64,000 bases of DNA from Bacillota bacterium (GCA_021770445.1 JAETQY010000005.1:177185-241184); one strand, 5' to 3'; counted from the stretch's first letter, positions 1-64,000 are shown. Notes: generated from the sequence alone by a model not told the origin. Translations and numbers: made by a program.

Positions 1-278
1 TTGGCAAGAGCCTGGAGGCCAAGGTCACGCTGAAGGTGGCCGACCCGGACAGCTTCCTCCTGCCCGAGATGGACGAGGACGCCCTGGCCGATATTCTCAT
101 CGTCTCCCAGGTGGCCCTGGAGAAAGGCGGAGACGGGCTGGCCGTGGAGGTCGCCCCCGCCGCCGGCGAGAAGTGCGAACGCTGCTGGAAGGTGCTGCCC
201 ACCGTGGGCCAGGACGCCAAGCACCCCACACTCTGCCCGAGATGTGCGAAGGTTGTTCCCGCCATCGAAGTCGAATAA
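1..278 (+). CDS. ileS: Isoleucyl-tRNA synthetase, C-terminal fragment
   Basis: The reading frame is open from base 3 and the gene starts outside the window, so only about 91 residues are seen. The C-terminal zinc finger of IleS is plain: CERCWKVLP, a spacer, then CPRCAKVV, four cysteines that bind zinc and are needed for aminoacylation in bacterial enzymes. The preceding stretch GKSLEAKVTL is also typical of the IleS tail. The enzyme charges tRNA-Ile in the cytoplasm. A strong palindromic terminator follows within 10 bases, so this is the end of its transcript. Confidence 0.93.
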   Translation, partial: GKSLEAKVTLKVADPDSFLLPEMDEDALADILIVSQVALEKGGDGLAVEVAPAAGEKCERCWKVLPTVGQDAKHPTLCPRCAKVVPAIEVE

Positions 279-286
279 AATATACT

Positions 287-325
287 CCGCCCGGCGTGAA
301 ATTCACGCCGGGCGGCTCTTTTATT
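287..325. terminator. Bidirectional intrinsic terminator after ileS
   Basis: A perfect palindrome, CCGCCCGGCGTGAA paired with TTCACGCCGGGCGG, followed on the plus strand by CTCTTTTATT. It ends ileS on the plus strand and overlaps the 3' end of the convergent small gene on the minus strand. Confidence 0.9.
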
Positions 326-479
326 CCCTTTTTCCGTTGCCTTTTGACTCCAGATAGGCCTCCACAACCTCAACTACCAGGGTGGAGACGCTCTTCATCT
401 CACTCTTGGCCTGAGCGGTCAGGCGGGCCTTCAAGTCCTTTGTCAAACGAATTCCCAACTGGGCGTCAATTTTCGGCAT
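321..479 (-). CDS. Small ribbon-helix-helix protein (52 aa)
   Basis: The ORF track extends to 530, but the start at 479 is preferred because AGGAG lies 8 bases before ATG (product MPKIDAQLGIRLTKDLK...). The pattern of a short strand (QLGIRLTKDL) followed by two helices and a VEAYL segment fits an Arc/MetJ-type ribbon-helix-helix DNA-binding fold. Such proteins act as small repressors, antitoxins or relaxosome accessories. It sits directly downstream of a second, related gene in the same direction, and the two look like an ancient tandem duplication. No toxin-like partner is visible. Function unknown. Confidence 0.7.
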   Translation of the reverse strand: MPKIDAQLGIRLTKDLKARLTAQAKSEMKSVSTLVVEVVEAYLESKGNGKRE

Positions 480-530
480 AATATTCACTCCTCTTCGTCT
501 ATTATAGTGCCGAAACGCCCATTTGTCCAT

Positions 531-680
531 TTATTCTGCTTCTTTCTCCGCCAGATAATCTTCCATAACAATGCGGACCATGCTGGCCACGCTCCGACGC
601 TCTTTATGCGCTTGCGCCTCCAGCCGTCTCTTAAACTCATTTGTAATACGGAAGGCGACTTGTGTTTCTGTTTTTGCCAT
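531..680 (-). CDS. Small ribbon-helix-helix protein (49 aa), absent from ORF track
   Basis: Too short for the supplied ORF list, but it has an ATG at 680 preceded by AAAAGGGGG and reads MAKTETQVAFRITNEFKRRLEAQAHKERRSVASMV..., ending EDYLAEKEAE. The order strand (QVAFRIT), helix, helix, EDYL matches the 52-aa gene immediately downstream and the ribbon-helix-helix fold. The gap between the two genes is about 50 bases, so they are probably co-transcribed. Upstream lies a small inverted repeat ATTGT-ACA-ACAAT (710-722) that overlaps a minus-strand TACAAT -10-like sequence and could be an autoregulatory operator. Confidence 0.65.
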   Translation of the reverse strand: MAKTETQVAFRITNEFKRRLEAQAHKERRSVASMVRIVMEDYLAEKEAE

Positions 681-779
681 ACAAGCGCCCCCTTTTCCTA
701 GTGACTACCATTGTACAACAATAATCAAAACTTTAGGTGTAAAACATTGCATATCAATGAACACCAATGACTGCCAATG

Positions 780-800
780 ATTGTCGCATAATTCGACAAT
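780..800. promoter_or_regulatory. Inverted repeat, possible operator
   Basis: ATTGTCG, 7 bases, CGACAAT, a perfect 7-bp dyad in the short intergenic region between the two minus-strand ribbon-helix-helix genes and the plus-strand 54-aa gene. A TTGACA hexamer follows at 803, so the dyad could control transcription of the 54-aa gene. Binding protein unknown. Confidence 0.35.
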
Positions 801-855
801 TTTTGACACTTTTGCTTCCTTGTTTTTGCAATAATAAAGAAAAGGAGGTTTTACC

Positions 856-1020
856 ATGGAAAACAAGGAAAACGTACTCGCCACCGAACAGTATCACGCC
901 CTGTATCTCCGGGCCTTCTCCCGACTGGAGGATATCTCCCGCCGGACAGAGCAGGCTATGCGGGAGCTGGAAGAGCTCCAGCTGAGTATGGGCGACCCGC
1001 CTATAGGGGAACGGACATAA
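856..1020 (+). CDS. Hypothetical small protein (54 aa), absent from ORF track
   Basis: A short reading frame behind a near-perfect ribosome site (AAAGGAGG, 7 bases before ATG). The product MENKENVLATEQYHALYLR... is predicted helical, with alternating charged residues (RLEDISRRTEQAMRELEEL), and looks like a short coiled coil. There is no cysteine, signal peptide or membrane segment. It lies divergent from the ribbon-helix-helix pair and upstream of the rpsO promoter. No family recognised; the strong ribosome site is the main reason to believe it is translated. Confidence 0.55.
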   Translation: MENKENVLATEQYHALYLRAFSRLEDISRRTEQAMRELEELQLSMGDPPIGERT

Positions 1021-1048
1021 AATTTTCTCAAAAACATGGAATTTCCCC

Positions 1049-1077
1049 TTTACATCAGGAAAAAACTATGATATATT
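1049..1077 (+). promoter_or_regulatory. Sigma-A promoter of rpsO
   Basis: TTTACA (1049-1054), a 17-base spacer and TATATT (1072-1077), about 125 bases upstream of rpsO. It is the only good match before the gene and sets a leader of roughly 115 nt. Confidence 0.7.
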
Positions 1078-1083
1078 ATCCGG

Positions 1084-1195
1084 GCACGATGTGTGCCCCG
1101 TCCATCGCTTGGTTCCGGGATATGGCCCGCGCAGGTGCGCGGGGACACACCCGCCCGCTACCCGGCCCTTGGACAGAACATTTTGAAAGGTGGAA
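1084..1195 (+). promoter_or_regulatory. rpsO mRNA leader, possible S15 autoregulatory structure
   Basis: The GC-rich leader between the rpsO promoter and start codon contains several short complementary blocks (for example GGCACGATGTGTGCC and GCGCAGGTGCGC) and ends in the Shine-Dalgarno GAAAGGTGG. In several bacterial groups S15 binds its own leader to repress translation, with structures that differ by group. That this leader does so is inference from its position and length. Confidence 0.4.
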
Positions 1196-1201
1196 TTTCC
1201 C

Positions 1202-1468
1202 ATGATCCGCAAGGACGAAAAGACGGCCGTTATCGAGGCCAACCGCACCCACGAGACCGACACCGGCTCCCCTGAGGTGCAGATCGCGATCCTCACTGCC
1301 CGCATCAACGAGCTCACCGAGCACCTGAAGGTGCACATCCACGACAACCACAGCCGCCGCGGCCTGTACAAAATGATCGGTAAGCGCCGCAAGCTGCTGG
1401 ATTACCTGATGGCCAAGGACATCGAGCGCTACCGCGCCATCATCGCCAAGCTGGGCATCCGTAAGTAA
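1202..1468 (+). CDS. rpsO: 30S ribosomal protein S15
   Basis: Complete 88-residue S15, the usual length. The start is the ATG at 1202 ([14 protein letters not shown]), 8 bases after GAAAGGTGG, rather than the GTG at 1190 used by the ORF track. Family hallmarks are visible: [15 protein letters not shown], the HDNHSRRGL block that contacts 16S rRNA helices, and the C-terminal [13 protein letters not shown]15 is a primary binder in assembly of the 30S platform. It lies upstream of pnp, the rpsO-pnp arrangement conserved in many bacteria, although here more than 400 bases and a terminator-like hairpin separate them. Confidence 0.97.
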
Positions 1469-1521
1469 GTCCCGATGCGTCTGAGCCGTCGTGAGCAGCG
1501 CGGATGGACCGGAGTGAGGGA

Positions 1522-1557
1522 TACAAACCAAGAACCGCCTGGCGGTTCTGTTTGTGT
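1522..1557 (+). terminator. Terminator-like hairpin after rpsO
   Basis: AGAACCGCC/GGCGGTTCT with an outer ACAAAC/GTTTGT extension. The T-rich tail (GTTTGTGT) is imperfect, so partial read-through toward pnp is possible. A second hairpin (CATAGGGCGG/CCGCCCTATG) lies at 1615-1647. Confidence 0.55.
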
Positions 1558-1704
1558 CTCGAGTCGGAGGGAAGCCGCGCGTCGCGAACAGGCGAGGCGT
1601 GATCATGATTGCCTCATAGGGCGGGCGTTTTCGCGCTCCGCCCTATGTTCGCATATAGACCCCGGCGTTTTTTCTGGGCTTTTAGCAGTTGAATATGGGG
1701 TTGG

Positions 1705-1817
1705 CCTCATCAGTCACGGCTTCGCCGTGCCAGCTTCCCCTAAAGGGGAAGCCAAAGGTAATGCCCCCCCAAGCCTTCCCCTTTAGGGGAAGGTGCCCCC
1801 GAAGGGGGCGGATGAGG
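1705..1817 (+). repeat. Palindromic intergenic repeat, family A copy 1
   Basis: A 113-bp element with ends CCTCATCAGTC and GGCGGATGAGG and four nested hairpins: ACGGCTTCGCCGT, GGGGAAGCC-type CTTCCCCTAAAGGGGAAG, CTTCCCCTTTAGGGGAAG and CCCCCGAAGGGGG. The same element, in opposite orientation, is found at 34903-35019 downstream of rpsT. The structure suggests a MITE or REP-like dispersed repeat rather than a gene-specific terminator, although its transcript would fold strongly ahead of pnp. Confidence 0.8.
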
Positions 1818-1887
1818 GCCCAAACCCGTATTCAAGTGCTAAAGGGCAGTGAAAGCTCTGGGGAAACCAATGAAAAGGAGAAACGAA

Positions 1888-4038
1888 ATGTCAACGATTA
1901 TCAAACACAAGCAGTTCCCCAAGTTCAAGAGCTGGACCATGGACCTGTGCGGCCGTCCCCTCACCATCGAGGTGGGCAAGGTGGCCGAGCTGGCCTCCGC
2001 CTCCGCCCTGGTGAAGTACGGCGAGACCACCGTTATGGTGGCCGTCACCGTCTCCCCCCGCCCCCGGGACGGCATCGACTTCTTCCCTCTGTCCGTGGAG
2101 TTCGAGGAGAAGCTGTACGCCGTGGGACGCATCCCCGGCTCCTTTATGCGCCGTGAGGGCCGTCCCTCTCTGCCCGCCGTGCTGGCCAGCCGCCTCATCG
2201 ACCGGCCCATGCGCCCCCTGTTCCCCTATGACTTCCGCAACGACGTGTGCATCCAGTGCACCGTCATGAGCGTGGACTACGACTGCTCCCCCGAGGTGGC
2301 CGCCATGATCGGCGCCTCCGCCTGCGTGAGCTATAGTGAAATTCCCTTTGCCGGCCCCATCGGCTGCCTGGAGGTGGGCTTCTGCGACGGTCAGATCGTC
2401 CTCAATCCCAACCAGGAGCAGCGCAAGACCAGCCGCATGGACGTGACCGTGGCCGCCACCCGGGAGAAGGTGGTCATGATCGAGGCCGGGGCGGATGAGA
2501 TCCCCGACGAGATCATGTACGCCGGCATCGTGAAGGCCCACGAGGAGATCCGCAAGCAGATCGACTTCATCGACCAGATCGTCCGGGAGATCGGCAAGCC
2601 CAAGATGGAGTACGACCACGCCCAGTTCGATCAGGAGCTCTTCGACGACATCGTGGCCAACTTCATGGACGAGGCCAAGGCCGCCATGGACACCGACGAC
2701 AAGACCGTCCGGGAGCAGCGCTGGAACGAGATGATCGACCACTGGCACGAGAAGTATCTGGAGCAGTATCCCGATATGGACCAGTACCTGGAGGAGTTCA
2801 CCTACAAGTTCCAAAAGAAGATCGTCAAGGCCTGGCTGCTGGAGGGCCACCGGGTGGACGGCCGCGCCCAAAATGAAATTCGTCCCCTGGCCGCCGAGGT
2901 GGGCGTCCTGCCCCGGGTTCACGGCTCCGGCCTGTTCACCCGCGGCCAGACCCAGGTGCTTTCTGTTTGCACCCTGAACACCCTGGCCGCCTCCCAGAAG
3001 CTGGACACCATCTGGGAGGAGACCGAGAAGCGGTATATGCACCACTACAACTTCCCGCCCTACTCCGTAGGTGAGGCCCGGGCGCCCCGCTCCACCAATC
3101 GCCGGGAGTACGGCCACGGCTTCCTGGCCGAGCGGGCCCTGGTTCCGGTGCTGCCCTCTGTGGAGGAGTTCCCCTACGCCATCCGCGTGGTCAGCGAGGT
3201 GCTGTCCTCCAACGGCTCCACCTCTCAGGGCTCCATCTGCGGCTCCACCCTGGCCCTGATGGACGCCGGCGTGCCCATCAAGGCCCCGGTGGCCGGCATC
3301 TCCTGCGGCCTGATCCAGGACGACAACGGCGGGTTTACCACCTTTATCGACATCCAGGGCGTGGAGGACTTCCACGGCGAGATGGACTTTAAGGTGGCGG
3401 GCACCAAGTCGGGCATCACCGCCATCCAGATGGACCTGAAGAACGACGGTCTCACCCATGAGATCATCAAGGAGGCCCTGGACATCACCCGGGACGCCCG
3501 CTTCGCCATCCTAGACGAGATCATGCTGCCCTGCATCTCCGCCCCCCGGGCCGAGGTGAGCAAGTGGGCCCCCAAGATGATCTCCATGAAGATCGACCCG
3601 GACAAGATCCGGGAGGTCATCGGCAAGGGCGGCTCTGTCATCCAGAAGATCACCGCCGACTCCGGCGCCCAGATCGACATCGAGGACGACGGCACCATCC
3701 ACATCGCCTCCCCCAACGCCGAGGCCTGCGACGCCGCCAAAAAGATGATCGAGACCATCGTGTTCGTCCCCCAGGTGGGTGAGCTGTACTACGGCAAGGT
3801 GGTGCGCATCCTCCAGTTCGGCGCCTTTGTGGAGCTGGCCCCCGGCAAGGACGGCATGGTCCACATCTCCAAGCTGGCTGAGCACCGGGTGGAGAAGGTA
3901 GAGGACGTGGTCAACATCGGCGATATGATCTGGGTGAAGGTCACCGAGATCGACGAGAAGGGCCGGGTCAACCTGTCCTACAAGGACGCTCTCCGAGAGA
4001 TCAAGGCCCGGAAAGAGGCCGGCGAGCCCATCAAGTAA
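1888..4038 (+). CDS. pnp: Polyribonucleotide nucleotidyltransferase (PNPase)
   Basis: 716 residues, normal for the family. The start is the ATG at 1888 (MSTIIKHKQFPKF), preceded by AAAAGGAGA; the longer ORF-track version adds an implausible tail. Two RNase PH-like domains are present: the first with LPAVLASRLIDRPMRPLFP, the second with PRVHGSGLFTRGQTQVL and DFKVAGTKSGITAIQMDLK. They are followed by a KH domain around residue 573 (IREVIGKGGSVIQKIT, with the GxxG loop) and an S1 domain from about 629 (GELYYGKVVRILQFGAFVEL). The enzyme degrades RNA 3' to 5' by phosphorolysis, probably as part of a degradosome. A perfect terminator follows. Confidence 0.97.
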   Translation: MSTIIKHKQFPKFKSWTMDLCGRPLTIEVGKVAELASASALVKYGETTVMVAVTVSPRPRDGIDFFPLSVEFEEKLYAVGRIPGSFMRREGRPSLPAVLASRLIDRPMRPLFPYDFRNDVCIQCTVMSVDYDCSPEVAAMIGASACVSYSEIPFAGPIGCLEVGFCDGQIVLNPNQEQRKTSRMDVTVAATREKVVMIEAGADEIPDEIMYAGIVKAHEEIRKQIDFIDQIVREIGKPKMEYDHAQFDQELFDDIVANFMDEAKAAMDTDDKTVREQRWNEMIDHWHEKYLEQYPDMDQYLEEFTYKFQKKIVKAWLLEGHRVDGRAQNEIRPLAAEVGVLPRVHGSGLFTRGQTQVLSVCTLNTLAASQKLDTIWEETEKRYMHHYNFPPYSVGEARAPRSTNRREYGHGFLAERALVPVLPSVEEFPYAIRVVSEVLSSNGSTSQGSICGSTLALMDAGVPIKAPVAGISCGLIQDDNGGFTTFIDIQGVEDFHGEMDFKVAGTKSGITAIQMDLKNDGLTHEIIKEALDITRDARFAILDEIMLPCISAPRAEVSKWAPKMISMKIDPDKIREVIGKGGSVIQKITADSGAQIDIEDDGTIHIASPNAEACDAAKKMIETIVFVPQVGELYYGKVVRILQFGAFVELAPGKDGMVHISKLAEHRVEKVEDVVNIGDMIWVKVTEIDEKGRVNLSYKDALREIKARKEAGEPIK

Positions 4039-4040
4039 GC

Positions 4041-4081
4041 AAAAAATATTCTCCGCCCTTCGGGCGGAGAATATTTTTTAT
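4041..4081. terminator. Bidirectional terminator between pnp and hpt gene
   Basis: AAAAAATATTCTCCGCCC-TTCG-GGGCGGAGAATATTTTTT. The perfect stem, stable UUCG loop and T-runs on both strands serve convergent transcription units. Confidence 0.95.
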
Positions 4082-4082
4082 T

Positions 4083-4439
4083 TCAGCAGGAACCCTGGAA
4101 CGCCTGAATGGCTGTAACGGTCTGCTCATAGTCCTGGCTCACCGTGGGGAACAGCTGAGCGGCCAGGGCATAGTCCTTGGTGCGCAGCGCTTCGGTGATC
4201 TCATGGCTGGAGCGGTACAGTTTGGTAAAGCTGAGGTTCTGCGCCACCCCCTTCAGCGTATGGGCGGCGCGGAAGGCCTCGTCGTACTCTTCGGCGCTCA
4301 GGCTGCTTTCCAGCAGCTGGAAGGACTGGTCGGCCAGGAATTTACCCACAAATTTCTTGACCAGTGCCTCGCTGTACAGCCGGCCCAGTACCTCCTCGTA
4401 GTCGCCCTCCAGGGCGGCGTAACACTCTTGAATCGTCAA
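4083..4439 (-). CDS. HPt (histidine phosphotransfer) domain protein
   Basis: 118 residues with a four-helix HPt pattern and the phospho-acceptor histidine in AHTLKGVAQNL, near residue 60. The start is TTG at 4439, overlapping the upstream TGA as TTGA. AAAAGGAGG 7 bases before it supports translation from this unusual codon. HPt proteins shuttle phosphate between a receiver aspartate of a hybrid kinase and a second receiver. It is the last gene of a three-gene minus-strand operon with an HD-GYP regulator and a hybrid kinase, giving the full His-Asp-His-Asp relay in one locus. Confidence 0.88.
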   Translation of the reverse strand: MTIQECYAALEGDYEEVLGRLYSEALVKKFVGKFLADQSFQLLESSLSAEEYDEAFRAAHTLKGVAQNLSFTKLYRSSHEITEALRTKDYALAAQLFPTVSQDYEQTVTAIQAFQGSC

Positions 4440-5974
4440 CGGACTGCCTCCTTTTCATCAAGCTCCGTGATCCTGCCGATGGCCCCGGTGTACTGGGGCG
4501 GTTCATCCGCGGACCACATGGCGCGGCTGATAATATGAACGGGCTTGGACTGTCCATCCACGCACATGTCGCAGTCAAACTCTACTACAGGGTTGTCAAT
4601 CGTGCTGCTGCGCAGAAGCCTGGCCAGCTTGGCCAGGGATTCCGCGCCCATGGTGTTCAGCACTTTTTCATTACTGTAAGGATTTACAATGCTCTCCGCC
4701 AGTCCCAGGCGCTGAACGCCCGCGGAGGAGAGAGTGAGCATAGGCGGGTCATCAATATATTCAAAGAGAATGGCCTGCGTCACAGACATGAAGAACCGGT
4801 ATTTGGCCCGCTCATACTCCAGCATATGCAGACTGCGGTCCACCGTGGACAAATCCTCGTACTGGACTACCTCCGCCGCCGTGTTCTCCGCGGCCCGCAG
4901 GTCACCCTGGAGGGAGGGGTCAATGGACATCTCCTGCTGGATGATGTCGCTGCTCTCCACCAGACACTCCAGTAGCAGGGGCTGGAAGGCGCCGCACTCC
5001 CCGTTGAGGATCATGGACATAGCCTTTTCGTGGGGGTGGGCCGGCTTGTAGACCCGGGGGCTGGTCAGGGCGTCGTACACGTCGGCCAGGGCCACCACCT
5101 GGGCGGAGATGGGGATCTCCTCCCCCTTCAGCCCGTCCGGGTAACCCCGTCCGTCGTACCGCTCGTGGTGCCAGCGGCAGATCTCGTAGGCGTATTTGAC
5201 CAGCGGCTCGTCCTGGTCGGGCACACTCTTCATCATCTCGGCGCCCATCTGGGAGTGCTGCTTCATGATGGCGAATTCCTCTTCGGTAAACCGGCCCGGC
5301 TTATTCAGGATCTCGGTGGGTATGCCGATCTTGCCCACGTCGTGGAGGGTGGAGGCGTTGCCGATAAGGTTGATGGTCTCACGGTCCAGCTGGTACTTGT
5401 CGGTCTTGCGCGTCAGGCTCTTGAGCAGGATCTCCGTCATGGTCTGGATGTGCAGCACATGCAGACCGCTCTCCTCGTTGCGGAACTCTACGATGTGGCT
5501 GAGAATAGAGATCATCAGGTTGTTGACCTTTTCCCGCTGATAGATCTGCTCGTTCACCATTCCGGCCAGGCGGCGCTGCTTGGCGTACAGCATAATGGTG
5601 TTGATGACCCGCCGCCGCACCACCATCATGTCAAAGGGGCGGCTGATGTAGTCGGTGACCCCCATGTTGTAGGCCCGCTCGATAAAGTCGTGGGTGCTCT
5701 CTGCGGAGATCATGATAACGGGCACACTGTCGATCCAGTTGTATTTGTTCATGGCGGACAGCACGTCGAAGCCGTCCATATTGGGCATCACCAGGTCCAG
5801 CAGGACCAGGGCGATCTCCTGCTCCATCTGCTGGAGGATGGCCACCGCCTGAAGGCCGTCCTCCGCCTCGACAATATCGTAGGACTCCTCCAGCATGGAG
5901 CGCAGGATGGAACGGTTCATCTCTGAGTCATCAGCTACCAGAATGGTATACCGCTGCTCTCTTTTTGGGGCCAT
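4436..5974 (-). CDS. Response regulator with HD-GYP phosphodiesterase domain
   Basis: About 512 residues from the ATG at 5974, which has GGAAGGTGAG at suitable distance; a GTG at 5989 in frame is the ORF-track start. The N-terminal receiver has the acidic pair VADDSE and acceptor LLDLVMPNMDG (Asp near 58). The centre is an HD-GYP domain with HDVGKIGIP (about 209) and HHERYDGRGYPDG (about 268), the signature of cyclic-di-GMP phosphodiesterases. The last 120 residues (LHMLEYERAKYRFFMS... to TGAIGRITELDE) look like a PAS-type sensor. It overlaps both neighbours by a few bases. Probable output of the adjacent phosphorelay: phosphorylation-controlled c-di-GMP hydrolysis, plausibly linked to motility. 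Confidence 0.9.
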   Translation of the reverse strand: MAPKREQRYTILVADDSEMNRSILRSMLEESYDIVEAEDGLQAVAILQQMEQEIALVLLDLVMPNMDGFDVLSAMNKYNWIDSVPVIMISAESTHDFIERAYNMGVTDYISRPFDMMVVRRRVINTIMLYAKQRRLAGMVNEQIYQREKVNNLMISILSHIVEFRNEESGLHVLHIQTMTEILLKSLTRKTDKYQLDRETINLIGNASTLHDVGKIGIPTEILNKPGRFTEEEFAIMKQHSQMGAEMMKSVPDQDEPLVKYAYEICRWHHERYDGRGYPDGLKGEEIPISAQVVALADVYDALTSPRVYKPAHPHEKAMSMILNGECGAFQPLLLECLVESSDIIQQEMSIDPSLQGDLRAAENTAAEVVQYEDLSTVDRSLHMLEYERAKYRFFMSVTQAILFEYIDDPPMLTLSSAGVQRLGLAESIVNPYSNEKVLNTMGAESLAKLARLLRSSTIDNPVVEFDCDMCVDGQSKPVHIISRAMWSADEPPQYTGAIGRITELDEKEAVR

Positions 5975-5981
5975 AAATCTG

Positions 5982-8537
5982 TCACTCACCTTCCGTTGGG
6001 GTTAAGTTCCGTTTGGGGCTGCGCTGGGCCATCAGCTTGGTCAGCGTAGCGCAAAGCTGTTCGATATTGATGGGCTTGGCCAGATGGGCATCCATACCCG
6101 CCTGGGCGGTGCGGCTGATGTCCTCCGCAAAGGCGTTGGCCGTCAGGGCCACGATGGGGACAGTCTTGGCGTCCGGCCGGTCCAGGGCCCGGATGGCCTC
6201 GGTGGCCTGACAGCCGTCCATCTCCGGCATCTGCATATCCATCAGGATGGCGTCGAAGAAGTAAGGCTCCTCCTTCTGGAAGGCGTCCACTGCCTCCCGG
6301 CCGTTTTCCGCCGGAGTCACCTGGGCCCCCCGCATCTGAAGCAGCTCGGTGGCAATCTCCATATTCAGGAAGTTGTCCTCAGCCAGCAGGATGTGCCGGC
6401 CCTCCAGCTGAGCGGCGGGAGGGGCGTCGTTCTCCAGAGCGGACTGGGGGGCCTCCCCCACGTCGAAGGGCAGGGTGACGGAGAATATGGTCCCCTTACC
6501 CAGGGTGCTGTTGGCGGTGATCTGGCCGCCCATGCGGGTGACCAGGTTCTTTACAATGGGCATACCCAGGCCAGTGCCCATGACCTCCTTGGCGCCGAAC
6601 CGAATCTCCCGCTCATAGGGGTCAAAGAGCTTGGGCAGAAATTCCTTCGACATACCTGCGCCGGTGTCCTCCACGGTAAAGAGGTAGTTGTTGCGCCTGC
6701 CCTCGTCCATCTGCCGCAGAGTGACGGACACCCGGTCACCCGACTTGGTAAACTTCATGGCGTTGGACACCAGATTGTTGATAATCTGACCCAGCCGGGC
6801 CGGGTCGCCCTTGATCATGACATCCTTCACGTCCATGGACAGCTGGAACTCCTTCCCCCCGGCCTGGGCCTGGGACTGGAAGGGGGCGCTCCAGGTCTGC
6901 ATGGCGTCTACCAGATTGAAGGACTTGATCTCCATGGAGATGTTGCCCTGCTCCAGGCGGGAGATCTCCAGAATGTCGTTGATGAGGGCCAGCAGCTGCT
7001 GGCTGGCACCGCCGATCTTGTTCAGGTAGTCCCGGGTCTTATTCAGGTCCCCGCCGGCCTGAAGGGCCAGGTTGGTCATACCAATAATAATATTCAGCGG
7101 GGTACGCATGTCGTGACTCATGACGGAGAAGAACTGCTTCTGGGAGCGCTCGCTCTGCTCGGCGGCGGCCAGGGCGCCCTTGAGCAGGTAGACCTGTTGC
7201 TGCTGCTCCTCCTTCTCCTTCTCAATGTCCCGGAAGCAGATGACCGCCTCGTTGGGCATGATCTCCGGGTCGATCAGCAGGCGCGCGCTGATCCAGTGCT
7301 CCCCGTCGTCGAAGCGGCGCAGGAACTCGCCGCCGAAGTCCCGGGACTGCTGCCGGGCCAGCTCCCGGATGTTCTCCAGGGAGAAGTTTTTGGCGAAATC
7401 CTCCCCGGTCCAGTCGTCCAGGCCGGAAACGATGACCTTGAGCAGGTCGTCGTAGTCGCCCTGTCCCCTCCCCAGCTCCTCCATCACCAGATCGGAGGCC
7501 TTCGTGACCTCGTAAGTACCCGCCTTGATGTCGACGCGGTAGATGGCGTAGTACATGTTGCCCAAAACCTGCACCGTCTCGGTGGTCCGCTTGGCCGTGC
7601 GGCTCAGCGTCCGGTCCCGCAGCCACATGCCTATGGCGATGATCAGGAACAGCGCGATGCCGATGCTGTAATAGATCAGGATGCTCTGCACGCCCTGGAG
7701 CAGCGTGTCGTAGGGGACCGTCAGGATACACAGCCAGCCGTTGTTCGTGTGCTGGTAGTACAGCCCCCGGGTCAGCCCCTGCATACCGACGATCTCGTTG
7801 TCTCTGCCGTCCAGTTCTCCCCGGTTGACCCGGTCGAACAGGTTTTTAGTGTAGACCTGGAGCTCCTCATAAGTAGCCGTGAAGGGGGTGGCGGAATAGA
7901 GCAGATCGCCCTGGCTGTCCAGCACGTAGTAGGCGCCGCCCGCGGGCATCTCCTGAATGGTATGGTTCAGGACGAACTGCTCCAGGGGCACGTCAAACGC
8001 CACGGCGTTGTTGCTGCCCGCCGCGGAGACGGCCACAGTGATCACCTGTTCGTTTCCGCACACGCCGCAGACGTGGGCGTCGGTGAAGATCACCTCTCCT
8101 TCCGCCGCTATGGCCTGCTGATACCACTCCTGGTCCCGGTAGTCGTAGTCCCGGTTCCGCACTCCGCTGGCGGAGAGGACCTGACCGTCCCACACGGCGT
8201 AGATATCCGTGTGGCTGGTGTTGAGCAGCGAGGCGCTTTTTGCGAAGAAGTCGGCAAGCCAGGCCTCAAACTCCTCCGCACTGGCGCCCTGGCCGTACAT
8301 GTCCTCCTGGTAGTACATGGCCATGGTAAGGGTGCGGTCGTATTCGTTGAGCTGGCTGTTTTCATCGTTGGCGTAGCTGGTTACCAGGTTTTTCCCCATT
8401 GTCCTGGCATTTTCCAGCAGCAGTTCCCGGCTAATCAGCATCCCGGCCGCCGCCACCGCTATAAACAGCGCCAATATCCAGAGGATCCGCCAGCTGCTCC
8501 AATGGGAAGGGGCGACGCGCCCCTTATTATACTGCAT
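5982..8537 (-). CDS. Membrane hybrid sensor histidine kinase
   Basis: 851 residues from the ATG at 8537 (AAGGAG 8 bases upstream; the GTG at 8546 is less likely). Order: transmembrane helix 1 at about 17-36, an extracytoplasmic Cache-like sensor of some 240 residues, transmembrane helix 2 at about 282-303, a PAS-like linker, HisKA with SVMSHDMRTPLN (His near 474), a HATPase domain with the DTGAGM and GTGLGMPI boxes, and a C-terminal receiver (LLAEDN, ILMDMQMPEMDG, Asp near 765). It detects an outside signal and passes phosphate through its receiver to the HPt protein and on to the HD-GYP regulator downstream. The ligand is unknown. Confidence 0.93.
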   Translation of the reverse strand: MQYNKGRVAPSHWSSWRILWILALFIAVAAAGMLISRELLLENARTMGKNLVTSYANDENSQLNEYDRTLTMAMYYQEDMYGQGASAEEFEAWLADFFAKSASLLNTSHTDIYAVWDGQVLSASGVRNRDYDYRDQEWYQQAIAAEGEVIFTDAHVCGVCGNEQVITVAVSAAGSNNAVAFDVPLEQFVLNHTIQEMPAGGAYYVLDSQGDLLYSATPFTATYEELQVYTKNLFDRVNRGELDGRDNEIVGMQGLTRGLYYQHTNNGWLCILTVPYDTLLQGVQSILIYYSIGIALFLIIAIGMWLRDRTLSRTAKRTTETVQVLGNMYYAIYRVDIKAGTYEVTKASDLVMEELGRGQGDYDDLLKVIVSGLDDWTGEDFAKNFSLENIRELARQQSRDFGGEFLRRFDDGEHWISARLLIDPEIMPNEAVICFRDIEKEKEEQQQQVYLLKGALAAAEQSERSQKQFFSVMSHDMRTPLNIIIGMTNLALQAGGDLNKTRDYLNKIGGASQQLLALINDILEISRLEQGNISMEIKSFNLVDAMQTWSAPFQSQAQAGGKEFQLSMDVKDVMIKGDPARLGQIINNLVSNAMKFTKSGDRVSVTLRQMDEGRRNNYLFTVEDTGAGMSKEFLPKLFDPYEREIRFGAKEVMGTGLGMPIVKNLVTRMGGQITANSTLGKGTIFSVTLPFDVGEAPQSALENDAPPAAQLEGRHILLAEDNFLNMEIATELLQMRGAQVTPAENGREAVDAFQKEEPYFFDAILMDMQMPEMDGCQATEAIRALDRPDAKTVPIVALTANAFAEDISRTAQAGMDAHLAKPINIEQLCATLTKLMAQRSPKRNLTPTEGE

Positions 8538-8687
8538 ATTGTTCACTCCTTGTCTGGCCAGAGGTCCGTCTGGTCAAATGAAGCCGGTCTCTGTTATAAA
8601 CGGGCAGATAATCAGTCAACTTATAGTATATCATACTGCATCCGCGGTGTAAAGGCATTAAAGCTAAAATAAACAGGACTATAACAC

Positions 8688-8716
8688 TTGTCAAGCGGGA
8701 AAAAAGGCATTATAAT
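8688..8716 (+). promoter_or_regulatory. Sigma-A promoter of asnS
   Basis: TTGTCA (8688-8693), a 17-base spacer and a perfect TATAAT (8711-8716), giving a leader of about 60 nt. The leader is too short for a T-box. Confidence 0.85.
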
Positions 8717-8779
8717 AAGGAGGTCTTACCCGGCAACCCGCGTAAGGCCATTGATCTTGCACGATATGGAGAGGATTTT

Positions 8780-10174
<1,395 letters not shown>

Positions 10175-10189
10175 GCTAAAATCATATCT

Positions 10190-10230
10190 GAGCGGGCCGG
10201 GCGTAAGCCCGGCCCGCTCCATGTGTAAAA
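10190..10230 (+). terminator. Terminator after asnS
   Basis: GAGCGGGCCGGGC-GTAA-GCCCGGCCCGCTC, a 13-bp perfect stem. The T-tract is poor (CATGTGTAAA), so termination may be incomplete or use the following sequence. Confidence 0.7.
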
Positions 10231-10245
10231 AAATTATGAACGCTA

Positions 10246-10274
10246 TTGCAATTTGGTAACGAATGCGCTAGAAT
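10246..10274 (+). promoter_or_regulatory. Sigma-A promoter of htpG
   Basis: TTGCAA (10246-10251), a 17-base spacer and TAGAAT (10269-10274), immediately followed by the CIRCE dyad, which would cover the transcription start. Confidence 0.85.
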
Positions 10275-10278
10275 ACGG

Positions 10279-10305
10279 TTAGCACTCAAGCGGAAAGAGT
10301 GCTAA
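10279..10305. promoter_or_regulatory. CIRCE operator (HrcA binding site)
   Basis: TTAGCACTC-N9-GAGTGCTAA is an exact match to the CIRCE consensus, and it extends outward by three more paired bases (CGG/CCG). It starts 5 bases after the -10 box. HrcA, the heat-shock repressor, is known to bind this element, so htpG is predicted to be induced by heat together with groESL and dnaK. HrcA itself is not in the window. Confidence 0.96.
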
Positions 10306-10352
10306 CCGTATTGTTATCAAACAAATTTATTATACATGGAGGAATCAAAATC

Positions 10353-12269
10353 ATGGCAAAGAAGCAATTCAAAGCGGAATCTAAGCGACTGCTGGACCTG
10401 ATGGTCAATTCCATCTACACCCACAAGGAGATCTTTCTCCGGGAGCTGATCTCCAACGCCAGTGACGCAGAGGACAAGCTGGCCTACAAGTCCCTCACCG
10501 ACGACAGCGTAAGCGTCAAGCGCAAGGACCTGAAAATTACCATCGTCCCTGACAAGGAGGGGCGGCTGCTCACCGTGTCAGACAACGGCATCGGCATGAG
10601 CAAGGAGGACCTGGAGGCCAACCTGGGCACCATCGCCCGCAGCGGCTCCGGCCAGTTCAAGGCCGGTCTCACCGAGGACGACAAAGCCGCCGACAAGATT
10701 GACGTCATCGGTCAGTTTGGCGTGGGCTTCTACTCCGCCTTCATGGTGGCCGACCACGTGACCGTCATCTCCCGGGCCTGGGGCAGCGACGAGGCCTGGA
10801 TGTGGCAGTCCGACGGGGCGGACGGCTACACCGTCACCGCCTGCGAGAAGGAGGCCCCCGGCACCGATGTCATCATGCACATCAAGGCCAACGCCGAGGG
10901 AGAGGACTACGATCAGTATTTGGAGACCTATAAATTACAGGAGCTCATTAAGAAGTACTCCGACTACATCCGCTACCCCATCGTCATGGAGGTGGAGGAC
11001 TACCGCCAGAAGGAGAAGCCCGCCGACGCCCCCGAGGACTACAAGCCCGAGTGGGAGACCGTCAAGGAGTGGAAGACCTTGAACTCCATGGTCCCCCTGT
11101 GGCAGCGGCAGAAGAGCAAGGTGAAGCCCGAGGAGTACAACGCCTTTTATAAGGAGAAGTTCGGCGACTGGCAGGACCCCCTGACAGTGATCCACACCAG
11201 CGCCGAGGGCGCCGTCACCTACAAGGCCATGCTCTACATCCCGGAGAAGACCCCCTACGACTTCTACACCCGAGAGTATCAGAAGGGTCTCCAGCTCTAC
11301 TCCTCCGGGGTGCTCATCATGGACAAGTGCGCCGATCTGCTCCCCGACCATTTCCGCTTTGTCAAGGGCGTGGTGGACTCCTCCGACTTCTCCCTGAACA
11401 TCAGCCGTGAGGTCCTCCAGCATACCCGGCAGCTCAAGACCATCGCCGCCGCCCTGGAGAAAAAGATCAAGAACGAGCTGCTGAAAATGCAGAAGGAGGA
11501 CCGGGAGAAGTACGAAAAATTCTGGTCCGCCTTCGGCACTCAGCTGAAGTACGGCGTGGTGTCCGACTACGGCCAGCACAAGGATATTTTGCAGGATCTG
11601 CTGCTGTTCTGGTCCTCTAAGGAGGGCAAAAACACCACCCTAGCCGCCTACAAGGACCGGATGCCTGAGGACCAGCCCTTCTACTACTACGCCTGCGGCG
11701 AGAGTGTGGAGAAAATCGCCAAGCTGCCCCAGGTGGAGCGCATCCTGGACAAGGGCTATGAAATTCTGTACTGCACCGAGGATGTGGACGACTTCGTCAT
11801 GAAGGGCCTGCGGGAAATCGACGGCAAGCAGTTCAAGTCAGTCACCGAGGAGGACGCCCTCCCCCAGACCGACGAGGAGAAGAAGGCGGCCGAGGAGAAG
11901 GCCGAGGCCGGCAAGCCGGTGCTGGAGGCGGTGAAAGAGGCCCTGGGCGATCAGGTAAAGGAGGTACGGGTGTCCGCCATCCTCAAGTCGGGGGCCTGCT
12001 GTCTGTCTGCCGACGGGCCGGTCTCCATCGAGATGGAGCGATACATGCGCAAGGTGGAGGGCGGCCAGCCCATGAAGGCCGACCGGGTGTTGGAGCTCAA
12101 CCCCGATTCCGCCCCCTTCGCCGCCCTCAAGAAGGCGGTGGACGCCGGGGACAAGGAGCTTGTGGCGAAATATTCCAAGCTCCTCTACGCCCAGGCCCTG
12201 CTGCTGGCCGACCTGCCCCTGGAGGACCCGGCGGAGTACACCGAGCTGGTGTGTTCCCTGATGGTCTGA
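10353..12269 (+). CDS. htpG: Molecular chaperone HtpG (Hsp90)
   Basis: 638 residues from the ATG at 10353 (MAKKQFKAESKRLLDLMVNS) behind ATGGAGGAA; the ORF-track start at 10299 lies inside the operator. The GHKL ATPase motifs are present: LRELISNASDA, DNGIGM and GQFGVGFYSAFM. The middle domain carries YIPEKTPYD and GVVDSSDFSLNISREVLQ, with the catalytic arginine region, and the C-terminal dimerisation domain follows. It is a cytoplasmic ATP-dependent chaperone acting late in folding and in stress. Control by the CIRCE element directly upstream is expected; in Bacillus subtilis htpG belongs to a different, non-HrcA class. Confidence 0.97.
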   Translation: MAKKQFKAESKRLLDLMVNSIYTHKEIFLRELISNASDAEDKLAYKSLTDDSVSVKRKDLKITIVPDKEGRLLTVSDNGIGMSKEDLEANLGTIARSGSGQFKAGLTEDDKAADKIDVIGQFGVGFYSAFMVADHVTVISRAWGSDEAWMWQSDGADGYTVTACEKEAPGTDVIMHIKANAEGEDYDQYLETYKLQELIKKYSDYIRYPIVMEVEDYRQKEKPADAPEDYKPEWETVKEWKTLNSMVPLWQRQKSKVKPEEYNAFYKEKFGDWQDPLTVIHTSAEGAVTYKAMLYIPEKTPYDFYTREYQKGLQLYSSGVLIMDKCADLLPDHFRFVKGVVDSSDFSLNISREVLQHTRQLKTIAAALEKKIKNELLKMQKEDREKYEKFWSAFGTQLKYGVVSDYGQHKDILQDLLLFWSSKEGKNTTLAAYKDRMPEDQPFYYYACGESVEKIAKLPQVERILDKGYEILYCTEDVDDFVMKGLREIDGKQFKSVTEEDALPQTDEEKKAAEEKAEAGKPVLEAVKEALGDQVKEVRVSAILKSGACCLSADGPVSIEMERYMRKVEGGQPMKADRVLELNPDSAPFAALKKAVDAGDKELVAKYSKLLYAQALLLADLPLEDPAEYTELVCSLMV

Positions 12270-12335
12270 TAACGGATATGGCTGTGTGGAAAGCTGAGCT
12301 TTCTCAGGAATAATGTATTCAGGAGGTAAATTGAG

Positions 12336-12710
12336 ATGGAACAGAGGTTTTTTATTTGTGAGCACTGCGGCAACATCGTTGCTATGGTGAAGGATAGCGG
12401 CGTGCCAGTCATGTGTTGCGGGCAGAAGATGAAGGAGATTGTCCCCGGCACCACTGACGCGGCTGTAGAGAAGCACATCCCCGTGTATCAGGTGGAGGAC
12501 GGCGTAGTGACGGTGCGTGTCGGCTCTGTGGACCACCCTATGCTGCCGGAGCACTATATTGAGTGGGTGTCCCTCCAGACCAGGCAGGGCAACCAGCGCA
12601 AGGCGTTACACCCGGGAGACGCTCCGGAGGTCTGCTTTGCCCTGTGCGAGGGGGACGAGGTGGAGGCTGTCTATGCCTACTGCAACCTCCATGGGCTCTG
12701 GAAGGTGTAA
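12336..12710 (+). CDS. dfx: Desulfoferrodoxin / 2Fe superoxide reductase
   Basis: 124 residues. The N-terminal desulforedoxin centre is shown by C8-x2-C11 and adjacent C27-C28 (MCCGQKM). The catalytic neelaredoxin domain has the iron ligands in EKHIPVY, DHPM, EHYIEWV and AYCNLHGLW, so both iron sites appear intact. The enzyme reduces superoxide to peroxide without making oxygen and is characteristic of strict anaerobes, taking electrons from rubredoxin. The start has AGGAGG 9 bases upstream. It follows htpG with a 66-base gap that holds only a small dyad (GAAAGC/GCTTTC), so stress read-through from htpG is possible. Confidence 0.95.
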   Translation: MEQRFFICEHCGNIVAMVKDSGVPVMCCGQKMKEIVPGTTDAAVEKHIPVYQVEDGVVTVRVGSVDHPMLPEHYIEWVSLQTRQGNQRKALHPGDAPEVCFALCEGDEVEAVYAYCNLHGLWKV

Positions 12711-12740
12711 CGGGAGTCCCCGCATTTTTGAATAAAAATC

Positions 12741-12794
12741 CGCCCTTTCGGTTAAACTGGCCACAAGCCAAATTTTACCGAAAGGGTGGTTTTC
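12741..12794 (+). terminator. Terminator-like hairpin overlapping the CBS gene ribosome site
   Basis: CCCTTTCGGTTAAA and TTTTACCGAAAGGG form a long stem enclosing GGCCACAAGCC, followed by GTGGTTTTCC. The 3' arm contains GAAAGGGTGG, the only Shine-Dalgarno candidate for the gene starting at 12796. The hairpin therefore ends dfx transcription and would also sequester that ribosome site on read-through RNA. Confidence 0.65.
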
Positions 12795-12795
12795 C

Positions 12796-13224
12796 ATGCA
12801 GGTGAAGGACCTTATGAATCCCAGCGCGGTGACGGTGGAGCCCTCCTCCTCCGCGGCGCTGGCCGCCCGGCTCATCAGCCGGCACAACGTGGGGGCGCTG
12901 CCGGTGTGCGGGAGCGACCGCCGCCTCCGGGGGATGGTCACCGACCGGGACATCGTCCTGCGGTGCATCGCCGCCGAGGAGGACCCGGCCCAGACCCCGG
13001 TGCGGGACATTATGACCCGCTCCTGCGCCACCGTCGCCCCCGGGGACGACTGCCGGGAGGCCACCCGGCTCATGGCACAGCACCAGGTCCGCCGCCTGCC
13101 GGTGGTGGAGGGTGGCAAGCTGGTGGGGGTGATCTCCCTGTCCGACCTGGCCCGCAGCGGCCGATTCGACATGGAGGCCGCTCAGGCCCTCAGTGAAATT
13201 TCAGAAAACATTATCGTGCGCTGA
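12796..13224 (+). CDS. CBS-domain-pair protein
   Basis: 142 residues made of two CBS motifs and nothing else: MQVKDLMNPSAVTVEP ... GMVTDRDIVLR and VRDIMTRSCATVAP ... GVISLSDLAR. Tandem CBS pairs bind adenosine nucleotides (AMP, ATP, SAM, c-di-AMP) and report energy or stress state. Stand-alone proteins of this kind are common in Clostridia and their targets are mostly unknown. The start codon lies 9 bases after GAAAGGG, in the 3' arm of a stable hairpin (see the terminator entry), which makes translational control plausible. Confidence 0.85.
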   Translation: MQVKDLMNPSAVTVEPSSSAALAARLISRHNVGALPVCGSDRRLRGMVTDRDIVLRCIAAEEDPAQTPVRDIMTRSCATVAPGDDCREATRLMAQHQVRRLPVVEGGKLVGVISLSDLARSGRFDMEAAQALSEISENIIVR

Positions 13225-13254
13225 TTGGACAAACGCCCTCCTGTGCCTTATAAT
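13225..13254 (+). promoter_or_regulatory. Sigma-A promoter of trmO-like gene
   Basis: TTGGAC (13225-13230), an 18-base spacer and TATAAT (13249-13254). It starts right after the CBS gene stop and gives a very short leader ending in AGGAGGG. Confidence 0.75.
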
Positions 13255-13274
13255 GGGTGCAGGAGGGATTTTTT

Positions 13275-13940
13275 ATGGAGATGACCCCCATTGCCCATAT
13301 CAGAAGCGACTTTTCAGAAAAATTTGGCATTCCCCGGCAGAGCGGCTTGGTAGAGGAGCTGAGGGCCTCCATCGTGTTTGAGCCCCCATATCGGGACCCC
13401 AGCGCCCTGCGGGGGATCGACGGCTTCTCCCACCTGTGGCTCATCTGGGAGTTCTCCCAGGCTCAGGGCTGGTCCCCCACCGTCCGGCCACCCCGCCTGG
13501 GCGGGAACAAGCGGCTGGGGGTGTTCGCCACCCGCTCTCCCTTCCGGCCCAATCCCATCGGCCTGTCCTGCGTCCGGCTGGTGGAGGTCTGTCAGGATCG
13601 GGAGCTGGGACTGGTCCTGGTGGTGGCCGGGGCCGATCTGATGGATGGCACCCCCATCTACGATGTAAAACCCTATCTGCCCTACGCCGACTGCAAGTCC
13701 GACGCCGTGGGGGGCTTTGCCTCTATCCCAAAGGAGGCCAGCTTGGAGGTGGACTGCCCCCCAGAGCTGCTGCAACCTGTCCCGGGGGACAAACGGGCCG
13801 CCCTGCTGGCTGTGTTGGCTCAGGACCCCCGGCCCCAGTACCAGGACGACCGGTCCCGGGTGTACGGCATGTCCTTCGCCGGGTGCGAGGTGAAGTTCCG
13901 GGTGGAGGGAGACAGGCTGACGGTTATGGAAATTTCATAG
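13275..13940 (+). CDS. trmO: tRNA (t6A37) N6-methyltransferase TrmO/TsaA family
   Basis: 221 residues from the ATG at 13275, 7 bases after AGGAGGG (the ORF-track start overlaps the ribosome site). The YaeB/TsaA fold is evident from PIAHIRSDF, GFSHLWLIWEFSQ, RLGGNKRLGVFATRSPFRPNPIGLS and GTPIYDVKPYLPYAD. TrmO uses S-adenosylmethionine to methylate the t6A base at position 37 of tRNA-Thr, tuning ACY decoding. The C-terminal part (RVYGMSFAGCEVKFRVEG) is the expected small extra domain. It is a single gene with its own promoter. Confidence 0.9.
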   Translation: MEMTPIAHIRSDFSEKFGIPRQSGLVEELRASIVFEPPYRDPSALRGIDGFSHLWLIWEFSQAQGWSPTVRPPRLGGNKRLGVFATRSPFRPNPIGLSCVRLVEVCQDRELGLVLVVAGADLMDGTPIYDVKPYLPYADCKSDAVGGFASIPKEASLEVDCPPELLQPVPGDKRAALLAVLAQDPRPQYQDDRSRVYGMSFAGCEVKFRVEGDRLTVMEIS

Positions 13941-13985
13941 GCGCCCCTACAGTGGGTGGAACCCGAAAAATTTTTCAAAAACCTC

Positions 13986-14016
13986 TTGACCTTCCCCCTT
14001 CTGGACCGTGTATGAT
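13986..14016 (+). promoter_or_regulatory. MerR-type 19-bp-spacer promoter, site 1
   Basis: TTGACC (13986-13991), a 19-base spacer and TATGAT (14011-14016). The spacer holds an imperfect dyad, ACCTTCC-N7-GGACCGT. A nearly identical sequence precedes the merR gene at 14838. Long spacers with a central dyad are the mark of promoters activated by MerR-family untwisting. Confidence 0.8.
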
Positions 14017-14040
14017 CGTCTCAGAAAGGAGCTGAAGAAC

Positions 14041-14841
14041 ATGGAGCACAATCTGACAGTGGCCCAGACCGCAATTACGGCCATGGCCCTGGTCGGGGTA
14101 TTTACAGTGGTCCTTCCTCTGGGACTGGGAATCTTCTTTTGGAAAAGAACCGGGGGACGCTGGAGGTTTTTCTTCCTCGGCTGCGTGGTATTTCCTGTCT
14201 TTGCCATGGTGCTGGAACAACAGGTCCATGGGCTGCTGCTGGGCGGTTCTCTTGGCCCGACACTGCAAGGGAATCTCTGGCTGTACGCCCTGTACGCCGG
14301 CCTGATGGCCGGGATATTTGAGGAGTGCGGCCGGTGGCTGGCCTTTAAGCTGTCCCTGCGGTGGAGCCGGGGACCAGAGGACGCCCTGATGTACGGCGCG
14401 GGCCACGGCGGGATTGAGGCGGTGCTGCTGGCCGGGATGACAATGGTAAACAACATCGTCATCTCCCTGACGCTGAACCGGGGCGGGCTGGATGCGGTGG
14501 AGGAACTGATGGGCCCCATCCCGGAGGCCGGTATGACGGCGATCCGGGGCATAGCCGCCACTCCGGCGGGCCTCTACTTCTGGACAGCCTTTGAGCGGCT
14601 GTCGGCGGTGGGCCTGCACATTGCCCTGTCGGTGCTGGTGTACGCTGCCGTCCGCAATCGGGGCAAGCGGTACTGGTTCCCCGCGGCGATTCTGATCCAC
14701 GCCCTGGTGGATATGGTGGCCGTTTTGACCAACGCCCTCTTCTCCGTTGTCATCACAGAGGGGACCGTCGCTCTGCTCACCCTGGGGGTGATATTCCTGG
14801 CGCGAAAGGTTTATTTGGGTGAAAAGCAAGAAATCTCTTGA
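14041..14841 (+). CDS. YhfC-family intramembrane protease-like membrane protein
   Basis: 266 residues with about seven hydrophobic helices. Conserved polar motifs sit within or beside membrane segments: GIFEECGRWLAFK, YGAGHGGIEA and LIHALVDM. The EE plus two His-containing motifs is the arrangement of YhfC/PrsW-related glutamic-type intramembrane proteases. The start at 14041 follows AAAGGAG; the GTG at 14008 overlaps the promoter. The gene is preceded by a promoter with a 19-bp spacer matching that of the adjacent membrane-bound MerR regulator, so it is probably that regulator's target, perhaps in a membrane-stress response. Substrate unknown. Confidence 0.75.
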   Translation: MEHNLTVAQTAITAMALVGVFTVVLPLGLGIFFWKRTGGRWRFFFLGCVVFPVFAMVLEQQVHGLLLGGSLGPTLQGNLWLYALYAGLMAGIFEECGRWLAFKLSLRWSRGPEDALMYGAGHGGIEAVLLAGMTMVNNIVISLTLNRGGLDAVEELMGPIPEAGMTAIRGIAATPAGLYFWTAFERLSAVGLHIALSVLVYAAVRNRGKRYWFPAAILIHALVDMVAVLTNALFSVVITEGTVALLTLGVIFLARKVYLGEKQEIS

Positions 14842-14868
14842 CCTTCCCCCTTGTGGAAGGTGTAAGGT
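14838..14868 (+). promoter_or_regulatory. MerR-type 19-bp-spacer promoter, site 2 (autoregulation)
   Basis: TTGACC (14838-14843), a 19-base spacer and TAAGGT (14863-14868), with a perfect dyad ACCTTCC-N7-GGAAGGT at 14841-14861. It overlaps the end of the upstream protease-like gene and drives the MerR operon. Confidence 0.88.
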
Positions 14869-14891
14869 AGTTTCAAAAAGGGGGAACGTCC

Positions 14892-15542
14892 ATGAAGATC
14901 AACGAGGTGGAGGCCCAGGTGGGCATCACAAAAAAGAACATCCGCTTCTATGAGGAGCAGGGGCTGCTGTCCCCCCGGCGCAACAGCGAGAACGGCTACC
15001 GGGACTACGGCGAGGCGGAGGTGGCCGTCCTGCGGCAGATCAAGCTCATGCGCAAGCTGGGCGTGCCCCTGGAGGAGATCAGGAAAATGCAGGCCGGCGG
15101 CACCGTGGCCGACGGGATGCGCCGCCACCTGGTCACCCTGGAGCGGGAGCAGAAGAGCCTGGAGAAGTCCATCCAGCTCTGCCAGTCCCTGAAGGACCGG
15201 GAGGAGCGGCTGGACGCCCTGGACGCCGCCGGGCTGCTGGAGGAGATGGAGAGGCTGGAGCAGGCGGGCACCACCTTCCAGGACAAGCAGAAAAACGACT
15301 TGAAGCCTGTCCGGTATGTGGGCGCCGTTGTCATGGCCCTGCTCACCACCGCCCTGATGGCCGCCCTCATTGCGTTGATGGTGTGGGCCTTCACCGTGGA
15401 CCCCGCCGACGCCCCGCCTTTGGCGCTGGTAGTGGTGCTGGTGGCCCTTCCCGGGGTGGTTATCCTGGGGGTGCTGCTGGCTCTGTTCCAGCGGATCAAG
15501 GAAATTCAGAAGGGAGAGGAAGACGATGCGAAAAACTACTAG
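14892..15542 (+). CDS. Membrane-anchored MerR-family transcriptional regulator
   Basis: 216 residues. The N-terminal winged helix is typical MerR (KINEVEAQVGITKKNIRFYEEQGLLSPRRN, GYRDYGEAEV), followed by a dimerisation helix (about 75-130) and then, unusually, two transmembrane helices (RYVGAVVMALLTTALMAALIALMVWAF and ALVVVLVALPGVVILGVLLALF) and a charged tail IKEIQKGEEDDAKNY. A MerR protein tethered to the membrane could sense envelope state. GGGGGAAC precedes the start. The gene has a perfect MerR operator in its own promoter and overlaps the next gene by 17 bases. The two following small membrane proteins end in closely similar tails, so the set probably arose by duplication of the C-terminal part. 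Confidence 0.88.
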   Translation: MKINEVEAQVGITKKNIRFYEEQGLLSPRRNSENGYRDYGEAEVAVLRQIKLMRKLGVPLEEIRKMQAGGTVADGMRRHLVTLEREQKSLEKSIQLCQSLKDREERLDALDAAGLLEEMERLEQAGTTFQDKQKNDLKPVRYVGAVVMALLTTALMAALIALMVWAFTVDPADAPPLALVVVLVALPGVVILGVLLALFQRIKEIQKGEEDDAKNY

Positions 15543-15780
15543 CGGCAAGGGCTTCGCCGGAGCGGTGGTCATCACCGTTTTGGTGGCCGCGTTTATGCTC
15601 CTGGCCACCGGGGCCCTGCTGGCGGGCTACTTCAGCGAAAACCCGGAGCCCTTCGCCACCGGGCTGATCCTGTTCGTGGCGTTTTTGTACCTGGCCATCG
15701 CTGTGGGAGTGATTGTGGCCCTGTTCCAGCGGTGGAGAGAGATCAAGGGAGGGGAAGAGGACGAAGCAAAAAAGTACTGA
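15526..15780 (+). CDS. Small two-helix membrane protein paralogous to the MerR membrane domain
   Basis: 84 residues with two hydrophobic helices (AGAVVITVLVAAFMLLATGALLAGYF and GLILFVAFLYLAIAVGVIVALF) and a tail WREIKGGEEDEAKKY almost the same as that of the MerR protein upstream (IKEIQKGEEDDAKNY). It starts within merR with AGAAGGGAGAGG upstream, so the two are translationally coupled. It may pair with the MerR membrane domain in the bilayer as a sensor partner. No known family recognised. Confidence 0.75.
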   Translation: MRKTTSGKGFAGAVVITVLVAAFMLLATGALLAGYFSENPEPFATGLILFVAFLYLAIAVGVIVALFQRWREIKGGEEDEAKKY

Positions 15781-15793
15781 GAAGCGTGCGGCG

Positions 15794-16006
15794 GTGCGGT
15801 CGGTGGTCCTCAGCACCCTGTTCCAACTGATGACGATAGGGGCGCTGCTGTACGCCCGGTCCTGCACGGACATCGGCTGGCTGCGGAACCTGACGCTCTT
15901 TCTGGCCGTGGCCGACCTGATTACCATTCCCTTCACCTTTGCCGTCCTGCGACAGCGAGTGCGGGAGATTGAGAAGGGCGAGCTGGAGGAAGCCAAAAAG
16001 TATTGA
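15794..16006 (+). CDS. Small membrane protein, third paralogue, uncertain start
   Basis: Third member of the set: two hydrophobic helices (VVLSTLFQLMTIGALLYA and NLTLFLAVADLITIPFTFAVL) and the same tail, VREIEKGELEEAKKY. Aligned with the previous junction, the expected ATG is an AAG here (GACGAAGCAAAAAAG versus GACGATGCGAAAAAC), so the ancestral start seems lost. The GTG at 15794 is the nearest downstream option, without a good ribosome site; translation may depend on re-initiation from the preceding gene, whose stop is 14 bases earlier. It could be decaying. Confidence 0.55.
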   Translation: MRSVVLSTLFQLMTIGALLYARSCTDIGWLRNLTLFLAVADLITIPFTFAVLRQRVREIEKGELEEAKKY

Positions 16007-16033
16007 TTCATTTATAATAAGGAGGAAGAAATT

Positions 16034-16345
16034 ATGCTGCTGGTAAACATCGACTACATCCCCGGGAAGGAATTTGAGGTGCTGGGCATGGCCAAGGGCA
16101 CCGTGGTCCAGTCCAAGAACTTCGGCAAGGACTTTATGGCGGGCATGAAGACCCTGGTGGGCGGGGAGATCACCGGCTATACCGAGATGCTCAACGAGGC
16201 CCGGCAGATCGCCGTCAAGCGCATGGTGGACGAGGCCGAGGGCCTGGGGGCCGACGCGGTGGTCAACATCCGCTACGGCTCCTCCGCCGTGATGCAGGGG
16301 GCGGCCGAGGTGATCGCCTACGGCACGGCGGTGCGGTTCAAATAA
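16034..16345 (+). CDS. YbjQ / UPF0145 family protein
   Basis: 103 residues, full family length. Conserved text: GKEFEVLGMAKGTVVQSKN near the N-terminus, TGYTEMLNEARQIAVKRMVDEAEGLGADAVVNIRYGSS in the centre and AYGTAVRF at the end. YbjQ proteins form pentameric rings and have been labelled heavy-metal-binding without firm function. AAGGAGG lies 9 bases before the ATG. It follows the membrane-protein trio after 27 bases and is probably in the same MerR-controlled operon, which ends at the terminator just downstream. Confidence 0.9.
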   Translation: MLLVNIDYIPGKEFEVLGMAKGTVVQSKNFGKDFMAGMKTLVGGEITGYTEMLNEARQIAVKRMVDEAEGLGADAVVNIRYGSSAVMQGAAEVIAYGTAVRFK

Positions 16346-16346
16346 A

Positions 16347-16380
16347 ATGGGGCTTCCCCCTAGAGGGAAGCCCTTTCTTT
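16347..16380 (+). terminator. Terminator after ybjQ-like gene
   Basis: GGGGCTTCCC-CCTAG-AGGGAAGCCC followed by TTTCTTT. It closes the MerR operon. Confidence 0.85.
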
Positions 16381-16382
16381 CA

Positions 16383-16411
16383 TTGACAGCCTCCGCCTTC
16401 GGGCTTATAAT
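16383..16411 (+). promoter_or_regulatory. Sigma-A consensus promoter
   Basis: TTGACA (16383-16388), a 17-base spacer and TATAAT (16406-16411). Perfect consensus for the gene starting at 16452. Confidence 0.92.
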
Positions 16412-16451
16412 GCGGTCAGCATACCCCAGAACAAAACAGGAGATGACTGCT

Positions 16452-17342
16452 GTGTTTGGATTTGGAAAAAAAGAGACAAAGACGCCAGAGGAGCGGCTGG
16501 CCGACCTCCAGAAGAAAAAGGACTGGGCAGGTTTGGCCAAGGCCTATTACGAAATGGGCACAGCCGCCATGGACGGGGGCGATTTGAACCGCGCCCAGCT
16601 CTGGCTCCACCGGGCGGACACCATCTACAGCGCCGACGACGCCGTATACGAGAAGGTGGGGGACAAGCTCACCGACGACTGCTCCGAGCGCATCGGGGCC
16701 CTGGAGGACGAGGAGCTGCTGTATAACTCCATCCTCTCGGAGATCGAGGAGAAAGCGGAGGAGCTGGAGGACACTCAGCTCCGGGTGTGGGGCCTGCTGT
16801 CCGTGGCCCGGCTGGTGAAGCTGGGGAATCGGCTGTCCTCCCTGCCCGGCTGCCAGGTGCTGGGCGAGCTGGGCTGGGCGGTGGAAATGATGCTCAACTC
16901 TTTCCTGAAGCTGCCCTCCCAGGAGGACTATCAGAAGCTGATGGACATCTGCAACGGCCTGTATGAGCTGGGGGATTCCGAGGCCTTCTACGGCGGCGGA
17001 CAGATCGATGTCCCCGGCAAAGCCCCCTTCCAGGTCTTTGACCTGAACGGTATGGGGGTCCTGCTGGAGCTCAGCGGCTGCGTGGACAGTCACCTGCGTC
17101 TGCTGGCCGCCCTGAGCCAGGGGGCGGCGGACCTGCCCCGGGGTGAGATCGGCGTCGTGAGCTGTGCGCTCCTGCCTGACTACTACGTCCGCACCCTGGG
17201 CGGAAAGCCGGAGGATGCGCCCCAGATCAAGGCGGAGCTGGCGCGCATTTGGAGCGATTATGAGCTTGTCCGCTCCGGCGGTCTCTTGAGTGAGGCGGCC
17301 AAGCGTATCAGTCAGTATCAGGAGCTGGATATTCTCCAATAA
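16452..17342 (+). CDS. Uncharacterised soluble helical protein (296 aa)
   Basis: The ORF track begins at 16347, inside the promoter. AGGAG at 16438-16442 abuts the ATG at 16443 but is 9 bases from the in-frame GTG at 16452, so the product probably begins MFGFGKKETKTPEERL. The first 60 residues (LAKAYYEMGTAAMDGGDLNRAQLWLHRADTIY) resemble a tetratricopeptide helix pair. The rest is mixed helix with a glycine-rich middle (FDLNGMGVLLELSGC) and no membrane segment. It has a consensus promoter and its own terminator, implying strong single-gene expression. No function can be assigned. Confidence 0.75.
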   Translation: MFGFGKKETKTPEERLADLQKKKDWAGLAKAYYEMGTAAMDGGDLNRAQLWLHRADTIYSADDAVYEKVGDKLTDDCSERIGALEDEELLYNSILSEIEEKAEELEDTQLRVWGLLSVARLVKLGNRLSSLPGCQVLGELGWAVEMMLNSFLKLPSQEDYQKLMDICNGLYELGDSEAFYGGGQIDVPGKAPFQVFDLNGMGVLLELSGCVDSHLRLLAALSQGAADLPRGEIGVVSCALLPDYYVRTLGGKPEDAPQIKAELARIWSDYELVRSGGLLSEAAKRISQYQELDILQ

Positions 17343-17348
17343 ACGCGC

Positions 17349-17386
17349 AAGAGCTCCGGTCACTGACCGGAGCTCTTGTCTTTTCT
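17349..17386. terminator. Bidirectional terminator
   Basis: AAGAGCTCCGGTCA-CTGACCGGAGCTCTT followed by GTCTTTTC. Serves the 296-aa gene on plus and contains the stop codon of the convergent XRE gene on minus. Confidence 0.88.
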
Positions 17387-17608
17387 TGGATAGGGGGTAG
17401 GATCGTCCGTCAGGCCCACCAGGTAGTCGATGGATACCTTGTAAAACTCCGCGATGCGCATGATAATGGACAGCTTTGGCTCCTGCCTGCCCACTTCATA
17501 ATTTTGGTAGGCCTTTTCTGTCATATCGCAGTAAATGGATACTTCTCTTTGCGTATATTTCCCTTGCTTCCGGCAAGCCCGCAGTCGCTCAGCTAATATT
17601 TTCCTCAT
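17360..17608 (-). CDS. XRE-family helix-turn-helix regulator
   Basis: 82 residues with a classic Cro/CI-type HTH: RLRACRKQGKYTQREVSIYCDMTEKAYQNYEVGRQEPKLSIIMRIAEFYKVSIDYLVG. The YLVGLTD ending is typical of small clostridial repressors. The start at 17608 has a weak ribosome site. It is divergent from a small gene at 17705, and a 9-bp inverted repeat (CAATCGTTC / GAACGATTG) brackets the intervening promoter, so it probably represses that gene and perhaps itself. This could be a remnant of a phage or toxin module, but no partner domain supports it. Confidence 0.85.
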   Translation of the reverse strand: MRKILAERLRACRKQGKYTQREVSIYCDMTEKAYQNYEVGRQEPKLSIIMRIAEFYKVSIDYLVGLTDDPTPYPRKDKSSGQ

Positions 17609-17621
17609 ATTTATACACCCA

Positions 17622-17692
17622 CAATCGTTCTTGACATATCATTATAGAGTGGTATAATGGAGAATATTCTAGTAAACATTACCGAACGATTG
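17622..17692. promoter_or_regulatory. Divergent control region with XRE operator half-sites and promoter
   Basis: CAATCGTTC (17622-17630) and its exact reverse complement GAACGATTG (17684-17692) flank a plus-strand promoter TTGACA (17631-17636), a 16-base spacer, TATAAT (17653-17658). One arm directly abuts the -35 box and the other lies downstream of the start site, a layout suited to repression by the adjacent XRE protein. Confidence 0.6.
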
Positions 17693-17704
17693 GTTGTGAT
17701 AACG

Positions 17705-17923
17705 ATGGAGCCATCCATCTCTTACACAGTGGACGACGCCCTCATCACGGGGGTCATCGCGAAGGCGGTATGGTCGGAGCAGCGGCGGCCCGGGCTGTGG
17801 CAGGACATGCTCTCCGCCTTGGAGCGGGGGGCGGCCAAGACAGAGGAGGGGACCGTCAACGCCTTTTTGTTCCAGGCCATGGTGGACCGGCTGCTGGAGG
17901 AATTTCACACTGAGGAAAAATAG
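17705..17923 (+). CDS. Hypothetical small protein (72 aa)
   Basis: The ORF-track ATG at 17657 is inside the TATAAT box, so it cannot be used; the next in-frame ATG is 17705, giving MEPSISYTVDDALITGVIAKAVWSEQ.... The sequence is acidic and helical with no membrane segment or metal motif. It is divergent from the XRE regulator and under a promoter flanked by that regulator's likely sites. The ribosome site is weak. Function unknown; a strong terminator follows. Confidence 0.6.
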   Translation: MEPSISYTVDDALITGVIAKAVWSEQRRPGLWQDMLSALERGAAKTEEGTVNAFLFQAMVDRLLEEFHTEEK

Positions 17924-17960
17924 GGACTGCCCGCACTCAAACGGGCGGTCCCTGTTGTTG
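17922..17960 (+). terminator. Terminator after 72-aa gene
   Basis: AGGGACTGCCCG-CACTCAAA-CGGGCGGTCCCT followed by GTTGTTG. Separates this unit from the flagellar operon. Confidence 0.8.
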
Positions 17961-18016
17961 TCCATTGGGGATACGCCCCAGGAGGGAGAAAAGGGAAAAA
18001 ATTTTGCCCACTATGT

Positions 18017-18044
18017 TATGTTTCTTGAGAAACAGTCCGATAAA
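18017..18044 (+). promoter_or_regulatory. Possible sigma-28 (SigD/FliA) promoter of the flagellar operon
   Basis: GTCCGATAAA (18035-18044) resembles the GCCGATAA -10 box of flagellar sigma factor promoters and lies about 70 bases before flgM. The -35 (TAAA type) match upstream is poor, so this rests mainly on the -10 box and the genes it precedes. Confidence 0.4.
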
Positions 18045-18112
18045 TATGGTACAGAAGAGTTTAGGATTGCTACGCGTTCTCCCCTCCGGGGAGGATTCAG
18101 GAGGTTACAGAT

Positions 18113-18418
18113 ATGTTAGTTACAAGACGTGAAGGCTTTACTTCCGCCCCCATTACCGCCGGCGCCGCCCGCTCTGGCGGAACCAAGCGCGCCCGGACGG
18201 CGGAGAGCAGCTTCGACCAGATTACCCTGTCCGCCAGAGCGGGTCAGGAGGCCAGCCCCGCCTTCCGGGACCTGGCCGCCGCCCTGTCCCAGCAGGTGCG
18301 TACCTACAACACCACCGGCAAGGTGCAGGAGCTGCACCGCCAGGTGATATCCGGGGAGTACCGCCCCGACGCCAGAGAGACAGCGGCCCGGATGCTGCTG
18401 CTGACGGAGGACGAGTAA
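18113..18418 (+). CDS. flgM: Anti-sigma-28 factor FlgM
   Basis: 101 residues. The C-terminal half carries the FlgM pattern: DQITLSARA, then FRDLAAALSQQVRTYNTTGKVQELHRQVISGEYRPDARETAARML. FlgM binds flagellar sigma factor SigD/FliA and is exported through the finished hook-basal body, releasing the sigma factor for late genes. The N-terminal half (TRREGFTSAPITAGAARSG) is low complexity and disordered, as expected of an exported protein. A good AGGAGG lies upstream. First gene of the hook-filament junction operon, abutting flgN (TAA-ATG). Confidence 0.88.
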   Translation: MLVTRREGFTSAPITAGAARSGGTKRARTAESSFDQITLSARAGQEASPAFRDLAAALSQQVRTYNTTGKVQELHRQVISGEYRPDARETAARMLLLTEDE

Positions 18419-18868
18419 ATGGCGAGCTGGCAGGATTACCTAAAGCTGATGGTCAGCCTGACCCACACCCTGGAAGAGCTTACCGGGGTGGAGCAAAATA
18501 AGAATGACGCCGCCTCCCGGGGAGACCTGGCCGGGGTGGAGGCCTGCATGAAGCAGGAGCAGGTGCTCAGCCTGACCCTGCGCGGCTATGACCAGAAGCG
18601 GGACGCCATGCTGGCCGCTCTGGACCTGCGGGGGACCACCCTCAGCCAGCTGGAGAACCGCTGCCCTGATGAGCTCCAGCTGGAGGTCAAGGGCGTGGTG
18701 GAGGAGCTGCGCCGGCAGTACAGTCTGTTTCAGGCCGCCAGCCAGGTGGCCAGAGACACACTGGAGGTCAACCTGCGGGCCATCGAGCGTATGCAGGCCG
18801 TCCAGGCCGGAGACGCCGCCCAGGCGGCGGAGGACCGCAAGACCCACCAGACAGATTTCCGGGCTTGA
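18419..18868 (+). CDS. flgN: Flagellar export chaperone FlgN
   Basis: 149 residues, almost wholly helical (LKLMVSLTHTLEELTGVEQNKNDAAS..., CPDELQLEVKGVVEELRRQYSLFQ), with the family's length and position between flgM and flgK. FlgN keeps the hook-filament junction proteins FlgK and FlgL unfolded and delivers them to the export gate. Sequence identity in this family is low, so the call relies partly on gene order. The start abuts the flgM stop. Confidence 0.85.
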   Translation: MASWQDYLKLMVSLTHTLEELTGVEQNKNDAASRGDLAGVEACMKQEQVLSLTLRGYDQKRDAMLAALDLRGTTLSQLENRCPDELQLEVKGVVEELRRQYSLFQAASQVARDTLEVNLRAIERMQAVQAGDAAQAAEDRKTHQTDFRA

Positions 18869-18881
18869 GGCCCGACAAAAG

Positions 18882-18946
18882 TTCCAATTCTTTTTTGTGT
18901 TTCCGCCCCCTGCGGGGGCGGGAGACGGAGCCTCGACGAATTGGAA
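18882..18946 (+). promoter_or_regulatory. Structured intergenic element between flgN and flgK
   Basis: A 9-bp outer stem (TTCCAATTC / GAATTGGAA) encloses a GC-rich hairpin CCGCCCCC-TGC-GGGGGCGG. It sits just before the flgK ribosome site (AAAGGAG) without overlapping it. It may be an attenuator or mRNA processing/stability element that sets FlgK stoichiometry relative to FlgM and FlgN. Confidence 0.4.
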
Positions 18947-18969
18947 GATTAAGATAAAGGAGAACTACC

Positions 18970-21234
18970 ATGGCTATTATTGGTACTTTTGGCTCTTTCA
19001 CCGCCGCGCGGCTGGGGATCTACGCTTCCCAGGCCTCTCTCAACCTGACGGGCAACAATATCGCCAATATCAACACCAAGGGCTACACCCGCCAGCGGCT
19101 GGACCTGGTGTCCCTGCACTCCGACGGCAATATCCGGTACGCCAACAGCTACAACCTGGATATCGGCTACGGCGTGCTGGCTGAGGGCACCTCCCAGCTG
19201 CGCGACCCCTTTATGGACATCCGCTACCGCAACGAGCAGTCCAGCGTGGGTGCCTATGAGGCCCGGCTGGACGGTTTGAAGCAGCTGTCCAACATCCTGG
19301 ACGAGGTGGGCGACGGCGATGGCGACTTCGGCGTCATCGAGTACCAGTTCAACGACCTGATCCAGCAGCTGCAAATTCTCAGCCGCAACGCCAACGACGA
19401 CACCAGCGACACCAACGTCCGCTCCTCCTGCGAGAGCCTGGTGCAGCTGTTCAACGACTACGCCAACGCCCTGGTCACCGCCAAGGACACCATCACCGAC
19501 AAGCTGAAGGAGCAGGTCGGGTCGGTCAACACAATCCTGACCCAGATTCGGGACCTGAACGAGCAGATCAGAGAGGCGGGCATCTACGGGGACAACGCCC
19601 TGGAGCTGCGGGACCACCGCAACCTGCTCATCGACGAGCTGTCTACCTATATCAAGGTGGATGTGCGGTACGATATGGAGAAGATTGACGAGTTTAACTC
19701 CGTGGAACGGCTGAATATCTCCATCGCCGGCACCGGCAATCCCCCCATCAAGCTGATCCAGGGCATCTACGGCACCCAGCTCACCATGCCCGAGATGACG
19801 CCCATGCGCAACCCGAAGTACGACCCCAGCCTGCCCACCAGCAACCGCTATATCAGCCAGGACAGCACCCCCGGCAACTTCAAATATACCGATAATATCC
19901 AGGCCGCATTGAAGGACGCAGACGGAAAGGCCATTACCAATGATGCCGAAGGTCAGGACCTTATTAGAAACATAAAAGGGTTTGAAACCGGTATCCCTGA
20001 TGACAACATGTATGGAAGGGGGCCGGCCGGGACCGCCGAGAAGTATCTGGACGCCAACGACGCCCCCACTAACGATCCCGACCAGGCGAAGCCGGTCAAC
20101 AACGCGGTGAAAAAGGCGGACGACAACCGCCTGTGGATGGGGCTGGAGGCCCTGACGGACCGCAAGGGCAAGGTTATGAAGGAGGAGGGCAACATCGACA
20201 GCCAGCCGGTGGACCTGAGCGACACCGTCCTGTTCGGTTCCCTCCAGGCGTACCGCGAGCTGATCACCGAGGAGGGCGAGTTCTCCAGCGAGCAGGATAT
20301 CGCCTTCGACAAAGACGCCAGCATCAAGCGGGGCATTCCCTACTACCAGCACGCCCTGGACGCCCTGGCCCGGAAGTTTGCCGAGACCATGAACAAGGCC
20401 AATGAGCCCAAATTCGCCGGCTACGAGACGGAATTTATTGATGACGGTAAGGGCAACAAGGTCGAGGTGTATAAGCTCGATCCCCCGGGGAAGTGTGATT
20501 TGGAGACCGGCGACAATCTGGGCGATCTTATTCAAAAGATCGCAAAAGAAAAGAATATAACTGATGACGAAGCCAAGCTGTATCTGCGGCGCACCGATTT
20601 GTCAGATTTGCCCGAGGACCTGAGGGAGGAACTCAAGATCGTTCAGGAGAAGCACCTGTCCCCCACCGGATTGGACCACGGCATCAAAAAGATGGCGGGC
20701 GGCAACCTGTTCAGCACCCGCGGCGACAGCGACGACGACGGCACGGATCCCGCCGATCCGACGAAAGGCTCACAGATCACCGCCGCCAACATCTCCATTG
20801 CCAAGAGCTGGTCCACCGGCGAGGTCCGCATCCGGTGCTTCAAGGAGAACACCGACGGTCTGGACCACTCCACTGACAACAGCAATGTCAACCACATGAT
20901 TTCCCTGATGGGGGAAAAGCTGGAGTATGCGCCTAAGGATGTGGTAAGCGACGCGGCCAGCGACAAAAAGTATTTTAACGGCACCTTCCAGGAGATGCTG
21001 AACAATACCAACCACATTCTGGCCACCGACCAGAAGACCTCTACCACCCTCTACAACGGCTACACCTCCAGAGCGCTGGCCCTGGACAACGACCGGCAGA
21101 GCGTCTCCGGTGTGGACCTCAACGAGGAGGCCACCAGCATGATGATGTACCAGAAATCCTATGCCGCCGCCTGTCAGCTCATGACCACGCTGGATTCCAT
21201 GCTGGATAAGCTGATCAACGGCACCATCAGATAA
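18970..21234 (+). CDS. flgK: Flagellar hook-associated protein 1 (FlgK)
   Basis: 754 residues, well above the 500-650 usual for FlgK. The conserved N-terminus is TARLGIYASQASLNLTGNNIANINTKGYTRQRLDLVSL and the C-terminus is VSGVDLNEEATSMMMYQKSYAAACQLMTTLDSMLDKLI; these form the coiled-coil D0/D1 core of the hook-filament junction. The extra length lies in the middle (about residues 260-640), an Asp- and Lys-rich region including GDSDDDGTDPADPTKGS that would be surface-exposed. FlgK is exported and joins hook to filament. AAAGGAG precedes the start; flgL follows after 14 bases. Confidence 0.94.
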   Translation: MAIIGTFGSFTAARLGIYASQASLNLTGNNIANINTKGYTRQRLDLVSLHSDGNIRYANSYNLDIGYGVLAEGTSQLRDPFMDIRYRNEQSSVGAYEARLDGLKQLSNILDEVGDGDGDFGVIEYQFNDLIQQLQILSRNANDDTSDTNVRSSCESLVQLFNDYANALVTAKDTITDKLKEQVGSVNTILTQIRDLNEQIREAGIYGDNALELRDHRNLLIDELSTYIKVDVRYDMEKIDEFNSVERLNISIAGTGNPPIKLIQGIYGTQLTMPEMTPMRNPKYDPSLPTSNRYISQDSTPGNFKYTDNIQAALKDADGKAITNDAEGQDLIRNIKGFETGIPDDNMYGRGPAGTAEKYLDANDAPTNDPDQAKPVNNAVKKADDNRLWMGLEALTDRKGKVMKEEGNIDSQPVDLSDTVLFGSLQAYRELITEEGEFSSEQDIAFDKDASIKRGIPYYQHALDALARKFAETMNKANEPKFAGYETEFIDDGKGNKVEVYKLDPPGKCDLETGDNLGDLIQKIAKEKNITDDEAKLYLRRTDLSDLPEDLREELKIVQEKHLSPTGLDHGIKKMAGGNLFSTRGDSDDDGTDPADPTKGSQITAANISIAKSWSTGEVRIRCFKENTDGLDHSTDNSNVNHMISLMGEKLEYAPKDVVSDAASDKKYFNGTFQEMLNNTNHILATDQKTSTTLYNGYTSRALALDNDRQSVSGVDLNEEATSMMMYQKSYAAACQLMTTLDSMLDKLINGTIR

Positions 21235-21248
21235 GGAGGTAACCTGAG

Positions 21249-22472
21249 ATGGGCTTTCGCATTACCACCAACATGATGATGAACACCTACCGCTACAATC
21301 TGATGAATTCCACCAACACGCTTTCAGATTCAGTGGATAAGGTGCAGACCAAGCGCAACTTCAACAGCTACGCGGAGGACCCCGCCGCCGCCTCTCAGGC
21401 CTTCCGCCTGCGCCGGCAGTGGTGCCAGACCAGCAGCCAGCTGGACAACACCGACGCCACCTACAGCAAATTCCATACCGCCTGGACCAACCTGGGCGGC
21501 ATCATCAAGGACCTGAGCGACGCCAACGGCCGGGTGTCCGCCATCCGGGGCAACAGCGACACCTCCGGCGAGAGCCGCAAGGCCCTGGCTCAGGTCCTGC
21601 GGGAGACCGCCGACTCGGTGGTCCAGTCCATGAACCAGAAGGTGGGCGAGCAGTTCATCTTCGCCGGGAACGACGGGCTCAACGTCCCCTTCACCTGGAA
21701 CGACGACCACACCAAGCTGTACTACCGGGGGGTCAACGTGAACGCTGGCGGGGTGCAAAAGCCTGATGAGGCTACCAATCCCCCGCCCGCCTGGACAGCC
21801 AACGATCTAGACCCCCGAACTTACCTGCCCAAGGATATGCCCTCCTCTGACCCCGACCCGGACGTGCAGGCCTGGATCGACTACTACAAGGACCAGGCCG
21901 ACGTGAAGAAGCTGGAGGCTATGAACAAGGAGGAGCTGCCCCTGGACATGGGCATGGGCCTGAAGGAGATTAACGGCGTGCTGGTCAACGGCTCCGCCTT
22001 TGACAGCGCCCTGCGGGGCATCAGCTTCCTGAACTACGGCGTGGACGAGAAGACCGGCGACCCCAACAGCCTGCCCTTGGTGATGCGGGAGCTGGCCGAC
22101 GTGTTCCAGGCCTGGGACGAGGATATCGATCCCCAGGGCTATAACCCGGCTCTGGCCGGTCCGTCGGCCCAGGGGCTGAGCGCCTCGGAGCTGCAGGCCA
22201 AGGCCTACCGGCTGATGGATAAGCTGAACGCCGCCCAGGAGCACACCACCGAGAAGTACGTGGAGCTGGACGCCAAGTCCTCCTTCCTCCAGTCCAACAG
22301 CAGCCGGCTGTCTACCGAGGTCACCAACCTGAACGAGCAGGTGCTGGGCGTGGAGCAGATCAACCTGGCCGACGCCATCACCCAGCTCTCCTGGGACCAG
22401 ATGTGCTACAACGCCGCACTGAAAATCGGTACCCAGCTGCTCAGCCAGTCCCTCATCGACTATATGAACTGA
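21249..22472 (+). CDS. flgL: Flagellar hook-associated protein 3 (FlgL)
   Basis: 407 residues. The flagellin-like N-terminus FRITTNMMMNTYRYNLMNSTNTLSDSVDKVQTKRNFNSYAEDPAAASQAFRLRRQ and the C-terminal helix LNEQVLGVEQINLADAITQLSWDQMCYNAALKIGTQLLSQSLIDYM are diagnostic. FlgL is the second junction protein, lying between FlgK and the filament. Directly follows flgK with TAAGGAGG as ribosome site overlapping the flgK stop. The central region is variable, as usual for exposed domains. Confidence 0.94.
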   Translation: MGFRITTNMMMNTYRYNLMNSTNTLSDSVDKVQTKRNFNSYAEDPAAASQAFRLRRQWCQTSSQLDNTDATYSKFHTAWTNLGGIIKDLSDANGRVSAIRGNSDTSGESRKALAQVLRETADSVVQSMNQKVGEQFIFAGNDGLNVPFTWNDDHTKLYYRGVNVNAGGVQKPDEATNPPPAWTANDLDPRTYLPKDMPSSDPDPDVQAWIDYYKDQADVKKLEAMNKEELPLDMGMGLKEINGVLVNGSAFDSALRGISFLNYGVDEKTGDPNSLPLVMRELADVFQAWDEDIDPQGYNPALAGPSAQGLSASELQAKAYRLMDKLNAAQEHTTEKYVELDAKSSFLQSNSSRLSTEVTNLNEQVLGVEQINLADAITQLSWDQMCYNAALKIGTQLLSQSLIDYMN

Positions 22473-22556
22473 GCCCACCCATTCAATTGTGTGTAATGTG
22501 AGGCAGGGAAGCCTTTAAGACGTCTAAAAGATGTAGAAGGGAGCGCGTATCACACA

Positions 22557-23168
22557 ATGAAACCTCTGATTGAAATTACCACTGTCCCCATCCAGATCGA
22601 GATGAAAACCACCAACGCCAAGCTGGAGTACGCCCGGGGCACCGCCGAAATGGAGATCACCAGGCAGGACAACGGCGGTCTCCAGATTAAGAGCCGTCCC
22701 ATCAAGGTGAATATCGACACCTACGAGGCCCGGAATTCTCTGACGCCTACCATCGCCCGCTACCTGGAGCAGGGCAGCCAGAAGGGCCAGCAGGCGGCCT
22801 ACGAGGCCACCGCTACCTACGCCCGGCAGGGCCAGCTCATGATGGAGACCAAAATCGGGGAGGAGCTGGTCACCAAGTTCGCCGGAGAGGCCATGATGAA
22901 GGACGTCAAGACCAATGTGGGCCTTCAGTTCCTGCCCGACCCCGGCCCCGAGATCACCTGGGACCCGGGCGAGATGAACATTCGCTATGAGATGGATAAG
23001 CTGGCCATCGACTGGAAGCTGAACGAGGGCAGCTTTGAGTTCACCCCCGGAGATATTGAGTTTACCGTAGCCCAGCGGCCCGACGTGGTCATCAAGTATA
23101 TTGGGGGTCCCATTTATGTCCCGCCCTCTTCCGACCCCAACTACGAGCCGGTGGATGTGAAAGTATAA
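22557..23168 (+). CDS. DUF6470 (YviE-like) flagellar-locus protein
   Basis: 203 residues beginning KPLIEITTVPIQIEMKTTNAKLEY, with the MEIT...GLQIKSRPIKVNIDTYEAR repeat-like strands and the tail DVVIKYIGGPIYVPPS. The family is found between flgL and fliW in Bacillus and Clostridia (YviE in B. subtilis), and the place here is the same. Its role is unknown; beta-rich sequence and no signal peptide suggest a cytoplasmic or exported accessory. Spacing from AGAAGGGAG to the ATG is long (about 13 bases), implying modest translation. Confidence 0.85.
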   Translation: MKPLIEITTVPIQIEMKTTNAKLEYARGTAEMEITRQDNGGLQIKSRPIKVNIDTYEARNSLTPTIARYLEQGSQKGQQAAYEATATYARQGQLMMETKIGEELVTKFAGEAMMKDVKTNVGLQFLPDPGPEITWDPGEMNIRYEMDKLAIDWKLNEGSFEFTPGDIEFTVAQRPDVVIKYIGGPIYVPPSSDPNYEPVDVKV

Positions 23169-23178
23169 GCACATGCTC

Positions 23179-23205
23179 CTCCTCCCCTCCCACAGGGGAG
23201 GAGGA
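23179..23205 (+). terminator. Hairpin between DUF6470 gene and fliW
   Basis: CCTCCTCCCCT-CCCAC-AGGGGAGGAGG, a perfect 11-bp stem followed by ATTGCCAAAAT, without a T-run. More likely an mRNA stabiliser or partial attenuator than a full terminator. Confidence 0.5.
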
Positions 23206-23225
23206 TTGCCAAAATAGGAGGAGAC

Positions 23226-23678
23226 ATGCGGTTAAATACGAAATATTTCGGTCAGATTAACTGTCCAGAGGAGGACAAGCTCCATTTCCCGGAGGGACTG
23301 TTCGGCTTTGAGGAGGAGAAGGAGTTCTTCCTCCTGCCCTTCGAGGGCAGCGAGGACACCCTCCTCTGCTTCCAAAGCGCAACGACGCCCGGCCTGGCCT
23401 TTGTGGCGGTAAATCCCTTCTCTCTCAAGCCGGACTATGCACCCATTCTCACCCGGGAGGAGCTGAAGGCTCTGGGGGTGGAGCGCAGTGAGGACCTGTG
23501 CTTCTATACCCTGTGCGTGGTGCGCAGCCCGGTGGGCGACAGCACGGTAAATCTGCGCTGCCCGGTGGCCGTCAACGACCAGACCCGGCAGGCTTTTCAG
23601 GTAATTCTGGAGGAGGGCAGCTACCACATGCACCACCTTCTGTCAGAATTCGGACGGAAGGGGGAGGGCAAATGCTGA
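23226..23678 (+). CDS. fliW: Flagellar assembly factor FliW
   Basis: 150 residues with family text LHFPEGLFGFEEEKEFFLLPFE, ATTPGLAFVAVNPF and VRSPVGDSTVNLRCPVAVNDQTRQAFQVIL. FliW binds either flagellin or the RNA-binding protein CsrA. When flagellin is exported, FliW is freed, sequesters CsrA and permits flagellin translation. TAGGAGGAG is the ribosome site. It overlaps csrA by 7 bases, so antagonist and target are made together. Confidence 0.95.
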   Translation: MRLNTKYFGQINCPEEDKLHFPEGLFGFEEEKEFFLLPFEGSEDTLLCFQSATTPGLAFVAVNPFSLKPDYAPILTREELKALGVERSEDLCFYTLCVVRSPVGDSTVNLRCPVAVNDQTRQAFQVILEEGSYHMHHLLSEFGRKGEGKC

Positions 23679-23902
23679 TCCTCCAACGGAAAGAAGGGGA
23701 GTCGCTACTGATCGGGGACGAGGTGGAGGTCACTGTCTTATCGGTAGAGGCGGGACGGGTCCGCCTGGCCATCCAGGCCCCCCGCAGTGTCACCATCCTG
23801 CGCAGCGAGCTGAAGGGCGCCGCCGACACTAACCGGGAGGCGGCGGACGAGGAGGTCTCTCCCCTGGAGCTGCTGGGCGTACTGAAAAAGCCAGAGAACT
23901 AA
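23672..23902 (+). CDS. csrA: Carbon storage / translational regulator CsrA
   Basis: 76 residues from the ATG at 23672, within the fliW stop region; the ORF-track version starting at 23498 is an artefact of extension. Typical CsrA: MLILQRKEGESLLIGDEVEVTVLSVEAGRVRLAIQAPRSVTILRSEL. The dimer binds ANGGA-containing hairpins over ribosome sites, classically of flagellin mRNA in Firmicutes, and is opposed by FliW. GGGGGAGGGC precedes the start. A strong terminator ends the operon. Confidence 0.95.
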   Translation: MLILQRKEGESLLIGDEVEVTVLSVEAGRVRLAIQAPRSVTILRSELKGAADTNREAADEEVSPLELLGVLKKPEN

Positions 23903-23904
23903 AA

Positions 23905-23950
23905 AAGGGCCGGATATCCGCTGGATATCCGGCCCTTCTCGCTTTCTTTC
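23905..23950. terminator. Bidirectional terminator between csrA and MATE gene
   Basis: AAGGGCCGGATATCC-GCT-GGATATCCGGCCCTT followed by CTCGCTTTCTTTC; an A-run precedes it for the minus strand. Confidence 0.9.
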
Positions 23951-23962
23951 GTGGACTGGTTT

Positions 23963-25372
23963 TTATCGGTGCGCCCCCGCCCTCAGGGGGACGGGCTGGG
24001 GATCGCCGGAGAGCTCCTCTGGCCGGTTGGGGTAGAGCCGGCGCAGGCGGGCGATACACAGGGCGCTGGCGGGCACCAGGAACAGGTCGGCGCACACCCA
24101 GGCAGCGGGGGAGGCGAAGCAGGCGGCGGTGTAACCGAAGGCGGGCACCAGCACCATTCCCACCCCGGTGCGGGCGGCCATTTCCAGCACGCCGGCCAGG
24201 ATGGCAAAGGGGCTGAAGCCCATACCCTGGATGGAGAAGCGGACGATGTTCACCAGGGCCAGAGGGAAGAAGAAGGCGGTACCGATCACGATGTACTGTG
24301 TGGTCAGCTCCATCAGGACCGCCACGTCCGTCTCCTTGGGGTCCAGGAAGAGCATAGCGCACTGGGGTGCGAAGCGGAGCATAGCGGCCAGAGCGATGGC
24401 CGAGTAGCCCAGTCCCAGCAGGGCGCAGGAGCGGATGCCCTTGGACAATCGGTCCAGCCTGCAAGCCCCCACGTTCTGGCCGCAGTAGGTGGCCATGGTG
24501 GCCCCCATGGCGTCGAAGGGGCAGGCCAGCAGCTGAAACACCTTGGCCCCCGCCGCCACGGCGGCCACGTAGAGGCTGCCCAGGGCGTTCACCGAGGACT
24601 GGAGCACGATGGAGCCGATGGCAGTAATCGAATATTGCAGCCCCATGGGGATACCCATGGTACACAGCACCCCGCAGGAGTGGAGGTCCAGCCGCCGCTC
24701 CTCCCTGGTCATGCGCAGAATGGGGTACTTCTTCATCATGTAGAACAGACAGGCGATGCCGGACACCCCCTGGGAGGCCACCGTGGCGATGGCCGCCCCA
24801 GCCACCCCGGCCTGGAAGCCTAGAATGAGGGCAAAGTCCAGGGCGATGTTCAGCACCGAAGACAGGGCCAGGAAGTACACTGGCGTCCTGCTGTCTCCCA
24901 GGGAGCGGATGATCCCGGCCAGCAGGTTGTAGAGGAAGGTGGCCGGTATGCCCATAAAGATGACAAAGATATAGGCGTGGGCGTTGTCGAAGATGTCCGC
25001 CGGGGTGAGCATTGCCGTCAGGATTTGCCGGCACAGCAGGCCGGTGGCGGTGGTGAGCACCACCGCGAAGAGGATAGACAGCCAGGCGGCGTTGGCTACA
25101 TAGCGGCGCATCTTGGAGGGCTCACCCGCCCCCATCCGCTGGGCCACCGGGATGGCGAAGCCGTTGCACACCCCCATACAGAAGCCAATCACGAAGAAGT
25201 TGACGGAGCCGGTGGAGCCCACGGCCGCCAGGGCGGCGGAGCCCAGCAGCTTGCCCACAATCATGGTGTCCACCAGGTTGTACAGCTGCTGGAACAGCAT
25301 ACCGAACAGGGTGGGCAGGGCGAAGCCCAGGATCAGCCGCATAGGGCTGCCCACAGTCAGGTCCTTGGTCAT
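23963..25372 (-). CDS. MATE-family multidrug/toxin efflux transporter
   Basis: 469 residues from the ATG at 25372 (MTKDLTVGSPMRLILGFALPTLFG), which has AAGGAAGG upstream; the ORF track adds 37 residues without a ribosome site. Twelve hydrophobic helices are expected, and the duplicated MATE core is visible: FQQLYNLVDTMIVGKLLGSAALAAVGS in the N half, LACPFDAMGATMATYCGQNVGACRLDRL in the C half. These are Na+ or H+ antiporters in the inner membrane exporting cationic drugs or metabolites. Monocistronic, convergent with csrA. Confidence 0.92.
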   Translation of the reverse strand: MTKDLTVGSPMRLILGFALPTLFGMLFQQLYNLVDTMIVGKLLGSAALAAVGSTGSVNFFVIGFCMGVCNGFAIPVAQRMGAGEPSKMRRYVANAAWLSILFAVVLTTATGLLCRQILTAMLTPADIFDNAHAYIFVIFMGIPATFLYNLLAGIIRSLGDSRTPVYFLALSSVLNIALDFALILGFQAGVAGAAIATVASQGVSGIACLFYMMKKYPILRMTREERRLDLHSCGVLCTMGIPMGLQYSITAIGSIVLQSSVNALGSLYVAAVAAGAKVFQLLACPFDAMGATMATYCGQNVGACRLDRLSKGIRSCALLGLGYSAIALAAMLRFAPQCAMLFLDPKETDVAVLMELTTQYIVIGTAFFFPLALVNIVRFSIQGMGFSPFAILAGVLEMAARTGVGMVLVPAFGYTAACFASPAAWVCADLFLVPASALCIARLRRLYPNRPEELSGDPQPVPLRAGAHR

Positions 25373-25489
25373 AGATATACCTTCCTTTTGGAAAATCTCC
25401 GACCTATTATAGCCATCCTCCCCTCGCCTGGCTAGCGGCTTTTTGACGGTTTTATCCCCCAGCTTTGGGGATTTTTTCATCAAAATCCC

Positions 25490-25522
25490 CCCGTCCGGTC
25501 ACGGCCGGGCGGAGGGATGTCA
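25490..25522 (-). terminator. Terminator of the Bce-type ABC operon
   Basis: On the minus strand CCGCCCGG-CCGTGA-CCGGACGG followed by GGGGATTTTG, just after the permease stop. Confidence 0.65.
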
Positions 25523-27370
25523 TTATGCGTTCTTCGCCATCCGGCTACAGGCCAGGGCGGTAGCCAGAAAGTAGCCCCCGTAGACCACCAGGATCACCCC
25601 CGCGGTGACGGCGCTGCTGGCGGTGCTGTCCACCTTGCCCACGGCGAAGATGATATCGTTGGCGGCCTTCATGCCCACCACAGAGTGGACCAGGGCCAGG
25701 ACCAGAGGCAGGAGGAAGGCCAGAGCCACCTGCTGGGTGGCGGAGCGCTTCATTTGCTTCTCTTCGGCCCCCAGGCGGCGGAGGACGGCGTAGCGGCCGG
25801 TGTTGTCCGCCCCCTGGCTGAGCTGCTGGAGGGCCAGCACCGCCGCGGCGGCCAGCAGGAAGGTGAAGCCCAGGTACAGCCCCAGAAACAGGGCCAGAAT
25901 CTTGTTGCCCACCATGTCGGCGTAGATGAACAGCCGGGTCTCCATCCGAACGGACAGCCTGTCGTTCAGGGGCCGGATGAGCTGGAGGAGCTGATTTTCC
26001 GTCTCCTCCCCGCTGCCCCCGGCGTAGTCGGCGGACCACACCTGACGGCGTATTTCCAGCCGTTCCGCCATTTCGTCAGGGATGACCACACAGCGCAGTC
26101 CCAGATTGCCTGTGGAGAGCTTGTCTTCCCGATCCTCCAGCAGGGCGGGCAGGGGGCCGGCGTAGGCTGGCAGGCCCTGTCTGGTCAGCAGAGCGTCACA
26201 GTCGGACACTCGGATGGCAGCGCTGGCGTCCTCGATACCGGTGACCTCTTTTTCATTGTAGTAGAAGGGTGTGTCGTGGCTCCAGGCCAGCTTCTCGTCC
26301 GGGTCAAAGCCCCCCTCCCGGAGGAGGGCGTCAAAGTCGATGAGCTCGGTGTCCCCCGACTGGTTCTGCACCGTGATATCGAAGGGGGCCTCTCCGTCGG
26401 TCATGGCGGTGAGGGTGGAGTTGAGGCCCAGGGAGCTGGCGGTGATGCCGATGGCCAGCAGCAGGAGGATGCACACCACCGTCTGGGCCAGGTAGGTGGT
26501 GTGAACCTTGCTGATCCACTGCCGCAGGGTGAACACATTCAGATTTTTGAAGTACAGCCCCGGGCGGCCCTGGACGAACTTCATCACGAACCCGGACAGG
26601 GAGCGGAAAATGAGCAGGGTGCCCAGCGTTCCCAGCCCCAGCATGGGGAAGCACAGGAAGGGAATCGCCACGGCCAGGGCCATGCCAAAGAACAGCAGAA
26701 TGGCGTAGGCGGCGGCCAGGCATACTACCCCCAGGACAAACTGGAACACCGCCACCCCCAGGGGCCGGGGCTTGAGCACCTCATTTTTCCGCTCCCCGTG
26801 GATCAGGTCGATGAGCTTTGCCTTGGACACCTGCACTCCGCTGAGGGCCATCACCAGCAGGAAGATAACACCGAAGTACAATACCGTCTTGACCGCCGCC
26901 TTGGGGGAAAAGTTCAGAGCCAGCAGAGCGGATACGTCCATCTCAAACATGGACAGGGTGAGGGCGGACATGCCGAAGCTGGCGGCCACCCCCAGGGCCA
27001 ACCCGGCGATGAGGGAGACGATCCCGATGAGCCCCGTCTCCAGAAAGAGCAGCCGGGACACCTGCCCCTGGCTCAGGCCCAGCAGCAGATAGGTGCCCAG
27101 CTCCCGCTTCCGGCGGCGGAGCAGAAAGCGGTTGGCGTAGAGGATGAGGCAGGCCAGCACCACCGCCACAAAGACGGAGAACACGTCAATGAGCATCATA
27201 ATGGCCCCCACCATAGGGTTCCCGGTCCGGCCTAGAAAGACCATGGCCCCCTGGCCGTCGATGGAGTTGAAGGTATAGAATAGGCACACGCCGAAGGTGA
27301 GGGTGAGCAGGTACACCCCGTAGTCCCGGAAGGACCGGCGCACGTTGCGCAGGGCCAGCTTAGAGAACAT
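25523..27370 (-). CDS. ABC transporter permease, BceB/FtsX type
   Basis: 615 residues with the FtsX-superfamily start [37 protein letters not shown]. About ten hydrophobic helices are present, with a large soluble domain of some 170 residues between helices 7 and 8 (from DITVQNQSGDTELIDF on), the mark of BceB-type permeases that sense or remove cell-wall-acting peptides from lipid II intermediates. It overlaps its ATPase gene by 11 bases. No BceRS-type two-component system is adjacent, which is unusual, as these transporters normally act as the sensor for one. Confidence 0.9.
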   Translation of the reverse strand: MFSKLALRNVRRSFRDYGVYLLTLTFGVCLFYTFNSIDGQGAMVFLGRTGNPMVGAIMMLIDVFSVFVAVVLACLILYANRFLLRRRKRELGTYLLLGLSQGQVSRLLFLETGLIGIVSLIAGLALGVAASFGMSALTLSMFEMDVSALLALNFSPKAAVKTVLYFGVIFLLVMALSGVQVSKAKLIDLIHGERKNEVLKPRPLGVAVFQFVLGVVCLAAAYAILLFFGMALAVAIPFLCFPMLGLGTLGTLLIFRSLSGFVMKFVQGRPGLYFKNLNVFTLRQWISKVHTTYLAQTVVCILLLLAIGITASSLGLNSTLTAMTDGEAPFDITVQNQSGDTELIDFDALLREGGFDPDEKLAWSHDTPFYYNEKEVTGIEDASAAIRVSDCDALLTRQGLPAYAGPLPALLEDREDKLSTGNLGLRCVVIPDEMAERLEIRRQVWSADYAGGSGEETENQLLQLIRPLNDRLSVRMETRLFIYADMVGNKILALFLGLYLGFTFLLAAAAVLALQQLSQGADNTGRYAVLRRLGAEEKQMKRSATQQVALAFLLPLVLALVHSVVGMKAANDIIFAVGKVDSTASSAVTAGVILVVYGGYFLATALACSRMAKNA

Positions 27371-28127
27371 CGGCCATCCCTCCCCCCATCTCGGTGACCA
27401 CCTGGATGATCTTCTTAAAGAAGGCCTTCCGACTGTCGTTCCCCCGGTGGAGCTCCAGGAAGATCTGGCCGTCCCGGAGAAAGACTACCCGGCGGCAGCA
27501 GCTGGCAGTAAAGGCGTCGTGGGTGACCATGAGGATGGTGGCCCCCAGCTCCTGGTTCAGCTCGTCCAGCCGGTCCAACAGCAGTTGAGAGGACTTGGAG
27601 TCCAGGGCGCCGGTGGGCTCGTCGGCCAGCACTAGGGCCGGGCGGGTCACCATGGCCCGGGCAGCGGCGCACCGCTGCTGCTGGCCCCCGGACATCTGGT
27701 AGGGGTACTTGTCCAGGCAGTCGGTGATACCCAGAAGGTCCGCCATCTCCCGCACCCGCTTATCAATCTTCTGGGCGGGGGCCTTCACAATGGACAGGGA
27801 CAGGGCGATGTTCTCATAGGCGGTGAGGGTGTCCAGGAGGTTGCAGTCCTGGAAGATGAACCCCAGCCGCTCCCGGCGGAATTTGGCCAGCTCCTTGCCC
27901 TTGAGGCGGGTGAGCTCTTTGCCGTCGATGACGATGGAGCCGGCGGAGGGCCGGTCGATGGTGGACACGCAGTTGAGCAGGGTGGTCTTACCCGACCCGG
28001 AGGGGCCCATGACCCCCACGAACTCCCCAGCCTCCAGAGACAGGGACACGCCGTCCAGCGCCCGGGTCAACGACCCGCCCTTTCCATAGACCTTTTTCAG
28101 GTCGGTAACAGTTAAGATCTCAGACAT
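27360..28127 (-). CDS. ABC transporter ATP-binding protein, BceA/LolD type
   Basis: 255 residues from the ATG at 28127 ([18 protein letters not shown]), with GGGAG upstream. Walker [11 protein letters not shown]-loop FIFQDCNLL, signature [15 protein letters not shown], Walker [14 protein letters not shown] and H-loop VTHD are all intact. MacB/BceA-type subunits drive mechanotransmission rather than pore transport. Encoded with the FtsX-type permease downstream. An inverted repeat ACTGTA-N13-TACAGT lies 23 bases before the start (28150-28174) and may be an operator. Confidence 0.93.
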
Positions 28128-28149
28128 GGTGATCTGCTCCCTTCGTTTA

Positions 28150-28174
28150 ACTGTACTAGAGTGTATCATACAGT
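28150..28174. promoter_or_regulatory. Inverted repeat upstream of Bce-type operon
   Basis: ACTGTA-N13-TACAGT. It contains ATCATA (TATGAT on the minus strand), a reasonable -10 for the ABC operon, so a bound protein would block that promoter. No regulator gene is next to it. Confidence 0.4.
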
Positions 28175-28236
28175 TGTGAAAAATGCTCTAAAGGAATCAT
28201 GAGGATTTCATTAAGGTTTCTTTAAATTGGTTTTCC

Positions 28237-28265
28237 TTGATTTTCTCCCCCAAATATGCGATACT
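28237..28265 (+). promoter_or_regulatory. Promoter of zinc-ribbon/ABC-2 operon
   Basis: TTGATT (28237-28242), a 17-base spacer and GATACT (28260-28265), 25 bases before the ATPase start. Confidence 0.65.
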
Positions 28266-28290
28266 ACTTAAAAACAAAGGGGGCGGGACC

Positions 28291-28920
28291 ATGCTGGAGG
28301 TGCGCGGGCTGTGCAAGAGCTACGGGGGACGCCAGGTACTCTGTCCAGTGAGCTTCGTCCTGCCTCCGGGTCAGTGTCTGGGGCTGGCCGGGCACAACGG
28401 CTCGGGGAAGTCCACTCTGCTGCGGCTCATCGCCCAGATCGAAAAACCGGACGGGGGCGACGTCCTCTATGAGGGCCGCTCCGTTCTGGGAAACCGGCAA
28501 TTCCTGCGCAAAATGCTGGGTTACGTCCCCCAGAGTACGGAGCTGGCCCGGGAGCTGACGGTAAAACAGCAGCTCAGGCTGTGGCAGGCGGCCTGCGGGC
28601 TGTCCGGCCCCCTCCCAGGGGACATTCTGGACCTGCTAGGGCTGGAGCCCCTGATGAAATCCCCCATCCGCACCCTGTCGGGGGGGATGGCCCAGCGGGT
28701 GAGCATCGCTATGGCCCTGCTGTCCCGGCCCCGGGTGCTGCTGATGGACGAGGCCGCCTCCGGCCTGGATGGCGGCTATGTCCCAAAGCTGCTGGACTGG
28801 CTGGAGAGTACCTACCTGCCCGGCGGCGGCAGCCTGATCTGGTGCAGCCACCACCCCGAAGAGCTCTCCCGGCTGTGCGGCGCGGTGCTGACCCTGGAGA
28901 ATGGAACGCTGATTTCATAA
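28291..28920 (+). CDS. ABC transporter ATP-binding protein (ABC-2 type)
   Basis: 209 residues from the ATG at 28291 (MLEVRGLCKSYGGRQVL); upstream codons in the ORF track overlap the promoter. Walker A GHNGSGKST, signature LSGGMAQRVSIAMAL, Walker B VLLMDEAASGLD and the switch His in WCSHHPEE are intact. Slightly short for the family. First of four genes in one direction with tight spacing: a zinc-ribbon membrane protein and two ABC-2-like permeases follow, so it powers an exporter built from those. Cargo unknown. Confidence 0.92.
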   Translation: MLEVRGLCKSYGGRQVLCPVSFVLPPGQCLGLAGHNGSGKSTLLRLIAQIEKPDGGDVLYEGRSVLGNRQFLRKMLGYVPQSTELARELTVKQQLRLWQAACGLSGPLPGDILDLLGLEPLMKSPIRTLSGGMAQRVSIAMALLSRPRVLLMDEAASGLDGGYVPKLLDWLESTYLPGGGSLIWCSHHPEELSRLCGAVLTLENGTLIS

Positions 28921-28938
28921 GGAAGAGGAGGAAATGAG

Positions 28939-30642
28939 ATGATTTGCAGAAACTGCGGAAACGAGATGCGGGAGGACGCCCGATTCTGTCCCCACTGCGG
29001 GGCGATGAACGCCCCCGCTCCGGAGGGCGGGCTGCCCCAGGGCGCCCCCTCTTACAGCTCCGCCGCTCCCGCCTGGGAGGGCCCCGAGGGCGGCGGAAGG
29101 AAGAAAAAGACCGGCCTCTTCATCGGCGTCGGCGTGGCTGTGGTGGCGGTGATCGCCCTTGTAGCGGTGTTCGCCGGCGGCCTGTTCTCCAACCCTAAAA
29201 AGCAGGTGGAGGCCGCCTTTGTCAAGAGCGCCGCCGCCTATGTCCAGGCGGAGAAGGCCCTGAACCTGCCCGACACCGCCCAGTGGCAGCGGGAGCAAAA
29301 TATCAGCCAGTACCTGACCCTGGCCCTGAAAGACATCAACAGCGGCCTGATTGGCTATGACATGTCCGCCCTCAGCGGTCTGGAAGTATTGCTGTCCGCC
29401 TCCTACAACGGCGGGGACCGGTACGCGGCCTTCGATCTGACGGCCAACTGGGCGGAGGAGGAGCTGCTCTCCCTGTCTATGACAGCGTCCGACCCCTATC
29501 TGTGGTTCAATTCCCCCCAGCTCACCGGCAACACCCACTACGGCGTGAACACTGAGACCCTGGGGGCCGACCTGACGGCTATGACCGGGGACGACTCCAT
29601 GAAGGACGTCAGCTTCAACCTCTTCGACCTGGTGGACACGGTGCTGGAGAGGGTGGACCAGGAGAAGCTGGAGCAGGACATCACTGCGGCCAACAAGACC
29701 CTGTGGGAGGAGGCGCAGGTCAAGAAGACCGGAGCCAAAACCCTGGACCTGAACGGGACGGAGACCAAGACCACCGCCTTCCGGGTGACCTTCCCCCAGG
29801 AGGCCCTGGAGGGCTACGCGGACGCCCTGGTGAAGGTCATGTCCGCCATGAGCTACTACGACCTCTACGAGGAGCTCTACCGCTCCATGGGCATGCCTCA
29901 GGACCAGATCGACGAGATCATGGACGCGCTGGAGGAGCTGGACCCCTACGCCGCGCTGGCCGATGACCTCAAGGACGCCATCGGCGAGGCCGGCGGCCTG
30001 GAGTTGGAGGTCTGCCTCAGCGGCGGGTATGTGTCCGCCCTGCTGTACGAGGGCGAAATCGACGGCACAGACCTGTCCCTGGCCCTGTACCTGGGCGGCG
30101 GCGAGGCCTATGTGGACGACCTGAGCCTGGAACTGGAGGTGGACGGGGTCAAGCTGACGGTGAAGTCCACCGGCGACCACGGCGGCAGGAGCGGCGTCTT
30201 TACCGACAAGACCACCATCAAGGGCAGCCTTCTGGGCCTGACCTCCCTCAACTCCGATCTCCGCTATGAGCCCCACCGCTATGACCCCCAAAAGTTCAAC
30301 GATAATTTCAGCTGGGAGCTGTCCATTCCCGGCGCGGGCTCTCTGGAGATGGCGGGCGCCCTCGACATCTCCGAAGTCCGCTTCGACCTGGACCTGGACG
30401 ACGTCACTCTCAAGGTGATGGGCGCGGACGTGTGTACCCTGTCCCTCTCCTATCTGGTGGAGCACCGGGCCGTCCACGGAGGCGTTCCCCCCACCTTCCA
30501 GTCCCTCACCCGGATGGACCCGATGGAGCTGATGACGGCGGCGCTGGACGTCCAGAGCAGGGCCGAGGCCTGGGCGGCCGAGATGGAGGCGCTGTTCGTC
30601 TCCCGCCTGCCCGCCGAGCTGCTCTACGGCACGATGTACTGA
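28939..30642 (+). CDS. Zinc-ribbon, single-pass membrane protein with large external domain
   Basis: 567 residues: zinc ribbon with C3-x2-C6 and C17-x2-C20 (ICRNCGNEMREDARFCPHCG), a Pro/Gly linker, one transmembrane helix at about 58-81 (TGLFIGVGVAVVAVIALVAVFAGG), then some 480 residues outside the membrane rich in Asp, Leu and beta-strand patterns (LDLNGTETKTTAFRVTFPQEALEGYAD, SLEMAGALDISEVRFDLDLDDVTL). Single-pass zinc-ribbon proteins of this kind occur in Clostridia without known function. The gene lies between an ABC ATPase and two permeases, and its stop overlaps the next start (TGATG), so it may be a substrate-binding or periplasm-side adaptor of the exporter. Confidence 0.8.
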   Translation: MICRNCGNEMREDARFCPHCGAMNAPAPEGGLPQGAPSYSSAAPAWEGPEGGGRKKKTGLFIGVGVAVVAVIALVAVFAGGLFSNPKKQVEAAFVKSAAAYVQAEKALNLPDTAQWQREQNISQYLTLALKDINSGLIGYDMSALSGLEVLLSASYNGGDRYAAFDLTANWAEEELLSLSMTASDPYLWFNSPQLTGNTHYGVNTETLGADLTAMTGDDSMKDVSFNLFDLVDTVLERVDQEKLEQDITAANKTLWEEAQVKKTGAKTLDLNGTETKTTAFRVTFPQEALEGYADALVKVMSAMSYYDLYEELYRSMGMPQDQIDEIMDALEELDPYAALADDLKDAIGEAGGLELEVCLSGGYVSALLYEGEIDGTDLSLALYLGGGEAYVDDLSLELEVDGVKLTVKSTGDHGGRSGVFTDKTTIKGSLLGLTSLNSDLRYEPHRYDPQKFNDNFSWELSIPGAGSLEMAGALDISEVRFDLDLDDVTLKVMGADVCTLSLSYLVEHRAVHGGVPPTFQSLTRMDPMELMTAALDVQSRAEAWAAEMEALFVSRLPAELLYGTMY

Positions 30643-31853
30643 TGGATACCCTCCGCTTCGGCGCAACTTATTTTAAGCTGACCCTGGGCAGGCTCTGCCA
30701 ACAGCGCTGGCTGCTGGCAGGGCTGGCTCTTTTGTGCCTTCTTTTGCCCCTTGGGGCGGGCCAGGCGGCCAATACCCTGCTGTCCCGGGGGGTGGACTTT
30801 CACGGTGTCACCCTGGCGATTTCCGCCCCGGAGGGGGACGGCGTCCCCCAAATGCTGGAACAGTTTATGGGGGACATGGAGGATATCGCCCAGTATTGCC
30901 GCATCGTCTCCATGGACGAGGAGGCGGCCCTGTCCGCCCTGGAACGGGGGGAGGTCACTGCCGTGCTGGCCCTGCCGGAGAACTTTATCCGGGGGGTGAT
31001 GTGGGGGGAGAACCCGGACCTGCGGCTCATCGTGGCCGGGGACCGGCCCCTGGAGTCTCTGCTGCTGCTGTGGGTGGGCCAGAGCGCCTGCGACATCCTC
31101 TCCGCCTTCCAGAGCGGGGTGTACGCTGTACTGGATCTCTATGAGGAAGCCCCGCCCCCCGGCCTTGACCGGGAAGACGTGGTGCTGGACATCAACCTGC
31201 GCTATATCTCCCTGGCTGTGGACCGGACGGACATGTTCCGGACGGAGGAGATCTCCGCCACCCGGACCCTACCCGTCCCCCTCCACTACGCTCTGGCTCT
31301 CATCTCCTACTTCGCCCTGTCCGCCGCCCCCCTGTTCGTCCCTGTCTACAGTGGGGACTGGCTGCGCCCCCAGCGGCGGCTGCGGGCGGCGGGCCGGGGG
31401 ACTGCCGCCGGATACTGGTCCGGGGTGCTGGCCGGGATGGTCTTTCTGCTTCCGCTTCTGCTCCCCGCCCTGCTGCTGGCGGGGGGCGGGGAGCCCCTGT
31501 CTCTGGTGGCCTCCGCCCTGGGGATGGCCTTGTACTGCTCCCTCTTTTCCTCGGTGTGCTGCCTGGCCGCCCGGAGCGTTGCCGGGTGCGGGGCGGCGGC
31601 CTTTACAATTTCCTTGGCCTCTCTGGCCTTGGCTGGCGGTATCGTCCCCCCGGTGCTGCTGCCTGGGCCGATGGGTCAGCTGAGCGGGCTGTCGCCGGTG
31701 ACCTGGCTGATGGAGCTGGCCGCTCGCCCCATGGGCATCTGCCAGGTGTCCGCCTCCGCCTGGGCCGGTCTGGTCCTGACGGGCGTGGGGATGGCCGCTC
31801 TCGCCCTGTTCCTCTACCGCCGCCGGGCGGACAGCGAGGAGGTGGGACTGTGA
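30642..31853 (+). CDS. ABC-2 type permease, subunit 1
   Basis: 403 residues from the ATG at 30642, overlapping the previous TGA; the ORF-track start lies inside the upstream gene. One N-terminal helix (LLAGLALLCLLLPLGAG), an external loop of about 200 residues (GVTLAISAPEGDGVPQMLEQFMGD...), then five or six helices (YALALISYFALSAAPLFV, GVLAGMVFLLPLLLPALLLAG, GPMGQLSGLSPVTWLMEL). This layout matches the YhgE/ABC-2 permeases that move polymers, lantibiotics or lipids. Pairs with the next gene, which overlaps it by 4 bases. Confidence 0.82.
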   Translation: MDTLRFGATYFKLTLGRLCQQRWLLAGLALLCLLLPLGAGQAANTLLSRGVDFHGVTLAISAPEGDGVPQMLEQFMGDMEDIAQYCRIVSMDEEAALSALERGEVTAVLALPENFIRGVMWGENPDLRLIVAGDRPLESLLLLWVGQSACDILSAFQSGVYAVLDLYEEAPPPGLDREDVVLDINLRYISLAVDRTDMFRTEEISATRTLPVPLHYALALISYFALSAAPLFVPVYSGDWLRPQRRLRAAGRGTAAGYWSGVLAGMVFLLPLLLPALLLAGGGEPLSLVASALGMALYCSLFSSVCCLAARSVAGCGAAAFTISLASLALAGGIVPPVLLPGPMGQLSGLSPVTWLMELAARPMGICQVSASAWAGLVLTGVGMAALALFLYRRRADSEEVGL

Positions 31854-32977
31854 ATTTTTCCCTCACTCTGTTTAAGGCGGCCCTTCTGTCCCGGCTAACC
31901 GGCTGGCGGACCTGGCTTCTGCTCCTGCTCCTGCCGGCGGTGACCTTCGGGGCCAGGGCCCTCCTCCCAGCGGAGGAGGTATCCACCCCTGTTCAGGTGG
32001 GGGTGGTGCTCCCGGAGAAGGGAGGCGAGGCCTTCTGGGCGCGGCTGGAGGCGCGTTCCGGCCTGGTGGTCACCTTCCACTCCGCCGATCTGGCCTATGC
32101 GGAGGGACAGGTGGCGGCGGGCCGTTGGGACTGCGCCCTGGTCCTGCCCCAGGACTTCGAGAACCGTCTGGCCCGGCTGGAGGTGGACGGCCTGTTCACT
32201 CTGCTCACCGGCCCGGGCTCCGCCGTCTACCCCATGGTGCGGGAGACGGTGTCTGCCTGCGTGGCCGAGCTCATTTCCCCCGGCATGGCGGAGGAGTACC
32301 TGCTGGACAGCGGCATTGTGGACGCAGACCGGCTTGACAACCTCCGCCCCCGGCTCCACGAGGTGCTGCTGGACCAGGACCGGGTGCTGATCTCCATGGA
32401 GAGCCTGGACGGACGGCCCCTGGACCCACTAAGTCTGGCGGACAGCGGGGTATCCAATCTGCTGTCCGGCCTGGCCGCCATTTTGCTGCTCATTTGGGCG
32501 CTGCTCACCGCCATGGACCTAGGTCGGTGGCTGGACGCCCCCTTCGCCCGGCGGCTGCGCCCCCTCCGGGGGACATCAGTCCTCCTTCTGCCCCGGCTGG
32601 GGGCGGCGCTGGTCCCCGCTCTGTGCGCCGGCGCCCTGGCCCTACTGGCGGTGGACCACCCCCTCCCCTGCATCCTGGCCTTACTCCCCTACCTGCTGTT
32701 CTGGGGGGCGGCCATCCTATTGCTGGCACGTCTGCGCCCGGTGTGGAGCGCCCTGCCCGCGGTGGTCCCCTTTGTCCCGGTGCTGGGTCTACTCCTGTCC
32801 CCAGTGCTACTGGACCTGTCCCTTCTCTTTCCCGCCTTGAGCCCTGTCATCCGCTGGAACCCCGTTACCCTCTACCTTCGCGCCTGCGGCGGCGCCTGGA
32901 CGGATGGGGCGGTTCTGGCGGCGGCCGGCGTAGTCCTTCTAGTCCTGCCGCCTCTCCTAGAGGGCAAAAGAGCATAA
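31850..32977 (+). CDS. ABC-2 type permease, subunit 2
   Basis: 375 residues from the GTG at 31850 (GTGA overlap with the upstream stop; GAGGAGGTG as ribosome site). The same plan as subunit 1: N-terminal helix (TWLLLLLLPAVTFGARALL), an external loop (VQVGVVLPEKGGEAFWARLEARSGLVVTF...), then several helices to the end (LLSGLAAILLLIWALLT, LALLPYLLFWGAAILLLARL, LAAAGVVLLVLPPLL). The two permeases look like a diverged pair that would form a heterodimer with the ATPase at the head of the operon. A terminator-like hairpin follows. Confidence 0.8.
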   Translation: MNFSLTLFKAALLSRLTGWRTWLLLLLLPAVTFGARALLPAEEVSTPVQVGVVLPEKGGEAFWARLEARSGLVVTFHSADLAYAEGQVAAGRWDCALVLPQDFENRLARLEVDGLFTLLTGPGSAVYPMVRETVSACVAELISPGMAEEYLLDSGIVDADRLDNLRPRLHEVLLDQDRVLISMESLDGRPLDPLSLADSGVSNLLSGLAAILLLIWALLTAMDLGRWLDAPFARRLRPLRGTSVLLLPRLGAALVPALCAGALALLAVDHPLPCILALLPYLLFWGAAILLLARLRPVWSALPAVVPFVPVLGLLLSPVLLDLSLLFPALSPVIRWNPVTLYLRACGGAWTDGAVLAAAGVVLLVLPPLLEGKRA

Positions 32978-32981
32978 CAAA

Positions 32982-33012
32982 GCGGCCCGGCGGACTTCCC
33001 GCCGGGCTGCCA
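32982..33012 (+). terminator. Hairpin after ABC-2 operon
   Basis: GCGGCCCGGCGG-ACTTC-CCGCCGGGCTGC, a long stem without a clear T-run. Marks the operon end. Confidence 0.6.
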
Positions 33013-33132
33013 ATATGGTAAGGAGGAAAAAGAAGAAAACCTCTGATCCTTGGTAAAAGCGCCAACCGGGCGCCTGGTTCGGGGGTGGCCGGCCGCCCCC
33101 TCACTCCATACTATGCGCCCGCCGCCGGAGCG

Positions 33133-33408
33133 TTACAGTAGAAACAGCCACACCGCCCAGCCCAGAGAGGCCAGCGCCGCCCCCAGCGCCCCCCAGGCGG
33201 GGGCAGGGATGCGCTCCAGCCGCCGGTTCCACACCTTGCCCTGCCTGATATAGCCGTCGGCGGCCTGCCGGGCCTCCCGGAGCACCTTGTCGGCGCTCAC
33301 CCCCTCCCGGGCCAGGGCCTCCTCCTTGACGATGAAGATGGCCTCCTCAAAGAGCCGGGGGTCGGGGGATTTTACCAAGATCACCTGCCGGGTGATACCC
33401 TTCACCAT
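33133..33408 (-). CDS. Small tail-anchored protein near gpr (91 aa)
   Basis: 91 residues from the ATG at 33408 (MVKGITRQVILVKSPDPRLFEEAIFIVKEEALAREGVSADKVLREAR), with AAAGGA upstream; the ORF-track GTG is closer to that site than usual. The soluble part ends in a basic patch (KVWNRRLER) and a single C-terminal hydrophobic helix (WGALGAALASLGWAVWLFLL), so it is a membrane-tail protein facing the cytoplasm. It follows gpr in the same direction after 60 bases, which hints at a sporulation-time role, but no family is recognised. Confidence 0.7.
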   Translation of the reverse strand: MVKGITRQVILVKSPDPRLFEEAIFIVKEEALAREGVSADKVLREARQAADGYIRQGKVWNRRLERIPAPAWGALGAALASLGWAVWLFLL

Positions 33409-33468
33409 GATAACCACATCCTTTGCCAGTGTTTTCCTTTAGTCTGCCCGGATCTTGGAAAGTTATTC

Positions 33469-34359
33469 TCAGCTCAGCAGCAGCTCCAGCTCCTCCAGGG
33501 AGATGCCCGGCTGGAGGGCCATGCTGAGCCCGTAGCCAATCACCTTGGCCAGGTCGTTCACCTGGCTGTCGATGTCCTTGGGGGTGACAAGCAGGTCCTT
33601 CCCCTCCCCCAGGTCGGGCAGGTCGTCGGTGCCCAGCAGGTCGGCGGCCAGGGTGGCGCCGTCCACCACAGTGGGCACCCCCAGGGCAATCACCGGCACC
33701 CCCAGGGTGTCCTGGGTGAGCCCCATGCGGTGGTTGCCCACCCCGGAGCCGGGGGTGATTCCCGTGTCGGCGATCTGCACCGTCTTACACAGCCGGGCCA
33801 CCGACCGGGAGGCCAGGGCGTCTACCGCCACCACGCAGGCGGGCCGGATCTTCTCACACACCGCCCGCACCAGCTCACCACTCTCCACCCCGGTGGTGCC
33901 CATCACCTCGGCGGCCAGAGAGGCCACCGGCCGCAGGGAGCCGAAGTGCTCCGGCATCTGGCGCACCAGGTGACGGGTAATCAGCACATTCTCATGGACC
34001 TTCGGGCCGATGGCGTCGGGGGTGATGGCCCGGTTGCCCAGCCCCGCCACCAGCACCAGCCCTTTCTCGGGCACCTCCTCCAACAGGGGGGACAGCTCCC
34101 CCGCCACCGCCTGGACCGACCGCTGAAAGACACCCTCCTCTCGGCTGGCCAGCCCCTCCAGGGTGAGGGTGACGTAGGTGCCCCGGGGCTTGCCCAGGGC
34201 CTTCTCCCCCCGTCCGTCCAGAATTTTGACGGTGTTCACCGAGATGCCCTCCCGGTACCCGTCCCGGGCCTCCACCCCCGGCAGAGCGGTAAGGGCCCCC
34301 GCCTGCTCCTGCCACAGCTCCCTGGCCTCCAGGGCCAGGTCGGTCCGTCTCATGCGCAT
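33469..34359 (-). CDS. gpr: Germination protease GPR
   Basis: 296 residues: RTDLALEARELW at the N-terminus, DGYREGISVNTVKIL, VLVAGLGNRAITPDAIGPKVHENVLITRHL, VVAVDALASRSVARLCKTVQIADTGITPGSGVGNHR, VPTVVDGATL. These match the spore protease that cleaves small acid-soluble proteins during germination; it is made as a zymogen and self-processed at the N-terminus. GGGGGAGG precedes the ATG at 34359. Its presence shows that the host makes endospores. In many Firmicutes gpr neighbours rpsT, as here, divergently. Confidence 0.96.
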   Translation of the reverse strand: MRMRRTDLALEARELWQEQAGALTALPGVEARDGYREGISVNTVKILDGRGEKALGKPRGTYVTLTLEGLASREEGVFQRSVQAVAGELSPLLEEVPEKGLVLVAGLGNRAITPDAIGPKVHENVLITRHLVRQMPEHFGSLRPVASLAAEVMGTTGVESGELVRAVCEKIRPACVVAVDALASRSVARLCKTVQIADTGITPGSGVGNHRMGLTQDTLGVPVIALGVPTVVDGATLAADLLGTDDLPDLGEGKDLLVTPKDIDSQVNDLAKVIGYGLSMALQPGISLEELELLLS

Positions 34360-34559
34360 AGCTGTCCTCCCCCTTATGCAATATGTTGTGGAATATTTTT
34401 CTTGCCGCCCTAGTTTTTGCCTCTTTCAAAAAACTATCCCGCCGCCGCAAAAAAAATCAAAAAAACAGTTGATTTTTTCGTTGAGCAATGGTACAATACA
34501 AATCTGCGTGGGCGCATTGACGCCCAAAATCAAAAATAAAATCGGAGGAGGTGTTTGGT

Positions 34560-34823
34560 TTGCCGAATATTAAGTCTGCCAAGAAGCGCGTTCTGGTGTC
34601 TCAGGCCAAGGCCGCGCAGAACAAGGCCGCGAAGTCCGCGCTCAAGACCGACATCAAGAAGTTTGAGGCCGCGGTGGCGGAAGGCAACCGCAGCGAGGCC
34701 GATGCCGCTTACAAGGTGGCCGTCAAGGCGGTGGACAAGGCCGCTGCCAAGGGTCTGCTGCACCGCAACAATGCCGCCAACAAGAAGAGCAAGATGACCG
34801 TCAAGCTGAGCAAGCTGGCTTGA
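34560..34823 (+). CDS. rpsT: 30S ribosomal protein S20 (TTG start)
   Basis: 87 residues, MPNIKSAKKRVLVSQAKAAQNKAAKSALKTDIKKFEAAV..., ending LHRNNAANKKSKMTVKLSKLA. The first codon is TTG at 34560, 7 bases after CGGAGGAGG; the GTG at 34551 overlaps the ribosome site and would add MFG to the universally conserved PNIKSAKKR start. S20 is a primary 16S rRNA binder. A UUG start is also known for E. coli rpsT, where it takes part in autoregulation. A strong terminator follows. Confidence 0.96.
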   Translation: MPNIKSAKKRVLVSQAKAAQNKAAKSALKTDIKKFEAAVAEGNRSEADAAYKVAVKAVDKAAAKGLLHRNNAANKKSKMTVKLSKLA

Positions 34824-34838
34824 CCGTAGCGCGCGTGG

Positions 34839-34870
34839 AAAGCCGTCTGTGTTCAGACGGCTTTTTTCGT
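34839..34870 (+). terminator. Terminator after rpsT
   Basis: AAGCCGTCTG-TGTT-CAGACGGCTTTTTT. Textbook intrinsic terminator. Confidence 0.95.
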
Positions 34871-34902
34871 ATTTGTTTCGACGGGGATATGTGGTAGAAT
34901 GA

Positions 34903-35019
34903 CCTCATCCGTCACAGCCTTCGGCTGTGCCACCTTCCCCTAAAGGGGAAGGCTTTGGGATGCGTAGCCTTTGGCTTCCCCTAAAGGGGAAGCCGTCAAG
35001 CGAAGCGAGACTGATGAGG
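34903..35019 (-). repeat. Palindromic intergenic repeat, family A copy 2
   Basis: 117 bp, reverse-complement orientation of the element at 1705-1817. Ends CCTCATCCGTC and GACTGATGAGG; the inner hairpins CTTCCCCTAAAGGGGAAG occur twice, as in copy 1. The arm loops vary (ACAGCCTTCGGCTGT here; ACGGCTTCGCCGT in copy 1) while keeping pairing, i.e. compensatory change. Confidence 0.82.
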
Positions 35020-35091
35020 CGTTTCGCGGAGCGAAACATACGAAGTAAACAAAAGTAAGGGGCCGTTTGGTGTTCGAAAGGAGGCCGCCAG

Positions 35092-35943
35092 ATGAAAAAA
35101 ATTCTCTCTTTCCCCCCGGTCTCCTTCGCGGTGGAGACGGCGGACCTCTATATGTCCATCGGGGCCCCCCGGTCGGCGGCCGCCCTGTCCTACTTTCTGA
35201 TCCTCACCCTCTTTCCCCTGCTGGTGTGCGTCAACTACTTCATCGGCCTGTTCCACCTGGACCTGGAAAATCTGCTCCGCTCCCTGGACCAGCTCCTCCC
35301 CGCCGGGGCGCTGGCCGTGATGGAGGACTACCTGGGCTATGTGGCAGGCAGCCAGTCAGACGCCCTGCTGCTGGCCAGCATCATCACCATTCTGATCTCC
35401 GCCTCGGCGGGACTGCGCACCCTGCTGGCCACCCTGGACAGCCTCCACGGGACGCAGAACGTCCATATCGTCCGCCGGGTGCTGCTCAGCGTACTGCTGT
35501 CCGCCCTGTTTCTGCTCACCATCTACCTGTCGGTGGTGGTCATCTTCACCGGCGAATGGTTCTTCTGGCTGCTGGAGGAGCGGCTGCCCGGTCGTATCGC
35601 CCAGCTGGTCCCCCCGCTGTCTGGGCTATGGCGGTGGATGCGCTACCTGCTGCTGTTCTGCTTCGTGCTGCTGCTGGTGCTGGTGGTCTACCGGGCGGGC
35701 ACCCCCCGGAGGGCCATGCGGACTAGGATGGTGGTGCTGTCCTCCCTGTTGGCGGCGGCGGCTATCGCGGCGGCGTCGGCGCTGTTCTCCTGGTTCATCG
35801 GCATGTCCTCCCGCTATGCCCTGATCTACGGCTCCCTGGCCTCCCTCATTATCCTGCTGGTGTGGCTCTACCTGTGCGGCTGCATCCTGCTGCTGGGGGC
35901 GGTAGTGGGAAGGGTGCTGGAAAACCGGTGGAAAAAAGCATAA
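35092..35943 (+). CDS. YihY/BrkB-family membrane protein
   Basis: 283 residues, six or seven helices, with the family marks RSAAALSYFLILTLFPLLVCV near residue 25 and FSWFIGMSSRYALIYGSLASLIILLVWLYLCGCILLLGA near the end. The family was once wrongly called ribonuclease BN; its role in the inner membrane is unknown. AAAGGAGG before the ATG. Downstream of the palindromic repeat and probably monocistronic. Confidence 0.9.
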   Translation: MKKILSFPPVSFAVETADLYMSIGAPRSAAALSYFLILTLFPLLVCVNYFIGLFHLDLENLLRSLDQLLPAGALAVMEDYLGYVAGSQSDALLLASIITILISASAGLRTLLATLDSLHGTQNVHIVRRVLLSVLLSALFLLTIYLSVVVIFTGEWFFWLLEERLPGRIAQLVPPLSGLWRWMRYLLLFCFVLLLVLVVYRAGTPRRAMRTRMVVLSSLLAAAAIAAASALFSWFIGMSSRYALIYGSLASLIILLVWLYLCGCILLLGAVVGRVLENRWKKA

Positions 35944-35975
35944 AAACAGCGCCGGAAAACCGGCGCTGTTTTTCA
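35942..35975. terminator. Bidirectional terminator
   Basis: AAAAACAGCGCCGG-AAAA-CCGGCGCTGTTTTT; serves the YihY gene and the convergent stalk-domain gene. Confidence 0.95.
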
Positions 35976-35979
35976 TTGT

Positions 35980-37005
35980 TTACTCGCTGTAGGGCTTGTC
36001 GGTCTCGATAAAGACGCCCCGGCCGGCTTCCCAGCCTACATAGAAGTTCAGCGCCTTCCCCAGGTCCCGGAGCTTGAAGTAGTTGCTGCCACCGATCTTG
36101 TAGACGGTCAGGCTGGTCTCCATGCCGTCGATAACGATGGCATCGTTGGAGGGGGAGGCCTCCTTGGCCGCCGCCGGCGCCCCTGCCAGCTCCTTGCCGG
36201 TGGCCTCGTAGGGCTGGCCGGAGGTGACCGTCACCTTGCCGCCGCTGTAGCCCACGGCAAACTGCTTCTCCGTGCCGTTGAGCACCGCCGCCACATCCCG
36301 GATTTTGAAGTAGTTGCTCCCGCCGATCTTGTACACGGTGGGGTCCTGGGCCGCGCCGTTCACCTCCAGCTTGTCGTTGGTGGGGTTGGCGGTTTTAGTA
36401 TCGGCAGGCTTTTCGGGCTCCACGGGCTGGGTGCTCCCGTTATCCGGTACTATCTCAAACCAGAGATAGGTATAGCGATCGAAACCACCGAAAGTGTTGT
36501 AGTCTTCGTAGTCTTCGCGAAAACCACGGCTTAAACAATATCCTCTGTCTCCCTCGAAGGGCGGAGTAGCGGGCAAGGGCTGAGTGGGAGTGGCTTTAGC
36601 TTCATCAAGGAAATCAAAGGTAGACATACCCTCCAGGTCGCCAAACCACTGAGCATCGTAACCACCGTAAATACTATCAAAAACGGTGCCCACAACATAC
36701 GCCGCAACACCTCCACCATTGGGCAGTTTGTAGACAAGACGGCCACCCATATAATACCCTTCCTCTTCTACCTCTTCTTTTATGGTTCCTTCGGGGAATA
36801 CAGGTGTGATGATGGTGCCTTCCGGAATTTGATAGTAAGTTATCCCAGATTGGTCATCAACGCGGGTACCCACCACTGGCTTGGATAAGGTATAGCTGAA
36901 TCCGCCATCATCCTGAATGGTGGTCTCTCCCGCCGCCATTGCGGGGATCGTCAGCCCCAGACACATCGTCAAGGCCAGCGCGAGGGATAGGATTTTCTTT
37001 TTCAT
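35980..37005 (-). CDS. Secreted protein with two stalk (copper amine oxidase N-like) domains
   Basis: 341 residues with signal peptide KKKILSLALALTMCLGLTIPAMAAG. Residues 30-190 are of unknown fold, aromatic and Gly-rich (GGFSYTLSKPVVGTRVDDQSGITYYQIPEG). The C-terminal half has two copies of the repeat YKIGGSNYFK(I/L)RD(V/L)..AL(N), the stalk or copper-amine-oxidase-N-like domain common in secreted clostridial proteins and thought to mediate wall or carbohydrate contact. The middle of the gene (36430-36900) is less GC-rich than its neighbours, suggesting a swapped N-terminal domain. AGAGGAAG ribosome site. Confidence 0.8.
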   Translation of the reverse strand: MKKKILSLALALTMCLGLTIPAMAAGETTIQDDGGFSYTLSKPVVGTRVDDQSGITYYQIPEGTIITPVFPEGTIKEEVEEEGYYMGGRLVYKLPNGGGVAAYVVGTVFDSIYGGYDAQWFGDLEGMSTFDFLDEAKATPTQPLPATPPFEGDRGYCLSRGFREDYEDYNTFGGFDRYTYLWFEIVPDNGSTQPVEPEKPADTKTANPTNDKLEVNGAAQDPTVYKIGGSNYFKIRDVAAVLNGTEKQFAVGYSGGKVTVTSGQPYEATGKELAGAPAAAKEASPSNDAIVIDGMETSLTVYKIGGSNYFKLRDLGKALNFYVGWEAGRGVFIETDKPYSE

Positions 37006-37164
37006 CTGCTTTCTTCCTCTCTTTTTGTTTTCTCAGCGGCACATACCCTCGGAGGGCGGGAAATTGCGGCCCTCCGGGGCGTTTTCCGCCGAGACAAACA
37101 AAAGCGGCGCAGGATCAATGACCCCACACCGCATATATCCAGACACAAACCCCCAAACCGCCCC

Positions 37165-37193
37165 TTGTAAAAGGGCGGTCTTTCCGGTATAAT
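37165..37193 (+). promoter_or_regulatory. Orphan sigma-A promoter
   Basis: TTGTAA (37165-37170), a 17-base spacer and TATAAT (37188-37193), followed by no ORF for about 260 bases; see the ncRNA candidate. Confidence 0.7.
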
Positions 37194-37199
37194 GAGGGC

Positions 37200-37375
37200 T
37201 GGCGCAGCAATGCTGTTGTGTGGGAGGTCCGTTCTCCCGCATAGGGGCGCGGGGGTGGTCGAGACCCCCACGTCCTGCCTTTATTTGCCTCGTGCCATTA
37301 CTATAACATAACTCGACGGATTACACAAGGAAATTTTTAGCGGCGCGGCTCGGTTTCGGGCCGCGTTTTCCCTTT
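37200..37375 (+). ncRNA. Candidate structured RNA or long leader of the 1597-aa gene
   Basis: Between an orphan TATAAT promoter and the large gene lie several hairpins: GGGAG/CTCCC (37220s), GGGGGT-GGTCGAG-ACCCCC, and finally CGCGGC-TCGGTTTCGG-GCCGCG followed by TTTTCCCTTT near 37370, which looks like a terminator. The transcript would be about 170 nt. It does not match the SRP, 6S or tmRNA motifs I know. It may be an independent small RNA or an attenuated leader. The remaining bases of 37006-37457 show a further GC hairpin (CCGCCCC/AAGGGCGG) and a small TGCTAA-AA-TTAGCA dyad. Confidence 0.35.
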
Positions 37376-37457
37376 CCAAATGCCGGGAATTGTGCTAAAA
37401 TTAGCATGAGAAATTTTTGCCGCTCCGCAGGCCCGGAGCGAATCATGGGGTGACGAT

Positions 37458-40400
37458 ATGAACAAGATAATTCGCCAGCTGAACCGGGACATTCTGGAGG
37501 CCCTGGCCGCTCGCCGGCCCGGAGGGCTGACCAATCGTCGCGTCCTCCAGGACCTGATGAAGGCCCCCGCCTGGGACGAGGGCCTGTCCGCCCTGTTCCC
37601 CATCCGGGAGCGGCTGAGCTGCGCCCACATCCTGGAGCTGTGCACCCCTGTCCTGGACACCCTGTGTCCCGTCCCCCCCAAGGAGGGCTGGGGGAAGTTC
37701 ACCTACCAGTATGTCTGCCACCTCATGTTCCCGGAGGGCGGCTTCGCCCCTGAGGCGGAGCGGTCTGGAGCCGGGGCGGAGTTCTATCTGGTAGCCCTCC
37801 AGGTCCTGCTGGACCACGAGCGCTCCGCTCTGCCCTTCGACCCCATGCTGGACTTTCAGTTCCTCCCCGAGGAGGAGTATGAGACCTGCGACAAGGCCCG
37901 GGAGTACCGCCGCTTCCTGGCCGCCTGGCGCGGGGAGTTCCTCTACGAGCTGATGCGCCTGGGGATGGAGTTCACCCCCTTCAAGACCCTGAGCCACATC
38001 GCCGGGGTCCACCACATCGCCATGACCGCCGCCCGGGGGCTGGCCCAGGCCGGAGTGGAGGTGGACCTGGCCCTCATCTCGGGGGCCGCCGCCGCCCACG
38101 ACGTAGGCAAGTTCGGCTGCCGCCCCGGGGAGCGGGTGCCCTACCTCCACTACTACTACACCGACCAGTGGCTGCTGGACCGGAAAATGGAGGATATCAG
38201 CCACATCGCCTCCAACCACTCCACCTGGGACCTGGAGCTGGAGTCCCTATCGGTGGAGTCCCTGCTGCTCATCTACGCCGACTTCCGCTCCAAGTCGGAG
38301 CGGGACAAGGAGGGCAACGAGGTCGTGGTCCTCTACCCCCTGGACCAGTCCTTCCAGGTGATTTTGTCCAAGCTGGACAACGTGGACCGAAAGAAGCGTC
38401 GGCGGTACGAGTTCGTCTATGGCAAGCTCCACGACTTTGAGGACTACATGCGCCGGCTGGGGGTGGACGTGGACCTGACCGGCCAGCACCAGGCGCCCGT
38501 CCCGGCTAAGGACCCCGCCCTCATGGGCCCGGAGGAAACCCTGGATAGCCTGATCCTCCTGTCGGTGGAACACAACCTGCAATTGATGCACATGCTGTCC
38601 AACGAGCAGAAGTTCGGCAACATCATCGAGGCCGCCCGCTCCACCAAGAGCTGGCAGCAGCTCCGGGCCTACCTCAACGTCTTTGAGGAGTATTTCACCT
38701 ACCTGTCGGTGCGGCAAAAGACCCAGGCCTTGAGCTTTCTCTATGAGCTGCTGATGCACCGTGAGGGCGATATCCGCCGTCAGGCCGGCGCCCTCATCGG
38801 CCAGATTGTGGCCCGGTTCCACCTGGTCTACCGCAAGGAGGTGCCCAACCACGCCCAGAACGACCCGGCGGAGGAGGTACCCTTCACCCTGTGGGGCCAG
38901 TATTTGGACATGATCATCTTCCCCGACCACAAAACTACCCCTCAGCAGCGCTCCCACATCAGCTACACCCTGAAGCTGGTGGTGGAGTCCATGCTGAACC
39001 ACGCCCGGCCTGGGGACATCCCCCGGTTCCTGGACGCCCTGCTGCGCTACTACAACGACCCGGAGCACACCGACGACGACACCGCTTTCACCCTCCTCGA
39101 TGCTGCCCGCTACCTGCCTCCCAAGCACTACGGAGAGGAGACCCGGGAGAAGCTGGTCAATTTCGCCGCCCACTTCGCCGCCTCGGAGGACCTTCGGCTG
39201 GTGACGGCCGCCCTCCAGTTCCTCCGGGAGACGGTACGTAACATCCCACGCAGCCACCCCCAGATGGCTCGCATCGCCGATCTGGTGGAGTCGGTGCCCT
39301 CCAGCCAGCTGACCACCGTGTTCCTGAAATGCCGCATCCTGCGCCGGGCAGGGCGGGACGTGTCCGCCCTGGAGAATACCCTGTACCGCACCGACATCAC
39401 CAGTGAGGTCTTTCTGGACAACCTGAAAATCGCCACCCCTTGGATCGTCAAGGTAGCCGGTGTGGAGCTGCTCCGAGACCAGGTGGAGCACGGGGTGGAG
39501 GCCCACATCCTCCACATCGCCACCCACTTCTCCAACCTGGTGAAGGTATCCGAGCGGGTGGTGGTGCGGCACACCGCCGGCTCCGCCCTGGTGCACACCC
39601 TGTCCCTGCTCCGCCGGGACCAGCGCAACGAGGTGGTGGTGGAGCTGGGCAAGGGCCTGGAGATGGGTCAGTACGAGATCTCCAAGTACATCCCCCAGTA
39701 CCTGGGGGAGGCCGCCCTCTACCTCCACCCCAGCGAGCTGGACGAGCAGGTGCTGTGGCTGAAAACCCTGCTGGGCTCCCCCAACGACTCCGCCGTGGCC
39801 GGGGCGCTGAACACCATCGCCGTCCTCCTCCAGCACTACCCCGCCTATCAGCAGCGCTTCCCCGAGAAGCGGGAGGTCTACGAGGCGCGGCGGCAGGAGC
39901 TGCTGGGTCTGCTCCTCCAGGGGCTGGCCCACTATCGGGAGACGGTGCGCCAGGAGGCCCTTCTGGTCACCGGCAAGCTGTTGTTCGAGAGCCCCATCCT
40001 GGATATGGAGGAGAAGGCCAGGCTGTTCTCCCTCAGCTACCGCAAGCTGCTCTTCCTCACCCAGGAGTCCTCCTCCCGGCAGGACGGCCTCACCTTCTTC
40101 TACCGGGCGGCCGCCCTGGCCCACATCAACCGCTTTATCGCCCTGCGGCGGCTGGACCACGGCCCCTTTACCTTTGAGAAGCCCCGGAAGATCGCCTTCT
40201 TCCCCGGCACCTTCGACCCCTTCACCCTGTCCCACAAGGGCATCGTCCACGCCATCCGGGACCTTGGCTTTGAGGTCTACCTGGCGGTGGACGAGTTCTC
40301 CTGGTCCAAGAAGGCCCAGCCCCATCTGATCCGCCGGCAGATCGTCAACCTGTCCATCGCCGGGGACTTCCACGTCCACCTCTTCCCCGACGACATCCCG

Positions 40401-42251
40401 GTGAACATCGCCAACCCCGCCGACCTGCGGCGGCTGGTGGAGCTCTTCCCGGAGCAGCAGGTGTACATCGTGGCGGGCAGCGACGTGGTGGCCAACGCCT
40501 CCGCCTATAAGACCGAACCGGTGCCCTTCTCCATCCGCCGGATGAACCACGTCATCTTCCGCCGGGCGGGAGAGGCCGAGCTGCCCGCCCCTCTGCCCAT
40601 CACCGGACGGGTCATCCAGCTCCAGCTGCCCCCCCACCTGGAGGACATCAGCTCCACCCGCATCCGGGAGAACGTGGACCTGAACCGGGACATCTCCAAT
40701 TTCATCGACCCGGTGATCCAGGATTTTATCTACCAGAACGGTCTCTACCTCCGGGACAGCCAGGACAAGCCCATGCTGGGGGCCGGCGATCTGGAGTTCC
40801 AGTGGGTGGGCCAGCCCGACCCCCTGCTGCTGGACAGCCTCACTGCCGGCCAGCCCGACCGGGAAGCGGTGCGTTCCGCTATCTCCGACCAGGGGGACCG
40901 GGTGCTGCTGCTGCGCCGGACCGGCAGTGGGGACATTCTGGGCTACATCGCCTACCGCTCCCTCACTACCTCCCAGCTCTTTACCGCCCTGGGGGACACG
41001 GAGCTTGCCAACCGGGTCCGCCTGCGGGCTGCGGGCAAGACTATCCTCATCACCGCCCTGGCCGCCGACAGCAGCCATCGTTTCAAGGACTACCACCAGC
41101 TGCTGCTGTGCGAGCTGCTGGCCCGGTCCCTGGAGGAGGGCTGCGTCTATGGGGTGTTCTGCCCCCACGATGGGAAACTGGATGACCGGCTGGAGGATGT
41201 GCTTCTTCGTACCGGCTTTGTGGCCCGGGAGGCGGGCCGGCCCATCCGGGAGGCGGACATGCACGCCCCCGCTACCCTCATTCAGAACCTGGAGACCACC
41301 ATTCAGGAGCCCCTGGCCCAGAACCCCAGGGTGCTCTCCGCCATCCGCCGCAGCCACCAGAGCCTCCAGCGGGCCCTGGCCCGGCTCTGGCCCGGCTCCC
41401 TGATGCTCACCCTGTCCGCCGACATCATCCACCAGCGGCTGCTGGAGAAGATCACCGCCTACAACAACGTCCCCGCCGTCCCCACCACCCCACGGGTGCT
41501 GGGGGAGAACATGTGCGTCCCCTACGGCAAGCTCCTCCGGGGCAAGACTGTGCCCAACACGGTCACCAAGACCATCCACACCGACCGGGTCTACTCCCCC
41601 GACCTGTCGGAAAGCGTGATGGAGCCCTTCCCCTACTACGCCCCCATCCCCAGCCAGATCAGGACCATCAAGTCCTTCGACCGGCCGGTGATTTTGGTGG
41701 ACGACCTGATGCATCCCGGCTTCCGCTTCAAGGCCCTGGACCCCATCCTGCGCCAGGAGGGGGTGCCCATCCGCATGGTGCTGGTAGGGGTGCTGTCGGG
41801 CTACGGCAAGGACCTGATGGACGCCTGGGAGCGGCCGGTGGACTCGGTGTACTACCTGCCCACCCTGCGGCAATGGTTCATCGAGGCCACTTTGTACCCC
41901 TTTATCGGCGGCAACACCGTCCGGCGGCCCAGCTCGCCGGTGCCCGGCCTGCTGCCCGGCATTAACCACATCCTGCCCTACGCCCAGCCCGTCTATCAGG
42001 AGCCCTGCGCCCAGGAGGCGATATTTGAGCTGTCCCGCACCTGCCTGGAGGGGGCGCTGGACGTGATCCGTACCCTGGAGCAGGAGTACCGCATTCTCTA
42101 CGGCCGCAACCTGACACTGGCCCGGCTGCCCGAAGCGGTGATCCTCCCCCTGTGCCCCGACAAGGGCACCTGCCTGCACTACGACCCCACCCTGTCCGCC
42201 TCCGTCTACCTGGAGAACGACCTGGAGCAGCTGCTGCGGCAGCATCAATAA
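37458..42251 (+). CDS. Giant multidomain protein: HD + helical repeats + NadD-like + GNAT-like + PRTase-like
   Basis: 1597 residues, uninterrupted. About 178-280: HD domain (SHIAGVHHIAMTAARG, AAAHDVGKFG near 214, IASNHS, LLLIYADF). About 400-880: alpha-helical repeat region resembling HEAT units. About 908-1090: nicotinate/cytidylyl-type nucleotidyltransferase (KIAFFPGTFDPFTLSHKG; ISSTRIREN near 1064). About 1110-1290: acetyltransferase-like segment (ILGYIAYRSL, LITALAADSSHRFKDYHQLLL). About 1400-1480: VILVDDLMHPGFRFKALDPI, like the PRPP loop of phosphoribosyltransferases. GGGGTGA precedes the ATG. The joined activities point to nucleotide or NAD-type cofactor turnover or salvage; the actual reaction is not known. 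Two redox-type genes follow. Domain edges are rough. Confidence 0.75.
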   Translation: MNKIIRQLNRDILEALAARRPGGLTNRRVLQDLMKAPAWDEGLSALFPIRERLSCAHILELCTPVLDTLCPVPPKEGWGKFTYQYVCHLMFPEGGFAPEAERSGAGAEFYLVALQVLLDHERSALPFDPMLDFQFLPEEEYETCDKAREYRRFLAAWRGEFLYELMRLGMEFTPFKTLSHIAGVHHIAMTAARGLAQAGVEVDLALISGAAAAHDVGKFGCRPGERVPYLHYYYTDQWLLDRKMEDISHIASNHSTWDLELESLSVESLLLIYADFRSKSERDKEGNEVVVLYPLDQSFQVILSKLDNVDRKKRRRYEFVYGKLHDFEDYMRRLGVDVDLTGQHQAPVPAKDPALMGPEETLDSLILLSVEHNLQLMHMLSNEQKFGNIIEAARSTKSWQQLRAYLNVFEEYFTYLSVRQKTQALSFLYELLMHREGDIRRQAGALIGQIVARFHLVYRKEVPNHAQNDPAEEVPFTLWGQYLDMIIFPDHKTTPQQRSHISYTLKLVVESMLNHARPGDIPRFLDALLRYYNDPEHTDDDTAFTLLDAARYLPPKHYGEETREKLVNFAAHFAASEDLRLVTAALQFLRETVRNIPRSHPQMARIADLVESVPSSQLTTVFLKCRILRRAGRDVSALENTLYRTDITSEVFLDNLKIATPWIVKVAGVELLRDQVEHGVEAHILHIATHFSNLVKVSERVVVRHTAGSALVHTLSLLRRDQRNEVVVELGKGLEMGQYEISKYIPQYLGEAALYLHPSELDEQVLWLKTLLGSPNDSAVAGALNTIAVLLQHYPAYQQRFPEKREVYEARRQELLGLLLQGLAHYRETVRQEALLVTGKLLFESPILDMEEKARLFSLSYRKLLFLTQESSSRQDGLTFFYRAAALAHINRFIALRRLDHGPFTFEKPRKIAFFPGTFDPFTLSHKGIVHAIRDLGFEVYLAVDEFSWSKKAQPHLIRRQIVNLSIAGDFHVHLFPDDIPVNIANPADLRRLVELFPEQQVYIVAGSDVVANASAYKTEPVPFSIRRMNHVIFRRAGEAELPAPLPITGRVIQLQLPPHLEDISSTRIRENVDLNRDISNFIDPVIQDFIYQNGLYLRDSQDKPMLGAGDLEFQWVGQPDPLLLDSLTAGQPDREAVRSAISDQGDRVLLLRRTGSGDILGYIAYRSLTTSQLFTALGDTELANRVRLRAAGKTILITALAADSSHRFKDYHQLLLCELLARSLEEGCVYGVFCPHDGKLDDRLEDVLLRTGFVAREAGRPIREADMHAPATLIQNLETTIQEPLAQNPRVLSAIRRSHQSLQRALARLWPGSLMLTLSADIIHQRLLEKITAYNNVPAVPTTPRVLGENMCVPYGKLLRGKTVPNTVTKTIHTDRVYSPDLSESVMEPFPYYAPIPSQIRTIKSFDRPVILVDDLMHPGFRFKALDPILRQEGVPIRMVLVGVLSGYGKDLMDAWERPVDSVYYLPTLRQWFIEATLYPFIGGNTVRRPSSPVPGLLPGINHILPYAQPVYQEPCAQEAIFELSRTCLEGALDVIRTLEQEYRILYGRNLTLARLPEAVILPLCPDKGTCLHYDPTLSASVYLENDLEQLLRQHQ

Positions 42252-42254
42252 AAA

Positions 42255-42368
42255 GCCTCCCTCTCGGAGAGAGGTGGCACAGCGAAGCTGCGACGGAGGG
42301 AGTTTTTATGCGAATTACTCCCTCAGTCACCGCCTGATGGCGGCGACAGCTCCCTCAGAGAGGGAGCC
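42255..42368. repeat. Palindromic intergenic repeat, family B
   Basis: 114 bp with terminal inverted repeats GCCTCCCTCTCGGAGAG and CTCCCTCAGAGAGGGAGCC and inner hairpins (ACAGCGAAGCTG, CACCGCCTGATGGCGG). Same architecture as family A but different sequence. It separates the 1597-aa gene from the following gene and may act as a transcript-processing site. Confidence 0.75.
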
Positions 42369-42401
42369 TTGGAAGAAATAATTACAGGACGTGATATTAC
42401 C

Positions 42402-43688
42402 ATGTATTACTACAATGTCAACGGCGCCACCCTGGTCTCCCTTGTCCCGCTGGAGGGCTTTGGCCCCCAGACCGAGCCCGCCAACAGCTGGCGGATGTTC
42501 GCCGCCGTCCCTGGCGACCCGGTGCTGGGCCGGGGGTCCTTCCGGGTGAGCCACCCCGGCCAGCTTCTGGCCGGCCACGGCCTGGAGGCGCTGGACGCCT
42601 CCCGCCTGCCCAGCTTTGACGACGGCCCCACCAGCGCCGTGGTCAACGGGGAGGTCATCCCCCTGGAGCTGGACGAGACCGTCCGGCAGGCCATCGACGA
42701 CGGCCGGCTCACCGCCGTCAACACCGCCCGCCCGGGCTGGGAGGAGACCATTCACCGCTCCTTCCGCTCCGGCAAGCAGCGGGTGAACATCCTGGCCATC
42801 GGCGACGTGGGCTCCACCCTCCTCACCGGGCTGAAGCTGCTGGGCGGAGACACCATCTCCTCCATCGGCATCTGCGACCTCAGCGACCAGATCACCGCCC
42901 GGTGGGAGTTCGAGATGGGCCAGATCAGCCTGCCCTGGCAGTACGACGTCTTTCCCGAGGTGGAGGTGGTCTCTCCGGATGACCTCTTCGACTGCGACAT
43001 GTTCGTCTTTGTGGCCTCCAAGGGCATCCCGCCGGTGGGCTCCCAGGTGAAGGACGTGCGCATGGCCCAGTTCGAGGCCAACGCGGGCATTGTGAAGCAC
43101 TACGCCAGAATGGCCCGAGAGAAGCAGTTCAAGGGCCTGTGGTGCGCGGTGTCCGACCCGGTGGACCCCCTGGCCAAGACCGCCTATCTGGAGAGCAACA
43201 AGGACGAAAACGGCGTCTTTGACGGCAAGGGCCTGCGTCCCGAGCAGGTCCAGGGCTTCGGCCTGGGGGTGATGAACGCCCGGGCGGCCTACTTCGCCAA
43301 GCGGGACCCGAAATTGGCCTCCTTCCTCAGCGAGGGCCGGTCCTTCGGCCCCCACGGCACGGGGCTGTTTATCGCCAACTCCATCGCCAACTACGACGAG
43401 GAGCTGTCCCAGGAGCTGACCCACCTCACCGTCACCGCCAACCTGAAAATGCGGGAAATAGGTTTTAAGCCCTATGTGGCCCCCGCCCTGTCCTCCGGGG
43501 CCCTGTCCCTGCTGCTCACCCTCCGGGGGGAGTGGCACTGCGGCTCTGTGTTCCTGGACGGGGTGTACATGGGCGTGAAAAACCGCTACACCCCCGCCGG
43601 GGTGGAGACCGAGCTGCTGCCCCACATCCCCGATCCCCTCTTTACCCATATCCAGGAGGCGGCGGAGCACCTCAAGAGCATCATTTAA
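42402..43688 (+). CDS. Lactate/malate dehydrogenase-fold protein
   Basis: 428 residues from the ATG at 42402 (MYYYNVNGATLVSLVPLEGF); the ORF-track TTG is part of the repeat flank. The first 125 residues are unique. From about 126 a Rossmann start appears (VNILAIGDVGSTLLTGLKLLGGDTISSIGICDLSD), and later VFVASKGIPP, LWCAVSDPVDPLAKTAYL, GLGVMNARAAYFAKRD and SFGPHGTGLFIANS, in the order of LDH/MDH enzymes, including the region of the catalytic histidine. The substrate is not predictable and it is distant from true MDH. It lies between the giant nucleotide enzyme and a flavodoxin-fold reductase, 12 bases before the latter. Confidence 0.75.
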   Translation: MYYYNVNGATLVSLVPLEGFGPQTEPANSWRMFAAVPGDPVLGRGSFRVSHPGQLLAGHGLEALDASRLPSFDDGPTSAVVNGEVIPLELDETVRQAIDDGRLTAVNTARPGWEETIHRSFRSGKQRVNILAIGDVGSTLLTGLKLLGGDTISSIGICDLSDQITARWEFEMGQISLPWQYDVFPEVEVVSPDDLFDCDMFVFVASKGIPPVGSQVKDVRMAQFEANAGIVKHYARMAREKQFKGLWCAVSDPVDPLAKTAYLESNKDENGVFDGKGLRPEQVQGFGLGVMNARAAYFAKRDPKLASFLSEGRSFGPHGTGLFIANSIANYDEELSQELTHLTVTANLKMREIGFKPYVAPALSSGALSLLLTLRGEWHCGSVFLDGVYMGVKNRYTPAGVETELLPHIPDPLFTHIQEAAEHLKSII

Positions 43689-43700
43689 GAAGGTGGAACT

Positions 43701-44759
43701 ATGCCCATTACCCTGATCCATCCCGCCCCCGATTCCGGCTGGGCGGGCCAGCGGCTGGACACCGTCCTCAAGCACGCCCTGGCCGGCCGGGAGGTCCGCG
43801 TCGTGCGCAGGGCGGAGGAGCTGTCCGGTCTGGAGGGCCGGCGGCTGCTGCTGGCCCTGCCCCTGGGGGACACGGGGGTCAATCTGGAGTACATGCGCAT
43901 GCTGGCCCGGCTGCGGAGGGAGCCCGGTCTGCTGGACCGCTGCACCGGCGGGCTGATCGTAGACGGGGCTGGTGAGCTGTTTACCAAATCCGCCGCCGCC
44001 GAGGGGGCCCTGGCCATGAACCGGGCAGGCTGCGCCCTGGTGGGCCGGCCTCTGGTGGAGGGCACCGGCTCCCTGGCCAACTTCGCCGTCCAGGCTAAAA
44101 ACCTGGGGGTAGACCTGATGGGGGCCTACCGCCACGCCGCCGCCGAGTTGGCCGGCCAGGTGGAGGGCTTCGACTTTCCCAAAAAGGAGCGGCCGGAGGT
44201 GCTGGTCCTTCACGCCTCCAGCCATCACACCTCCAACACCATGGACCTGTGGGCCGGGGTGCGGGAGAAGCTGGAGGGGCAGTGTACCATCCGGGAGATC
44301 GGCCTGCGCAACGGCACTCTGTCCGACTGCTCCGGCTGCCCCTATACCATGTGCCTCCACTTCGGGGAGCAGGGGGGCTGCTTCTACGGCGGCGTGATGC
44401 AGGACGAGGTCTACCCCGCCGTCCGGGCGGCGGACGCCCTGGTGCTGTTGTGCCCCAACTACAACGACGCCCTGTCCGCCAACCTCACCGCCTGTATTAA
44501 CCGGCTCACCGCCCTGTTCCGCCAGACCAGGTTCTACGACAAGGCCGTCTTTGCCATCGTGGTCTCTGGCTACTCCGGGGGAGATACAGTGGCCCGGCAG
44601 GTGATTTCCGCCATGAATATGAACAAGTCCTTCTACCTCCCCGGCCGTTTCGCCCTCATTGAGACGGCCAACGATCCCGGCCAGGCCCTGGCCCTCCCCG
44701 GGATCGGGGAACGTCTGGAGGGCTTTGCGCAAAACATTCTGGACACGCTTTGCCTGTAA
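43701..44759 (+). CDS. NAD(P)H-dependent FMN reductase-like protein with extra N-terminal domain
   Basis: 352 residues. From about 170 a flavodoxin-like reductase is seen: VLVLHASSHHTSNTMDLWAGV (phosphate loop), DCSGCPYTMCLHFGEQGGCFY (four cysteines, as in iron-sulfur flavoproteins), ADALVLLCPNYNDALSANLTACINRLTAL and VVSGYSGGDTVARQVISAM. Residues 1-160 (LPLGDTGVNLEYMRML, GGLIVDGAGELFTKSAAAEGAL) form a separate domain vaguely like shikimate dehydrogenase N-terminal parts. AAGGTGG precedes the ATG. It probably moves electrons for the same pathway as the two upstream genes. Terminator follows. Confidence 0.8.
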   Translation: MPITLIHPAPDSGWAGQRLDTVLKHALAGREVRVVRRAEELSGLEGRRLLLALPLGDTGVNLEYMRMLARLRREPGLLDRCTGGLIVDGAGELFTKSAAAEGALAMNRAGCALVGRPLVEGTGSLANFAVQAKNLGVDLMGAYRHAAAELAGQVEGFDFPKKERPEVLVLHASSHHTSNTMDLWAGVREKLEGQCTIREIGLRNGTLSDCSGCPYTMCLHFGEQGGCFYGGVMQDEVYPAVRAADALVLLCPNYNDALSANLTACINRLTALFRQTRFYDKAVFAIVVSGYSGGDTVARQVISAMNMNKSFYLPGRFALIETANDPGQALALPGIGERLEGFAQNILDTLCL

Positions 44760-44764
44760 CATAG

Positions 44765-44802
44765 AAAACCGCCGCGGAACGAAACCCGCGGCGGTTTTTT
44801 TA
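44765..44802. terminator. Bidirectional terminator
   Basis: AAACCGCCGCGG-AACGAAAC-CCGCGGCGGTTTTTTT between the convergent FMN-reductase-like gene and ABC permease gene. Confidence 0.95.
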
Positions 44803-45585
44803 CTCCAAATTTAGCTTGTGCTCCAAGATCCAACACACGGCGGCCAGAAAGAGGGCGGCAGGGATGAGCATGGTGGCGCTTGCGGTGAGCATAGAGCCGT
44901 AGGCATTGGCGGTAGCCATATCCATCAGCCGCTGAATGAAGGTAGCGGAGAACACCCGGCCGTATACGTTCATCAGCAGGATATACAGCCCAATGAAGGC
45001 GGCCACGCCAGCCAGCTTCCGGTGCCGGGGGACCAGATGCCCGATGGCGATTGCCAGATAGATGGCGGCAATGAACTGTACCATAGCTGACAGGGACATT
45101 AGGAGAAACTCCGCTACCAGGATCAGCATATCGGGGTGCTTTATCAGAGCCCGGAGGATATCCGACCAGAAGGGGACCTGCAGCAGATCGGACAGGTTCA
45201 ATGGGAGCATAACGAGAGCGGAGAGGAAACTCACGGCGCTGCATCCCACCCAGGTGACCGCTCCGCAGATCAGCTTGGAGGCCACCAGCTCCCAGCTTCG
45301 GACGGGAAGGGTGTGCATGAGATAGCCCTCGTCCCCCAGCAGACCTTTGGAGAAGCGGTTGATGACAAAGATGATGCCGATGACGAACATGGCGATGATT
45401 ACGGCCATAAAGGCAAACATTGGTACACTTGAAACGAAGGAGTTCCGGAGATGCACCGCGCGGTCGTCCGCGTCCACAAAAATGCTGAACCGGTTCACCA
45501 GGGCCAGCACCAGCGCCGCACCCCAGACCAGGGAAAACTGCTTCCACATAGCCCGGAAGTCGTATTTCAACAGCTTAAACAGCAC
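44800..45585 (-). CDS. ABC transporter permease (YtrC/ABC-2 like)
   Basis: 261 residues, GTG start at 45585 overlapping the ATPase gene by 11 bases. Six hydrophobic helices, with MLFKLLKYDFRAMWKQFSLVWGAALVLALVNRF and later GDEGYLMHTLPVRSWELVASKLI, a motif of ABC-2 permeases of the YtrBC/BcrB kind. It forms the channel of the GntR-controlled exporter encoded by this three-gene operon. Such systems are often induced by cell-wall antibiotics. Confidence 0.85.
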   Translation of the reverse strand: MLFKLLKYDFRAMWKQFSLVWGAALVLALVNRFSIFVDADDRAVHLRNSFVSSVPMFAFMAVIIAMFVIGIIFVINRFSKGLLGDEGYLMHTLPVRSWELVASKLICGAVTWVGCSAVSFLSALVMLPLNLSDLLQVPFWSDILRALIKHPDMLILVAEFLLMSLSAMVQFIAAIYLAIAIGHLVPRHRKLAGVAAFIGLYILLMNVYGRVFSATFIQRLMDMATANAYGSMLTASATMLIPAALFLAAVCWILEHKLNLE

Positions 45586-46312
45586 GGTCTTCCCCTCCTT
45601 CCCACATAGGCTCTGCCTTGAAAATCTCCCGGAAGAGGGCGTCCACGCTCTTGCCTTCCTTCTCCCGGATGTCGTCCACCGTGGCGTGGAGCATGATTTT
45701 GCCCTCCTTCAGGAAAATGGCCTCGTCCAGCACCTTTTCAATGTCGGAGATCAGGTGGGTGGACAGCAGGACGGTGCCCTCCGGGTTGTAGTTAGTGAGA
45801 ATGGTGCGCAGGATAAAATCCCGGGCCGCCGGGTCCACCCCGGCGATAGGCTCGTCCAGCAGATAGAGCTTTGCCGCCCGGGCCATCACCAGCACCAGCT
45901 GCACCTTCTCCTTGGTGCCCTTGGACATGGACTTCAGCCGGTCCTTCGGCTCCACCCCCAGGGAGCGGCACATGGCCAGGGCCTTCTGGTAGTCAAAGTC
46001 GGCGTAGAAGTCCCGGAACAGGTCGAAGAGGTCTAGCGCCTTCATCCAGTCGGCGAAGTACATCCGGTCGGGCAGGTAGCTCACCACCGACTTGGTGTAG
46101 GGGCCGACGGCCTCGCCGTCGATGGCCAGCCAGCCCGTGGTGGGCTGGAGCAGACCACACAACAGCTTAATGAGGGTGGTCTTACCGCTGCCGTTGGGAC
46201 CCAGCAGGCCCACGATCCGTCCCGGCCCCACCTCCAGGTCCACCCCGCTCAGGGCAGGCCGCAGGCCGTAGGACTTGTAAAGCCCCCGGCACTCAATTAA
46301 AAAATCGCTCAT
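45575..46312 (-). CDS. ABC transporter ATP-binding protein (YtrB/BcrA type)
   Basis: 245 residues. Walker A GPNGSGKTT, signature MSKGTKEKVQLVLVMA (the MSKG variant of LSGGQ seen in BcrA/YtrB proteins), Walker B LYLLDEPIAGVD, H-loop STHL. The start overlaps the gntR stop (ATGA) with AAAGGAGGAG upstream. Energises the permease downstream. Confidence 0.93.
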   Translation of the reverse strand: MSDFLIECRGLYKSYGLRPALSGVDLEVGPGRIVGLLGPNGSGKTTLIKLLCGLLQPTTGWLAIDGEAVGPYTKSVVSYLPDRMYFADWMKALDLFDLFRDFYADFDYQKALAMCRSLGVEPKDRLKSMSKGTKEKVQLVLVMARAAKLYLLDEPIAGVDPAARDFILRTILTNYNPEGTVLLSTHLISDIEKVLDEAIFLKEGKIMLHATVDDIREKEGKSVDALFREIFKAEPMWEGGEDRAV

Positions 46313-46668
46313 GGTATCTCCTCCTTTAACAGCTCCACCGCCCGCTCCCGGCTGTAGCCCAGGGCGGACATGGCCTCGAAATAGTCCTGGACCACCGCCC
46401 GGGCCTCCCGCAAGCGGGCTCCCTCCAGAATGGCGGCATCCTGGGTGACTAGACGGCCCGCCGTCCGGTCGGCCCGGGCCAGCCCCTCCTGCTCCAGCTG
46501 AGCCAGCGCCCGCTGCATGGTGTTGGGGTTAACCCCCGCCTCCGCCGCCAACTCCCGCACTGAGGGCAGCCTGCTCCCCGGAGGGTAGACCCCGGCGATG
46601 ATCCGCCGAGCCAGCTGCTGGCTGAGCTGGGGCCAGATGGGCCGTCCGTCGTCCAGCTTCCAATCCAT
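46309..46668 (-). CDS. GntR/YtrA-family transcriptional regulator
   Basis: 119 residues from the ATG at 46668 (MDWKLDDGRPIWPQLSQQLARRIIAGVYPPGSRLPSVRELAAEAGVNPNTMQRALAQLEQEGL), preceded by GGGAGGTGA; the longer track form begins inside the operator. The short C-terminal segment (about 45 residues, LREARAVVQDYFEAMSALGYSRERAVELL) marks the YtrA subfamily, whose members repress the ABC operon they head. A perfect inverted repeat overlaps the promoter just upstream. Confidence 0.93.
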   Translation of the reverse strand: MDWKLDDGRPIWPQLSQQLARRIIAGVYPPGSRLPSVRELAAEAGVNPNTMQRALAQLEQEGLARADRTAGRLVTQDAAILEGARLREARAVVQDYFEAMSALGYSRERAVELLKEEIP

Positions 46669-46689
46669 GGCGGTCACCTCCCGCTTCAT

Positions 46690-46736
46690 TTGTATTATGT
46701 ACTTAATACAATAATACATCCAGAGCGGTTTGTCAA
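46690..46736 (-). promoter_or_regulatory. Promoter and YtrA-type operator of the GntR-ABC operon
   Basis: Minus-strand TTGACA (46736-46731), a 17-base spacer and TATTGT (46713-46708). The perfect dyad TTGTATTA-N6-TAATACAA (46690-46711) covers the -10 and start site, so the repressor would exclude polymerase. Confidence 0.82.
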
Positions 46737-46746
46737 CCCCTCCGGC

Positions 46747-46787
46747 AAAAAAATTTTGCCCCGCCGGAGTTCTGGCTCCGGCGGGGC
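46747..46787 (-). terminator. Terminator after mnmE
   Basis: Minus strand: GCCCCGCCGGAG-CCAGAA-CTCCGGCGGGGC followed by AAAATTTTTTTGCC. Confidence 0.9.
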
Positions 46788-46795
46788 ATCTGCTT

Positions 46796-48169
46796 CTATT
46801 TTCCGACGCAGAATTTGGAGAAGATGCGGTCGGTCACATCCTCCCGGACAGACTGCCCGGTGAGCTCCCCCAGGGCGGCCAGGGCCTCCTCCACGTCGGC
46901 GAGGAGGGCATCGGGGGTAAAACCGGCTGTGAGCGCCTCCCGGGCCCTGTGGACGGCCTCCCGAGCCCGGGAAGCCGCCTCCTCCTGGCGGGCGTTGGTG
47001 AGGATCTGGCCGTAGCCCCACCAGAGGTCCTGGGGAAAGGCGCAGGAGATCTCCTGGCACAGCTCGTCCAGATATCTGGTCCTAGCGCTCACCGTCACCG
47101 ATGGAGGCAGCTCCATGTTCACAACAGGGATAGGTGCGGAGGGCAGGTCCCCCTTGGTCCACACCAGAATGGTGGGAGCCAGAGCCATGGCCTCCCGGAG
47201 CAAGGCAAAGTCCTCCTCCTGGGCGGGCTGGGAGGCGTCGATGAGCACCAGAATCAGCCCCGCCTCCTTCATGGCCCTCCGGGAGCGCTCCACCCCCAGC
47301 TTCTCCACCGGGTCCTCCGTGTCCCGCAGGCCGGCGGTGTCGATGAGCCGCAGGGGGACGCCCCCCAGCTCGCACCGCTCCTCCACTGTGTCCCTTGTGG
47401 TGCCGGGGACATCGGTGACGATGGCCCGGTCCCAGCCCAGCATGGCGTTGAGTAGGGAGGACTTGCCCGCGTTGGGTCGACCCACAATGGCGCAGGGCAC
47501 CCCATCCCGCAGCAGCTTCCCCCGGCCGCAGGAGGCCAGCAGCACATTCAGCTCCCCCTCCTGGTCGGCCAGGGCCTCATCCAGCGTCTCCAGGCGGAAG
47601 GGGTCGATATCCTCGTCCGGGTAGTCCAGCACGGCGTGGAAGTGGGCCATCACGTCCACCAGCGCGGAGTAGATGTCCCCGATCTTTTTCGACAGCGCCC
47701 CGGCCAGCTGGCCCGCCGCGTGACGGGCCCCCTCCCGGCTCTGGGCCTCCAGCAGATCGCCCACCGCCTCCGCCTGGGCCAGGTCCAGCCGGCCGTTGAG
47801 GAATGCCCTTCTTGTAAACTCTCCCGCCCGGGCCTGCCGGGCCCCGGCGGCAAAGAGAGCCTCCAGCCCCAGGGTCAGCACCATGGGGGAGCCGTGGCAC
47901 TGAAATTCCGCCGTGTCCTCCCCGGTGTAGCTACTGGGGCCCAGACTGTAGGTGCACAGCACCCGGTCGATGGCCTGTCCCCCGCTGTCCAGCAGGTCGC
48001 CGTAAACCAGCTCCCGGGGGGCGTGGTCCCGCAAACCCTTGCGCCCCAACGGTTTAAAGCATCTCTCGGCAATAGGCACAGCCTGGGGTCCGGACAGGCG
48101 CAGGATGCCGATGGCCCCGGGCCCCGGGGGAGTGGAGATGGCGGCGATGGTGTCGGGATGGATAGGCAT
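46796..48169 (-). CDS. mnmE: tRNA uridine-5-carboxymethylaminomethyl modification GTPase MnmE
   Basis: 457 residues from the ATG at 48169 (MPIHPDTIAAISTPPGPGAIGILRLSG), with AAAGGAG upstream. N-terminal folate-binding domain; helical middle; inserted G domain with GRPNAGKSSLLNAM (P-loop), DVPGTTRDTVEE, DTAGLRDTED and WTKGDLP; C-terminal FSKFCVGK with the invariant cysteine. With MnmG it modifies U34 of several tRNAs. In many Firmicutes it lies in the rnpA-yidC-jag-mnmE-mnmG run near oriC; here none of those partners is adjacent. Confidence 0.97.
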   Translation of the reverse strand: MPIHPDTIAAISTPPGPGAIGILRLSGPQAVPIAERCFKPLGRKGLRDHAPRELVYGDLLDSGGQAIDRVLCTYSLGPSSYTGEDTAEFQCHGSPMVLTLGLEALFAAGARQARAGEFTRRAFLNGRLDLAQAEAVGDLLEAQSREGARHAAGQLAGALSKKIGDIYSALVDVMAHFHAVLDYPDEDIDPFRLETLDEALADQEGELNVLLASCGRGKLLRDGVPCAIVGRPNAGKSSLLNAMLGWDRAIVTDVPGTTRDTVEERCELGGVPLRLIDTAGLRDTEDPVEKLGVERSRRAMKEAGLILVLIDASQPAQEEDFALLREAMALAPTILVWTKGDLPSAPIPVVNMELPPSVTVSARTRYLDELCQEISCAFPQDLWWGYGQILTNARQEEAASRAREAVHRAREALTAGFTPDALLADVEEALAALGELTGQSVREDVTDRIFSKFCVGK

Positions 48170-48316
48170 GGAGCGCACTCCTTTCGCAATGCGGTGGAAC
48201 ATTCACTTTCCCTTGCAAAAACACCGCCGGGAAAAGTTTGTGTAATATTGATCCTTGACAAATGTTATGGAAACCTGCAAATGAATATTCACGGTTTAGA
48301 CAGTTGACATAACCGA

Positions 48317-48400
48317 TGTGGAAAAACCTGTGGACAATGTGGAAAACCCCTCTGTCTCAGGAAAAATAGCTGTTGAAATAACGGTGTAAAAAGTGGATAA
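48317..48400. other. Cluster of DnaA-box-like sites in AT-rich region upstream of mnmE
   Basis: TGTGGAAAA (48317), TGTGGACAA (48329), TGTGGAAAA (48338) and AGTGGATAA (48392) each differ by one base from TGTGGATAA, the reverse complement of the DnaA box TTATCCACA, and all point the same way. The first three are spaced 12 and 9 bases apart. The surrounding 48200-48440 stretch is the most AT-rich in this part of the core. It could be a replication-initiation element or a DnaA-titration/regulatory site. No dnaA, dnaN or rpmH is nearby. Confidence 0.5.
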
Positions 48401-48498
48401 AAAACTGCATAGGGGGTGACAAAATAATTTTTACAGCCGGCGCGGCGCTGGAATTTCCTGGGCGGCACTCTCCGCGTTTTGCAGGAGAAGCACCACCA

Positions 48499-49260
48499 CT
48501 AGAGCCAAATGCCCCAGCCGTCATACCGGAAGGTGCCCGCGCCGTGGCGGAGCTTCCCTTCCGCTTTTAGCTGACGGAGAGCATCCCGCATCTTTGCCGG
48601 GGTATCCGCTGGGACCTCCAGCGCGTGATGGGCGGGCAAAACCCGCCGAGCCGGTAGGGTGGCCACCGTCTCCAGGGAGGCTAGGTACGCCTCCGGGTCG
48701 GTGGAGGGGTAGTAGGCAAAGAGGGTGTCCAGATAGACCAAATCGCCGGTGTACAGGCCGCCCCGGTCCGCCTCCCAGAAGCACAGGTGCCCCGGAGAGT
48801 GGCCCGGCGTATGGAGCACCTGGACGGTCCGTCCGCCCAGGTCCAGTATCTCGCCGCCCTTCAAAATCCGGGCGGGCGTCCCCTGGAACATCTCGTAGGT
48901 GCTCACATCGAAGTCTTCCGGCGGGTCGCAGCGGTCCAGTACCATCTCCCGGACGGTCTCAATGGACAGAGGGAACTCCCCCTGGAGCCAGGGCAGCTCC
49001 GCCTCATGGGCGTAGAAGTCGGGGAAGTACTTGTGCCCGCCGATGTGGTCCCAGTGAATGTGGGTAGCGATGGCGGTGACCGGCTTGTCCGTCAGCTGGC
49101 AGACCTCCTCGTAGATATTGCAGATACCCAGCCCGGTGTCGATAAGCAAGGCGCGGTCCTTGCCGATCAGGAGGTAGCAGTGGGTCTCCTCCCAGTGGTG
49201 GTATTCGCTGATAACCCAGGTGTCGGGGGCAAGCTGTTCGGTGGTAAACCAGGGGCGCAT
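48499..49260 (-). CDS. MBL-fold metallo-hydrolase
   Basis: 253 residues from the ATG at 49260 (MRPWFTTEQLAPDTWVISEY), GAAAGGAG upstream; the track version runs into the repeat element. Metallo-beta-lactamase marks: IDTGLG, THIHWDHIGGHKYF (HxHxDH), LHTPGHSPGHL, GDLVYLDTLF, and a final His in LPAHHALE. A hydrolase of the glyoxalase-II/lactonase kind; substrate unknown. Between the mnmE upstream region and a palindromic repeat, probably monocistronic. Confidence 0.9.
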   Translation of the reverse strand: MRPWFTTEQLAPDTWVISEYHHWEETHCYLLIGKDRALLIDTGLGICNIYEEVCQLTDKPVTAIATHIHWDHIGGHKYFPDFYAHEAELPWLQGEFPLSIETVREMVLDRCDPPEDFDVSTYEMFQGTPARILKGGEILDLGGRTVQVLHTPGHSPGHLCFWEADRGGLYTGDLVYLDTLFAYYPSTDPEAYLASLETVATLPARRVLPAHHALEVPADTPAKMRDALRQLKAEGKLRHGAGTFRYDGWGIWL

Positions 49261-49296
49261 AAAGAATCTCCTTTCACGTCTTCGTATGTAGGGGCA

Positions 49297-49486
49297 AAAA
49301 AGCCTCCTTTTGAAAGGAGGTGCCCCAGTGCGCACACTGGGGCGGAGGATTGTATTTCGCCGCAAGCGAAATGTGCGGAGCAAACAAGATTTCTGCAAAC
49401 TTTATTTACTTCGTACATTTTGCTTCGCAAAATACAATCCCCACCCGGCTTCGCCGGGAGCCCCTTTCAAAAGGGGCCTTTTGGGT
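49297..49486. repeat. Palindromic intergenic repeat, family C
   Basis: About 190 bp. Terminal arms AAAAAAGCCTCCTTTTGAAAG and CTTTCAAAAGGGGCCTTTT are inverted; inner arms ATTGTATTT and AAATACAAT are also inverted, with further small dyads (CCAGTGCGCACACTGG, CCCGGCTTCGCCGGG). It carries no ORF and looks like a MITE. It separates the MBL gene from the end of the COG2509 flavoprotein gene. Confidence 0.75.
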
Positions 49487-49500
49487 GCAAATCTGCGGCC

Positions 49501-50889
49501 TTACAGCCTCTTGCAGATGGCCCTTGCGGCCTGGACGCCGGAGGCCCCGGCCTGAGCCAGACCCCGGGTGACCCCGGCCCCGTCGCCGGCGGCGAAAAAG
49601 TTGGGCAGGGCGGTCTCCAGCTCCTGGGTGAGCTGGAGGCGGGCGGAGTAGAACTTCACCTCGGCGCCGTAGAGCAGGGTGTCGTAGTTGGCGGTGCCAG
49701 GGGCGATCTTGTCCAGCTGGTAGATCATCTCGATCAGGTCGTCCAGCTGCCGCTTGGGCAGGGTGAGGGACAGGTCCCCGGGGACGGCGGCAGTGAGGGT
49801 GGGCCGGACGGTGGACTTGCTCATGCGGTGCTCGTTGGTGCGCCGGCCCCCCACCAGGTCGCCGAAGCGCTGGACCAGCACTCCGCCGGCCAGCATGTTG
49901 GACAGGGAGGCCACGTGCTTGCCGTAGCGGTAGGGCTCGTTGAAGGGCTTGGTGAAGCGGTTGGAGACCAGCAGGGCGAAGTTGGTGTTCTCGGAGCGGA
50001 GGGCGGGGTCGGCGTAGGAGTGGCCGTTGACGGTGTTGATGCCCTCCACGTTCTCCGCCACCACGTGGCCGTAGGGGTTCATGCAGAAGGTGCGCACGCT
50101 GTCGCCGTACTGCTTGGTGCGGTAGACCAGCTTGGACTCGTAGACCACGTCGGTGATGTGCTCGAAGATGACGGCGGGCAGCTCCACCCGCACGCCCACG
50201 TCCACCTGGTTGTTCAGCAGCTCCAGCCCCAGGTCCTTGCACTGGTTGGAGAACCACTCCGCCCCCGACCGGCCCGGCGCGGCGATGAGGTACTTGCACT
50301 GTACCTCGCCCCCGCGGGCCAGAATCAGGCGGTAGCCCTCGTCTGCCTTGGCGATGGAGGCCACCTCCGTGTTAAACCGGAACTCCAGCTTGTCCATCAA
50401 ACCCTCATAGATGTTGGTGAGGATGCGCAGGTTGTTCTCGGTGCCCAGGTGCTTGCACCGGGCCTGGAGCAGGTGGAGGTCGTAGGCCAGGGCCCGGCGG
50501 GCTAGCTTCCGGGCCGCCTCGCTCTCGGTGGAGTAGACCTCGGTGGTGGCCCCGTGGTGGACGTTGATGGAGTCCACGTAGTCAATGAGCTCCATCACAT
50601 GGGCGGGCTCCATGAAGTCAGTGAGCCAGCCGCCAAACTGGGTGGTGAAGTTGAACTTCCCGTCGGAGAAGGCCCCAGCTCCGCCGAAGCCGCACATGGT
50701 GTGGCACACGGGACAGTGGATGCACTCCTTCACCTTGCCCGCCACAATGGGGCAGCTGCGGTGGTAGATGTCCGCCCCCTGGTCCAAGGCCAGCACCTTC
50801 AGCTCGGGGTGGAGATGGGCCAGCTCGTAGGCGGCGAAGATGCCCGCCTCGCCGCAGCCCAGAATAATCACGTCGTATCTGGCGTTCAT
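49501..50889 (-). CDS. FAD-dependent oxidoreductase, COG2509 type
   Basis: 462 residues. N-terminal dinucleotide fold YDVIILGCGEAGIFAAYELAH; cysteine-rich block RSCPIVAGKVKECIHCPVCHTMCGFGGAGAFSDGKFN, which is diagnostic of this uncharacterised dehydrogenase family; C-terminal FAD contact FFAAGDGAGVTRGLAQAGASGVQAARAI. Cytoplasmic flavoprotein, possibly with an iron-sulfur centre at the CxxC sites; reaction unknown. AAAAGGAGGAG before the ATG. Confidence 0.9.
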   Translation of the reverse strand: MNARYDVIILGCGEAGIFAAYELAHLHPELKVLALDQGADIYHRSCPIVAGKVKECIHCPVCHTMCGFGGAGAFSDGKFNFTTQFGGWLTDFMEPAHVMELIDYVDSINVHHGATTEVYSTESEAARKLARRALAYDLHLLQARCKHLGTENNLRILTNIYEGLMDKLEFRFNTEVASIAKADEGYRLILARGGEVQCKYLIAAPGRSGAEWFSNQCKDLGLELLNNQVDVGVRVELPAVIFEHITDVVYESKLVYRTKQYGDSVRTFCMNPYGHVVAENVEGINTVNGHSYADPALRSENTNFALLVSNRFTKPFNEPYRYGKHVASLSNMLAGGVLVQRFGDLVGGRRTNEHRMSKSTVRPTLTAAVPGDLSLTLPKRQLDDLIEMIYQLDKIAPGTANYDTLLYGAEVKFYSARLQLTQELETALPNFFAAGDGAGVTRGLAQAGASGVQAARAICKRL

Positions 50890-50946
50890 GAGGTCTCCTC
50901 CTTTTGTACATGTATCCTGAGTATAACACAGCTCTGGACAAAACTC

Positions 50947-50975
50947 AACGGCCCGTCAATATCTGGCGGGCCGCA
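50947..50975 (-). terminator. Terminator of the zinc-ribbon membrane gene
   Basis: Minus strand GCGGCCCGCC-AGATATTG-ACGGGCCGTTGAGTTTTG, just past the stop at 50987. Confidence 0.65.
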
Positions 50976-50986
50976 TTTTGAAGTAT

Positions 50987-51382
50987 TCAGCTCTTTTCCT
51001 GGAAGCTGGCGCCGCAGGAGCGGCAGGTGACGGTGATCTGTCCCTTGCCTCTGGGCACCCGCAGCCGCTGGCCGCAGCTGGGGCACTTGAAGTAGACGTG
51101 CTCCTTGTCCCGGCGGATGTTCCGGCGCATATGGAACCAGCTGATCAACGGACCGGCGGCCTTCATAAATTTTGCGTTCTCCATCCGCCGCCGCTCTATG
51201 TTGCGGGAGAGCAGCCGAAACAGGGTGATCAGTAACAGGGCGAAGCTGATCCAGTACAGCGGCTCCGCCCGGACAAAGATAAACACCAGATAGAACAGCA
51301 GATACAGGCCCAGCAGGAACACATTCAGCGGGTCGTTCCCGTATCGGCCATACATAAATCGCTGAATTGCGTTGCGAATCAT
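50987..51382 (-). CDS. Two-helix membrane protein with C-terminal zinc ribbon
   Basis: 131 residues from the ATG at 51382 (MIRNAIQRFMYGRYGNDPLNVFLLGLYLLFYLVFIFVRAE), AAGGAGG 8 bases upstream. Two adjacent transmembrane helices (about 20-58), a basic linker (LLSRNIERRRMENAKFMKAAG), then a zinc ribbon with CPSCGQRLRVPRGKGQITVTCRSCG. Proteins of this plan are common in Clostridia without known role. Single gene with its own terminator. Confidence 0.8.
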   Translation of the reverse strand: MIRNAIQRFMYGRYGNDPLNVFLLGLYLLFYLVFIFVRAEPLYWISFALLLITLFRLLSRNIERRRMENAKFMKAAGPLISWFHMRRNIRRDKEHVYFKCPSCGQRLRVPRGKGQITVTCRSCGASFQEKS

Positions 51383-51560
51383 CAAAGTGGCCTCCTTGGC
51401 TGACGAAAGGCGGCAGGCGTAAGCGCCTGCCAAAAATACAATTTATATGATAACCCTTCCGTGGAGGCCAGTCAAGAAGAAAATCGTAAACAATATGTTA
51501 ATTCCACCGCCTTTTCCCACTTTTCCGTCCGTCTGGCTCCCTCTGTAAGGGTGAAACCCC

Positions 51561-52814
51561 TTACAGAAGGATGCGCTCCGGGAAGGCCTCCCGGCGCAGG
51601 ATGCCCCACATCTTGTCAATATAGGACAGGGTGTAGAAATTCTCGTAGTAGTGGTAGAAAAACGCCCCCTTCAGGGTCATCTGCCAGACGCCGTCCTCCT
51701 CCGTCACAAGGCCCAGCAGCCTGGCGGCCCTCAGCTCCAGGCCGTACATCCGCCTCAGCGGGACGCCGAAAAACCGCTGAAAGTCCCTCTCGTCTACCCG
51801 GGTGCTGTAGGCAGTCCAGAAGAGATAGTACACCATCCGCTGGCGGAGGGAAAACCGCAGGGTCAGGGAGGTGGGAAGCACCCCGCGCTCCACCCGTCGG
51901 CAATACTCCTGGACGGAAAAGGTGTTGATCTTGAACTGCTCCCGCAGCAGGGTGGTGGCGGAGCAGCCGAAGCCCAGGAAGTTGTCCCGGGTCATGGAGG
52001 AGTACCGAGCCCCCGCCCGGCTAGAGAAGGTCCAGATGGAGGTACGGGTATACCCCTGCTCCAGACAGTAGGTGGTGATCTGGTCCAGCAGCCTCCGCTT
52101 CTCCCCCTTGTCCATTGCCGGGAGGGAGCTGGAGGTAAAGGTGAAGTCGATAAAGGGGTAGATGGCCACATGGTTTGCCCCGCCGGCAAAGGCCAGATCC
52201 ACATCCGTCCGCAGGTCCTGGAAGGTCTGCCCCGGGAGGGCGAAGATCAGGTCCATGGACACCGTCTCGAAGGGGACCTGCTCCAGGGCGGCCGACAGGG
52301 CGGACAAGTCCACCGCCCCGCGCCCCAGGAGGGTCTGATACTTCTCCTGAAAGGACTGCACCCCTATGCTGATCTTCGTCACGCCAGCCTCCTTCAGTGT
52401 CCGCAGGAGGGGGACGGTCACGTCGTCCGGGTGGAGCTCCACTCCGATCCCCTGGGTGACGGTGAAGTGCTCCCCTACCGCCCCGATGATCTCCCCCAGC
52501 CGCCCGGCGGCCAGGGCCGGGGTCCCGCCACCGAAGTACAGGCTAGTGACCTCCCGTCTGCCCTCCGTCTGGCCGCCCACCATGTGGATCTCCCGGATCA
52601 GGGCATTGATGTACTGATCGCACAGATCGGCGTTGTAGACCGTCTTGCAGTAGGGGCAGAAATTGCACAGGCTCCGGCAGAAGGGGATGTGGATATACAG
52701 CCCCAGCCCCTCGCAGTCCCCATAGGGGAGGACCTGGTCAAACTCGCCGGTGAATACAAAGGGTTTTACAGACCGGGTGAGCCACATCCGCGTTAAATTG
52801 GTGATGATCCCCAT
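51561..52814 (-). CDS. HemW/HemN-like radical SAM protein
   Basis: 417 residues from the ATG at 52814 (MGIITNLTRMWLTRSVKPFVFTGEFDQVLPYG), GAGGAG upstream; the extra 60 residues of the track are a shadow. Radical SAM cluster site IHIPFCRSLCNFCPYCKTVY (CxxxCxxC plus a further Cys), SLYFGGGTPAL, IGVELHPDDV, KISIGVQSFQ, DLIFALPGQ. The C-terminal helical part (FQRFFGVPLRRMYGLELRAARLLGLVTEEDGVWQMTLKGAFFYHYYE) matches the HemW tail. Real HemW is a heme chaperone and HemN an oxidase; this one is paired with a second radical SAM gene 11 bases upstream, so it may belong to another pathway. Confidence 0.82.
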   Translation of the reverse strand: MGIITNLTRMWLTRSVKPFVFTGEFDQVLPYGDCEGLGLYIHIPFCRSLCNFCPYCKTVYNADLCDQYINALIREIHMVGGQTEGRREVTSLYFGGGTPALAAGRLGEIIGAVGEHFTVTQGIGVELHPDDVTVPLLRTLKEAGVTKISIGVQSFQEKYQTLLGRGAVDLSALSAALEQVPFETVSMDLIFALPGQTFQDLRTDVDLAFAGGANHVAIYPFIDFTFTSSSLPAMDKGEKRRLLDQITTYCLEQGYTRTSIWTFSSRAGARYSSMTRDNFLGFGCSATTLLREQFKINTFSVQEYCRRVERGVLPTSLTLRFSLRQRMVYYLFWTAYSTRVDERDFQRFFGVPLRRMYGLELRAARLLGLVTEEDGVWQMTLKGAFFYHYYENFYTLSYIDKMWGILRREAFPERILL

Positions 52815-52825
52815 AGGCCCGCTCC

Positions 52826-53728
52826 TCAGATATAGTGTAAATAGGTCCGCAGCATCTCCCAGATGACCTTGATATTCCCCCGGAACAGCAGGGTATACTC
52901 GGCCACAAAGAAATAGCCGCACCGCTGGCACAGGCCGGGCACATGGATGCACCGCCCGCAGGTACTGAGCTGGCCGTCCTCCATCACCACGCACTGGTGA
53001 CAGGGGGTTGGGAACCGGTTGTCAATGAGGTAGGGGAAGGCGCTCTTCAGGTTGAACACAGGGGCCCCCTCCTCCATCATTTGGATGATATCGGCACAGC
53101 ACCAGGCCTTCTCCTCCCGGCTCAGGGCCAGCTCCTCCGTGTCCGGATAGGGAGTATGGAAGTTGAAGGACACCGCCCGGACGTTGGGCTCCTCCTTTGC
53201 CATCCGGCACACATGCCGAATGGCCCCCTTGTTGATCTGGTTGATGGCCATATAGAGACAGATGTTGTCGGAGGAGGCATTGCGGATATTCTCCAGGATC
53301 AGGTCGTAGGTGTCCCCCCGGATGGCGTTGTGCCGCTCCCGGTCCCCGTCCAGGCTGAGAAGGATCAGGTCGGCCTGGGGCAGGTCCAGAGGGTAGGTGC
53401 CGTTGGTCACCACATTGACAATGAGAAAGCCCAGCGCCCGGGCCTCGATGACCAGCTCCCGCAGTCCTCTCTCTCCGTCCCGCCATAGGAAGGTCTCGCC
53501 GCCGCAGAAAAACAGGATACGCACCCCCATCCCATACAGGCGGACCATCTCCTCTCTGATCTGCCCGTAGGGGTAGATCACGGCGGTGATGTTGTTCACC
53601 GAGCAGTGCTTACAGTGCAGGTTGCACTTGTCTGTCAGGATGATAGTACCCAGAATGGGGTCCTTTCTTCGGAACAGGATGGTTTTTACGCCGAACCCGG
53701 CCAGATGGACAAACGATGAAAGCTTCAC
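52826..53728 (-). CDS. Radical SAM protein with C-terminal cysteine-rich region
   Basis: 300 residues, GTG start at 53728 after AAAGGGGGCGGGGG. Cluster motif LTDKCNLHCKHCSVNN (CxxxCxxC), then FFCGGETFLWRDG and VVTNGTYPLDLPQADLILLSLDGDRERHNAIRG as in MoaA/PqqE-type enzymes. The C-terminal part has several cysteines (TPCHQCVVMEDGQLSTCGRCIHVPGLCQRCG), like a reduced SPASM domain for auxiliary clusters. Enzymes of this type often modify peptides, yet no precursor peptide is seen nearby. Forms a two-gene operon with the HemW-like gene. Confidence 0.82.
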   Translation of the reverse strand: MKLSSFVHLAGFGVKTILFRRKDPILGTIILTDKCNLHCKHCSVNNITAVIYPYGQIREEMVRLYGMGVRILFFCGGETFLWRDGERGLRELVIEARALGFLIVNVVTNGTYPLDLPQADLILLSLDGDRERHNAIRGDTYDLILENIRNASSDNICLYMAINQINKGAIRHVCRMAKEEPNVRAVSFNFHTPYPDTEELALSREEKAWCCADIIQMMEEGAPVFNLKSAFPYLIDNRFPTPCHQCVVMEDGQLSTCGRCIHVPGLCQRCGYFFVAEYTLLFRGNIKVIWEMLRTYLHYI

Positions 53729-53843
53729 AGCCCCCGCCCCCTTTGCTCCAGTATAGCCGCCCCACCCCCGGCCTGTCTACCGGCTTAGGACAGTCGGTCG
53801 TTTTTGAGGGATAATCGGTCATAAACGAAAAAGGAGCGCCCTT

Positions 53844-53882
53844 GGGAGAGGTAACGTAAGGAAGTTACCTCTCCCTTATTAT
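53844..53882. terminator. Hairpin at left edge of the mobile element
   Basis: GGGAGAGGTAAC-GTAAGGAA-GTTACCTCTCCC followed by TTATTATTT. GC-rich core sequence gives way to mobile-element sequence around here. An 8-bp inverted repeat CTGTCTAC (53773) / GTAGACAG (53885) brackets it. Confidence 0.75.
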
Positions 53883-53942
53883 TTGTAGACAGCCGAAAGT
53901 GATTGAATTGCGGGGATATTCAACATATCGGAGGAAAGCATC

Positions 53943-54311
53943 ATGGCAAAGTCTACATTTGAACAAATGGGCGGAACTTACCGCCAAGAGGGAGAGTATT
54001 TTCTCCCGAACCTCACTGTGCCGGAAAGTGTTTCCATTGGTATCTGGGGCCAGCGGCGGAAACGGTATCTGCGAGAGCATAGAAAGGCACTCTACACCGC
54101 CATGCTGTTATCTGATAAACTAAACGATCACCTGACTGAAATCGACCAACAAGCTGAAAAAATGTTTCCTCAGCTTGTAAAGCAGATGGCAGGACAAGAG
54201 GATATCACCGAACAGCTTAAAGCAGATCATCAGATGGAATGGATAGGATTTATGAACGACATACGAAATAGAGCAATAGAAATTATAAATACAGACTTGA
54301 TCTACGTATAG
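53943..54311 (+). CDS. tnpV: Transposon-encoded protein TnpV
   Basis: 122 residues: TFEQMGGTYRQEGEYFLPNLTVPE, IGIWGQRRKRYLREHRKALYTAMLLSDKLNDHLTEIDQQAEKMF and ADHQMEWIGFMNDIRNRAIEIINTDLIYV, the full pattern of TnpV of Tn4451-type elements. Its role is unknown; it is dispensable for excision in Tn4451. CGGAGGA precedes the ATG. A perfect terminator follows. Confidence 0.88.
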   Translation: MAKSTFEQMGGTYRQEGEYFLPNLTVPESVSIGIWGQRRKRYLREHRKALYTAMLLSDKLNDHLTEIDQQAEKMFPQLVKQMAGQEDITEQLKADHQMEWIGFMNDIRNRAIEIINTDLIYV

Positions 54312-54320
54312 AGGATAGAG

Positions 54321-54362
54321 AAGGGTAGCAGAACAGCAATTGTTGGTTCTGCTACCCTTTTC
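54321..54362 (+). terminator. Terminator after tnpV
   Basis: AAGGGTAGCAGAAC-AGCAATTGTTG-GTTCTGCTACCCTTTT. Separates tnpV from the cargo. Confidence 0.92.
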
Positions 54363-54402
54363 CATATAAGCCAAAGCTTTCTTAGCAGAGCATCATTTTT
54401 GC

Positions 54403-54431
54403 TTGATGTTCAGGCTGATGTATGCTACAAT
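54403..54431 (+). promoter_or_regulatory. Promoter of the restriction-modification operon
   Basis: TTGATG (54403-54408), a 17-base spacer and TACAAT (54426-54431), 45 bases before the endonuclease gene. No C-box-like dyad is seen, so a controller protein is not evident. Confidence 0.65.
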
Positions 54432-54475
54432 AATAATGAAATTGTCAAATTATTTGTGGAAGATGAGGAATTATT

Positions 54476-55441
54476 ATGGGAATCAATAGAGATAGGCCAG
54501 ATTTATGGAAAGATGATATAATTCATTCCGTTGATTTGTACAATGATTGGTTTATGAAATTTGCGCCAAAAGCTTTTAGGGAAACACGTGTATCTACTGC
54601 AAGTAGTGTTGAGCGCGCATTATCTAATACAAATTATTTGCAAAACATTTCGGTGGAGCTGTTGCGAAATCATCCGGAAGTGTTACCCATATTAAGAATG
54701 TCCACGTGTCCGCCTATTGCAAGGGATAGACTTGTCGGTTTAGCTGGTGTAACAAAAAGCTTAGTAGAAAATATGGAAAATGTAAAAAATCCACATGTTT
54801 CTCCCCGAATGGCTACGGCGAGGTTGACCAGCGAACTTACTAAAATTGCTCGAATAATCAACCAAATGGCAGACCCAGATATTTTTATCTGGCTATCCGA
54901 AGGCCGTGTGCCTACTGAGGTAGAAGTTCAGCGCTCTGCCACTATTATTGCAGACAGATTGTGTGGAGCAGTTGCTGATCCTATTATTCGGAATGCTCAA
55001 GAAAAGCGCCAGCTTGCCGTTATAACAGAGTTCTTATGTGACAGAGGATATAGAGAGGCAAGTGTAGGAATAAAGTATAACGAAATGGTAGCAGGAACAT
55101 TCTCATTTCACACTAATGTTCCTGTATTGGTCGCAGAGGGAGCGGATAGCACCATAAACATACCTGTTGATGTAGCTGTCTTACCTAAAGCTGCCAAAGA
55201 CGGAGATTTTCCGTTGCTTATTGAAGCAAAATCAGCAGGTGATTTTACAAATGTAAATAAACGTCGTAAAGAGGAAGCAACTAAAATGCAACAGTTAAAA
55301 AACACATACGGCAAATCAGTTTCATATAGCTTGTTTTTATGCGGTTATTTTGATTCTGGATATTTGGGATATGAGGCCGCAGAAGGAATTGATTGGATAT
55401 GGGAGCACAGAATCATCGATTTGGAGCAGTTGGGAATCTAA
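54476..55441 (+). CDS. XamI-family type II restriction endonuclease
   Basis: 321 residues. The N-terminal DRPDLWKDDIIHSVDLYNDWFMKFAPKAFRETR and the middle LVGLAGVTKSLVENM match the XamI family as I recall it. A PD-(D/E)xK nuclease core is seen at about 230-255 (INIPVDVAVLPKA ... FPLLIEAKSAGDF, with D and EAK catalytic residues). XamI cuts GTCGAC; the present enzyme may share that or a related site. GATGAGGA precedes the ATG. AT-rich codon use shows recent transfer. The methylase gene starts inside its 3' end. Order R then M is risky for a host on first entry unless R is made late or slowly. Confidence 0.82.
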   Translation: MGINRDRPDLWKDDIIHSVDLYNDWFMKFAPKAFRETRVSTASSVERALSNTNYLQNISVELLRNHPEVLPILRMSTCPPIARDRLVGLAGVTKSLVENMENVKNPHVSPRMATARLTSELTKIARIINQMADPDIFIWLSEGRVPTEVEVQRSATIIADRLCGAVADPIIRNAQEKRQLAVITEFLCDRGYREASVGIKYNEMVAGTFSFHTNVPVLVAEGADSTINIPVDVAVLPKAAKDGDFPLLIEAKSAGDFTNVNKRRKEEATKMQQLKNTYGKSVSYSLFLCGYFDSGYLGYEAAEGIDWIWEHRIIDLEQLGI

Positions 55442-56958
55442 AAGCAATAGAAGCAAAAAGGATACAATTGCAAGCCGAAATAGATAGCAACAAAAGTATC
55501 GAAGATCGTAAGCGGCTGGGGCAGTTTGCAACCCCAATTGAATTGGCAAAAGAGATTATCTCATATGGATTAACATTACAAGACGATACAGAAATATCTT
55601 TTTTAGAGCCAGCATTTGGAACAGGGTCATTTTATTCAGCGCTCTTATCTGAGATTTCTCATTCAACAAAACAATTGAAGAATGTTGTTGGGATTGAGAT
55701 AGATGATGCGTTTTATACAGCGGCCCAAGACCTCTGGAAAAATACTAACATCACACTTATACATTCGGACTTTACAGCATTAAAGAGTTTGGGAACGGCT
55801 AATCTCTTGATCAGCAATCCACCATATGTTAGACACCATTATATAAATCAAGAGCAAAAAGTGAAACTTAGCACTTTAACCAAAGAAGAAACAAGCCTAT
55901 CTCTTTCTGGCCTTGCGGGTTTGTACTGTTACTTTATTTTGTTAGCCCACAAATGGCTTGCGCCAAACGCTATATGCGGATGGCTAATACCGAGCGAATT
56001 TTTGGATGTTAACTATGGCAATATTTTAAAGCAATATTTACTAAATAGTGTCCACTTATTAAGGGTGCATAGATACAATCCTGAACACTGTAAATTCAAT
56101 GATGCATTAGTTTCCTCATGTGTAGTGTGGTTTAAAAATGAAACAATATCAGGCAATTACGAAGTGGAGTTTTCGTATGGGGGTACACATAACAATCCGG
56201 AAGTGAGTCAAAAAATAGAGAAACAGAATTTAGAAGAATATAGAAAATGGACACATTTCCCCGCACTTAGAATGAAAAGCACGAGAATCGGCAGTAGTCA
56301 AGCACCAACATTAGGTGATTATTTCAATATTAAGCGTGGGCTTGCCACGGGAGACAACAATTTTTTCATTTTATCCAGAGAACAAATTGATAAGCTTAAT
56401 CTTGATATGAAATTTTTAACCCCAATTTTGCCAAGTCCTCGCTACTTGAAATGTGATGAGATATTTAGTGATTCAAATGGTTTGCCTCAGTTGGATACTC
56501 AATATTTTTTACTCAACTGTTCACTTCCAGAAGATGTATTAAAAGTTTATTACCCCTCAACTTGGTGCTATTTAGATAGTGGAAAGGAAACTACTGCTCA
56601 AAAGTATTTGTGTAAAAATCGAAAAGTTTGGTATTCGCAAGAGTATAGAGAAGCAACTCCTTTTTTGTGCTCGTATATGGGAAGAAGCAGGGATGATGAT
56701 ATTGCACCTTTTAGATTCATTTTAAATCACACAAGTGCTATTGCAACAAATTCCTACTTAATGTTATATCCTAAGCAATTTCTTAAAGAGGTCATTTCTC
56801 AATCTCCCGATATGGCACACAAAATATGGGGCATTCTTACAAGCATAGCAGCAAGCAATCTTGAGAGTGAGGGGCGAATTTATGGGGGAGGCTTAAAGAA
56901 AATAGAGCCTAAAGAACTTTCCCATGTAAAATGTCCGCAATTAACAGAATTGCTCTAA
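55399..56958 (+). CDS. N6-adenine DNA methyltransferase (partner of XamI-like enzyme)
   Basis: 519 residues from the ATG at 55399 (AAGGA 11 bases before); a TTG at 55393 is the alternative. N-terminal RKRLGQFATPIELAKEI is typical of gamma-class amino-methylases. Motif I LEPAFGTGSF (about 68) binds AdoMet and motif IV NPPY (about 139) is catalytic for adenine N6. The C-terminal half (GDYFNIKRGLATGDNNFFIL, PSPRYL, SNLESEGRIYGGGLKKIEP) is the target-recognition region of Eco57I-like enzymes. Overlaps the endonuclease gene by about 43 bases, so both are on one mRNA. It protects the element host's DNA at the recognition site. Confidence 0.9.
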   Translation: MGAQNHRFGAVGNLKAIEAKRIQLQAEIDSNKSIEDRKRLGQFATPIELAKEIISYGLTLQDDTEISFLEPAFGTGSFYSALLSEISHSTKQLKNVVGIEIDDAFYTAAQDLWKNTNITLIHSDFTALKSLGTANLLISNPPYVRHHYINQEQKVKLSTLTKEETSLSLSGLAGLYCYFILLAHKWLAPNAICGWLIPSEFLDVNYGNILKQYLLNSVHLLRVHRYNPEHCKFNDALVSSCVVWFKNETISGNYEVEFSYGGTHNNPEVSQKIEKQNLEEYRKWTHFPALRMKSTRIGSSQAPTLGDYFNIKRGLATGDNNFFILSREQIDKLNLDMKFLTPILPSPRYLKCDEIFSDSNGLPQLDTQYFLLNCSLPEDVLKVYYPSTWCYLDSGKETTAQKYLCKNRKVWYSQEYREATPFLCSYMGRSRDDDIAPFRFILNHTSAIATNSYLMLYPKQFLKEVISQSPDMAHKIWGILTSIAASNLESEGRIYGGGLKKIEPKELSHVKCPQLTELL

Positions 56959-57106
56959 AATATAATTGTTCGGTAGGTTATTATTGCCTTAAATTGATAT
57001 GATGATTGTGAAGTTAGGATATAGCAGAATAGCAAAAAGCACATTCACTTGATGCCCTATTTAAATTGTACTGAAAGCTCTAACATAAAAATACAAGGAG
57101 TTTGTC

Positions 57107-58636
57107 ATGAAAATCAGAAGCCTAAGGATCAAAAACTTTCGTGGATATTGTGATGAAATATCAATAAACTTTGATGAATTCACAGCACTTGTTGGGAAAA
57201 ATGATATCGGAAAATCCAGCATTGTGGACGCCTTAGATATATTTTTTAATGGTGGAAAAGGCGTTGTTCCCATAGAGAAAGAAGATGTAAATGTTGGTGC
57301 ACGGGCAAATCAGGAGAATGAAATAAGTATTGCAGTTTGTTTTTCGGAACTCCCAGATAGAATCGTTATTGATGCAACAAATGAAACCACGCTTTCCAGT
57401 GAACATCTCCTAAATACCGATGGCCTACTTGAGATTATAAAAAAGTATCCAAATGGTGGAAGCGCTAAGGTATTTATCAGAGCTTTCCATCCAACAAACC
57501 CGGATTGTGCAGACTTACTTTTGAAAAAGGACAATGAGTTGCGTCGAATAATAGATACAAAACAAGTTCCCTGTGATGATAGGACAAGAAACGCCGTAAT
57601 GAGATCAGCCATATGGCGATATTATAGCGATGATTTGCAGATGTCAACTATTGATATTGATGTTACAAAAGGAGATACAAAATCGATTTGGGAGAAATTA
57701 CAAAAATATTTGCCGATATATTCACTGTTTCAATCAGATAGAAAGAATAGTGATGGTGATAGTGAAGTGCAAGACCCACTCAAAGAAGCCGTGAAAGAAA
57801 TACTTCGGGATGAGGAATTGCAGCGGATATTGGATGGTGTGGCTACAACTGTTGAAGGAAAATTGAGAGAAGTTTCCACTCGTACTTTAGAAAAACTTCA
57901 GGAGATGAGCCCTGATATTGCCAGCACACTTGATCCAGTCATTCCTACAGCCAGTAGTTTGAAATGGGCAGATGTATTCAAAAATGTATCTATAACGAGT
58001 GATGAAAACATACCGATTAACAAACGTGGGAGCGGCTCAAAGCGGCTTATTCTGCTCAATTTTTTTCGAGCCGAGCTCGAACGACGCCAAAGCGAAGCAA
58101 ATGCAACAAGTGTAATATATGCGATTGAAGAACCTGAAACTTCCCAGCACACAGAAAATCAACGGAAGTTAATTCATGCGCTTATGGAATTGGCTCAGGC
58201 ACCTAACACCCAAGTTATCATCACAACGCATAGTGCACCAATTGTTCGGGAGTTGAACTTGTATAATATACGGCTTATTCGGAATGAAAACGGAGAGAAA
58301 ACAGTTGAGAATGTGCCTCGGAATCAGTTGCCATATCCCTCACTAAACGAAGTGAATTATTTAGCCTTTTCCGAAATCTCTGTAGAATATCATGATGAAT
58401 TATACGGATATATTGACGAGCAGGGATGGCTAAATGAGTATAAACAAGGAAAACCTACACGACCTTATATTCGTTTGCGTAGGGATGGAACTACTTTAGA
58501 AGAACCTAAAATTTTGAGCGAATATATTCGACATGTGATACACCACCCTGAAAATATAAATAATGCTCGGTTTACCTTGGATGAACTTCGTCAGTCTATT
58601 GAAATGATGAGAGATTTCATATCCAGCAAGATTTAA
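57107..58636 (+). CDS. OLD-like AAA ATPase, candidate defence protein
   Basis: 509 residues. N-terminal ABC-type ATPase start KIRSLRIKNFRGYCDEISINFDEFTALVGKNDIGKSSIVDAL (Walker A about 29-37). Long helical insert. RGSGSKRLILLNFF (signature-like), Walker B with the EE pair YAIEEPETSQHTENQ (about 337-347) and VIITTHSAPIVREL (H-loop). The C-terminal 130 residues (FSEISVEYHDELYGYI ... QSIEMMRDFISSKI) do not show a clear TOPRIM nuclease. OLD/RloA/Gabija-type ATPases act in anti-phage defence, usually with a nuclease in cis or trans; here none is adjacent except the restriction enzyme. AAGGAG before the ATG. AT-rich like the rest of the cargo. Confidence 0.8.
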   Translation: MKIRSLRIKNFRGYCDEISINFDEFTALVGKNDIGKSSIVDALDIFFNGGKGVVPIEKEDVNVGARANQENEISIAVCFSELPDRIVIDATNETTLSSEHLLNTDGLLEIIKKYPNGGSAKVFIRAFHPTNPDCADLLLKKDNELRRIIDTKQVPCDDRTRNAVMRSAIWRYYSDDLQMSTIDIDVTKGDTKSIWEKLQKYLPIYSLFQSDRKNSDGDSEVQDPLKEAVKEILRDEELQRILDGVATTVEGKLREVSTRTLEKLQEMSPDIASTLDPVIPTASSLKWADVFKNVSITSDENIPINKRGSGSKRLILLNFFRAELERRQSEANATSVIYAIEEPETSQHTENQRKLIHALMELAQAPNTQVIITTHSAPIVRELNLYNIRLIRNENGEKTVENVPRNQLPYPSLNEVNYLAFSEISVEYHDELYGYIDEQGWLNEYKQGKPTRPYIRLRRDGTTLEEPKILSEYIRHVIHHPENINNARFTLDELRQSIEMMRDFISSKI

Positions 58637-58701
58637 GGCAACATACCATAATAGCGTCACCCACTGTTTGCCAAAAATTTGTTAAACTGTGATATTAGGC
58701 A

Positions 58702-58731
58702 TTGACATACACCCGTTCCATATGCTAAACT
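58702..58731 (+). promoter_or_regulatory. Promoter upstream of hairpin RNA candidate
   Basis: TTGACA (58702-58707), an 18-base spacer and TAAACT (58726-58731), with no ORF following. Confidence 0.65.
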
Positions 58732-58737
58732 AAAACT

Positions 58738-58856
58738 CCCATTTAGTGGGCGAACTGAATACGGCTTTCAGCCGGTACATAGACAACCACACAAGAACCC
58801 CAGCGAGAGGAAAGCTCCCGCTGGGGTTGGTGCGTCTATGTACCGGCTTCTTTTTT
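58738..58856 (+). ncRNA. Candidate small RNA ending in a strong terminator
   Basis: From the promoter just upstream, about 118 nt would be made, ending at a very stable double hairpin: outer stem GCCGGTACATAGAC / GTCTATGTACCGGC (14 bp, perfect), inner stem AACCCCAGCG / CGCTGGGGTT, then TTCTTTTTTG. A small competing hairpin ACGGCTTTCAGCCGT-like overlaps the outer 5' arm, which would permit an attenuation switch. It lies between the cargo and the mobilisation genes. It may be an antisense-type or attenuator RNA of the element; equally it may only insulate the two modules. Confidence 0.5.
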
Positions 58857-58933
58857 GCCCCAAACAACTGAATGACCGTCCGAATGGGATACTCCGCCAC
58901 GATCTCCGCCGGGGAGGGAGCGAAACAACGCCG

Positions 58934-60305
58934 CTGAAAAGGGTAAGGTACAATAAGATGCGCAAATTAAAAAAAGTATGAAAAGAGACATGGTTTGCAG
59001 GTCTCTGGTAGAATGAAGTTGGAACAGACCATTCTGAGAGGAGACAGTAAACCATGTCGGAGAAGATTGTACAGCTAAATGAAGAAGTAATCAAGGGTCA
59101 ATTAAAGGAACTGGTTCGAGGGAGCGTGGAAGAAACGCTAAACGAGCTGCTGGAGCAAGAAGCGGAGAAATTAACCCAGGCAGCCCGGTACGAGCGGAAT
59201 GAGGCTCGCCTGGGGTACCGCAGCGGTCACTACAACCGGAATCTTACCACCACCTCCGGAGATGTAACACTCCATGTGCCCCGCCTGAAGGGAGTCTCTT
59301 TTGAAACGGCCATCATAGAGCGGTATCGCCGGCGTGAAAGCAGTGTGGAGGAAGCTCTCATTGAAATGTACCTGGCTGGCGTCTCGGTGCGCAGAGTAGA
59401 GGATATTACCGAGGCGCTGTGGGGCAGCAAAGTGTCTCCAGCTACCATCAGCGAGTTGAACAAGAAAGCGTATGTCCACATTGAGGCTTGGCGCAACCGA
59501 CCTTTACAAGGTGGGCACTATCCGTATGTGTATGTGGACGGAATCTATCTGCGGCGCAACTGGGGCGGAGCGTATGAGAATGTAGCCATTCTGGTGGCAA
59601 TTGCGGTAAATGAGGACGGTTACCGTGAAGTTCTTGGTGCTACTGAGGGTATGAAAGAGGACAAGGCCAGTTGGGTCAGCTTCTTTCAGTGGCTGCGAGG
59701 CCGTGGCCTGAACGGTGTAAAGCTGGTAGTTGGGGACAAATGCCTTGGGATGCTGGAGGCGGTGGGAGAGGTGTTCCCGGAGGCCAAATACCAGCGGTGT
59801 ACTGTCCATTTCTACCGCAATGTATTTTCTGTGACACCGCGCTCTAAGGTGAAACTGGTAGCCAAGATGCTCAAGGCGATTCACGCCCAGGAGTGCAAAA
59901 AAGCTGCTCGGGAGAAGGCCAAAGCTGTGGCAGAGGAGCTTCGTGCCATGAAGCTGAGAGAGGCTGCTAAGAAAGTTGAGGATGGTATTGAGGAGACGTT
60001 GACTTACTGCGACTTTCCCAGCGAACACTGGACTCGCATCCGCACGAACAACGTCATTGAGCGGCTCAACCGGGAGATCCGCCGCCGCACCAGGGTGGTG
60101 GGCTGCTTCCCGGATGGCAATTCTGCCCTGATGCTGGTCTGCGCCAGGCTCCGCCACGTAGCCGGCACCCAGTGGGGCAACAAGAAGTACATGAATATGA
60201 AGCACTTAGAGGCGATCCAAGAAGACACCCCTATTGCTGGCTGACCTCATTTAGCCAGAGTCTGCAAACCATTTTGCGCATTATTCTTGACATTACCCTG
60301 AAAAG
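58934..60305 (+). mobile_element. IS256-family insertion sequence with 8-bp target duplication
   Basis: Element 58942-60297 flanked by direct repeats CTGAAAAG (58934-58941 and 60298-60305). Imperfect terminal inverted repeats: left GGTAAGGTACAATAAGATGCG, right (reverse complement) GGTAATGTCAAGAATAATGCG. A subterminal GGTTTGCAG motif also occurs near both ends, inverted. Size about 1.36 kb with one transposase gene, as usual for IS256. It inserted between the small-RNA hairpin and the oriT region of the mobilisable element; rejoining the flanks restores ...CGCCGCTGAAAAGGGGCAGG.... The intact duplication implies a fairly recent event. Confidence 0.93.
59054..60244 (+). CDS. IS256-family transposase
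   Basis: 396 residues, complete. DDE core: YVYVDGIYLRRNWGG (first Asp about 158), LVVGDKCLGMLEAV (second Asp about 226), CTVHFYRNVF (the conserved C..H motif between them) and NVIERLNREIRRRTRVVGCFP (Glu about 336-340). N-terminal helical DNA-binding region with GYRSGHYNRNLTTTSGDVTLHVPRL. No frameshift or stop, so the element may be active. GAGAGGAGACAG lies before the ATG. Confidence 0.96.
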   Translation: MSEKIVQLNEEVIKGQLKELVRGSVEETLNELLEQEAEKLTQAARYERNEARLGYRSGHYNRNLTTTSGDVTLHVPRLKGVSFETAIIERYRRRESSVEEALIEMYLAGVSVRRVEDITEALWGSKVSPATISELNKKAYVHIEAWRNRPLQGGHYPYVYVDGIYLRRNWGGAYENVAILVAIAVNEDGYREVLGATEGMKEDKASWVSFFQWLRGRGLNGVKLVVGDKCLGMLEAVGEVFPEAKYQRCTVHFYRNVFSVTPRSKVKLVAKMLKAIHAQECKKAAREKAKAVAEELRAMKLREAAKKVEDGIEETLTYCDFPSEHWTRIRTNNVIERLNREIRRRTRVVGCFPDGNSALMLVCARLRHVAGTQWGNKKYMNMKHLEAIQEDTPIAG

Positions 60306-60657
60306 GGGCAGGACACCATCCGGGAAAAACGGCAAAGCTGGGTGGTGGCAAATCGCCGTCACATGAACTGCGCCAAACCACCATGACGGCATTTTGCCGT
60401 CTGCCCATGTGACGTCAAATTTGACGCCACTCCACCATCTGCAATCAGCCATGACGCCATTTTTGATGTCACTTTTATATAGCATCGACCCCATAGCGCC
60501 CCGCAGAAGAGAAGCCACCGAACGACAGCCCGCAACCCTGTCTTGTGGGGTAGCGAGCATAGCTTTTGTGTTGCCGGGGGCACCCCAAAAGCGGGCGGCG
60601 CTTTGCGCCGAAAGGGGCTCCACCCCTATAACCCCAGCCAGAAAGGAGCGGATCAAA
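60306..60657. other. Candidate oriT / mobilisation control region
   Basis: About 350 bases without ORFs upstream of mobC, rich in dyads: a perfect 14-bp palindrome CGTCAAATTTGACG (60413-60426), GACGGC-ATTTT-GCCGTC, GCCGTCA...TGACGGC and several ATGACGCC/GTGACGTC variants. Toward mobC comes TTGCCGGGGGCACCCC and a GGCGC-TTT-GCGCC hairpin. Repeats just 5' of a mobC-relaxase pair are where MOBP-type origins of transfer lie. No nic site can be named from sequence alone. Confidence 0.5.
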
Positions 60658-60963
60658 ATGGCCGACAGAAAGAGAACGACAGCCATCCAAGTTCGGGTGA
60701 CCGAGCAGGAAAAGCGGAAACTGGAACGGCAGGCCAAGCGTTGCGGCCTGTCCCTGTCCGGGTATCTCCGGCGGGTGGGTACCGGGAAACCTGTGGCGGT
60801 GTTCCCCGGCCAGCGGTTCCATACCCTCTATCAGCGGGTCAATGTCCTGCGGGATAACCTCACCACCCAGTCTATGGAGCAGACAGCGGCCCAACTGGAC
60901 GAGTTAGCGGGGCAAATCCTGGCAGCTTACACCAGCGGAGGTGTGGACGATGGCAACAACTAA
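60658..60963 (+). CDS. mobC: Relaxosome accessory protein MobC
   Basis: 101 residues. RTTAIQVRVTEQEKRKLERQAKRCGLSLSGYLRRVGTGK is a ribbon-helix-helix DNA-binding segment, followed by a helical C-terminal part (LYQRVNVLRDNLTTQSMEQTAAQLDELAGQILAAY) as in MobC/MbeC proteins, which help the relaxase melt oriT. GAAAGGAG precedes the ATG at 60658. Overlaps the relaxase gene by 14 bases. Base composition is GC-richer than the cargo, closer to the core. Confidence 0.88.
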   Translation: MADRKRTTAIQVRVTEQEKRKLERQAKRCGLSLSGYLRRVGTGKPVAVFPGQRFHTLYQRVNVLRDNLTTQSMEQTAAQLDELAGQILAAYTSGGVDDGNN

Positions 60964-62332
60964 AATATGGCCCGTCAAGGACAGCCTTGCCCGTGTCGTA
61001 GACTATGCTAAAAACCCGGACAAGACTGTCTACTCGGATTTGCAAAAAGTTCTCCACTACGCCGCAAACGAGGAAAAGACCGTTGAGGGTGGGGAGCGGG
61101 CCATGTTCGTTACCGGCGTAAACTGCAACCGGGACACCGCTTTTCAAGAAATGCAAGCGGTCAAGGAGCGGTTCGGCAAGGCGGGCGGAAACGTGGCCTA
61201 CCACGCATATCAGAGTTTTAAGCCCGGAGAAGTCACCCAGGAGCTGTGCCATCGGCTCGGGGTAGAATTGGCAAAACGGATGTGGGGCGACGAGTACCAG
61301 GTGCTTGTCGCCACCCACTTCAACACTGGCACCTATCACAATCATTTTGTGGTCAATTCTGTGGGCCTGTGGGACGGCCAAAAATTCAACTGCGGCAAAC
61401 GGGCCTACTATCAGTTTCGCCAGTTATCAGACGACTTATGCAAGGAATACCAGCTTTCCATCATCAAAAACCCAAAAGGCAAAACACCTCGGAGCATTTA
61501 CTTTGCTGAAAAGAACGGCGAACCCACCAAGTACAACCTGATGCGGGAGGCCCTGGACGCCGCCCTCAAGGTCAGCGTAGACGGGAGCGACCTACGGAAA
61601 GCCCTCCGGGATCAGGGGTATGAGTTGGACACCAATTCCACCCACAAATATGCCACCTTGCGGCGGGTCGGGAGTAAAAAGGCTGTGCGGCTGCACAGGC
61701 TGGGGGAGGGCTACGATCTCCCTGCTCTCCGGGAGCGAATTGAGGAAAACCGCCAGCGGTATGCCTATGACTTGGGTTATCAGCGGTACAAGCCTGTCCC
61801 CGTTCAGCGGCCACGTCCCAGGCGTTTACAGTTAAAAGTCTCTTTCAGCACAGTAAAGAAAATCGGCGGTTTCCGGGGACTGTATCTGCACTATTGCTAC
61901 TGCTTGGGCATCCTGCCCGAAGGGAGTGGCCATCGTCCCCTCTCCCCGGAATTGCGGGAGGAGTGCCGTCGTCTGGACAGTATCAGCCGTCAGGCGCAGT
62001 TGATTTGCAGGGAAAAGCTGGACACCCGGCAGGACGTTGAGGATTTTATCAGCGAAAAACAGGCTGAAATAAAGGAATTGGGTGCCGCTCGTCAGAAATG
62101 CTACAACCGCCTGCGTCGCTGTCATGATGGGGCGGGGATCGCCCGGATCAAGGCCCAGCGTGACCGGCTGACGGCGGCAATGGCTGTTTGCCGAAAGGAC
62201 ATCAAAACCGCCGAAAACTTACTTTCCCAGAGTGATCGACTGAAAGAGAATTTGAAGCTGGAACAGAAAATGCAGACCCAACGCATGGGCCGCACACAGG
62301 ATAAGCGCAGAGAAAGGATTGTTGCCAGATGA
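60950..62332 (+). CDS. Relaxase / mobilisation protein (MOBP type, TnpZ-like)
   Basis: 460 residues from the ATG at 60950 (MATTKIWPVKDSLARVVDYAKNPDKT), CGGAGG upstream. Relaxase motif I probably includes an N-terminal Tyr, perhaps in VVDYAKNPDKTVYS; motif II FKPGEVT; motif III THFNTGTYHNHFVVNSV holds the metal-binding HxHxxxN. The C-terminal 150 residues form a coiled coil with a SISRQAQLICREKLDTRQDVEDFISEKQAEI stretch typical of Tn4451-group relaxases. Nicks oriT and leads the strand through a helper element's secretion system. tnpW overlaps its stop by 4 bases. Confidence 0.92.
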   Translation: MATTKIWPVKDSLARVVDYAKNPDKTVYSDLQKVLHYAANEEKTVEGGERAMFVTGVNCNRDTAFQEMQAVKERFGKAGGNVAYHAYQSFKPGEVTQELCHRLGVELAKRMWGDEYQVLVATHFNTGTYHNHFVVNSVGLWDGQKFNCGKRAYYQFRQLSDDLCKEYQLSIIKNPKGKTPRSIYFAEKNGEPTKYNLMREALDAALKVSVDGSDLRKALRDQGYELDTNSTHKYATLRRVGSKKAVRLHRLGEGYDLPALRERIEENRQRYAYDLGYQRYKPVPVQRPRPRRLQLKVSFSTVKKIGGFRGLYLHYCYCLGILPEGSGHRPLSPELREECRRLDSISRQAQLICREKLDTRQDVEDFISEKQAEIKELGAARQKCYNRLRRCHDGAGIARIKAQRDRLTAAMAVCRKDIKTAENLLSQSDRLKENLKLEQKMQTQRMGRTQDKRRERIVAR

Positions 62333-62598
62333 GCGTATTTCAGATTGAATTGACAGAAAAAGAATGGGAAATCTACGAGAAAATACAAGCCAGGGTAGGG
62401 GCAGAAACCGCTTGTCTTGCCACGTTGAGTCCAGAACAACGCCTTGTATGGTTCCGGGAACATCAGTATCCCCATCCCATCAGCTTTGAGCGAGAAATCA
62501 GCGGAACCATCTACACCGTCAACGCCCGTTTTAGCGAGGATGCCAAAAACGCCGAGGAAAAGATAAAACGCATTCTCAACCGAAATATCACACGTTAA
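62329..62598 (+). CDS. tnpW: TnpW-like transposon protein
   Basis: 89 residues; ATGA overlap with the relaxase gene. The C-terminal half EREISGTIYTVNARFSEDAKNAEEKIKRILNRNI matches the short TnpW family (a G-T-Y-x-V-x-x-x-F-S core with a KI.R.I tail). The N-terminal 50 residues (FQIELTEKEWEIYEKIQARVGAETACLATLSPEQRLVWFRE) are an addition relative to the typical 60-aa TnpW. Role unknown. Confidence 0.75.
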   Translation: MSVFQIELTEKEWEIYEKIQARVGAETACLATLSPEQRLVWFREHQYPHPISFEREISGTIYTVNARFSEDAKNAEEKIKRILNRNITR

Positions 62599-62681
62599 AG
62601 TGTTGAAGTTTTGCGCCGGGTGTGGTATGATAATAGCACCTTGCAATTCATATCACATCCGGCTGCGGAAAGGAGCATATT

Positions 62682-64000
62682 TTGAAAAAGCAGCCAAATG
62701 AACAGCGAATTACAGTGTTATACGCCAGATTGTCCCGTGACGACGAGAAAGAGGGCATCTCCGGCAGTATCCAGAATCAAAGGGCTATTTTGGAGAAGTT
62801 TGCCGCAGACAACCATCTGCCAAGCCCCCGGTTCATGTTCGACGATGGGTACTCAGGTGTTACGTTCGCAAGGCCGGCTTTTATGGAGATCATGGAGTTG
62901 GCAGAACAGGGCCTTGTGGCAAATTTGGTGGTTAAAGATCATTCCCGGCTGGGCCGCAACCGCCTTATAGTGGGCCAGCTTCTGGAAGAGGATTTTGTGC
63001 GGCTGAACGTGCGGTACATCGCTATCATGGACAACATCGACACCGCCAACGGAGTGAGCGACATTGTGCCCATGCAAGACTTGTTCAATGAGTGGCACGC
63101 AAAAAATACGAGCGATAAGGTTCGCCGTGTCATGCAGAGCCGGGGAAACGCCGGAATACCGCTGACCACAAATGTTCCCTATGGCTACAAGAAAGACCCC
63201 GAGGATAAAAATAACTGGATCGTGGACGAAGCGACAGCACAGGTGGTACAGCGGATATTCCAGATGTGTATCAGCGGCCTGGGGCCTACGCAGATTGCCA
63301 AGCGGCTAAAGGCTGACGGTGTGCTGACGCCCAGCGAATACCAGCGCAGTATCGGCGTGAACTGTCCGACCAAACTTCCCGAATACCCGCACAAATGGTG
63401 CTCGCACACAGTTGCGGAAATCCTGGATCGACAGGAGTATGTGGGCGACACGGTAAACTTCCGTACTTACCGCCAGTCTTTTAAGCTGAAAAAGCAGTTG
63501 GACAGGCCGCAAGAGGAATGGAAAGTGTTCCCCAATACCCACCCCGCCATCATTGACCGGGAAACCTTTGCCCTTGTCCAAACCCTCCGCCAGCACCGCC
63601 GCAGACCCACAAGGACAGGCGCTGTGAGTATGTTCTCCGGGCTTCTTTACTGCACCGACTGCGGCAGTAAGCTGGGGTACAGCGCCACCAACAACTACAA
63701 GCGGGAACAAGCCTATTTTTTCTGTTCCGGCTACCGCAAAAATACCGACCTATGTTCTGCTCACTACATTCGGGAAAAGGTCGTGGAACAGCTTGTCCTT
63801 GAGGGACTGCAAAGGCTCCTATGGTACGTCCAGGTCTATAAAAAGCGGTTTGCCCAGGATCAAATGGAACGGTTTGGCCTGCAAGAGAAGAAAGAGTTGA
63901 CCGCCAAGCGCCGGGAGTTGGACAGGGCCAAACAGCGGGTGCCGGAGATTGACCAGCTCATCCAGAAAAGCTACGAGGACATGACCAAGGGCCTGCTGTC
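62682..64000 (+). CDS. tnpX: Large serine recombinase TnpX, N-terminal part (cut by window end)
   Basis: Not in the ORF list because it runs off the window. It opens at TTG 62682 (AAAGGAG 6-7 bases upstream) and stays open for 439 codons: MKKQPNEQRITVLYARLSRDDEKEGISGSIQNQ. Catalytic serine in YARLSRDD (residue 18), resolvase domain with VKDHSRLGRNR, then the recombinase domain (NVPYGYKKDP, GLGPTQIAKRLKADGVLTP) and zinc ribbon (LYCTDCGSKLGYS ... FFCSGYRKNTDLCSAH). The start of the coiled-coil region is seen at the window edge. Catalyses excision and insertion of the element. Confidence 0.92.
   Translation, partial: MKKQPNEQRITVLYARLSRDDEKEGISGSIQNQRAILEKFAADNHLPSPRFMFDDGYSGVTFARPAFMEIMELAEQGLVANLVVKDHSRLGRNRLIVGQLLEEDFVRLNVRYIAIMDNIDTANGVSDIVPMQDLFNEWHAKNTSDKVRRVMQSRGNAGIPLTTNVPYGYKKDPEDKNNWIVDEATAQVVQRIFQMCISGLGPTQIAKRLKADGVLTPSEYQRSIGVNCPTKLPEYPHKWCSHTVAEILDRQEYVGDTVNFRTYRQSFKLKKQLDRPQEEWKVFPNTHPAIIDRETFALVQTLRQHRRRPTRTGAVSMFSGLLYCTDCGSKLGYSATNNYKREQAYFFCSGYRKNTDLCSAHYIREKVVEQLVLEGLQRLLWYVQVYKKRFAQDQMERFGLQEKKELTAKRRELDRAKQRVPEIDQLIQKSYEDMTKGLL

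Follow-up and report, generated by a model that had tools for sequence, protein, structure and literature searches.

The unit that begins at position 53844 of the analysed DNA, a stretch of 64,000 nucleotides from a Bacillota bacterium (hereafter the window), is most probably an integrative mobilisable element whose insertion has split the intrinsic terminator of the host pta gene within the loop, and its recombinase, TnpX, appears from sequence comparison to belong to a clade that prefers terminator dyads. For this habit of landing in terminator loops we found no earlier description in the family.

The left end of the element can be placed exactly. Related species have homologues of the DNA that precedes 53842, and in three of them (genomes G009, G014 and G034) the site is empty: homology to the window ends at 53839-53841, and the empty sites run straight on into the right-hand neighbour gene, which was named pta (phosphate acetyltransferase) from a reading of its translated 3′ end. 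At the join, all three carry an unbroken hairpin of 10-11 bp, exemplified by AGGAGCGCCCCGAGGGGCGCTCCT in G009. In the window this host terminator is split by the element: its left half, AAAAAGGAGCGCCC (53828-53841), is followed by a putative 2-bp core, TT (53842-53843), and then by the element. This TT occupies the same position as the 2-bp direct repeat of sibling elements, its right copy being unassembled, and homology to those siblings begins at 53844, the first base of their conserved end. The initial annotation had proposed an element starting at 53844 and a comparison with empty sites; that comparison, made in the three related species, confirms both the start and a single inserted unit on the left side, where the insertion is clean. 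On its other side, the element would abut pta. In the window's own genome, the pta side lies on a second contig (C38), which ends there, and the window itself stops at the end of contig C19, a point overlooked initially; the 3′ end of tnpX and the right junction thus fall outside the assembly, and the right-hand repeat and a full-length TnpX are putative.

Sibling elements were read out from the surroundings of TnpX relatives (62-92% identical) that were found by searching the genus and the family. The left end of the window's element (53844-53875, plus strand) is terminator-like, consisting of a 12-bp inverted repeat with the loop GTAAGGAA and a subsequent T-rich stretch, and this end, GGGAGAGGTAACGTAAGGAAGTTACCTCTCCC, is present behind unrelated flanks at eight other genome loci. 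At the right end of the siblings, the tnpX stop codon is followed by a terminator-like hairpin and then by another whose loop is the reverse complement, ACTTCCTTAC; behind it the dinucleotide of the left end recurs. L102 lacks the second hairpin. The repeated dinucleotide is GA in G003, TT in G353 and G035, AA in G009 and G566, and GT in G014 and G647, in agreement with the 2-bp repeat reported at the ends of Tn6104 and for TnpX (PMC3158075). This direct repeat at both ends holds for the siblings, and the window's copy shows its left side only. The clade is apparently confined mainly to one bacterial family, because the left-end motif, sought across the order, gave three matches besides the window's own and a class-wide TnpX scan returned no further close relative. 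No DNA match to the element was found among phage records, and among plasmid records only a similar insertion sequence (IS) matched. On one IMG/VR contig (L189, 1-2300), a TnpX relative (66% identity) ends directly upstream of phage scaffold/capsid-like genes, and a T-run is again found in the right flank.

When the flanks of the eight siblings with two known ends were joined, seven yielded a perfect hairpin of 9-15 bp with the insertion point in its loop. The RNA fold energies of these seven hairpins range from -21 to -29 kcal/mol, and five of the sites resemble intrinsic terminators in having T-runs on at least one side. By comparison, just 0.24% of 130,103 background positions are enclosed as loop by a stem of at least 9 bp. 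The eighth sibling, L105, has no hairpin at its site. The sample comprises eight siblings from a single bacterial family, and two of them (G003 and G009) were each joined from two contigs that we paired ourselves. Where one flank was available, a T-run behind a GC-rich stretch, as expected of a terminator half, was seen in seven of eight right flanks versus 2.3% of background windows; among left flanks the pattern was present in three of seven and missing in four, against the same background of 2.3%. A more distant relative on a Salmonella plasmid (L180; TnpX 50% identical) is apparently not inserted in a terminator.

Insertion could also have been mostly untargeted, with the surviving copies lying between genes, where terminators merely happen to be located. 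All examined sites do seem to avoid the interior of coding genes, lying outside them or at their ends, and the site of L105, with its lack of a hairpin, would be in keeping with such a process. However, survival by itself would not put the insertion point at the centre of a loop, and in seven of eight cases a long perfect hairpin was hit in its loop, far above the background frequency; we regard untargeted insertion as very improbable. The simplest reading is rather that the TnpX of this clade favours dyads that are rich in GC and surround a 2-bp core, terminators being the commonest of these. As a large serine recombinase, TnpX would excise the element in circular form and integrate it into dyads of this kind, and since these are mostly terminators in these genomes, insertion would spare genes.

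Intrinsic terminators serve as landing sites for group IIC introns, according to PMC7161350, which cites Robart 2007. While the two therefore have terminators as targets in common, group IIC introns are retroelements with an unrelated mechanism and integrate behind the hairpin, whereas the clade described here mostly inserts in the loop. A literature search of incomplete coverage, which took in few subscription papers, found no report of terminator targeting by serine recombinases. The insertion in a terminator loop, the most unusual feature of the element, had been overlooked in the initial annotation.

Should the site preference hold, members of the clade would land in hairpins at gene ends and bring their own terminators with them, and their cargo (restriction here, other genes in the siblings) would spread with little damage to the host. 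This would account for the harmlessness of multi-target recombinases of this type, and it would indicate where empty and filled sites should be sought and provide recombinases that obey an unusual target rule based on dyads. Taken by itself, the defence cargo would be a further case of restriction-modification (R-M) on mobilisable elements, which is already known (PMC5704250).

The core dinucleotide differs among copies, and 13 of 15 right ends have its exact complement at the inner edge of their hairpin. None of 100,000 shuffles equalled this match, a significance that is overstated by the relatedness of several copies. At left ends, the match is exact in nine of 15, not including that of the window (TT/TT). 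Covariation of the core and the inner hairpin edge is seen at the element ends of L102, L105, L162, L163, L166, L182 and L186. Crossover at the core should leave the inner edge unchanged; the covariation could arise from quasi-palindrome correction, from selection for symmetry, or from recombination at an inner site. It is also conceivable, but in our estimation quite unlikely, that the TnpX of this clade recognises the hairpin or dyad as such, with the element ends co-evolving with the core. If true, this would represent a serine recombinase that chooses its targets by symmetry or structure over sequence, with terminators as safe harbours.

Terminator-like hairpins are also part of the element itself, occurring at its left end, at the boundary between cargo and mobilisation genes (58770-58857) and, in the siblings, behind tnpX. 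They rank at the top of terminator scans of both the window and L102, the left end being the best site of the scan. The boundary structure, on the plus strand, combines a promoter-like site (58702-58731) with the long stem-loop and its T-run at 58770-58857 (z -8.2). Both are conserved upstream of the mobilisation genes in most siblings, and four pairs of the stem-loop have changed on both sides among seven elements. A comparison of 58702-58857 with Rfam gave no match; the region is possibly an attenuator or a regulatory RNA. Together, the element's hairpins would replace the split host terminator and, by terminating transcription, insulate host and element from each other. A terminator near the left end is likewise found in Tn916, where T1 has been proven to block host transcription into the element (PMC11658703). 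Tn916 is nevertheless a different element, and T1 is not described as a recombination end or target (PMC11658703).

GC content in the window falls from about 0.60 in the host to 0.35-0.42 across the cargo and is 0.50-0.58 across the mobilisation genes, which bears out the earlier description of an AT-rich cargo in a GC-rich host. Pfam domains likewise locate tnpV, mobC and the relaxase gene, tnpW and tnpX where they had been said to bracket the cargo. All genes, and the IS256-family insertion described below, lie on the plus strand. Behind tnpV (53943-54311; PF14198, 5e-43) are the genes for an XamI-type type II restriction endonuclease (54476-55441; PF09572 RE_XamI, 8e-106; PADLOC REase_II, 2e-108), for its partner adenine-specific DNA methyltransferase of the Eco57I/N6 MTase type (55393-56958; PF07669; PADLOC MTase_II, 1e-138) and for a 509-residue AAA_15 ATPase of the AriA/OLD type (57107-58636; PF13175, 9e-89; PADLOC AriA, 4e-76). 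The mobilisation genes encode a MobC/NikA-like protein (60658-60963; PF21983) and a MOBP-type relaxase (60941-62332; PF03432, 1.5e-38), and are followed by tnpW (62329-62598; PF14202, 1e-6) and by the first 439 codons of tnpX (62682-64000). The latter encode the Resolvase-Recombinase-Zn_ribbon domains of a large serine recombinase (PF00239, PF07508 and PF13408), and the fragment is 88% identical to the 561-residue TnpX of L102.

Taken together, these features suggest an integrative mobilisable element of the Tn6106/Tn4451 type that is a relative of Tn4451 and not a strict member, because its relaxase is of the MOBP and not the MobV type. The TnpX domains are those of the TnpX-type large serine recombinases, the nearest relative on a named plasmid being 50% identical, and the tnpV and tnpW families of Tn4451/Tn4453 are both present. 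The designation as Tn4451-like, made initially, is thus upheld for the TnpX/TnpV/TnpW module, the presence of a mobilisation module and the variable cargo slot, but not for the relaxase, since the window encodes a PF03432 protein in place of a MobV-type enzyme (TnpZ), such as the one reported for Tn4451 (PMC5704250). A Mob_Pre relaxase does occur in the sibling L105. A TnpX-type recombinase, TnpV, a TnpW-type gene and a cargo slot are common to the element, Tn4451/Tn4453 and Tn6104, and the 2-bp end repeat of these transposons recurs in the siblings (PMC3158075, PMC5704250). Tn4451 differs in carrying catP where the R-M pair and ATPase are found here, and Tn6104 in listing its recombinase gene first, whereas here it is last. 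The nearest known element, judged by gene content and published gene order, is Tn6106 of Clostridioides difficile R20291, reported to have TnpV near one end, then a regulator, a mobilisation gene and, on its right side, a large serine recombinase (PMC3158075). This likeness is drawn from the published description, in which Tn6106 has other cargo, its excision was not detected and no terminator target is described (PMC3158075). A novel circular permutation was considered as an account of the gene order and abandoned, as Tn6106 is reported with the same order. The L180 element, an aac(6')-aph(2'') element on an IncHI2A Salmonella plasmid, shares the order tnpV-cargo-mob-tnpW-tnpX, the core TT and the hairpin ends; it differs in its more distant TnpX and its site, as noted above, and in a Mob annotated as a plasmid recombination protein.

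The relaxase is 87-89% identical in siblings. In L105 (3.7-7.5 kb), L162 and L182, the same ends and TnpX accompany a relaxase of the Mob_Pre/MobV type; with MOBP in some siblings and Mob_Pre in others, members of the clade have therefore exchanged their mobilisation modules. By means of its relaxase and MobC, the element would be carried along by a resident conjugation system. Between the cargo and mobC, and unremarked in the initial annotation, there is an IS256-family insertion (58941-60298; PF00872, NF033543; transposase 59054-60244) flanked by TGAAAA, a motif that siblings have once at this site, with no IS; the insertion may have altered expression of the mobilisation genes. This IS upstream of mobC, together with a tnpX cut at the contig end and perhaps broken, might indicate that the unit has decayed and that its cargo is frozen in place. 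We find this fairly unlikely, as tnpV, mobC, the relaxase gene, tnpW and the 439 residues of TnpX are all open and close to the sibling proteins, and contig breaks inside repeated sequence are common.

The XamI-type R-M pair was correctly recognised from the outset, given the RE_XamI match and the adjoining methyltransferase found with both Pfam and PADLOC. The pair is widespread, standing alone in 80 related loci, about 79 of which have the two genes in this order. It would be expected to restrict unmodified foreign DNA, to render its element difficult to lose and, judged by family membership, perhaps to protect against phage. The recognition site of XamI, GTCGAC, is strongly under-represented relative to a reversed control in nearly all of the 64 genomes of the genus, and G021 contains several-fold more. 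Avoidance of GTCGAC was rejected as a sign of XamI activity, given that the sites are scarce in nearly the whole genus.

The neighbouring gene had been called an OLD-like ATPase. Its product is indeed nearest to AriA/OLD-type proteins and contains AAA_15, but it has no TOPRIM nuclease domain in Pfam, and this excludes an OLD-family nuclease, which requires both; longer homologues of 608-647 residues, such as L192 and L193, do possess TOPRIM. A PARIS (AriA-AriB) system was also rejected despite the AriA profile match, as there is no gene between the ATPase and the backbone at about 58700. No relative of the ATPase was found at E 1e-30 in the 63 other genomes of the genus, and a single-sequence AlphaFold model gave a mean pLDDT of 35. 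The ATPase is adjacent to the R-M pair and co-oriented with it, and on a Lactiplantibacillus plasmid (L193; NZ_CP143287.1) a homologous ATPase also adjoins a type II R-M pair, there of another type (a cytosine methyltransferase and a PmeII-type endonuclease). Both observations would suit a single functional defence system. Yet the ATPase is near none of the 80 XamI-type loci, some of which are short, and elsewhere the widespread R-M pair is solitary. One combined system consequently seems rather improbable, and the ATPase is probably a separate defence gene, which from its family may also act against phage.

Every sibling examined has different cargo in the slot that separates tnpV from the mobilisation genes. 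Defence genes occupy it in three elements including the window's, and others carry genes for DNA repair, radical SAM proteins or acetyltransferases. Thus, L102 encodes a cytosine methyltransferase, a DUF4928 endonuclease, Vsr, Ymh and AbiTii, and L101 a fused methylase-specificity protein; L182 has Ada, HhH-GPD glycosylase and methylguanine methyltransferase genes, L186 a GNAT/beta-lactamase-family protein, and L105 a radical SAM gene. In view of these contents the element type is not a dedicated vehicle for defence genes, and defence cargo is frequent, not the rule, in this clade. In L163, co-oriented genes of unknown function and an AAA ATPase gene (6505-11016), with weak matches to PDC-M40B, LmuB and IetA, possibly form an unrecognised system.
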